Shown: positions 1-38,462 of the stretch, piece by piece
How positions within the stretch are numbered: the stretch's first letter is position 1
Layout: each line of letters starts with the position of its first letter
Assembly (NCBI GenBank): GCA_018656655.1
Contig: JABHYW010000014.1
Coordinates: 1-38,462 of the forward strand
Length of the DNA: 38,462 bases
Source of the DNA: Candidatus Komeilibacteria bacterium
Lineage (GTDB): Bacteria > Patescibacteriota > Patescibacteriia > UBA1558 > GWA2-36-10
Reading direction: 5' to 3'
Position numbers and translations under genes: made by a program
The notes under the pieces: model-generated
Database searches by the model: none
Seen by the model: the letters and a program-made list of their open reading frames with translations, nothing else
Told to the model about the DNA's origin: nothing

Positions 1-1404
1 CTTAAGGTGTTCCCGACTAACGGCCTTGAGCCAAGTCAGAATTACAAAATATAATAATAAAGATAATGATAAAATAAATACTATATTATATGATCTCAAC
101 GTCCAAGCTATTAAAAAACTAAAAGCTCCAGCTAAAATACTTTTATATAAAACATTTAACTTTAGACTTATATTTATATTCTTTTTTATTACTCGCCAAG
201 CAAATATTACAATTAACCACTCTACAAATAAAGTCATATAAGCTGCTCCCCAATAAGAATACATTGGAATAAGTATAAAATAACCACCTAAAGCTATAAT
301 AGCAGACCAAAGAAAATACTTTATCATCTGTTTTTGGGCATTAATAGCTACTATTAGATAAATAAATAAAGTACCGAAAAATATTCCGACTGTAGCTAAT
401 ATTAATACATCTAATATTGCTCCCGAAGCGGCAAATTCTTGACCAGCTAATTTTATCATCAACGGCCTACTAATAAGCCAGGTACTAAAAAGCATAGCGA
501 TAGATAATATACTAAAAAAATTAAAACTGTGTTGGAAATTATCGTTTAGATCTTTTATTTTATTAGCAACCCAAGAAGCAGTAAAGATTGGTAAAATCAA
601 GGACATAAACATATGAGGAAAAGTAGCCATTACTTCTAAAACCCGATAAGGAGCTCCATAAAGACCAACTTCTTCAGGAGAACGATAGGCTGATAGAACT
701 AAAGTGTCTGCTTTAAAATATAATAAGTTTAATACTACTGTAATAGCTAATGGCCAGGAACGATGCCAAACGGTTCGCCAATATTTAAAATCCCAGGCTA
801 GTGATAATTTAGTATGCCGACGTATAAAAAATAACAGTAAAATAAATGACAAAGCCATGGTAAATGAATTGCCCAAAACTATAACCTTAAGAGAAAAACC
901 ATAAAAGAATAAGTAGAGTAAAAATCCAGCATAAAGAAATTTATTTACAAAATCTACAAAAGCTACTTTAGCCATATCTAATTTCTTAGAAAAGACCGCC
1001 GTCAAAGTGGTGATTAGGCTCTGAAAAAAGAATGTACCCATAAAAAATATAACTCCCGTCTTAACCGCTTGATCATAAGGAAAAAATTGAATAACCACTG
1101 GAATCAAAATTAACATCAAAAGAGAAGAGGCTAAGCGAATAGTAAATATATTATTTATTATCTTATTTTCACTAAGTTTGTCTTTAACTGAAGATATCTC
1201 TCTAAGCATTGCCATATAAAGACCCAGGTCTGCTAAAATAGCAAACAGCTGCACAAAAGCAAAGATAGTGGTGTAAAAACCAAAACCAGCCTGACCTAAC
1301 ATGCGGGTAATTAAAGCCAAAGAAAAAACGCCAATCAAAATATTGACGACTCTAATAGCTACCTGCCAAAGGGTGTTTGTGAATATTTTATTAACTGTAG
1401 ACAT
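1..1404 (-). CDS. Oligosaccharide flippase / polysaccharide biosynthesis membrane protein (Wzx/PST-like), 3' end outside window
   Basis: Minus-strand frame open from ATG at 1404 (MSTVNKIFTNTLWQVAIRVVNILIGVFSLALITRMLGQAGFGFYTTIFAFVQLF...) to the window edge without a stop; multi-TM flippase-like pattern. Not in the supplied ORF track. Confidence 0.8.
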   Translation of the reverse strand, partial: MSTVNKIFTNTLWQVAIRVVNILIGVFSLALITRMLGQAGFGFYTTIFAFVQLFAILADLGLYMAMLREISSVKDKLSENKIINNIFTIRLASSLLMLILIPVVIQFFPYDQAVKTGVIFFMGTFFFQSLITTLTAVFSKKLDMAKVAFVDFVNKFLYAGFLLYLFFYGFSLKVIVLGNSFTMALSFILLLFFIRRHTKLSLAWDFKYWRTVWHRSWPLAITVVLNLLYFKADTLVLSAYRSPEEVGLYGAPYRVLEVMATFPHMFMSLILPIFTASWVANKIKDLNDNFQHSFNFFSILSIAMLFSTWLISRPLMIKLAGQEFAASGAILDVLILATVGIFFGTLFIYLIVAINAQKQMIKYFLWSAIIALGGYFILIPMYSYWGAAYMTLFVEWLIVIFAWRVIKKNINISLKLNVLYKSILAGAFSFLIAWTLRSYNIVFILSLSLLLYFVILTWLKAVSREHLK

Positions 1405-1421
1405 GTTCAAATTATACTAAT

Positions 1422-1452
1422 AAAAACCGCCCCTAGCAAGTTGCTAGGGGCG
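1422..1452 (-). terminator. Intrinsic terminator after recA
   Basis: CGCCCCTAGC-AAGTT-GCTAGGGGCG perfect 10-bp stem followed (minus strand) by GTTTTTA. Confidence 0.85.
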
Positions 1453-1465
1453 CTTAACAAAATAT

Positions 1466-2476
1466 TTATTCTTCTTCAGAATTTTTACTTTCTTTCCAAA
1501 CCTTTTTTCTGAGTTCTGCTAACAATTTTTTATCGTTTTTCAAAAATGTCTTGGCGGTTTCACGACCTACTCCAAGCTTGATATCTCCGTAACTATAAGA
1601 GTTACCGGCCTTGGTAAGCACACCAAATGCCAGGCCTGTATCTAACATATCTCCTGCCACTGAAATACCTTCATTATACATGATGTCAAAAACCGTTGTT
1701 TTAAATGGCGCAGCTACTTTATTTTTCACAACTTTAGCTTTGACTTGATTACCGATAATTTTTTCTCCTTGTTTAATTACAGCGGCTCTTCTTACCTCAA
1801 TTCTCACAGAAGAATAAAATTTTAAAGCATTGCCACCAGTAGTTGTTTCTGGATTACCAAAAACTACACCAATTTTCATTCTAATCTGATTAATGAAAAC
1901 GACAGTAGTATTACTCTTATGGACAATTCCAGCTAATTTTCTAAGTGCTTGACTCATCAGTCTAGCTTGAAGACCCATATGAGAATCTCCCATATCACCT
2001 TCTATTTCCTTCTTTGGCACTAGGGCAGCTACAGAATCAATAACTATTACATCTACTCCACCAGATCTAACTAGTGTTTCTACAATTTCTAAAGCTTGCT
2101 CACCTGTGTCAGGCTGTGAAATCAACATCTTGTCTATATCTACACCGATTTTTTTAGCATATTCAGGGTCTAATGCATGCTCAGCGTCTACAAAAGCAGC
2201 TACTCCACCTTCTTTCTGTACTTCAGCTACTATGTGCTGAGCTAAAGTAGTTTTTCCAGAAGATTCTGGGCCATAAATTTCTATAATCCTGCCTCTGGGC
2301 ACACCTCCTACCCCTAAAGCAATATCAAGCGACAAACAGCCTGTACTAGTAGCGGCTACATCCATAGCCTTAGCATCACCTAGATTCATAATTGAACCTT
2401 CACCAAAACGCTCCCTTATTTGATCAATGGCATTTTTAACTCCTTGACCCACATCTTCCTTAGTCTTCTTAACCAT
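1466..2476 (-). CDS. recA: Recombinase RecA
   Basis: [53 protein letters not shown] motifs. Confidence 0.98.
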
Positions 2477-2538
2477 ACGTGTAATCCTTTCTTAGACAGC
2501 AAACTTGCCTGCTTAGGCTTGCCTTATTAATTATATTA

Positions 2539-3219
2539 TTATTCTAATGATTCTCGCAAAATAATGATTTCTATTATATTCACTTTACTATGTTTCTTTT
2601 TAGCACTTATTTCTAAATTATTCAAACCGTTTATCAAATTGATTGATTGACTAAACTTACCCTCCTCATCCAAGAATACCAATTCATTATTAATAGTCAA
2701 CTGTACCTCTGATTTAGTCTGCCCTTTTATGATGACACTGGACTCGGTAGTTTTAAAATTAGTACTTGGCTCAAAAATAATTACTTCGGGAGGGGATATA
2801 GTATTATTTATTTCCCAGCCTAAGTAAGCCAATAAAGTTAGTATTAATAAACTGACTCCTAAAAATTTTAACACCCTTGGCTTTAAAATGCTATAAGGGG
2901 AAATATTGTTAGACTTAACAACTGGATTAGATGCCTTGTGCAATTTATTATTAATAGATTTTTCTATTTTATAATCTACTAATAATTCATTGACTTGTAA
3001 ATCTAAAAAATTCCCATAAAGCTTCAACCAAGCTTTGGAATAAATATCTCCAGGTAATTTTTGATAATCACCTTCTTCTAATATCTCTAGATACTTTACT
3101 TGAATTTTAGTAGCTTCAGCGGCCTCTTCTAAACTAATTTCTTTGTCTAGTCTGGCTTGCCGTAACTTATCCGCTAAGTTTTGAGATCGATTTATCTTCT
3201 TCTGTCTAAAACTGGCCAT
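2539..3219 (-). CDS. RodZ-like protein: N-terminal HTH, single TM, periplasmic domain
   Basis: LADKLRQARLDKEISLEEAAEATKIQVKYLEILEEGDYQKLPG HTH_25-like sequence, then one TM segment. Confidence 0.75.
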   Translation of the reverse strand: MASFRQKKINRSQNLADKLRQARLDKEISLEEAAEATKIQVKYLEILEEGDYQKLPGDIYSKAWLKLYGNFLDLQVNELLVDYKIEKSINNKLHKASNPVVKSNNISPYSILKPRVLKFLGVSLLILTLLAYLGWEINNTISPPEVIIFEPSTNFKTTESSVIIKGQTKSEVQLTINNELVFLDEEGKFSQSINLINGLNNLEISAKKKHSKVNIIEIIILRESLE

Positions 3220-3227
3220 AATTAATT

Positions 3228-5513
3228 TTACTTATCTTCTTCCTCTTCTTCATCAGAATCTTCTAGTTCCTCATCCATCTCTTCATTTTCCACTTCCTCC
3301 TCATCTAGGGGTGAATCAAAATTTTCTTCTAAGTCTTCTTGTGAAATCAAAACGCTTCTAGCTTTAGATCCCTCTGATGGACCAACCACTCCCATTTCTT
3401 CTAATATATCTAACAACCTTGCGGCTCTAGCATAACCAACTCTAAGCCTTCTTTGTAATAATGTAGCTGAAGCTTTGCCGGCCTTAATAACTACTTCTTT
3501 AGCATCTAAAGTTAAATCATCCTCAAAGTCTCCAGCGCCTCCAAAACCAGCCACAGCGCCTCCTTTTTTCTCTATAATACTTTCATTATATTCAGGCTCT
3601 TCTTTATCTTTTATAAAAGCAACTACATCATTAATTTCTTCATCTGATATATAAGCACCTTGAATACGGCGAGGCTTAGATAGATCGGCTGTCATAAATA
3701 GCATATCACCCTTACCAAGTAATTTCTCAGCTCCCGAACTATCTATAATAGTACGTGAATCCATAGACGAGGCTACTGCAAAAGCAATTCTAGAAGTAAT
3801 ATTTGCCTTAATAAGCCCAGTAATTACATCTACTGAAGGTCTTTGAGTAGCTAATATCAAATGAATACCAACTGCCCTAGCCATCTGAGCTAAAGACACT
3901 ACAGCTGCCTCAATTTCTTTAGCAGCTAAAGACATTAGAGCGGCAAACTCATCCACTATTATTACTATATATGGTATTTTATTAACTATAACTGCATTAT
4001 TATAAGCATCAATATTTCTCTTACCAGCTGCTTGAAGTAATTTATATCTTTCATGCATCTCATTAACTACCCAACGCAAAGCATTAATAGCTTTATCTGT
4101 ATCGTTAATCACTGGTGTAAGTAAATGCGGAATGTCGTTATATGAAGAAAGCTCTACTCTCTTTGGATCAATTAAAATAAACTTTAATTCGTCAGGTGAA
4201 TTCTGATATATCAAAGACAATATTACATTATTTATACAAACTGATTTCCCCGATCCAGTAGAACCAGCAATTAATAGATGGGGCATGGTAGCTAAATTGC
4301 CCATAATAGACTTACCTGCTACGTCTTTACCTAAAGATATATAAAGATTGTTTTTTCTTTTTTTATAGGTGTTACTTTCAAGAATTTCTCTAAGCTTTAC
4401 AATAGAAACTGATCTATTTGGTACTTCAATACCTACTAATGGTTTACCAGGGATAGGAGCCTCCATACGAAGTGGATGAGCAGCTAGAGCTAAAGCTAAA
4501 TCATTTTGCAAGGTCAGCATTTGTGAAAGTCGAACCCCTTCAGCTGGACGCAGAGTATATTGTGTAACAGTAGGTCCAACATTTACATCTCCCATCTCAA
4601 CTTCAATACCAAAATTTTCTAAAGTCTTTTGGATCTTATTCATATTAGCATCAACATCCCCTGAATCTGGCTTAGAATTTGATTTAGAAAGTAAATCAAC
4701 TGGTATAACGATTTTTTTTCTTGGTTTTTTAATTTCCTCTTCAGAGCCTTCCTCTTCTTCCATATCCTCATCTACCTCAAACTCCTGCTCCTCTTCTTCA
4801 TCCTCTTCAGAGCCTTCCTCTTCTTCCATATCCTCATCTACCTCAAACTCCTGCTCCTCTTCTTCATCCTCTTCTTCATATTCTTGATCTGGTAAAAATT
4901 TTTCTTTAATAATACCCAAGGCTTTAGCTTTAGTTATAATATCTGCAAAAGAAGTATTAAATCCTAAAAATATTCCAATAAATAACACAGCTAACAGAAT
5001 AACCATGGTTCCCCAAAATCCCAAAATACTAATACCTGGATGACTAATCAAATAACCAAGTGCTCCACCGCCTCGACCAGTATTAGCTATTTCAGAAAAT
5101 GTAAAATATCTTACAAAAAAATGTAATATTCCTGAAAAAGATACTAATATAAGAAAAAGGCCAATATAAGTAGCTACTCTTACTCCGTAAACTCCACTCC
5201 TTATTAAAAGATAGCCAAGCCATAATAAAATAACAATAAATAACCAAACACCTAGACCAAAGACGTAAGATAAGGCAAAATTAAGCATTCTACCAAAAGC
5301 ACCTGTCATATCAAATATAGACAAAACACTTAAAATAGCTAGTGTAAATATCAATATTATAAAAATAGCTTTTTTTGTTTCGGGATTTAAACCCAAAAAC
5401 TCATCGTCTTCTTCATAATAATCTCTTTTTTTTCTTCTAGCCATTTCTTTTAGATTCTTTAATAAGTGTCTATATTTTAACATATCTGAAGATAAAAATA
5501 AATGCTTTAGCAA
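3228..5513 (-). CDS. ftsK: DNA translocase FtsK/SpoIIIE (likely start MARRKK at 5444)
   Basis: N-terminal TM segments, acidic linker, GSTGSGKSVCINNVILSL Walker A, C-terminal gamma winged helix (LLQRRLRVGYARAARLLDILEEMGVVGP). Confidence 0.95.
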   Translation of the reverse strand: MLKHLFLSSDMLKYRHLLKNLKEMARRKKRDYYEEDDEFLGLNPETKKAIFIILIFTLAILSVLSIFDMTGAFGRMLNFALSYVFGLGVWLFIVILLWLGYLLIRSGVYGVRVATYIGLFLILVSFSGILHFFVRYFTFSEIANTGRGGGALGYLISHPGISILGFWGTMVILLAVLFIGIFLGFNTSFADIITKAKALGIIKEKFLPDQEYEEEDEEEEQEFEVDEDMEEEEGSEEDEEEEQEFEVDEDMEEEEGSEEEIKKPRKKIVIPVDLLSKSNSKPDSGDVDANMNKIQKTLENFGIEVEMGDVNVGPTVTQYTLRPAEGVRLSQMLTLQNDLALALAAHPLRMEAPIPGKPLVGIEVPNRSVSIVKLREILESNTYKKRKNNLYISLGKDVAGKSIMGNLATMPHLLIAGSTGSGKSVCINNVILSLIYQNSPDELKFILIDPKRVELSSYNDIPHLLTPVINDTDKAINALRWVVNEMHERYKLLQAAGKRNIDAYNNAVIVNKIPYIVIIVDEFAALMSLAAKEIEAAVVSLAQMARAVGIHLILATQRPSVDVITGLIKANITSRIAFAVASSMDSRTIIDSSGAEKLLGKGDMLFMTADLSKPRRIQGAYISDEEINDVVAFIKDKEEPEYNESIIEKKGGAVAGFGGAGDFEDDLTLDAKEVVIKAGKASATLLQRRLRVGYARAARLLDILEEMGVVGPSEGSKARSVLISQEDLEENFDSPLDEEEVENEEMDEELEDSDEEEEEDK
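4736..4867. repeat. Perfect 2 x 66-bp tandem duplication within ftsK acidic linker
   Basis: CCTCTTCAGAGCCTTCCTCTTCTTCCATATCC... at 4736-4801 is repeated at 4802-4867; encodes a 22-aa acidic repeat (EQEFEVDEDMEEEEGSEEDEEE). Confidence 0.95.
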
Positions 5514-5517
5514 ACAT

Positions 5518-5542
5518 AAAAACCCCCTAAATTAGGGGGCTT
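5518..5542 (-). terminator. Intrinsic terminator after rpoC
   Basis: CCCCCTAAATTAGGGGG with T-run on the minus strand. Confidence 0.8.
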
Positions 5543-5556
5543 TCTAAATAAATGCT

Positions 5557-8500
5557 TTATTTTTTAGCTTCAAAGCCGGTACCAGCTGGAATCTTTCTAC
5601 CAATTATTACGTTTTCTTTAAGACCCTTCAAATAATCTACCTTGCCTGAAATAGCAGCGTCAATTAATACTCTAGCTGTTTCTTGAAAGGAAGCGGCTGA
5701 TAGGAAGGAGTCAGATGTTAAAGCAGCTTTGGTAATTCCTAGAAGTAATATATCTCCACTAGCCTTATCTCCTTTAGAACCAAGGTTAGCTTCCTCAAAC
5801 TGAGTAGACGTTACAACCTCTCCTGGTAAAAGCTCTGTATCACCAATTTCATTTATCAAAATTCTAGAAAACATTTGCTTAACAATTAATTCAACATGTT
5901 TATCATTTAAATTTTGACCCTGAGAAGCATAAATATGCTTAATCTCTTTGATAATATATTTTTGTACACTTAATTTACCTTTCAAAGCATATAATTCTTT
6001 CAATTCAATACTACCTTCGGTAATTTGCTGACCCTCACTAACAATATCTTTATTTTTTACCCAAATATTATAGCCCGCTGGAATAATAACCTCTTGCATA
6101 CTACCCTCTTTGCTAATGACCTTAAGAGTTTTAGCAGTTAATTTTATTACACCATCTAGCTTAGTACGAACCTTGTCTTTTTTATCCAGGAAGATTACTT
6201 GATCAGCTTCTACTTCTTGACCATCTTCAACCTTGGGCGTAATTCTCTCGCTCATTTCATATTCTTCTACTCTAATTTCTTGCGGTTTGATATTAATAAT
6301 TCTCTGCTCTTTAGAAATTAATTGATTATCATCATCAATATGTACTATACCTGAAATTGGAGCCAAAATTGACTTTTTCTTTGGTTGACGAGCTTCAAAT
6401 AATTCTTCTACGCGAGGTAAACCTTGAGTAATATCACTTTCAGCTACACCACCAGTATGGAAGGTTCTCATAGTAAGTTGAGTACCTGGCTCACCAATAC
6501 TTTGAGCAGCTACAATACCAACGGCTGTACCAATCTTTACTGGTTTATTGAAACCTAAATCAAAACCATAACATTTTTGACAAGCACCTCTAACAGATTT
6601 ACATGAAAGTAATGATCTAATCTTAATATAATCTGGATCAACTTTTCCAATATGTTCAGACAATTCTTTACTTACTAAAACGCCCTTTTTAATCAAAACT
6701 TTTTTAGTTTTTGGATCTACTATACTTTCTAATAATGTACGTCCAATAGATCGCTCCTCTAATGTTTCGTTTAGTTCTTTACTTTCTTCTTTGGTAATTA
6801 TTAAACCTTCTTTGTCTTTACAATCACTTTCTAAAATAACTACATCTTGAGACACATCTACTAAACGACGGGTAAGATAACCTGCGTTAGCAGTACGAAG
6901 AGCTGTATCGGATAAACCTTTACGAGTACCATGAGTAGAAATAAAGTATTCCAAAACATCTAAACCTTCTTGGAAATTAGCTTTAACTGGCAATTCAATA
7001 ATTTCACCAGCCGGATTAATTACCAAGCCTTTCATACCCATAATCTGAATTACTTGTGACATAGAACCACGAGCTCCAGAATTAATAATAGAGGCTACTG
7101 AATTTTTTGGATCAAATATAGCTTCAGCCTCTTTATATATTCTATTTTTTATTTCATTCCAGACCTCAATAACTTTAATATATCTTTCATTATTAGTTAA
7201 AAGACCTTGGTTGTATTGTTCTTTAATTTCCAATACCTTAGTTTCGCCTTCTTGAATTAAGGCTTTTTTACTCTTTAATTTTGGAATATCATCCATGCCC
7301 CAAGATGAGCCTGAAGCAGTGATGTATTTAAAAGCAATATCTTTAATCTCATCAAGTAAAACCACTGTTTTATCATGAGACAGGGTACGAAAAGCTAAAG
7401 CTACAATATCCTTTAAGCCTTTTTTATCTAAAAGATTATTTACATACTCCATCTCAGCTGGCAAAATTCTATTAAATAAAATTCTACCGACAGAAGTTTC
7501 TAATATTTCATTTTTAGCTCTAGCTACTCTTACTTTTATAAGATCTTGCAATCCAATTATTCCTAGAGCAAAAGCTTTCTCAGCCTCATCCTCATTAGTA
7601 AAAGCTTTTTTTACTTTTGCATCTGGATCAATATAAGTAAGATAATAACCACCCCAAACAATATCTTGGTTTGGTACAGCAACTGGATCACCTGTAGCTG
7701 GTTTCAATAAATTATTAGATGACAGCATTAAAGTCTTGGCCTCTTCTTTGGCCTCTTCAGTAAGAGGTACATGAACAGCCATTTGATCACCATCAAAGTC
7801 AGCATTAAAAGCAGAACATACTAATGGGTGAAGTTGAATAGCCTTACCCTCAATAAGAGTTGGTTGAAAAGCTTGGATACCAAGACGATGTAAAGTAGGG
7901 GCACGATTTAACATCACATGAGCACCCACAACCACATCTTCAAGTATAGCCCAAACTTCTGGATGTCTAGCTTCAATATATCTATTGGCAGACCTAACAT
8001 TATGTACTAATTCTTGTTTAATTAATTGAGAGATTACAAATGGTCTAAATAATTCTAAAGCCATTGTTTTTGGTAGACCACATTGATAAATTTTAAGATG
8101 AGGACCAACTACAATTACAGAACGGCCAGAATAGTCAACACGCTTACCAAGTAAGTTCTGTCTAAAACGACCTTGCTTACCTTTTAACATGTCAGCAATA
8201 CTCTTTAGAGATCTTTTTTGTCCAGTAGAAGCGGTTACTGTTTTACCTTGACGAGCATTATTATCAATCAAAGCATCTACAGCCTCTTGTAGCATTCTTT
8301 TTTCATTTCTTTGAATTACTTCTGGTGCACTCAAATTTTTCAATCTCTTAAGACGATTATTTCTATTAATTACTCTTCTATATAAGTCATTCAAGTCAGA
8401 AGAAGCAAAACGTCCGCCATCTAATTGAACCATTGGTCTTAAATCTGGAGGAATAACTGGAATAGCAGTCATAATCATCCACTCTGGATGTATGCCGTTA

Positions 8501-9444
8501 GTTAATAAACTTTTAACTAACCTAGAACGTCTAATTAGTTTCTTTCTCTTAGAAGCAATAGAATTGTCTATCTCCTCTTCTAATGATTCATATAATTTCT
8601 TCAAATTTACTTTCTTCAATAAATCTCTGATGCCTTCAGCACCAATACTAGCTTCAAAAACATGACCATAACGTAAAGCTAGCTCTTGATATTTTGTTTC
8701 AGATATAATTTGGAGCATCTTAAGCTCACGAAGTTCTTTAAGAGCTGTGTCAGCAGCATCTTCTAGAGTTTTTACTTTATCAACCTTAGCTACATTAAGA
8801 TTCAGCAAATCCTGCTCGATTTGTTTATTAACTTTAACTTTATCTTGACCGTCAGCAACTAGTTTATTCTTAGTATTATTTAATTCTTGAATTCTTTGAC
8901 TAAATTCATTATCAATTTGCTTACGTTTATTTTTAAGCTCCCCTTTAATTTGTTCAATAGTCTCTTTACGGGCAGGCTCATCAACGTGAGTTAAAATAAA
9001 ACTAGCAAAGTATATTACCTTTTCAAGAGCTTGAATACTTAAATCAAGTACTAAGCCAATCTTTGATGGAATGCCACGTAAAAACCAAATATGTGATACT
9101 GGAGCAGCTAATTCAATATGCCCCATTCTCTCACGACGTACAACCGCTCGAGTAACCTCTACGCCACATTTATCACAAGTAATTCCTTTATAACGAATTC
9201 TTTTATATTTACCACAATAACACTCCCAATCTTTAGTGGGTCCAAATATTTTTTCACAAAATAAGCCATCTTTCTCTGGTTTTTGAGTACGATAATTAAT
9301 GGTCTCTGGCTTCACTACTTCGCCGTGTGACCACTCATGAATATCTTCAGGAGAGGCTAATCTTAATTTAATAGCGTCAAACTCTAAGACAGTAGTTTTG
9401 TCTCGAGCCATGAAGGTTGTTTTTGTTGATGATGGAGTAGGCAT
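5557..9444 (-). CDS. rpoC: DNA-directed RNA polymerase beta' subunit
   Basis: [15 protein letters not shown] catalytic motif, Zn-binding [23 protein letters not shown]. Confidence 0.99.
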
Positions 9445-9599
9445 ATATATTTGAGTTAAAAGTTGTAAAGTTTATAAAGTTGTAAAGTTAAAGTGTCTTT
9501 TAAAAAATGATTAGACTATATCATAGAGTTTAAAGTATTTTATTTTTATATAGCCGTTCACTTTTAAACTTTGGACTTTCTGACTTTTGAACTAATGTA

Positions 9600-12500
9600 T
9601 TATTCTTTAGAGTCTTCTGATTTTGTCTTATCTTTTTTAGTATCAGCTACCACAGGAGTCTCTTTTTTTGAGACCTCTTTGGTTTTTTTATTTGTATCGT
9701 CTATTTCAGTTTCTCGCTTGCCAATCAATTCAACTTCTAAGCCCAAACCTTTGAGCTCTCTAACTAGCACATTAAATGATTCCGGAATATTTAATCTATT
9801 TATTTCTTCACCCTTAATAATAGCTTCATAAGCTTTGGATCTACCTGGCACATCGTCAGATTTGATAGTAATCATTTCTTGGAGTGTGGCTGCAGCACCA
9901 TAAGCCTCTAGAGCCCAAACTTCCATCTCTCCAAATCTCTGTCCACCAAATTGAGCTTTACCACCTAAAGGTTGTTGAGTAACTAATGAGTAAGGACCAA
10001 TAGATCTTTGATGAATTTTATCTTCTACTAAATGATTCAACTTAAGCATATAAGCTACGCCAACTGTAGTTGTATTATCAAATGGCTTACCAGTGCGGCC
10101 ATCAAAAAGTTGTAATTTGCCATCTTCTGGCCAACCAGCTTTTTTAAGCTCACCCCTAATTACTTCTTCATTTACACCATTCAGTGGAGGACTAGCCACT
10201 TTATAACCTAAAGTTCTAGCGGCCAAACCTAAATGCGTCTCAAGTAATTGTCCGAGATTCATACGAGAAATAACACCAAGTGGATTTAAAATTATATCTA
10301 CTGGTGTGCCATCCTCTAAAAATGGCATATCTGAAACTGGCACAACACGAGAAATAACACCTTTATTTCCATGACGTCCAGCCATCTTATCACCAACTTG
10401 TATTTTTCTAAGTTGAGCTACTGTAACCTGAATAGATTTAATTACACCAGCTGGTAATTTATCTCCTTTATCACGAGAGAATACTTTCACGCCAATAATT
10501 TTTCCTCTTTCTCCGTGTTTTAGATAAAGTGAAGTATCACGAACATCTTTAGCTTTTTCACCAAAGATAGCTCTAAGAAGTTTTTCTTCTGCTGAAAGCT
10601 CAGTTTCACCTTTTGGAGTAATCTTACCAACTAAGATGTCACCAGATGATACATTAGCACCAATTCTAACTACACCCTCTCTATCTAAATCTTTAAGTTT
10701 TTCTTCACTTACATTTGGAATATCACGAGTAATTACTTCCGGTCCAAGTTTAGTATCACGAACATCAATTGAATAATCTTCAATACTAACTGAAGTATAA
10801 TTATCATTCTTAGCTACACGCTCTGAAATTAAAATAGCATCTTCATAGTTTCCACCATCCCAAGTCATATAAGCTACCAACATGTTTTGACCTAGAGCCA
10901 ATTCACCTTGATCGGTAGCGGCACCATCGGCTATAGCTATACCCTTCTTAACTTTATCCCCTTTATCTACTATAGGATGTTGGTTCATACTAGTAGAGGT
11001 ATTTGATCTAGCAAATTTATTTAAGTTGTAAACTATAACTTCTTTTTTCTTATTAGTAACCTCGATACGACGACTATCAACATAAGTAACTGTTCCGTCA
11101 TCTTTAGCTACTACTACTTGCCCTGAATCAATAGCTGCTTTAGCTTCAATACCAGTTCCTACAATAGGAGCTTGTGGTCTAATAACTGAAACTGCTTGTC
11201 TTTGCATATTTGTTCCCATCAAAGCACGCACCGCATCATCATGTTCCAAAAATGGAATCATTGAAGTGGCTATAGAAATAATTTGATTTGGTGCAACGTC
11301 CATAAAATCAATCTTTTCTACTCTATCATATCTTGGATTGCCATTAATTCTAATTTCAGAAAAATCATTTACAAAATGTCCGTTCTCATCAATAGGAGTT
11401 GTAGCTGCGGCAGTATTATATTTTTCTTCTTCAAAAGCATCTACATATCTAATTTCATTAGTCACTACTGGCTTAATTGGCACAGTCTCAATCTCTTTGT
11501 GTTTAGCTAATTCCTTAGCTTGAGCTGCATTAATAGTTGCTCCTTGAGCGACAATTAATTTTTTACCGTCTGGGGTTTTAATATCTTCTCTAGCAATTTT
11601 ATCAATAGTTACCTTTGGATTATTATCTACATCATGAAGTACTATTCTGTATGGAGTTTCAATAAAACCAAAATCACTGATTCTAGCATAGGATGCTAAA
11701 TGACCTACTAAACCAATATTTGGACCTTCAGGAGTAGCAATCGGACAAATACGACCATAATGAGTTCTATGTACATCACGAACTTCAAAGCCAGCTCTTT
11801 CTCTAGATAGACCACCTGGTCCCATAGCTGATAAACGTCTTTTGTGTTCTAACTCAGCTAATGGATTAACCTGGTCCATGAATTGAGAAAGTTGAGAACT
11901 CATAAAGAATTCTTTAATCACACCAATTACTGGACGAGAATTAATAAGTTGATTTGGATTGATATTACTCATATCCAAAGTACTCATACGATCCTTAATA
12001 ATTCTTTCCATACGAGCTAAACCAATGCGAAATCTATTTTGAACAAGCTCACCAATTGCTCTAACACGACGATTACCAAGATGATCAATATCATCAGCAT
12101 CATTCTGAGAAAGATTTAGACTAACAATTTCTTTAATCACTAAAATTAAGTCCTCTCTACGGAGCACTCTGGTTTTTTTGTTGTTTGGAATATCTAAAGA
12201 AAAACGAGCATTGATTTTATATCTACCCACTCTACCAAAATCATATCTATCAAAGTCAAAAAACATTGAATGAATAAGACTTCTAGCATTATCAGTGGTA
12301 GCTAAATCACCTGGACGAATACGACGATAAATTTCTTTCAAACCTTCAGCCTCATTAGTAGAAGTATCTTTGTCTAATGTATTTTGAATAAATCTAATTT
12401 CTGGATGAGTATCTACATCTTTAAATAAGTTTGTAATTTCTTCATCAGTAAAATATCCAAAAGCACGAAGTAAAGCTGTAACAGGCACTTTTCTTTTTCT

Positions 12501-13040
12501 ATCTATTTTTACATAAATAATACCATTGACATCAGTTTCAATTTCTAACCAAGCACCACGATTTGGAATAAGCTTGGCTCCATAATATTTTCTACCTCGC
12601 AAAACTTGTGAAGTAAAAAATACACCGGCTGATCTGATAAGTTGAGATACTATTACACGCTCAACGCCATTAATAATAAAAGTTCCTCTTTCAGTCATCA
12701 ATGGAAAATCACCAAGATATGTTTCTTGTTCCTTGACCTCGTTAGTTCTTTTATTTACTAAACGTACATTTACTCGAAGCGGTGCTTCATAAGAAATGTT
12801 TTTATTTTTTGACTCACCTTCGTCAAACTTTGGTTCATCTAGATAATAATCTAGAAAAGAAAGTTCTAAATCACGACCAATAAAGTCTGTAATTGGAGAA
12901 ATTTCATCAAAAAGTTCTTTGAGTCCCTCTTTAAAAAACCAATCATATGATTTCTTTTGGACTTCGACTAAGTCTGTTAGAGGTATAGCTTCTCGTAGAG
13001 TAGTAAAATACTTACGAGTAGGAGTTTTTACTTGAGGCAT
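9600..13040 (-). CDS. rpoB: DNA-directed RNA polymerase beta subunit
   Basis: [34 protein letters not shown] motifs. Confidence 0.99.
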
Positions 13041-13123
13041 AAAGATAATGCTAATTATATTGTTTAATTAGCCTCCTATATTGGGGCTTTATATCTAAGA
13101 CGAATTATGAACACAAAAAATAA

Positions 13124-13146
13124 ACTCACCCTGCTTTTGGGTCAGT
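13124..13146 (-). promoter_or_regulatory. Possible intrinsic terminator/attenuator hairpin in rpoB leader
   Basis: Minus strand ACTGACCC-AAAAGCA-GGGTGAGT followed by TTATTTTTT (stem has one G-G mismatch). Confidence 0.45.
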
Positions 13147-13201
13147 TAAAGTTGTTTATTTTTATTTAAAATAGGCTAGCGGCCAAAAATTTCATAGCCC
13201 A

Positions 13202-13230
13202 ATATTATCAAATTTAGCACTTCCTGTCAA
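13202..13230 (-). promoter_or_regulatory. Sigma70-type promoter for rpoB
   Basis: Minus strand TTGACA-17 nt-TAATAT. Confidence 0.8.
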
Positions 13231-13429
13231 GGTTTTTAGCCTCAAGACCTAAAAACTAAGCTTTTTTAAAGAAAAAATGGCTAAACTTAGCCAACAACAC
13301 TATATATACAGATGAAAAAATTTGTCAAATCAGCCCTATTTAAGGCAATTCTATACACATATATAGCTATTTACCTACAAGTTATCCACACGGCATTCGC
13401 CGTGCGGGCATTTATTTAACTAATTTTAG

Positions 13430-14740
13430 CTATTTTTTTAATACATCTCTAGCGACCTGCCGATCATCATGAGCTATCATTTGACCATTTGGACCACAAA
13501 TAAATTGCTCCGCTCCTTTGCCAGTAATTAAGACTATGTCATTTGTTTGAGCTAAACCAATTGCCCTGGCTATAGCCTGAGTCCTAGATTCTATCTTAAA
13601 TAAATCCTTATCTTCTATTTTGCCCACTTCTACAGCTCCGCTAGATACATTGTCTATAATTTCATTTATATCATCATCATAGGGATCTTCGTTGGTCACT
13701 ATGACAATGTCAGCTTTTTGCCCAGCTAATTTACCCATAATTGGTTGGCGTGCCTTGTCTCTACCTCCACCGCAAGAACCAATTACATGAATTAGCCTGC
13801 TTTTATTTATTGTGGTCAGAGTTTTATAAAGCTGTCCTAAACTTTCAGGCTCAGGAGCATAATCTACTAAAACTTTAAACTCTTGTCCTTCATCTATCCA
13901 TTCTTGGCGACCAGGAATTCCAATTAATTTTGCCTTAGTTAATTTTTCTAAACCAAAGCCCAATTCTTTAACAGCTACTAAGGCTGCTAAAATATTATAA
14001 ACATTAAAACGTCCAATAAAGTTTGTAGCTATTTTATTATTTTTTAGAGAAAAAGCTACCCCCTCTTCTAATTTTATATCTTGAGCCTGATAGTCAGAAT
14101 TATTATCTATAGAATAAGTAACAAATTTATCCACTTTATATTTTTTTAGACGCTCAGTTTCTAAATCATCATTATTACTTACAATAATTTTTGGAATTTT
14201 TTTATTATCTAAAACTTTTTGTTTTGAATTACTTAAATGTTTAAATAATTTTTCTTTATAGGCTCTATAATTCTCAAAACTACCATGAGCTTCAATATGC
14301 TCAGGTGTAAGATTAGTAAAAATTACTAAATCATAATTAATACCAATATGTCTAAATTGTTCTATGCCCTGAGAGGATGTTTCTATCACTGCATACTTAC
14401 AACCAGCCTTAACCATATCTGATAAAAGTCTCTGGGTTTGGAAACGACCAAGCATGGTCATCTTTTTATCATTCAACCACTTCTGGTCAGCTACCTTAAA
14501 ATTAACAGTGGAGGCTAAACCATTTTTTTGATTTAAACTATCTAAATATTGTGAGACAAAATTAACTACGGTAGTTTTTCCATTAGTACCAGTCACTCCA
14601 ATTACAATTAATTTATCGGCTGGATGACCATAATAAAGAGCCGCCAACTTAGCCAAACTTAAATGGTAAGTTAATAATAATTTTTTACCTAATATTTTTT
14701 TAACTAGTTTTTTTAACATCTTTTCTGGGTTCCCAATCAC
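13430..14740 (-). CDS. Mur ligase family protein (MurE-like)
   Basis: GVTGTNGKTTVVNFVSQ ATP-binding motif; FTNLTPEHIEAHGSFENYRAYKEKLF; DYAPEPESLGQLY; likely start MLKKLVKK at 14719. Confidence 0.85.
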   Translation of the reverse strand: MIGNPEKMLKKLVKKILGKKLLLTYHLSLAKLAALYYGHPADKLIVIGVTGTNGKTTVVNFVSQYLDSLNQKNGLASTVNFKVADQKWLNDKKMTMLGRFQTQRLLSDMVKAGCKYAVIETSSQGIEQFRHIGINYDLVIFTNLTPEHIEAHGSFENYRAYKEKLFKHLSNSKQKVLDNKKIPKIIVSNNDDLETERLKKYKVDKFVTYSIDNNSDYQAQDIKLEEGVAFSLKNNKIATNFIGRFNVYNILAALVAVKELGFGLEKLTKAKLIGIPGRQEWIDEGQEFKVLVDYAPEPESLGQLYKTLTTINKSRLIHVIGSCGGGRDKARQPIMGKLAGQKADIVIVTNEDPYDDDINEIIDNVSSGAVEVGKIEDKDLFKIESRTQAIARAIGLAQTNDIVLITGKGAEQFICGPNGQMIAHDDRQVARDVLKK

Positions 14741-15452
14741 CGCTTAAATATTTTTCAACTCTAGCTACATCGGCTGGCTTACCAAGATCTAACCAAATAC
14801 CTTTGAGGTCCATAGCTTTAACTTTACCTTGAGCAGCTAAGAGATTAATAACGTCTGTTAACTCATATTCTCCACGAGAAGAAATTTTTATTTTATCCAA
14901 ATAATCAAAAACCTCTGGTGTAAATTTATAAAGTCCTGTATTTATTAAATTGCCAACTGGCTCTTTGGGTTTTTCTACAATTCTTTTTAATAAATCCTTA
15001 TCATCTATTGCTAAAACACCATAATTTTCTGGATGACTATGCGGCAATCCTGCTACATAAGAATAATCATCATCTATATTAAATCTTTTAAGATCTTCTA
15101 CTGCGTAAAGATTGTCACCATAAACTGCCAAAAAACTCTCTCCAGCCAACATATCTTTTACACATTCTAAAGGGCAAGCTGTACCATATCTATCTTCTCC
15201 TAAAATATCAAACTGGTTAACTAAGGTAATATTAAATTCACCACCATATTCTGCTAAGAATTCTTCCATGAACTCTTTTTTATAACCCACTACCATTATT
15301 ATCTCTTCAAAACCAGCCTCTTTGAGATTTTTCAATAAATAATATAAAAACGGATTACCATTAATTTCTATCAGATGCTTAGGCTTATCTTTAGATAAAT
15401 CTAACATTCTAGTGCCTCTACCAGCAGCCGAAATAAGAACTTTTTTGATCAT
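14700..15452 (-). CDS. Sugar-phosphate nucleotidyltransferase (NTP_transferase family)
   Basis: AAGRGTRMLDLSKDKPKHLIEINGNPFLYYLL signature. Confidence 0.9.
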   Translation of the reverse strand: MIKKVLISAAGRGTRMLDLSKDKPKHLIEINGNPFLYYLLKNLKEAGFEEIIMVVGYKKEFMEEFLAEYGGEFNITLVNQFDILGEDRYGTACPLECVKDMLAGESFLAVYGDNLYAVEDLKRFNIDDDYSYVAGLPHSHPENYGVLAIDDKDLLKRIVEKPKEPVGNLINTGLYKFTPEVFDYLDKIKISSRGEYELTDVINLLAAQGKVKAMDLKGIWLDLGKPADVARVEKYLSGDWEPRKDVKKTS

Positions 15453-15458
15453 ATTTGA

Positions 15459-16472
15459 TTATTTTTTTAATAAACGTTTTAATTTTGAACTTAGATTATA
15501 AAGCTTATACCAAGAAGTATTATATATCAAATCATGTGCTCCTAAAGAAGTAACAGCTCGTCCACCAAAAGATTTTTTAAAGCGTGTAAAGCCTCCCCAC
15601 TTTGCTTTACTACCATCTTCAGGGGCAATGCCCCAAAAATCATAAATCTCTTTGCCAATATCCATAGCTCTTTTAATACTTCCCCACTGCAAAAGTTGAG
15701 GAGCCATATATTTTCTAAAACCATAATCAGAAGCACCGTGTAAATAAGTAGTGGCTTTACCAAAATTAACTAAAATATTTATCGCCACCACAGTACCATC
15801 TATTTCAGCTACGGCTAATTCACCCGCATCATTATCAATTAATACTTTAAAAAGTTTCTGATAATATTCTTCTGAATGAGTAGTTATCTGATTGCGACTA
15901 GCAGTTTTTTTATTAAGCCTAAAAAAATGTTTTAAATCTTCTGCCTCTCTGGAAAATCTAACTTTAACACCCTTCTTGGTAGCTAGAGCAATATTATAAC
16001 GAGTCTTAGCATGCATATCACCCAAAAGCATTTTAACATCTTTGTTTAAGTCTAAAACCCAAGTATCACATGGCTGGACATCTCTAGATTTTGTTAGGCT
16101 ATCTAAAAATAAATCACTGGTTTCTAATTCTAATTTAAAAAATATTTCCTCCTGCTTTCTAGTAGCTACTGTAATGTCTCTGGCTTTAGATAATATTAAT
16201 TCTAGAACTTCGATTCGCTTGTCTTCTGAAATAACAGCACTAATCACTGGTCCCTTAGGAGCATAAAGATAAGAACGATCTAATGGTAATTTATTTTCAT
16301 AAAAAAGGCAGGTAGCTACAACCTGCTCATTATCCAAAACTGTAGCTCGCCAAGATCTAATACTTTGTTGGTTTAAAAAATCTTGCCAAAAACTAGACTG
16401 TAAAAAATTACCAGATACAAATCTGGTTTTCAAAAAATCATCGTAATTATTATTATCAATTACTAATTCCAT
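15459..16472 (-). CDS. FemAB/FemX-like peptidoglycan aminoacyltransferase (GNAT fold)
   Basis: SSFWQDFLNQQSIRSWRATVLD..., TRYNIALATKKGVKVRFS, YDFWGIAPEDGSKAKWGGFTRFKKSFGG. Confidence 0.85.
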   Translation of the reverse strand: MELVIDNNNYDDFLKTRFVSGNFLQSSFWQDFLNQQSIRSWRATVLDNEQVVATCLFYENKLPLDRSYLYAPKGPVISAVISEDKRIEVLELILSKARDITVATRKQEEIFFKLELETSDLFLDSLTKSRDVQPCDTWVLDLNKDVKMLLGDMHAKTRYNIALATKKGVKVRFSREAEDLKHFFRLNKKTASRNQITTHSEEYYQKLFKVLIDNDAGELAVAEIDGTVVAINILVNFGKATTYLHGASDYGFRKYMAPQLLQWGSIKRAMDIGKEIYDFWGIAPEDGSKAKWGGFTRFKKSFGGRAVTSLGAHDLIYNTSWYKLYNLSSKLKRLLKK

Positions 16473-17045
16473 TTATTTTTTATTTACAAACTGTAGAGCT
16501 TGTTTTATCTTAGTGGCTAAATCAGCTTCTTCTTTTGGTAACTGTTTAACAATTTCTTGAGCTTCTATTTGCTTATAGCCCAAAGATACCAGAGCTTCTA
16601 TTACTTGCTTACCATTATTACTGGTAATAGCTTCACTTGATAGATCAATAATAAATTTTTCCTTAAGCTCAACCACTAATCGCTCAGCTGTTTTCTTACC
16701 AATTCCTGAAACCTGCTGAAGGACTGCATAATCTCCACTAGTAATAGCTCGTTTAAGCTCATCTACGTCTGCCAAAGCCAATACATTCAAAGCACTTTTT
16801 GGACCAATACCTGAAACTGAAATAAGTTTTTTAAAGAAATCCAATTCTTCTAAAGAATAAAAGCCATAAAGATCAAAAGCATCTTCCTTTATATAAGAAT
16901 GAATAAAAAACTCTGCTTTATCGTCTATTTTAATAACATCTAGATTTTTTAAACTCAAAAAAACCTCATAACCAATATCACCAGATAAAACAATGGCTGA
17001 TTTGGTTAGTTTTTGGCTGATTTTCCCTTTTAGGTAAGCTATCAT
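16473..17045 (-). CDS. ruvA: Holliday junction branch migration protein RuvA
   Basis: MIAYLKGKISQKL, GIGPKSALNVLA and GIGKKTAERLVVELKEK helix-hairpin-helix motifs. Confidence 0.95.
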   Translation of the reverse strand: MIAYLKGKISQKLTKSAIVLSGDIGYEVFLSLKNLDVIKIDDKAEFFIHSYIKEDAFDLYGFYSLEELDFFKKLISVSGIGPKSALNVLALADVDELKRAITSGDYAVLQQVSGIGKKTAERLVVELKEKFIIDLSSEAITSNNGKQVIEALVSLGYKQIEAQEIVKQLPKEEADLATKIKQALQFVNKK

Positions 17046-17105
17046 AGTAAAGTAATTCTAGCAGACTTTTATCAGTTTTTCAATCTAAAAACTATATAAA
17101 AATTC

Positions 17106-17134
17106 TTGACAGTAAATATTAAATATAGTAGTTT
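17106..17134 (+). promoter_or_regulatory. Possible promoter of 17197 gene
   Basis: TTGACA-17 nt-TAGTTT (weak -10). Confidence 0.4.
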
Positions 17135-17196
17135 AAATTGTTAGTTTTAGATAAATAAGATTTCAAAATCGTTCACTACAAACAAAGGAGACTATT

Positions 17197-17994
17197 GTGC
17201 AAAACGATGTTCCTGCTACCATGAATTATCCTGTCCGCAACATTGCGTTATGGCGCTGGTGCTTGATAACCTTTTGGGTCTCGCTGGCTATGGCTATCAT
17301 CAAACCATTTGGGCTACACATTCCAAATCAGTCACTGTGGCTGATTCCGTCGATCATACCAAGCTGGTTAACCTGGTCAATCATCAACACACTCTTTGTG
17401 CTGACCTCCATCTGGCTACATACTAACGTATGGAGTTTATCCTTACTCAAAAAGACAGAAGAGCACGATGATCGCCTTTTGGCTCTAATCCAAGGAGCTT
17501 TCATCGGTTTTATCTTCGGTCAGGTCTACAGCCTACTCTTCCTGGTGATTGTCTGTTGGATACTCTGGGTATTAATCCATAACTACTTTTCTACTGATCA
17601 AATCTTCAGTAGACGGGCAGACAACTACGGACTAGGTGCAATGCTGATCTATTTCTATATGATTAATATCTGCACTGGCTATCAATCAATTGCAGGTGAT
17701 TTTTCCTGGCTAGGCATTCTAAAGGTCTTTATCTGGCAACCAGTCCTATACCTAGGTAACACCATCATTGTTATCCTGACTATCCTCCTAGCCTATATAA
17801 CCATCAGCTTGCTTTGGCGGGGAATCCCCAAAGGAGGCAAAAAGTTATGGAGAGGTATCTACCACATTGGCAAAGTCCTCTTCTTCTTTCTCGTAATTAT
17901 GGTTCTATTAATACTAGACGCCTGTGATTGGTTCTATGACTGGTGTGCAAAACACCTAAACAATCTCCGTATCTGGATTTTTCCGCCCATTTAA
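17197..17994 (+). CDS. Hypothetical multi-pass membrane protein (GTG start)
   Basis: SD AAAGGAG then GTG; several hydrophobic spans; C/G-richer codon choice than neighbours. Confidence 0.75.
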   Translation: MQNDVPATMNYPVRNIALWRWCLITFWVSLAMAIIKPFGLHIPNQSLWLIPSIIPSWLTWSIINTLFVLTSIWLHTNVWSLSLLKKTEEHDDRLLALIQGAFIGFIFGQVYSLLFLVIVCWILWVLIHNYFSTDQIFSRRADNYGLGAMLIYFYMINICTGYQSIAGDFSWLGILKVFIWQPVLYLGNTIIVILTILLAYITISLLWRGIPKGGKKLWRGIYHIGKVLFFFLVIMVLLILDACDWFYDWCAKHLNNLRIWIFPPI

Positions 17995-18017
17995 ACCACA
18001 ATGGTCTCATGTCTCCC

Positions 18018-18061
18018 AGTCCTGAACGCATGTACACATGCCTTTAGGACTTCTTTTTTTA
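18018..18061 (+). terminator. Intrinsic terminator after the membrane protein gene
   Basis: AGTCCTgaacGCATGTacACATGCctttAGGACT followed by a T-run. Confidence 0.8.
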
Positions 18062-18100
18062 GCTAGACAAGTTATTATATATATGATAAAAATTGCTATT

Positions 18101-19360
18101 ATGCCAAACAAAAAATACCAAGTAGAGCTCCTAGCCCCAGCTGGTTCTTATGAATCTTTAATGGCTGCTATAGATAATGGCGCTGATGCTATTTATTTTG
18201 GTGTTGGTCAAATTAATATGCGCTCCCAATCAGCAGCTAATTTTGATTTAGAGGATCTTAAGAAAATAGCTAAAATCTGCCAAGAACATAATATAAAATC
18301 ATATTTAACTATCAATACGGTATTATATGACAATGATATTAAGATGATGAAGAAATTAATTGATGTTGCTAAAGAAAATAAAATTAGTGCAGTAATTGTG
18401 GCTGATATGGCCGCTATCCAATATGCTCACAGCGTTAAAATGCCTCTCCATATTTCTACTCAGCTTTCTGTATCTAATATTGAATCCGTTAAATTCTTCA
18501 GCCAATATGCTCAACAAATAGTTTTGGCTCGCGAGTTAAATATAGATATGATTTCTAAAATTAGCCAAGAGATTAAAAAGCAAAAGATTACTAATCCTGA
18601 TGGTGATTTAATTCCTATTGAAGCCTTTGCTCATGGGGCTCTATGTATTGGAATCTCTGGTCGCTGTTCCATGAGTCTATATAATGAAAATTCTTCAGCT
18701 AATAGAGGAGCCTGCCGTCAAATGTGCCGACGTAAATATAAGGTAACTGATTTAGAAACCAATAAAGAAATGGTTTTAGATAATGAATTTGTAATGAGTC
18801 CTAAAGATATTTGTACTATTGGATTTTTAAAAGACTTTTTAGCGGCTGGTATCTCTAGTTTAAAAATTGAAGGTCGAGGACGCTCCCCTGAATATGTAGC
18901 CACTGTTATCAAAGCTTATCGCCAAGCGATAGATAGTATTAATGATGGTACTTATACTTTGAAAAAAGTTTTAGCTTGGGAAAAAGAATTAAATACAGTA
19001 TTCAATAGGGGAATGAGCGATGGATATTATCTCGGTAAATCACTTCATGAATGGTCAGCCTCTGGTAATAGTCAGGCTAGTGAAAAAAAATATTTTGCTG
19101 GTATAGTAACTCACTACTTCCCTAAAGCTAAGGTAGCTGAAATAGATTTACAAGCTTACGATATTAAAATGGGTGATAAATTTTCTATCACTGGTGAAAC
19201 AACTGGCGTTTTATTTGGTAAAATAAAATCTATCCAATTAGCAGACGAATCAAAAACTAAACAAGCTAAGCCTAATCAAATTATTACTATTTCAGTTGAT
19301 AAGCCAGTCAAAAAAAATGATAAACTTTATATTATAAAAGACAGAAAAATATATGACTAG
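18101..19360 (+). CDS. Peptidase U32 family protein (ORF track start 18038; likely start MPNKKYQVELLAPAG)
   Basis: ELLAPAGSYESLMAAIDNGADAIYFGVG; CIGISGRCSMSLYNENSSANRGACRQMCRR U32 signature. Confidence 0.93.
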   Translation: MPNKKYQVELLAPAGSYESLMAAIDNGADAIYFGVGQINMRSQSAANFDLEDLKKIAKICQEHNIKSYLTINTVLYDNDIKMMKKLIDVAKENKISAVIVADMAAIQYAHSVKMPLHISTQLSVSNIESVKFFSQYAQQIVLARELNIDMISKISQEIKKQKITNPDGDLIPIEAFAHGALCIGISGRCSMSLYNENSSANRGACRQMCRRKYKVTDLETNKEMVLDNEFVMSPKDICTIGFLKDFLAAGISSLKIEGRGRSPEYVATVIKAYRQAIDSINDGTYTLKKVLAWEKELNTVFNRGMSDGYYLGKSLHEWSASGNSQASEKKYFAGIVTHYFPKAKVAEIDLQAYDIKMGDKFSITGETTGVLFGKIKSIQLADESKTKQAKPNQIITISVDKPVKKNDKLYIIKDRKIYD

Positions 19361-19405
19361 CCTTCGGCTAGCTCAGGCTCAAATATTAAAATAAATAAAA
19401 TTGAA

Positions 19406-19636
19406 ATGAAAAAATATAAATTATATATTGACCGTGACAAATGTATTAGCTGTGGAACCTGTGTCAGTCTGATGCCAGAAGTTTTCGAAATAGACGATGC
19501 TGATGGTTTAATCAGAGTTGAAAATTCTAAACCCCAAAAAGGATACTTCATCTTAGAAATAGACGAAAGCCAATTAGAGAGTTTTCAACAAGTAGTTGAT
19601 TCTTGTCCTAGTCAAGTATTTAGAATCCAAAAATAG
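19406..19636 (+). CDS. Small single-cluster ferredoxin
   Basis: DRDKCISCGTCVSLMPEVFEID...CPSQVFRI. Confidence 0.9.
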   Translation: MKKYKLYIDRDKCISCGTCVSLMPEVFEIDDADGLIRVENSKPQKGYFILEIDESQLESFQQVVDSCPSQVFRIQK

Positions 19637-19728
19637 TATAATACCCCCTCTTTTTTTCTCCCCCTAATTTAAGGGAAGATGTCCGATAGGATAGAAGGGG
19701 TATTTTTGTTTAATAAATTTTAACAACC

Positions 19729-19824
19729 AAAAAACACCCCAATCGCGCAAGAGTGTTTTCCGGTCTGTCCTATGAGACAGGATTTTACCTCTAAAAACCC
19801 TTTCGACAGGAGTTAAATAAAGGT
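19729..19824 (-). ncRNA. Candidate ~95-nt stand-alone small RNA, unknown family
   Basis: Minus-strand TTGCAA-17 nt-TATAAT (19859-19831), internal hairpins, and terminator stem AAAACAC...GTGTTTT plus T-run at 19759-19729; no ORF. Confidence 0.6.
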
Positions 19825-19897
19825 ACTCATATTATAACAAATAATAAAAAACATTGCAAAGGCTTTAAACTCTTTTTTGATTAATAAGCTTTGATTA

Positions 19898-19926
19898 TTG
19901 ACAAATCATTGATTATAAACTAATGT
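19898..19926 (+). promoter_or_regulatory. Promoter for structured ncRNA
   Basis: TTGACA (19898)-17 nt-TAATGT (19921). Confidence 0.7.
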
Positions 19927-19932
19927 AAGTAA

Positions 19933-20400
19933 ATGTTTTGTTCTATATCAAGTGCTTGTGTGGAGTATTAATATCTCCTAGTTAGTCTGGTTTTTCCATG
20001 AGACCACTTACCAGCCGAATGCTAGTTCCGTGCAAGCACTACCAATCACCCACACATTTCCGTGTGGGTAAGTCGACTAAAAGGTTTGTGTTGTTTCCGC
20101 TGCAACAACAGAATACCTGAGTCGGCTTAGAAGGGAGACTGTGTAACTTAGCGGCCCACAGTCTTCCTTTTCTTTTTCCTTATAGTCCCTTAAAGGAAGG
20201 TAGCTCATGAAAAAATTGTACCAAAGTTTGTCATCTATATGACACGACCATCCGTAACTTCTTTCGGTAGCCACAAGCCTCGTCCTTTATGGAAATCTGT
20301 CATAGCTGACACCTTCTGTTTTTTCTCTTTTGGACTTTATAGTCCCTAAGGGAAGCATCTTAGTCTTCTGGCCCAGTGATTACATCAATGGGCCTTTTTT
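19933..20400 (+). ncRNA. Candidate ~465-nt highly structured non-coding RNA, family not recognised
   Basis: Own promoter and strong terminator (GGCCCAGTGAT-TAC-ATCAATGGGCC-T6); many strong stems: AGTGCTTG/CAAGCACT, CCCACACATTTCCGTGTGGG, TAAGTCGAC/GTCGGCTTA, GGGAGACTGTG/CACAGTCTTCC, TGTCATCTATATGACA, GGACTTTATAGTCC; no credible plus-strand ORF. Confidence 0.7.
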
Positions 20401-20412
20401 ATTTAAACAAAA

Positions 20413-20430
20413 ACCCGCTAAATAGCGGGT
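20413..20430 (-). terminator. Intrinsic terminator after dnaN
   Basis: ACCCGCTA-AA-TAGCGGGT with minus-strand T-run. Confidence 0.8.
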
Positions 20431-20436
20431 CTTAAA

Positions 20437-21537
20437 TTACTGCCTAATAGGCATTACTAAATAAATATATTTATCATCGCCAAGTGGTTGAACCAAACCT
20501 GGTGAAGAATTATTATTAATTTTAATATTTACTTGAGTGGTTCCTAGTTGAGCTAAACCATCTAATAAATAACGATAGTTGAAAACAATATCATTATCCT
20601 CTCCTGAGATTTTGGCATCAACTTTAGCTACGGAAGTACCAGTGTTTGAAGAGGCGGTGGCAATGATTATTTTCTGATTTTTAGAATCTAAACTCAAACG
20701 AATATCATTTATACCTGACTTACAAAATAAAGCTACGGATTTTACAGCAGGAACCAACTTATTAATATCACACTTAGCTTCAGTTTTAAATTCAGCTGGA
20801 ATTATTTGATTATAGTCTGGATATTTTCCATCTATTACCCGAGAGGTAAGTTCTACACCATCAAATTCAAATAATATTTGGTTTTCGTTGAAATATATTT
20901 TTAGTTTCTTTTCTGTTTGTTCATTTAATATTCTACTAAGCTCTTGAAGTGTTTTTAATGGAATTATTAAGTCTGTTTTTTGAGTATTTGTAAGATTTAA
21001 TTTCTTTTCGGCTAAGCGATAACTATCAGTAGCAGCTAAAATTAAATTATTATCTTGAAAACTAAAATTCACAGCGTTGATCTCTATACGAGAAGTGTCT
21101 AGAGAGGCTGCTAAGAGTGTCTGGCTGAGACTTTTCTTAAATTCTTGGACTGGTAGCTCAACTACATTAGTTTTATCCATATCAGGGATTAGAGGAAAGT
21201 CTTCTGAAGCTAAACCTTTAATAGTTGTTTCTTGATTTGAAGATTTTATTTCTAAATTATCATCTTTAAGAATTATTTCAATATTTTCCCTAGGTAGGAA
21301 AGATACAAAACTATGAAGAAGCTTAGCATCTACAGTAAATTCCCCTTCTTCTTCTATTTTGCCACGAACTGAAACTTTAATACCAAGTTCTAGGTCTGTG
21401 GTTATAAGGGTTAAGCCTTCTTTATCTGCTTTAAGCAAGACATTATTTAAAATAGGAAGATTAGAACTCTTGTTTGCGATATTTGATACAAGAGATAATC
21501 CTTTGTTTAAATTTTCTTGAGTACAAACGATTTTCAT
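20437..21537 (-). CDS. dnaN: DNA polymerase III beta sliding clamp
   Basis: MKIVCTQENLNKGLSLVSNIANKSSNLPILNNVLLKA... and C-terminal YIYLVMPIRQ. Confidence 0.97.
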   Translation of the reverse strand: MKIVCTQENLNKGLSLVSNIANKSSNLPILNNVLLKADKEGLTLITTDLELGIKVSVRGKIEEEGEFTVDAKLLHSFVSFLPRENIEIILKDDNLEIKSSNQETTIKGLASEDFPLIPDMDKTNVVELPVQEFKKSLSQTLLAASLDTSRIEINAVNFSFQDNNLILAATDSYRLAEKKLNLTNTQKTDLIIPLKTLQELSRILNEQTEKKLKIYFNENQILFEFDGVELTSRVIDGKYPDYNQIIPAEFKTEAKCDINKLVPAVKSVALFCKSGINDIRLSLDSKNQKIIIATASSNTGTSVAKVDAKISGEDNDIVFNYRYLLDGLAQLGTTQVNIKINNNSSPGLVQPLGDDKYIYLVMPIRQ

Positions 21538-21689
21538 ATAATTATTTCTTACTTGTTATTATTATAATATAAATAAGTATTAGTATTAGAGCCTGTGGAA
21601 ATGTTAATAAGTTTTAGAATTTGGCTTAAAAGTTTAGGAAATTTTTGTTTTTATTTATATTTTTGCTGGGGGTAAAGTATGTGTATTTT

Positions 21690-21787
21690 AGTGGATAAGC
21701 TTTGACTAATACACAGCTGTTTTGCTTTTAAATTTTTTTGTGAATAAGTCTCTTAACTATACACATTTTGGTATTTAATTATCTACA
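21690..21787. promoter_or_regulatory. Near-consensus DnaA boxes between dnaN and dnaA
   Basis: AGTGGATAA (21690), TGTGAATAA (21739), TTATCTACA (21779), each one mismatch from TGTGGATAA/TTATCCACA. Confidence 0.5.
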
Positions 21788-21827
21788 GACTTATGAGATA
21801 TTTATAAACAAGTTACAAACAACAAAG

Positions 21828-23264
21828 TTATTCGTAGATTTTTTGGCGGAGAACAAGAATATCATTTTTTATTTTCTCATCAGATTCTATCAAAGTAGTA
21901 ATTTTAATACAGGCGTGCATAGCAGTTGTATGATCACGGTCCCCTATCTCACGACCAATATTTGGGTAAGAAGCCTTGAGCTCCTCTCTCATTAAGAACA
22001 TAGCAATCTGTCTTGGCACTACTAATTCTTTTTTACGGCTAGGTCCTAATAAATTTTCCATACTAATATCATAAAATACTATAATAGATTGCAAAAGTTT
22101 TTTTGGAGTTAAGCCAGCTCGTCTATGATTGGCTGAGATACCACCTAAAATAGCTTTTACACTATCTAATGTGGGTGTAGTGTTGTTTAGTTGGTGGAAG
22201 GCAATAATTCTATTAAGAGCTCCCTCTAATTCACGAATATTTTCTTGGGTATTTTCAGCAACATAATGAATTATTTCTTTATCAAGCTTATATTTCTTTT
22301 CTTGAGCTTTAATTTCTAGGATAGCTACTCTAGTTTCTAAATCTGGAGAGGAAATATCGGCAATCATCCCCCACTCAAAACGAGAAACCAATCTATTCTC
22401 TATAGACTGGATAGCTTTTGGTGGGCGGTCAGAAGAAATTACAATTTGTTTATTATTTTGATGGAGAGCATTGAAAGTATGAAAAAATTCTTCTTGAGTT
22501 TGCTCTTTACCGGCAATAAATTGAATGTCATCTATAAGTAAGACATCAATATTGCGATACATTTGTTTAAATTTATCAGTTTGCCCAGATTTAATAGCAA
22601 AAATAAAATCGTTAGTAAATTTTTCACTATTTATATAAAGAACCTTTTTTGTCGGATCTTTAGATAAAATATAATTACCAACCGCTTGGACTAAATGAGT
22701 TTTACCTAAACCAACACCTCCATATATAAATAAAGGATTATATATTTCACCTGGTTTATTGGCCGCGGCGTGAGATGCTGCTTGGGCTAGTTCATTACCT
22801 GGGCCAACTACAAAACTATTAAATGTATATTTTGGGTTTAAGCCAAATTTTGCTACTGTAGCTCCATTATTTACCTCATTTTTAGGTGCAGAGTTATTAA
22901 CAGGGACTTGTTTCTCAATTGTTTTTTTAACCTGTTCTTGGCTAATGCTAGCAGATTTCTCCTTAGTTATAACCCTGTAGATAACCTGTAGATTATTTTT
23001 TGATAAAACATTTTCTAAGGCTGATAAAATTTGGTCATTATATTTCTTTTCCAACCATACTTTAGTAAAAGCATTAGGTACACCAATAGTGACATTCTCT
23101 TCGTCTAGCTGAGCGACAAAAGTATTTTTGAACCAAGTAGTAAAATTTGCCTTACTAATCAAAAGTTCTAATTCTCCTAGTGTTTTTTCCCAGATTTTAT
23201 CGTTATTTTCCATATTTTTGGCAATATTTACCATAAAAATTAACTGTGTATAACTATACCACAT
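21828..23264 (-). CDS. dnaA: Chromosomal replication initiator DnaA (start may be MENNDKIW)
   Basis: NPLFIYGGVGLGKTHLVQAVGNYI, LLIDDIQFIAGKEQTQEEFFHTFN, GDRDHTTAMHACIKI. Confidence 0.98.
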   Translation of the reverse strand: MWYSYTQLIFMVNIAKNMENNDKIWEKTLGELELLISKANFTTWFKNTFVAQLDEENVTIGVPNAFTKVWLEKKYNDQILSALENVLSKNNLQVIYRVITKEKSASISQEQVKKTIEKQVPVNNSAPKNEVNNGATVAKFGLNPKYTFNSFVVGPGNELAQAASHAAANKPGEIYNPLFIYGGVGLGKTHLVQAVGNYILSKDPTKKVLYINSEKFTNDFIFAIKSGQTDKFKQMYRNIDVLLIDDIQFIAGKEQTQEEFFHTFNALHQNNKQIVISSDRPPKAIQSIENRLVSRFEWGMIADISSPDLETRVAILEIKAQEKKYKLDKEIIHYVAENTQENIRELEGALNRIIAFHQLNNTTPTLDSVKAILGGISANHRRAGLTPKKLLQSIIVFYDISMENLLGPSRKKELVVPRQIAMFLMREELKASYPNIGREIGDRDHTTAMHACIKITTLIESDEKIKNDILVLRQKIYE

Positions 23265-23313
23265 ATTATATTTTATTAGAATATAGTGCTTAGTTGATAT
23301 AATGTGAGCAGTC

Positions 23314-23332
23314 TGTGGATAAATGTGGATAA
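23314..23332 (+). promoter_or_regulatory. Two consensus DnaA boxes (putative oriC)
   Basis: TGTGGATAA at 23314-23322 and 23324-23332 in the dnaA-rpmH AT-rich intergenic region. Confidence 0.75.
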
Positions 23333-23420
23333 CTTTTTATTTATCTTAGCCCTTGAAAAAATATTTATAATATGTTATTGTTTGGTGGTTAAAATATTTA
23401 AGAAATTCTGAAATCAAGAT

Positions 23421-23561
23421 ATGTCTACTAAAAGAACCTATCAACCAAATACTAGAAAAAGAGCCAAAACTCATGGTTTCCGTGCTAGAATGGCCACTAA
23501 GACTGGACGTCGTATTCTTAGTAGAAAAAGAGCCAGAGGTAGAAAAGAACTAGCTGTTTAA
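23421..23561 (+). CDS. rpmH: Ribosomal protein bL34
   Basis: [46 protein letters not shown]; absent from ORF track because of length. Confidence 0.97.
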
Positions 23562-23587
23562 TTTGTGCTAATATTAGGGCAAATCTT

Positions 23588-23935
23588 ATGTTGCCTAAAG
23601 AAAATAGATTACATACCGATAAAGAGATAAAGGACTTGGTCAAAACAGGCCAAACCTTTTTTTTACCAGAGATGGTAATAAAATATAAGGTTAATAAAGA
23701 GGAGATTACTAAATTTGGTTTTATTGTTTCTACTAAAGTTGATAAAAAAGCTGTAGTTAGAAATAAAGTAGCGCGTCATTTCAGAGAGGTTGCTCGTGAA
23801 CTACTACCAAATATTAAATCAGGATATTCTGTGCTAATAATAGCTAAAAAAAGAGTTTTAGAACTCGATTTTACTACTATTAAAAAACAAATAAACTTTG
23901 CTTTTGATAAGATCAGGCTTTATAATAAGACTTAG
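23588..23935 (+). CDS. rnpA: Ribonuclease P protein component
   Basis: Position after rpmH; KFGFIVSTKVDKKAVVRNKVARHFREVARE. Confidence 0.93.
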   Translation: MLPKENRLHTDKEIKDLVKTGQTFFLPEMVIKYKVNKEEITKFGFIVSTKVDKKAVVRNKVARHFREVARELLPNIKSGYSVLIIAKKRVLELDFTTIKKQINFAFDKIRLYNKT

Positions 23936-24172
23936 ATGTTAAAAAACCTATTTTTAAAAATAATTCGTTTATATCAAAAGACCTTATCTCCAGATCAAGG
24001 TTGGTTTAAAGTGTATCATCCACATGGTTTTTGTCGTTTTCACCCTCATTGTTCAGAATATGGCTATCAAGCTATAGATAAACACGGGGTTTTAAAAGGA
24101 GGCCTAAAAACCACTTGGAGAATATTACGTTGTAATCCCCTATCAGAAGGCGGGCACGACCCAATTAAATAA
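23936..24172 (+). CDS. yidD: Membrane protein insertion efficiency factor YidD
   Basis: LIRLYQKTLSPDQG...CRFHPHCSEYGYQAIDKHGVLKGGLKTTWRILRCNPLSEGGHDP. Confidence 0.95.
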   Translation: MLKNLFLKIIRLYQKTLSPDQGWFKVYHPHGFCRFHPHCSEYGYQAIDKHGVLKGGLKTTWRILRCNPLSEGGHDPIK

Positions 24173-24186
24173 AATAATAAAATAAC

Positions 24187-24945
24187 ATGGAAATTTTTTC
24201 TACAATTTTTTACCAACCAATTTTTAACTTACTAGTTTATATATATAATGTTATACCGGGACACGATATAGGTGTAGCCATTATTATAATAACTTTTATA
24301 ATTAAGTTGGTTCTTTATATTCCGTCAAAGAAGTCTATTAAATCTCAAAAAGAATTAGCTACTCTTCAACCAGCCATAGAGGCACTGAAAGAGGAATACA
24401 AAGATGATAAAGATAAGATGGGGCCAGAGCTGATGGCTCTTTATAAAAAGAAAGGCGTTAATCCATTTTCTTCTTGCTTGCCGATGCTTATCCAGTTGCC
24501 ATTTCTTTTTGCTATCTATAGAGTTTTCTTTAATGGTCTGACAAATGAAAATGCTATGGATTCTTTATATTCTTTTGTGGCTAATCCAGGTATGTTAGAT
24601 CCAATTGCTTTTGGTTTTATAAATTTTGCGGACAAAAGTATTTGGTTAGCACTATTAGCTGGTGCTGGTCAATTTTGGCAATCAAAGATGTTGATGGCTA
24701 AAAAGAAACCAGGGTCTGGTGGTGGAGCCATGGCTGGTATGGGTGCCCAGATGACTTATATTATGCCTATCTTTACAGTTTTTATTGGTTCACGTTTTCC
24801 AGCTGGCTTAACTTTCTATTGGTTCCTCAGTACTGTCTTTTCAGTAATTCAACAGTATATGGTTTTAGGTTTTGGTAAGAAGAAAAAAGATCAGCCAGAA
24901 GTAATTGATGCCCCAAAACAAGACCAACAAAAAAAGAACACATAA
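24187..24945 (+). CDS. yidC: Membrane protein insertase YidC/Oxa1
   Basis: GVAIIIITFIIKLVLYIPSKKSIKSQKELATLQPAIEALKEEYKDD; KKGVNPFSSCLPMLIQLPFLFAIYRVF. Confidence 0.95.
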   Translation: MEIFSTIFYQPIFNLLVYIYNVIPGHDIGVAIIIITFIIKLVLYIPSKKSIKSQKELATLQPAIEALKEEYKDDKDKMGPELMALYKKKGVNPFSSCLPMLIQLPFLFAIYRVFFNGLTNENAMDSLYSFVANPGMLDPIAFGFINFADKSIWLALLAGAGQFWQSKMLMAKKKPGSGGGAMAGMGAQMTYIMPIFTVFIGSRFPAGLTFYWFLSTVFSVIQQYMVLGFGKKKKDQPEVIDAPKQDQQKKNT

Positions 24946-25017
24946 TTTATACACTATTTTAGAATATACAAAAAAACCCTTATTTAAAAGGGTTTTTAGC
25001 TATGCGAATTTTTTATT

Positions 25018-25758
25018 TTATTCAAATTGTCTATCGCTACCAACTATAATTTTTAACTTGGCAGGGACGACAGTAATTTCAGCTGGGGTCTTCATTATAA
25101 TTTGTTCATCAGTAAGGATTGCTACCTGTTCCTCGGCCTGACTACCAATTTTTATTTTGGTAAAAGGTAAGACAGTCTCCTCTATTTTCTTTTTACCAAA
25201 GAGATTAGATTTGATGGGAGTGATTACCGCTTCTAGGACACCATCTACTGGTGATGAATTAGCTATACCACTGGAGAAGTTGTATAAAGTGATTTTTGAT
25301 TTTTCAGTAATAGGAGAAATTTTAAAATCTTTATACTCAATTGTTACATCTCCGTTTTCTATCTGAGCAGTATTTACAAAATAATAATTATTTATTTTTC
25401 CTAAGTCTATTTTTTTAATAATTCTAGATGCCAAGACATCACAGGCCATTACCTTTGGTGGTACACCTAGAACTTTAGCAATTTCATTATTATTATCAAT
25501 TGGTATTAAACCAAGAGTAACATCTAAATCTGCCACCACATTGATGACTTTTGCAAAAGTTTGTGCGTTGCCGATGGCAACTACAGTTTGTACCCCCTCT
25601 TTAACACCGTCTGTAATCATCTCCTTCATATTCTTCAGGATGGACAAACGGGCAATCTTTCCCTTGATACCAAGATCAGTAAGCCTTTTTTCTATTTTTA
25701 CTAAAAGGTCAGTGTATTTTTTATCATTAAGAAAGGAGTCGTAAATATATAGATACAT
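25018..25758 (-). CDS. Diacylglycerol-kinase-catalytic-domain-like protein with degenerate motifs
   Basis: TVVAIGNAQTFAKVINVVADLDVTLGLIPIDNNNEIAKVLGVP resembles the DAGKc core but GGDGT and GTGND are altered. Confidence 0.6.
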   Translation of the reverse strand: MYLYIYDSFLNDKKYTDLLVKIEKRLTDLGIKGKIARLSILKNMKEMITDGVKEGVQTVVAIGNAQTFAKVINVVADLDVTLGLIPIDNNNEIAKVLGVPPKVMACDVLASRIIKKIDLGKINNYYFVNTAQIENGDVTIEYKDFKISPITEKSKITLYNFSSGIANSSPVDGVLEAVITPIKSNLFGKKKIEETVLPFTKIKIGSQAEEQVAILTDEQIIMKTPAEITVVPAKLKIIVGSDRQFE

Positions 25759-25777
25759 AAACTCCCGAAATTAAGGA

Positions 25778-26200
25778 TTATTTATTTTTTTCTTCTTCCA
25801 ACTTAATTGGTTTTACTTCAGGCCTAGGTTCCTCTACTGTAATGTTGCCAACAGGCATGTTAAAATCACCTTTAATTAAAGCACCACTTTCAATAGAAAC
25901 GATTTGAGCTTTAATATTACCTAAAATAATAGCTGTACCAGTAATTTCTATTTTACCTTTTACTATAATATTTCCTTTTACTTTACCAGATATAAAAGCA
26001 TTATTCGCGTTAATATTAGCCTCAACTAAGGCATTTTGGCCTATTTTTAGGTTGTTTTTGGTTTGTAGACTACCTACAACAATACCTTCAACCACTAAAT
26101 CTCCCTCACCTTTGAAATTTCCTTCTACTTTAACAGAAGGGCCTATAATTGTTTCAATGTTTTTAGAAGATGGTGTAGTGGTTTGATTTTTTGAAAACAT
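25778..26200 (-). CDS. Bactofilin (polymer-forming cytoskeletal protein)
   Basis: GPSVKVEGNFKGEGDLVVEGIVVGSLQTKNNLKIGQNALVEANINANNAFISGKVKGNI. Confidence 0.93.
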   Translation of the reverse strand: MFSKNQTTTPSSKNIETIIGPSVKVEGNFKGEGDLVVEGIVVGSLQTKNNLKIGQNALVEANINANNAFISGKVKGNIIVKGKIEITGTAIILGNIKAQIVSIESGALIKGDFNMPVGNITVEEPRPEVKPIKLEEEKNK

Positions 26201-26460
26201 AAGCTTATATTATTGATTTAATTTAAAAATATTAGTCCTTTAATAGTAGCTAATAAAAACCCTAATGTAAAGGGCTTAAAATGGGTATAATTTGGGGTTA
26301 AATATAGACTTTTTAGCTGTTTTGTATTAGAATGATTAGGCTTTTAGCTTAAGCTTAGCTTTTTACTTAGTATTAAGGCTTATAAAATATATTACGACAC
26401 ATTATTTATTCTAATATTAAGCTAAAAAATAATAAATAACATTTTTGACCACCTTAATTA

Positions 26461-26535
26461 GTCCTCGTAGTTCAATGGATAGAATAAGGCCCTCCTAAGG
26501 CTTAGATAGAGGTTCGATCCCTCTCGAGGACACCA
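26461..26535 (+). tRNA. tRNA-Arg (anticodon CCT), CCA encoded
   Basis: Acceptor GTCCTCG/CGAGGAC, anticodon stem AGGCC/GGCTT with loop CTCCTAA, T-loop GGTTCGATCC, ends ACCA. Confidence 0.93.
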
Positions 26536-26673
26536 CCTAATTATTTTGATAAATTTACCAAGATTTGCTATTATATAGATATGATGAATTTGGACGAATC
26601 TGGTCCTAGTATAAATAATAAGATTAAGCTATTTTAAAAAAGGCCTGTTTTGGCCTGTTTTTATTACAAAAAT

Positions 26674-27639
26674 ATGATTTACCTTACATTAGTCATTTTA
26701 TTGGGTCTTTCCTCGTGGTTTTCTGGTATGGAAATTGCCCTATTTTCGCTATCTTCTGCTAAAGTAAAAGAGCTTGTTTTAGCCAAAAAGCACAATGCCG
26801 AGCTATTACAAAGCTTACTTTTAAAGAAACATAAGCTATTAGTAGTTATTTTATTGGGTAACAATTTAGTAAATATCGGAGCAGCCTCTTTAGCTACTTT
26901 AGCGGCTATGGATATTTTTGGTAAAGCTGGAGTAGGTATTGCCACAGGTGTAATGACCTTACTTATCCTTATATTTGGAGAAATGTATCCAAAAGCTTAT
27001 TTTCAAATAAATGCAGTTAAAATTGCCCTATTATTCGCTCCAGTTATACGTATTTTACAAATTATATTATTCCCAGTAGTTTATATTTTAGAGAAATTAT
27101 TAGCTTTAATGACCCGAGGTAAGTCAGGTGAAAAGGTATCAGAAACAGAATTTAAAGCCCTAAGCCGTTTAGCAGTAGAGGAAGGTACTATTGAATTTGA
27201 GGAGCATGAGATGATTATGAATGTTTTAGAATTTAATGATATAGAAGTAAAAGACATTATAACCCCTCGTTATAAAATGAAAGTGTTAAATGATGACGCC
27301 GATGTAGATCAGGTGGCATATTTTATGGGGCAGGCTGGTTTTTCACGTTATCCTGTATATCACAATCAAAAAGACAATATTATTGGTTATGCGCATGTTA
27401 TAGATATTATGAGGGTTTTAAATAGTAAGGATAGGGAAGAGCAGCTTGAAAACTTTATTCAACCAATTATAAAATTAAAACCAGAAGAAAAGATAAATAA
27501 TATTTTCAATAAAATGCGTAGAAAACATAGTCATATGGCTGTAGTTTTGAGAGGGGATGAATTATTGGGCCTAGTAACTATGGAAGATATATTAGAAGAA
27601 ATAATGGGTGAAATACAAGATGAAAACGATGAAGAATAG
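26674..27639 (+). CDS. CNNM (DUF21) plus CBS-pair hemolysin/CorC-like protein (ORF track start 26650)
   Basis: SSWFSGMEIALFSLSSAKVKEL; FGEMYPKAYF; EEGTIEFEEHEMIMNVLEFNDIEVKDIITPR. Confidence 0.93.
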   Translation: MIYLTLVILLGLSSWFSGMEIALFSLSSAKVKELVLAKKHNAELLQSLLLKKHKLLVVILLGNNLVNIGAASLATLAAMDIFGKAGVGIATGVMTLLILIFGEMYPKAYFQINAVKIALLFAPVIRILQIILFPVVYILEKLLALMTRGKSGEKVSETEFKALSRLAVEEGTIEFEEHEMIMNVLEFNDIEVKDIITPRYKMKVLNDDADVDQVAYFMGQAGFSRYPVYHNQKDNIIGYAHVIDIMRVLNSKDREEQLENFIQPIIKLKPEEKINNIFNKMRRKHSHMAVVLRGDELLGLVTMEDILEEIMGEIQDENDEE

Positions 27640-27744
27640 CATGGCTAATTCTGACAAGAATATATAATTATCGCTAACATTAGATAAAAAAAGACCTTAA
27701 ATGCCTAGATTTAGGGTCTTTTGTATTTATTTTAAATAAAAAGA

Positions 27745-27774
27745 AAGGCCTGCTAGTTTTAAGTAGCAGACCTT
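27745..27774 (-). terminator. Intrinsic terminator overlapping the end of the 27759 gene
   Basis: Minus strand AAGGTCTGCTA...TAGCAGGCCTT then T-rich. Confidence 0.7.
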
Positions 27775-28193
27775 GGCAGCTTGATTATTCTGCAAATAGA
27801 TTTTCCTATAGCAGGTTTTCCAATGCAAATGCATTCGGGGCTTTCATCTAGACCATCGTGCCATAAAAAGGTAAGAGCATAGTTTTTCCCATCGGTGTAA
27901 TAACCGATTAAACGACTAGAACAACCAGTGTCAGGATCCATGTCTAAAATGTTACCATCTCTATCAGTATTAACAATGTAGACAAGGTGGTTATTAACTT
28001 TTGGGAATTCGGGCAGATATTTTTCCAATTCATTTAGACTTGGCCACTTATTGGCCCAAGCTAAGTGTAGAATTTCTTCAGCCCAGTAATGATTATTAAT
28101 CCTAAGGGATCTATTATAGAGGATTAAGAATACAATTCCTGAAAACAGAAGCATAAGCTGGAAGGCTTGTTTTAATAATTCATTGTAACTCAT
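27759..28193 (-). CDS. Hypothetical protein with N-terminal TM anchor
   Basis: GGAGG SD before ATG; hydrophobic LMLLFSGIVFLILY near N-terminus; terminator downstream. Confidence 0.7.
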   Translation of the reverse strand: MSYNELLKQAFQLMLLFSGIVFLILYNRSLRINNHYWAEEILHLAWANKWPSLNELEKYLPEFPKVNNHLVYIVNTDRDGNILDMDPDTGCSSRLIGYYTDGKNYALTFLWHDGLDESPECICIGKPAIGKSICRIIKLPRSAT

Positions 28194-28270
28194 GAGAACC
28201 TCCGTGTGAGAATGATAAGAACATATAACTAATTCATTTTCTTATATTTTAGCTAATTTGTCAATAATTG

Positions 28271-28299
28271 TTGACATTTTAATAAAATTAGAGTTATAT
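28271..28299 (+). promoter_or_regulatory. Promoter of phosphorylase gene
   Basis: TTGACA-17 nt-TTATAT. Confidence 0.7.
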
Positions 28300-28346
28300 A
28301 GAGAGTGATTAGCGTGTAATGTTCACTACAAATGAAAGGAAATAAG

Positions 28347-29159
28347 ATGAAGCTTCAAAAAATCGGATTAATTGGTGGTACTGGTATGGGTGACATGTTG
28401 GGTTGGGGTAATGCTATTGTTACGAAAAAAACAGCACGTACCCCTTATGGAGTTGTTGATTATTCAGTCTTTCCTCATACCAGCCCGCCTATTGTTATGG
28501 TAAGTCGTCATGAGAATTCAGGGGAATATTTATTACCTCATAAGCTTAATTGGCAGGCATATATGTATGTCTTGGGAAACAAGCTTGAAAACGTTGATCT
28601 TATTTTAACTACTTCGGCAGTTGGTACACCTTATAAGGAGGTTGGAGGTTTTGAACAGGGAGATTTGATTGTACCTAGTGATATTATTGACTATGTGCAA
28701 GACTCTTATACTTTTGCTAGGAAAGGCTTTAGTGATTCATTGGCTTTTCATAGGCCAAGCACGGATCTTTTATGTCCTCATCTTAGGCAAGCTTTAGATA
28801 ATCCGGAAGATTGCAATCCACCTCATTTAATACTAGCAAATAGTATTAAAGGGCCTCGTTTTGAAACCCCAGCGGAAATGAAGGTGCGTTTAGCAGACGG
28901 TGTTGATGTTGTTGGTATGACAACAGCATTTCCAGAAGCAGTTTTAGCTGGTGAATTAGGAATTCCTTACGCAGTTCTTTGTGGGGTAACTAACATAGCC
29001 CCAGCTGAACATAATGGTATGGAGGTAACCGAAGCAATGAAAGTCATGTTGCCAAAGATGAAGGTTTGTATTTTACAAGCAATTGATTGGCTTGTAGAAA
29101 ATGAGCATCCTGACGATTGTCCTTGCCGTAAAGGTAGGGAAGAGTCAGTATTTTGTTAG
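28347..29159 (+). CDS. 5'-methylthioadenosine / purine nucleoside phosphorylase family protein (ORF track start 28332)
   Basis: IGLIGGTGMGD; VMVSRHENSGEYLLPHKLNWQAYMYVL; ANSIKGPRFETPAEMKVRLADGVDVVGMTTAFPEAVLAGELGIPYAVLCGVTNIA. Confidence 0.9.
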   Translation: MKLQKIGLIGGTGMGDMLGWGNAIVTKKTARTPYGVVDYSVFPHTSPPIVMVSRHENSGEYLLPHKLNWQAYMYVLGNKLENVDLILTTSAVGTPYKEVGGFEQGDLIVPSDIIDYVQDSYTFARKGFSDSLAFHRPSTDLLCPHLRQALDNPEDCNPPHLILANSIKGPRFETPAEMKVRLADGVDVVGMTTAFPEAVLAGELGIPYAVLCGVTNIAPAEHNGMEVTEAMKVMLPKMKVCILQAIDWLVENEHPDDCPCRKGREESVFC

Positions 29160-29244
29160 CAACATAATAGGAGGGGTTTACATCTGCAATGTCCTTTATT
29201 GAGGATACCGGGAAGTAGCCCGAATAAGCCTCTTCTTTCTCGAG

Positions 29245-29275
29245 AGCCCGATCTGAAATATGGTCGGGCTTTTTC
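29245..29275 (+). terminator. Intrinsic terminator
   Basis: AGCCCGA...TCGGGCT-TTTT. Confidence 0.85.
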
Positions 29276-29277
29276 AT

Positions 29278-29321
29278 TTGACAGAATTTTAGAAGAGTGT
29301 TACTATACCCCCATAGGGTAT
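29278..29321 (+). promoter_or_regulatory. Promoter with overlapping CsoR-type operator
   Basis: TTGACA-17 nt-TACTAT; inverted repeat ATACCC-CCATA-GGGTAT at 29305-29321 overlapping the -10. Confidence 0.75.
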
Positions 29322-29332
29322 ATATTATAAAT

Positions 29333-29593
29333 ATGAAAAAAACCTGTAAACCAGAACGAATTGTTTCCCAACTTCATCGTATTGAAGGGCAAATTCGAGC
29401 TGTAGAAAAGATGTATAACGAAAAGCGCAATATAGAAGACATTATATGTCAGGTTAAAGCAGCTAGAGCGTCACTCGATTCAGTTACTAAACTTTTAGTA
29501 GACGATAAGGTTAGTGGTTGCTATGATGGTACTAGAGTAGCTAAGAAAAAAGAATTATTAAAATTAATAGACGTTTTATTTGACGTCACATAA
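29333..29593 (+). CDS. CsoR/RcnR-family (DUF156) repressor (ORF track start 29297)
   Basis: RIVSQLHRIEGQIRAVEKMYNEKRNIEDIICQVKAARASLDSVTKLLVDDKVSGC. Confidence 0.9.
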   Translation: MKKTCKPERIVSQLHRIEGQIRAVEKMYNEKRNIEDIICQVKAARASLDSVTKLLVDDKVSGCYDGTRVAKKKELLKLIDVLFDVT

Positions 29594-29598
29594 ACCAG

Positions 29599-29658
29599 TG
29601 TCATCCCGACCGCAGTGGAGGGATCTAGTTAGATTTCTCGACTTCGCTCGAAATGACA
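29599..29658. repeat. MITE-like/palindromic dispersed repeat (TGTCATCCCGA...CGAAATGACA)
   Basis: TGTCATCCCGACCGCAGTGGAGGGATCTAGTTAGATTTCTCGACTTCGCTCGAAATGACA, imperfect inverted termini; sequence type resembles intergenic repeats common in several bacterial lineages. Confidence 0.6.
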
Positions 29659-29685
29659 TTAGAGTTAATAAATTAAGAAAATAAT

Positions 29686-30012
29686 ATGGCATTAGAATTA
29701 ACAGATCAAAATTTTAATCAAGAAGTAAAAGAATTTAAAGGTGTTATTTTAGTAGATTTTTGGGCACCTTGGTGTGGACCATGTAAAATGCAAGGTCCAA
29801 TTGTAGATGAATTAGCTGAAGAGTTAAAAGATAAAGAGGGTGTAAAAATAAGTAAGCTTAATGTTGATGAAAATCAATCTAAAGCAGGTGAGTATAAAGT
29901 AATGAGTATTCCAACAATTAAAATCTTTAAAGATGGTAAAGATGTAGAAACTATGGTTGGTATGCAGAACAAAGATGTGTTACTTGAGATGATTGATAAA
30001 CATTCAAGTTAA
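29686..30012 (+). CDS. Thioredoxin
   Basis: VDFWAPWCGPCKMQGPIVDELA; cis-Pro MSIPTIKIFKDG. Confidence 0.97.
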   Translation: MALELTDQNFNQEVKEFKGVILVDFWAPWCGPCKMQGPIVDELAEELKDKEGVKISKLNVDENQSKAGEYKVMSIPTIKIFKDGKDVETMVGMQNKDVLLEMIDKHSS

Positions 30013-30016
30013 ATAT

Positions 30017-30997
30017 ATGCCTGAACACACAATCTCTAAAGATGGAGAAAATAAAATATATGATGTAGTAATAGTCGGCGGTGGTCCTTCAGGACTTACA
30101 GCTGGAATATATACTAGTCGTCGAGCTATGAAGACTTTGATAATTTCCAAAGATATTGGTGGTCAAATTTCTTTGACAGACGATGTAGAAAATTATCCAG
30201 GTTTTGAAAATATAGAAGGGTTAGCCTTGGCACAAAAATTCCAAACGCAAGCTGCCAAGACTGGCACGGAATTTTTATTTGAAGAGGTTACTCAAATAGA
30301 TAAAACCGACGATGGTTTTATTGTTAATACTGGGACTAAAAAAGCTATCAAAGCTAAAACAGTCATTTTAGCTTTTGGTCTTACACCAAGAAATCTAGAA
30401 GTACCCGGCGAGAAAGAATTAACTGGTCGAGGAGTTACCTATTGTGCTACTTGTGATGGACCTCTTTATAGAGATAAGACTGTAGTAATAGTCGGTGGTG
30501 GTAATTCAGCCTTGGATGCTGCTGAATATATGTCAAAAATTGCTAAAAAAGTTTATTTATTAGTTCGTAAAGATAAATTTCGTGGAGAGCAAGTCTTGGC
30601 GGATAAAGTAATGGCCGATAAAAATATCGAAGTGATGTTTAAGGCTGTTGTCTCAGAAATAAAAGGTAAAGATAGAGTAGAATCTTTCGTTTATAAAATT
30701 GCAGATACCGAAACTAAAGAAATACAAATCGATGGAGTGTTTATTGAGATAGGGCATATAGCTAGCACTAAGTGGTTGGATAATTTAAATTTAGATCGCA
30801 CCGAAAGAGGTGAAATAAAGATTAGTGTAGATAATGAAACAAATATCCCTGGCATATTTGCCGCTGGTGATATTACTGAAATTACTTATAAGCAAGCAGT
30901 TATTTCGGCTGGCGAAGGTTGTAAAGCAGCCTTACAAGCTTATAGACATCTACAGGGCGATAAACCGATGGCTCCAGATTGGACTCCTAAGAAATAA
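30017..30997 (+). CDS. trxB: Thioredoxin reductase (ORF track start 29993)
   Basis: VVIVGGGPSGLTAGIYTSRR; TYCATCDGPLYRDKTVVIVGGGNSALDAAEYM; GIFAAGDI. Confidence 0.96.
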   Translation: MPEHTISKDGENKIYDVVIVGGGPSGLTAGIYTSRRAMKTLIISKDIGGQISLTDDVENYPGFENIEGLALAQKFQTQAAKTGTEFLFEEVTQIDKTDDGFIVNTGTKKAIKAKTVILAFGLTPRNLEVPGEKELTGRGVTYCATCDGPLYRDKTVVIVGGGNSALDAAEYMSKIAKKVYLLVRKDKFRGEQVLADKVMADKNIEVMFKAVVSEIKGKDRVESFVYKIADTETKEIQIDGVFIEIGHIASTKWLDNLNLDRTERGEIKISVDNETNIPGIFAAGDITEITYKQAVISAGEGCKAALQAYRHLQGDKPMAPDWTPKK

Positions 30998-31008
30998 CAA
31001 ATAAATAT

Positions 31009-32238
31009 ATGAATGCATATGATAATGCTCTTAGGCAGTTAGAAAAAGCTGCTAAGCTGATAAAATTAGATAAAGACGTTTTGGCTAGATTGTCTAGTCC
31101 AGAAAAAGTAGTAATGGCTTCATTGCCAATTCGGATGGATGATGGATCTTTGCAAATTTTTCAAGCTTATAGAGTACAATATAATAGTGCTCGGGGACCA
31201 TATAAAGGTGGAATTCGTTTTCATCCGCAAGTAGACCTTGATGAAGTAAAGGCTTTGGCTTTTTGGATGGCAATCAAGGCAGCTGTAGTTGGCATTCCAA
31301 TGGGCGGCGGTAAAGGTGGAGTGATAGTTGATCCTAAATCTTTATCTGAAACTGAATTAGAAAAATTATCTCGGGCTTGGATTAGAGCTTTTAGAGAAGT
31401 GATTGGACCTGAGAAAGATATTCCAGCGCCAGATGTTTATACTACTCCTCAAATTATGGCTTGGATGGCGGATGAGTTCTCTAAATTAGAAGGTAAGCCC
31501 TCGCTTGGTGTAGTAACTGGCAAACCATTAGAATATGGTGGTTCACTGGGAAGAAATAGTGCCACAGCTATGGGTGGATTTTATGTTTTAGGTCAGGCCA
31601 TTGATAAGTTTGGCTTAAAAACAAATAAATTAAAAGTAGCTATTCAAGGATTTGGTAATGCTGGGTCTATTATGGCTAAATTAATGTATGATGCTGGTTA
31701 TAAAGTAGTGGCTTTGGCAGATTCCAAAGGCATTATTTATAATACTAGAGGATTTAATATAGACAAAGTAGTGGAACATAAAGCTACAAAAAAAAGCCTT
31801 AAGACTTTTAAAGGGGCTAAGAAAATTAGTTTAGAAGAATTTTTTGCACTTGAAGTTGATGTCTTAGTGCCAGCTGCTTTGGAAAATCAAATTACTAAAG
31901 ACAATGCTGATGATGTTAAAGCAAAATTTGTTGTGGAATTAGCTAATGGACCGACCACTCCAGAGGCAGATGAAATAATGTATAAAAATAAAGTGATAGT
32001 TATTCCAGATGTACTAGCTAATGCTGGTGGTGTGACTGTATCTTACTTTGAATGGTTACAAAACCTGTCTAATAATTATTGGACAGAAGAAGAGGTAGAT
32101 AAAGAACTTAAAGAAAGAATGATTCCAAGCTTTGAAGCTATCTGGGCTATGGCCGAAGATAAAAAAACTGATTTACGTACAGCTTCATTTATGGTAGCTC
32201 TTGATAGAATTGCCCAGGCTTCTAAAGTAAGAGGTTAA
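31009..32238 (+). CDS. Glu/Leu/Phe/Val dehydrogenase (glutamate dehydrogenase-like)
   Basis: GPYKGGIRFHPQVDLDEVKALAFWMAIKAAVVGIPMGGGKGGV; NAGGVTVSYFEWLQN. Confidence 0.95.
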   Translation: MNAYDNALRQLEKAAKLIKLDKDVLARLSSPEKVVMASLPIRMDDGSLQIFQAYRVQYNSARGPYKGGIRFHPQVDLDEVKALAFWMAIKAAVVGIPMGGGKGGVIVDPKSLSETELEKLSRAWIRAFREVIGPEKDIPAPDVYTTPQIMAWMADEFSKLEGKPSLGVVTGKPLEYGGSLGRNSATAMGGFYVLGQAIDKFGLKTNKLKVAIQGFGNAGSIMAKLMYDAGYKVVALADSKGIIYNTRGFNIDKVVEHKATKKSLKTFKGAKKISLEEFFALEVDVLVPAALENQITKDNADDVKAKFVVELANGPTTPEADEIMYKNKVIVIPDVLANAGGVTVSYFEWLQNLSNNYWTEEEVDKELKERMIPSFEAIWAMAEDKKTDLRTASFMVALDRIAQASKVRG

Positions 32239-32257
32239 TTATAGATTTTAAAATACA

Positions 32258-32295
32258 AATACTTCCTGACTGAGCTTAGGAAGTATTTTGTTTTT
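32258..32295 (+). terminator. Intrinsic terminator
   Basis: AATACTTCCT...AGGAAGTATT then T-rich. Confidence 0.8.
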
Positions 32296-32320
32296 TAGTT
32301 AAAGGGTGTAAAATGTAGTT

Positions 32321-32905
32321 ATGATGAAATTTATTGTCGGAATAGATGAGGCGGGTAGAGGACCATTGGCTGGGCCGATTGTGGCAGCAGCTGTGCTTAA
32401 TAATTTTTCAGCTAAGAATAAACAAATTTTGTCTCAAGTTAAAGATTCAAAAAAACTTACCCCTAAGCGACGTGAAGATTTATTTTGGCCGATTATAAAA
32501 AATATGACTTGGTCTGTTCGGGCTTTTGATAATCACTTTATAGATAAATATGGAATTCAAGCAGCCAATGTTTTGTTATTTCATGAGCTGGGCCAAGATT
32601 TATTACATCAGACTAAGGGAGGGGTTAAAATATTAGCTGATTATGTAGGAGGTGCTCCAGATAAGTTAAGACATATTGATTTTCATAAAAAGGGTGAAGA
32701 TAAATTTCAGGAAATTGCCGCCGCTTCTATAATTGCTAAAGTATATCGAGATAGATTGATGATGGGTTTAGATAAGGCTTTTCCGCACTATGATTTTTGG
32801 CTACATAAAGGTTATGGTACTAAGAAACATTATGAGAATTTAGATAAATTAGGACCAAGTTCAATACATCGTCGTAGCTTTCTCAAAAATTATTTACAAA
32901 AATAA
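32321..32905 (+). CDS. rnhB: Ribonuclease HII
   Basis: VGIDEAGRGPLAGPIVAAAVL; HYDFWLHKGYGTKKHYENLDKLGPSSIHRRSF. Confidence 0.95.
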   Translation: MMKFIVGIDEAGRGPLAGPIVAAAVLNNFSAKNKQILSQVKDSKKLTPKRREDLFWPIIKNMTWSVRAFDNHFIDKYGIQAANVLLFHELGQDLLHQTKGGVKILADYVGGAPDKLRHIDFHKKGEDKFQEIAAASIIAKVYRDRLMMGLDKAFPHYDFWLHKGYGTKKHYENLDKLGPSSIHRRSFLKNYLQK

Positions 32906-32917
32906 ATATAGTTTTTC

Positions 32918-32946
32918 TTGACAGCTTCTTTTTATTTCTCTAAGAT
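32918..32946 (+). promoter_or_regulatory. Promoter upstream of ssb leader/sRNA
   Basis: TTGACA-17 nt-TAAGAT. Confidence 0.75.
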
Positions 32947-32952
32947 AGGAGA

Positions 32953-33024
32953 GACAAATAAAGCCGTCGACTCTAAGATAGACGGCTTAGTACAAAAGCC
33001 CCCACCGAAGTGGGGGCTTTTGCG
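32953..33024 (+). ncRNA. Candidate ~70-nt small RNA or attenuated ssb leader
   Basis: Hairpin AAGCCGTC-N12-GACGGCTT followed by terminator-like AAAAGCCCCCAC-CGAA-GTGGGGGCTTTT. Confidence 0.5.
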
Positions 33025-33168
33025 AAGAAAAGCGATTTTGAGAGCTAACTAGGTTAGTCTCAGACTCTAGATTAGTATAAAACGGCTTTTTTGTCAATCT
33101 CCAGTCAAGCTGGGGACAGGTTAATAAGTAATTTCATCTAAATAGGTGGAAAAGGAAAGAAAAGCGAT

Positions 33169-33579
33169 ATGGATTTAAACAAAGTAAGTTTAATTGGCAA
33201 TTTAGCTAGTGATCCAGAGGCCAAAACATTGGCATCTGGGCAAAATTTGGCACTTTTTAGGATAGCTACTAATTATACTTGGCGTGACGCTAGTACTAAA
33301 GAAAAAAAGACTAGAGCTGATTTTCACAGAGTAGTAGCTTGGGGTAGATTAGCAGATATTATTAATACCTATTTAAAAAAAGGCTCCAAGGTATTTTTAG
33401 AAGGGCGTTTACAAAATCGTTCTTGGGAGGATAAAGACAAAAATAAACATTATATGACAGAAATCGTGCTGTCTGAGTTAATTATGCTAGGCGGCAGTAG
33501 TAAAAAAGCTGTAAAAGGAGACGAAACAGCTAAAGAGGACGTCGATGTCGAAGAAATTCAAATAGAAGACAACGAGTAG
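33169..33579 (+). CDS. ssb: Single-stranded DNA-binding protein
   Basis: MDLNKVSLIGNLASDPEAKTLASGQNLALFRIATNYTW; acidic tail. Confidence 0.93.
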   Translation: MDLNKVSLIGNLASDPEAKTLASGQNLALFRIATNYTWRDASTKEKKTRADFHRVVAWGRLADIINTYLKKGSKVFLEGRLQNRSWEDKDKNKHYMTEIVLSELIMLGGSSKKAVKGDETAKEDVDVEEIQIEDNE

Positions 33580-33693
33580 TTGTCTTCTTTGAGGTCTGAA
33601 GTTTAGCCTGTACCTTCAGGCCTTAGACAAGATAATTAGAAGAAAAGTTATTTTGGGAGTTCTTTTACATTTAACAAAGGAGGTAGGGAAGTT

Positions 33694-33756
33694 TTGAAGA
33701 AAGAAGGGATTTTAATTGTACTTGTTTTTGTTTTAAACCAAAAAAGGAGAAAGTGA
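33694..33756 (+). CDS. Putative 20-aa small membrane peptide (TTG start), coupled to the lipoprotein gene
   Basis: AAAGGAGG SD 10 nt before TTG; MKKEGILIVLVFVLNQKRRK; stop overlaps next ATG (TGATG). Confidence 0.4.
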   Translation: MKKEGILIVLVFVLNQKRRK

Positions 33757-34475
33757 TGAATAGCAAAACTTTAGGTAGTATCATTTTGTTTTCAGTAATA
33801 ATTTTAGTTTTGGGTGGGTGTACTGAAGATCAAATAATTTTCATTCCAGAAATAGAGGAGGCGTCAATTGACATTGAGGATGGCTTGAGTGCAGACGAGA
33901 TTAATAGTATCGCAGTTATAGAATATGAAGATTTTTTAGCAAATGGAGGAGTGCCAAGTGAAGAAGCTATAAATCAAGGGCAGTGTGTTTATGTGTCGGT
34001 ACCTTTGTTTATGCAAAGAGATGAAAGGTGGTGCGATCAATCTTTGGGACATAATTGGGATGGTGCAGCGACTATTGGGCAGTCAAACGGACAGCTTACT
34101 TGTTTGGCCATGATTTATAAAAAGTGGGGCTATAATTCAGACCCACAAATTTTAAATGATTGGTATTTTCACGGGCAAGCACATTATCTTTTTTCTCATA
34201 GTGGAAATGGAGATTTATTACGTTTTCCAGAAGCATTGCATTATCCAGGCGCTGTTAGACAATATAGAGATATTCAAGCGCATGAAATTTTTAGAAAACT
34301 TTTACTTGGTCAACCAGTAATAGCAAATATTACATTTGGTGAAGTTGACAGCCACTTTGTTATTATTTTTGCTTTTGACGGACAACGTTTTTGGGTGAAA
34401 GATCCTATTAGAGGCACTGTCCGTTTATATGGTGCGGCTAATTCTGATAGATCATTCAGGATCTATGGATATTAG
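33756..34475 (+). CDS. Lipoprotein with C39-like (Peptidase_C39_2) domain (ORF track start 33753)
   Basis: Lipobox LVLGGC; VPLFMQRDERWCDQSLGHN...QLTCLAMIYKKWGYNSDPQILNDWY...SHFVIIFAFDGQRFWVKDP. Confidence 0.8.
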   Translation: MNSKTLGSIILFSVIILVLGGCTEDQIIFIPEIEEASIDIEDGLSADEINSIAVIEYEDFLANGGVPSEEAINQGQCVYVSVPLFMQRDERWCDQSLGHNWDGAATIGQSNGQLTCLAMIYKKWGYNSDPQILNDWYFHGQAHYLFSHSGNGDLLRFPEALHYPGAVRQYRDIQAHEIFRKLLLGQPVIANITFGEVDSHFVIIFAFDGQRFWVKDPIRGTVRLYGAANSDRSFRIYGY

Positions 34476-34536
34476 CTTTGTGTGTGGGGTGTGGAATTAA
34501 ATTTTACACCCCACTAGATAATTATTAATTTATTTT

Positions 34537-37047
34537 ATGTTGAAAAAAGCGATTTTATTATTTATTTTATTATTTTGCCTTAAAGTTCAGGCCAGTGAAC
34601 AAGATTTAGTCATTTCTGAAATTATGTATGATATTGATGGGGCTGATAGTGGGCATGAATGGATAGAATTATATAATTCAGGACCAGAAGAATTAATAGT
34701 TAGTAGTACTTGGCGATTTTTTGATGGATCTAATCATAATATTAATCTCTATCAAGGCACCAGTACTATAGCTAGCCAAGATTTTTTTGTTTTAGCAGAC
34801 AACTCTGAACAATTTTTGCTAGACTATCCAAATTTTATTGGAAATTTATATGACACAGTCATGAATTTACCAAATTCTAGTTCTAGTTTGGCTATTAGCT
34901 TTGATGGGGGAGCTAGTTATGCCCTAGAAGAGCAGTACGATTCTTTTTGGGGTGCTGACGGCGATGGTTATTCCTTGGAGAAAATAGATTATGCTACTAG
35001 CTCACCAGATAATTGGCAAGTTAGTGCTGATTTAGGGGGTACACCAGGCCAAATGAATAGTGATGGCCAAATAGATGTCCCGCCAGAGGAGAATCCCGAC
35101 CAAGGCGGAGAGGAAGACCAAGGCCAAGCTTGGCAACAACTGATTATTAATGAATTTTTACCAAATCCTGAAGGTAGTGATAGTAATGAGTGGATAGAAT
35201 TGTATAATATTGGTCCGGAGACATTAAATTTAGATAGTTTAAAAATAAAAGATAATTCCAATAGAATTTTTACACTTGATCAGGACGATATTTTGGATTT
35301 AAATTTATTGGCCAATAATTATTTATTACTTCCCAAGAGCGTGACGGGTATTTCTTTAAATAATTCTAATGGTGACGCAGTTATTATTATGAATCCAGCT
35401 GAGGATATTATTCAGTCGGTGGCTTATAGTGAATCAGCTATAGAAGGGCGATCCTACGCTAAATCTGACAGTGGTTTTGTTTGGACTAAAACACCTACGC
35501 CTGGAGCAGTTAATCAAATAGCCCTTAATCAAGCGCCGATAGCTCAAATAAGCGTAGAAGAGGACGAGTTTTTAGTTGGTATTAAGCTTAATTTTTCTGC
35601 TAAAAATTCTTATGATCCAGAAGGGGATGATTTAGATTATCTTTGGGAATTTGGAGATAATCAGACTAGCACTAAAGAAAATATAAAACACGCTTTTGAT
35701 AGTTTGGGTAATTATACAGTACGTTTAACAGTTAGTGATCCAGAAGGAGCCTTTGATACTGTTGAATTTTCAATTGAAATTTTTCAAGCACCCGAAGAAG
35801 TAAATGAAGATGATGAAGAAATAAAATCCGAAGAGCCAGCCAAGATTGCTATTGATTTGGCCGAAGATGATTTAATAATTTCTGAATTTATTCCTAATCC
35901 AGTCGGTAGTGATGACAATGAATGGATTGAACTATATAATGCTAGTGATGAAGAGATAAATTTATATGCCTGGCAGCTTGATGATCAAGAGGGAGGTAGT
36001 AAAGCTTATGAATTTTCGACTAGCACAGTTATTTTGGCAAAGGATTTTTTATTATTAGCTAGAGAAGAAACAAAAATTACGCTTAACAACTCTAGTGATT
36101 CAGTGCGTTTGTTAAATCCTTTGGGAGGCGTTTATCAAGAAGTAGTTTATGAAAAGATACCAGAAGGAAAATCTTATGCTTGGGATTTTGAAAATAATGA
36201 ATGGGCTATCAATGACCCAAGTCCTGGTGTTCAAAATATTTTTATCGAAGACTTAAAAGATGATGTATCAACTGAAATTTTGGCGCAAGGCGAAGAAATT
36301 ATATATGGAATAGCCGAAATAAAAGACCTAGAGAAAAATCAAGAAATAATTACTCAAGGAATAGCCATAAATAATGTAAATTCAGACGAGCGTAGCTTGT
36401 ATTTAGCAGACTATAATTTTTTAGAAGTTAATTTTGAAGAGATTGTAGAAATCTATTCTTATTATAAGAATTTTCCAGACATAAAAATTGGAGATTTAGT
36501 AACAGTGCAAGGTAAAATTTCTAAACTTGATGATTTACCCAGAGTAAAAATTAAAATAGCCGAAGATATTTGGCAAAATGATGTAAGCGTAGATTTACAA
36601 AATTTAGAAATTATCGAAGTAGAGGATATAGAAGAATATTTATTGGGCGCTTATATAAATACTAAAGGTATAGTAGTAAGAAAAAGCGGAAAAAATGTTT
36701 ATTTAGCTAGTAAATTAGAAGAAGATTATATAGTTAGAGTATATAGTAAATTTTCTACCAAAGAACTAGAGATTAAAAAAGGCGATGAAATGGTGGTTTC
36801 TGGCATACTTAGTGAAACTGACAGTAGTTTTAAATTAGTGCCTTTTGATATAGGTGCTATATCAGTATCTAAACAAGTTTTAGGAGCCAAGATTGAAGCC
36901 GATAAAAACATGGAAACGGAGATTAGTACTAGTACTAGCCAAGTTTTAGGGAAGGAAGGAAAAACAAATATAAAGAATATGTTGGTTTTTATTATAATAG
37001 GCTTGGCCATAGTTTCTTTAATTTATTTTGTTAAAAAGAAAATCTAG
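34537..37047 (+). CDS. Secreted/membrane-anchored surface protein with three lamin-tail-like domains and a PKD domain
   Basis: Signal peptide; ISEIMYDIDGADSGHEWIELYN, INEFLPNPEGSDSNEWIELYN, ISEFIPNPVGSDDNEWIELYN; PKD DYLWEFGDNQTSTKENIKHAFDSLGNYTVRLTVSD; C-terminal TM plus KKKI. Confidence 0.85.
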   Translation: MLKKAILLFILLFCLKVQASEQDLVISEIMYDIDGADSGHEWIELYNSGPEELIVSSTWRFFDGSNHNINLYQGTSTIASQDFFVLADNSEQFLLDYPNFIGNLYDTVMNLPNSSSSLAISFDGGASYALEEQYDSFWGADGDGYSLEKIDYATSSPDNWQVSADLGGTPGQMNSDGQIDVPPEENPDQGGEEDQGQAWQQLIINEFLPNPEGSDSNEWIELYNIGPETLNLDSLKIKDNSNRIFTLDQDDILDLNLLANNYLLLPKSVTGISLNNSNGDAVIIMNPAEDIIQSVAYSESAIEGRSYAKSDSGFVWTKTPTPGAVNQIALNQAPIAQISVEEDEFLVGIKLNFSAKNSYDPEGDDLDYLWEFGDNQTSTKENIKHAFDSLGNYTVRLTVSDPEGAFDTVEFSIEIFQAPEEVNEDDEEIKSEEPAKIAIDLAEDDLIISEFIPNPVGSDDNEWIELYNASDEEINLYAWQLDDQEGGSKAYEFSTSTVILAKDFLLLAREETKITLNNSSDSVRLLNPLGGVYQEVVYEKIPEGKSYAWDFENNEWAINDPSPGVQNIFIEDLKDDVSTEILAQGEEIIYGIAEIKDLEKNQEIITQGIAINNVNSDERSLYLADYNFLEVNFEEIVEIYSYYKNFPDIKIGDLVTVQGKISKLDDLPRVKIKIAEDIWQNDVSVDLQNLEIIEVEDIEEYLLGAYINTKGIVVRKSGKNVYLASKLEEDYIVRVYSKFSTKELEIKKGDEMVVSGILSETDSSFKLVPFDIGAISVSKQVLGAKIEADKNMETEISTSTSQVLGKEGKTNIKNMLVFIIIGLAIVSLIYFVKKKI

Positions 37048-37067
37048 TAAGAGAGAAATTTTAGTAT

Positions 37068-37097
37068 TTGACAAAGCATAACGTATCGCGTTATTAT
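37068..37097 (+). promoter_or_regulatory. higA promoter with internal inverted repeat
   Basis: TTGACA-17/18 nt-TTATTA or TATTAT; ATAACG-TATCG-CGTTAT in the spacer (37078-37094). Confidence 0.65.
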
Positions 37098-37129
37098 ATT
37101 AATAATTATTATTGATATATATAAAATAT

Positions 37130-37432
37130 ATGCCAAAAAAAATAAAAGCAATACATCCCGGTGAAATATTAATGGAAGAATTTTTGAAACCTTTTGGAAT
37201 TAGTCAGTATCGTGTAGCTAAGGACATTGGTGTTGCACCAATAAGAATTAATGAGATTGTACATAGCTCAAGAGCTATTACGACTGACACTGCTCTTCGT
37301 CTGGCAAAATATTTTAGTACTTCAGCAGAATTTTGGCTTAATTTACAATCACGTTATAATTTAGAAATAGAAACAGAAAAAATGTCTGGCATTTTACAAA
37401 AAGAAGTTAAGGTGCTGGAATTTAGTAATTAA
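37130..37432 (+). CDS. HigA-family antitoxin/HTH regulator (ORF track start 37112)
   Basis: HPGEILMEEFLKPFGISQYRVAKDIGVAPIRINEIVHSSRAITTDTALRLAKYFSTSAEFWLNLQSRYNLE. Confidence 0.93.
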   Translation: MPKKIKAIHPGEILMEEFLKPFGISQYRVAKDIGVAPIRINEIVHSSRAITTDTALRLAKYFSTSAEFWLNLQSRYNLEIETEKMSGILQKEVKVLEFSN

Positions 37433-37440
37433 TATTTTTC

Positions 37441-37469
37441 TTGACAGTATTTAGTATCTATACTATTAT
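37441..37469 (+). promoter_or_regulatory. Promoter of trpR-like gene
   Basis: TTGACA-17 nt-TATTAT. Confidence 0.85.
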
Positions 37470-37486
37470 ACTAGTGTAATAGTATA
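37459..37486. promoter_or_regulatory. Putative TrpR operator: 28-bp palindrome with one mismatched pair
   Basis: TATACTATTATACTAGTGTAATAGTATA, centre ACTAGT, covers the -10 and ends 1 nt before the trpR ATG. Confidence 0.75.
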
Positions 37487-37487
37487 T

Positions 37488-37736
37488 ATGAATAAGTATT
37501 TAAAAAATCTAAGTAAATATCTTTTGTCTATTAAGACAGAGCGAGAAATGCAGAATTTTTTGACTGCTATTTTCACTCCAGCTGAAATAGAGCATGTGCC
37601 TAAGAGATTAGAGCTAGTGCGTTTATTAAAACAAGGTATACCTCAACATGAGATAGCTAAGCGATTGAACATGGGTGTAGCTACTGTTACTAGAGGATCG
37701 CAAGAATTAAAAAAGGATAATTTTAAAAATGTATAA
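37488..37736 (+). CDS. TrpR/YerC-family repressor
   Basis: LTAIFTPAEIEHVPKRLELVRLLKQGIPQHEIAKRLNMGVATVTRGSQELKK matches the TrpR HTH pattern (GxATxTRGSxxLK). Confidence 0.93.
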   Translation: MNKYLKNLSKYLLSIKTEREMQNFLTAIFTPAEIEHVPKRLELVRLLKQGIPQHEIAKRLNMGVATVTRGSQELKKDNFKNV

Positions 37737-37794
37737 AACAATAAACAAACAATTAAATTGGTGGAAAGATTTTAAGAGCTGGTGTTGTGCTTAG
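37729..37794 (+). CDS. trp leader peptide, 21 aa, three Trp codons
   Basis: MYKTINKQLNWWKDFKSWCCA*; ATG overlaps the 3' end of trpR by 8 nt; followed by terminator and trpB. Confidence 0.8.
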   Translation: MYKTINKQLNWWKDFKSWCCA

Positions 37795-37813
37795 AGTTTT
37801 TATTATTTGCAAC

Positions 37814-37836
37814 AGCCGGTTTGGACCGGTTTTTTT
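37814..37836 (+). terminator. Attenuator terminator upstream of trpB
   Basis: AGCCGGT-TTGG-ACCGGTT followed by T-run. Confidence 0.8.
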
Positions 37837-37863
37837 ATTTAAAAAATTATTAATTATAAAATT

Positions 37864-38462
37864 ATGAAAAAATATGATATTAATCCAGATAAGAATGGTT
37901 ACTTTGGTAAGTACGGAGGTCAAATAATTCCCCCAGACTTAAAACCAATCTTTGACGAAATTGAAAGTTTTTATTTAAACATTAAAGACGATAAAGATTT
38001 CCAAGAAGAATTGCGAGATTTATTAAAAAATTATGTTGGCAGACCTAGCCCAATTTATTATGCTAAAAATTTAAGCACTAAAATTGGTGAGGCTGAAATT
38101 TATTTTAAAAGAGAGGATCTCAATCATACGGGCGCGCATAAAATTAATCATACTTTAGGTGAAGCCTTGATTGCTAAGCGCATGGGCAAGAAAAAACTTT
38201 TAGCTGAAACAGGCGCTGGTCAGCATGGAGTAGCTTTAGCTACAGCAGCAGCTGTAGTTGGGATACCTTGTGAAATACACATGGGGGAAATAGATATAGC
38301 TAAACAAGCTCCAAATGTTCTGCGTATGAAAATATTAGGTGCTAAAGTAGTTCCAGTTAAAATGGGCACTAAAACTCTTAAAGACGCAGTGGATAGTGCC
38401 TTTGGTGAGTTTGTTAAAGATCCTCAAAATATATTTTTTGGGATTGGTTCTGTAGTTGGTCC
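37864..38462 (+). CDS. trpB: Tryptophan synthase beta chain, 3' end outside window
   Basis: [28 protein letters not shown]...[51 protein letters not shown]; not in ORF track (open at window end). Confidence 0.95.

Follow-up and report, generated by a model that had tools for sequence, protein, structure and literature searches.

Organization of the locus

The window, that is, the whole stretch of 38,462 nt analyzed here, comes from a member of the Patescibacteria (CPR) and ends with a short predicted operon in which operator, trpR, trpL, attenuator and trpB follow each other in this order. The features are the following:

37441–37446, + strand: −35 hexamer TTGACA, conserved at the six orthologous loci, each time 17 nt before the −10
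37459–37486, no strand assigned: predicted TrpR operator, 28-bp palindrome TATACTATTATACTAGTGTAATAGTATA, 13 of 14 pairs, conserved in orthologs
37463–37466, no strand assigned: left box CTAT, CTAG-like, 8 bp from the central box
37464–37469, + strand: −10 hexamer TATTAT within the operator, called from ortholog conservation and promoter match
37471–37474, no strand assigned: central box CTAG (CTAG is present in 75 of 81 trpR upstream regions)
37479–37482, no strand assigned: right box ATAG, CTAG-like, 8 bp from the central box
37476–37487, + strand: predicted 12-nt 5′ UTR without Shine-Dalgarno (SD) sequence, from the −10 position
37488–37736, + strand: trpR, 82-aa Trp repressor (Pfam PF01371, predicted fold)
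37729–37794, + strand: trpL, leader peptide MYKTINKQLNWWKDFKSWCCA with its stop codon, overlapping the trpR stop, conserved in relatives
37777–37821, + strand: hairpin formed by 2:3 pairing, a possible antiterminator (−11.9 kcal/mol; z −1.04, weak when taken alone)
37814–37838, + strand: terminator hairpin and T-run (attenuator), from folding and terminator evidence
37864–38462, + strand: trpB, cut by the contig end (PALP, 1.3e-22; TIGR00263, 2.0e-76 over positions 1–188)

The repressor encoded by trpR

The first gene had been named trpR from the sequence alone, and the match to the Trp_repressor domain PF01371 (3.4e-19; 69.1 bits, cut-off 27) and the predicted fold agree on this identity. With TIGR01321 the protein scores 52 bits, under the cut-off of 67.25, and it is therefore classed as a TrpR-family relative and not as a strict TIGR01321 equivalog; this profile is still the top one, over that of YerC/YecD (TIGR02531, 32.5 bits). 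The nearest named record is the TrpR of a Candidatus Komeilibacteria MAG, with 85% identity.

An AF2 monomer model (52 aligned relatives, pLDDT 92.9) has its C-terminus just behind the fifth helix, E. The TrpR family fold has six helices, with helix F in the core of the dimer; on this model, helix F appears to be missing. Its matches in the PDB are TrpR-like proteins and E. coli TrpR, with E-values of about 0.007 for this short protein and a probability of 1.00. Among them is 1TRR, an entry described as tandem binding in a trp repressor/operator half-site complex.

The numbering and the roles of the co-repressor and recognition residues are well established for E. coli TrpR. Following that numbering, R54, G78, A80, T81, T83, R84 and G85 are invariant in the 81 TrpR sequences compared, and T44 is kept in 79 of them. 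An ATITRGS-type motif is common to the TrpR of the window and that of E. coli. Three positions are replaced in the window's TrpR, S88 by E, L41 by A and R69 by H, position 41 being A or G across the 81 sequences. Taken together with the apparent lack of helix F, these changes suggest that tryptophan binding or details of the dimer may differ.

A palindrome over the −10 of the trpR promoter

The sequence-only reading had described a 28-bp palindrome lying over the −10 of a trpR gene with hardly any leader. Both the position of the 28-mer (37459–37486) and its symmetry (13 of 14 pairs) were reproduced. The promoter, TTGACA-N17-TATTAT (37441–37469, 11 of 12 matches), has its −10 inside the palindrome, and the trpR ATG (37488–37490) is located 1 nt past the palindrome end, both as previously described. 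The central hexamer ACTAGT had been described as part of E. coli half-sites as well, and this is the case: 5331 of 5426 E. coli genomes contain a match to a query with GAACTAGTTAACTAGTACGC. What had escaped that first reading is that three boxes, CTAT, CTAG and ATAG, stand exactly 8 bp apart within the palindrome.

As the region is AT-rich, symmetry arising by chance has to be considered. We regard it as practically negligible: the site is the only 28-bp palindrome with at least 13 of 14 pairs in the window, for which order-2 Markov simulations predict 0.025 (the chance rate in simulations of the local AT-rich intergenic DNA is 0.0045 per 100 nt), and it is conserved across genera at orthologous loci. 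A promoter-consensus scan of the window is not significant on its own (2 found vs. 2.8 expected), and the promoter call therefore rests on conservation in the orthologs.

If transcription starts about 7 nt past the −10, at 37476, the 5′ UTR would be of 12 nt, where about 11 nt had been estimated before; as had also been noted, an SD sequence is absent. Nearly leaderless initiation, proposed at that time from both features, still follows from the position of the −10, but the missing SD sequence turns out to be unremarkable, being general in the host genome (absent at 18 of the 21 window genes scored). Before trpR genes, an SD-like motif is missing in 76 of 80 cases. Where a promoter could be recognized (70 loci), the −10 ends 6–11 nt before the ATG in 46, and leaderless or nearly leaderless mRNAs are thus predicted. 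A short trpR leader devoid of SD sequence is plausible.

An inverted repeat placed directly before a start codon could also act as an RNA hairpin, either terminating transcription of the upstream gene or controlling translation of trpR. We find this very improbable. To judge from the −10 position, the operon's own promoter would transcribe only the right half of the repeat; furthermore, no T-run follows the palindrome, and the boxes stay in fixed register with the promoter, whereas their distance from the ATG differs between loci.

Conservation of the site in close orthologs

Phylogenetic footprinting had been suggested as a check of the operator, with loss of the palindrome at orthologous loci as the outcome that would speak against it. 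We searched 37 genomes of the order and found TrpR orthologs, of 59–85% identity, in five besides the host; the site is kept before all five. At each of the six orthologous loci, TTGACA is followed after exactly 17 nt by a −10 (TATTAT, TAATAT or TATCAT), with the palindrome in constant register. The distance from the −10 to the ATG ranges from 14 to 21 nt; the register between promoter and operator stays fixed. Spacer columns are less conserved than operator columns, and in genome G393 one symmetric pair has changed from T/A to C/G on both arms.

When up to three mismatches are allowed, five of the six genomes with trpR contain the core, each a single time and at no other place than upstream of trpR. 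The sole other match in the 37 genomes, in G416, was discarded as a chance match: its centre reads CCTAGG, its neighbour is a cyclopropane-fatty-acid-synthase-like gene, and no trpR is present. With a looser 16-bp pattern, control matches in the host genome were about as many as real ones, and this search is uninformative on further targets.

These data also bear on whether another regulator binds the palindrome, the obvious candidate being a HigA-like HTH protein (HTH_3; 37130–37432) encoded just 26 bp upstream. This seems improbable to us, since the genomes G401, G396 and G384 keep the site though their upstream neighbour differs, the core is confined in the order, bar the unrelated match, to genomes with a trpR of the window type, and the spacing of the boxes is that of trp operators. 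The HigA-like HTH gene (window 37081–37432) has a small inverted repeat of its own, ATAACGTATCGCGTTAT, in its upstream region; no HigB-like ORF is present beside it.

The box pattern in a wider set of trpR loci

Upstream regions of 81 trpR genes were then compared. To the region of the window, a search with the TrpR profile added those of 80 other species loci; this set includes the five orthologs as well as a small number of gammaproteobacteria. The 81 regions contain 42 CTAG pairs at 8 bp (control mean 0.14, maximum 2); a two-box motif scores at least 10/12 in 72 of the 81 (1.3% of shuffles) and a three-box motif at least 14/18 in 56 (0.35% of shuffles), figures to be read with the relatedness of the loci by descent in mind, as shuffle statistics overstate their independence and E-values also ignore phylogeny. 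The box pattern is conserved before most of the Patescibacteria trpR genes examined. In most relatives, the best pair of boxes begins about 18 nt from the start of the −35; in the family of the window, the boxes are shifted downstream from that position by about 3 bp. A natural control is provided by six trpB loci from the host's order that have no trpR beside them; paired boxes are absent there.

One TrpR dimer reads two CTAG-type boxes within about 20 bp. Two footprints of 20 bp shifted by 8 bp make 28 bp, and by this arithmetic the site at 37459–37486 would fit two overlapping dimers bound in tandem, with dyads near 37468.5 and 37476.5. We lean towards such tandem occupancy. It is also conceivable, if rather unlikely, that a single dimer binds at a time to either half of the operator, the symmetry providing alternative positions. 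The degenerate outer boxes of the window and the relatives that score well for two boxes only agree with a single dimer; the three-box score reached in those 56 regions, the match of 28 bp to two offset footprints and the conservation of both outer arms in the orthologs argue instead for two. That the outer boxes are CTAT and ATAG, and not CTAG, is a point against the operator reading as a whole, as are the replaced TrpR residues, the apparent lack of helix F, the low TIGR01321 score and the downstream shift of the boxes in the window's family.

Leader peptide, predicted attenuator and the genes that follow

The trpL ORF encodes 21 aa, includes three Trp codons, some of them consecutive, and its start overlaps the stop of trpR. 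It is conserved in G401, in G396 and in a Peregrinibacterium. More generally, trpR is followed at 27 of 72 loci by a leader containing two or more Trp codons, against an expectation of 1.8. From the presence of such a leader and of a terminator before trpB, attenuation-type control is predicted. An Rfam search gave no match for the leader/attenuator. The 2:3 antiterminator pairing is stronger in relative L068 than in the window. In that locus and in L067 and L069, a gene for a GNAT acetyltransferase takes the place of trpB behind the cassette of trpR, leader and attenuator.

More than half of the wider trpR loci have a gene for TrpB, TrpB2, TrpE or TrpS no more than 2.5 kb away. Other genes found after trpR encode a PvcA/DIT1-like protein (L112), Asp/Glu-type racemases (L122, L144) and a family of proteins of about 490–540 aa (L101, L084, L118). 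The L101 member of this family has no Pfam or NCBIfam match; L084 matches the L101 protein by tblastn, and L118 resembles it by eye only and at its start.

A search of the 37 genomes revealed no trpA, and a search of seven genomes neither trpC nor trpE; TrpB therefore probably salvages indole by joining it to serine. The assembly of the host genome (780 kb) is 84% complete, but these genes are not found in the relatives either, which supports this reading.

A predicted double control and its relation to known systems

The site, the promoter, their register, conservation, the box spacing, the repressor family, the leader peptide and the terminator can all be read from the DNA. On these grounds we put at roughly 0.88 the probability that the palindrome is a TrpR operator through which trpR-trpL-trpB is autorepressed, with leader attenuation before trpB in addition. 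The mechanism that we infer extends to binding, tryptophan dependence, tandem occupancy, transcription start and attenuation. Trp-bound TrpR dimers, most likely two that overlap in tandem, would occupy the three CTAG-like boxes, which cover the −10 and the start site, and block RNA polymerase, the repressor thereby shutting down its own operon. At low tryptophan the promoter would open, and trpL would then provide a second control, of the attenuation type, before trpB.

Several elements recall E. coli, whose trp operator carries a pair of CTAG boxes with an 8-bp spacing that overlies the promoter, and whose trp operon combines a TrpR-family repressor with attenuation by a Trp leader peptide. 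There, trpR is itself a target of TrpR, a case of repressor autoregulation, and the TrpR regulons that comparative genomics has worked out for Proteobacteria belong to gammaproteobacteria (PMC5343134). In contrast to E. coli, trpR stands first in the operon of the window and its stop is overlapped by trpL, the operator is symmetric with three boxes, the 82-aa TrpR is predicted to lack helix F, and trpB alone was found among the trp genes.

The layout resembles that of trpRBA of Chlamydia trachomatis, where trpR comes first and regulates the major promoter, a predicted leader/attenuator region and then trpB follow, and tryptophan synthesis uses indole as substrate (PMC6504234, PMC7755916). The chlamydial operon includes trpA, which was not found here, and its TrpL is described as atypical and unvalidated, with 59 aa and no consecutive Trp codons (PMC7755916), whereas the leader in the window is compact and keeps consecutive Trp codons across genera. 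The YerC/YecD proteins share the fold of the window's TrpR (3kor, 3frw and 3g1c, Gram-positive TrpR-like proteins, are among the top Foldseek matches), and their profile TIGR02531 matches it too, but the TrpR profile scores higher (52 vs. 32.5 bits).

As far as the sequences tell, what appears distinctive in this locus is the combination of a symmetric three-box operator at a nearly leaderless start, a short TrpR and the trpR/trpL overlap. Tentatively, these features could belong to an old, self-contained tryptophan switch of the Patescibacteria: a leaderless or nearly leaderless trpR on a tandem three-box operator, a repressor without helix F that would dimerize differently, and a trpL overlapping its stop, a cassette set before trpB, trpB2, trpE, possibly trpS, GNAT and other genes, and in this host running an indole-salvage operon with trpB as its only trp synthesis gene. 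The textbook double control by repressor and leader peptide has apparently persisted in genomes that measure about 1 Mb or less and that, TrpB apart, seem to lack the synthesis of tryptophan through loss, so that regulation would have outlived the pathway. For a group whose regulatory biochemistry is sparse, such loci offer a minimal repressor along with operators that can be tested, and they bear on TrpR dimerization and on the control of nearly leaderless genes. In the open-access literature, outside which most subscription journals lie, we found no paper on TrpR or attenuation in Patescibacteria, and none of relevance on leaderless genes in CPR.

Leader ORFs at trpB loci without an adjacent trpR

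At four of the six trpB loci that lack an adjacent trpR, a leader ORF contains two Trp codons or more. These loci (L159–L164) have short leader ORFs of their own close behind the promoter, and in L160–L164 there are apparently two in series, the second being rich in Phe, Tyr and Trp (e.g., MKKFIYHNLATFYWRGN).
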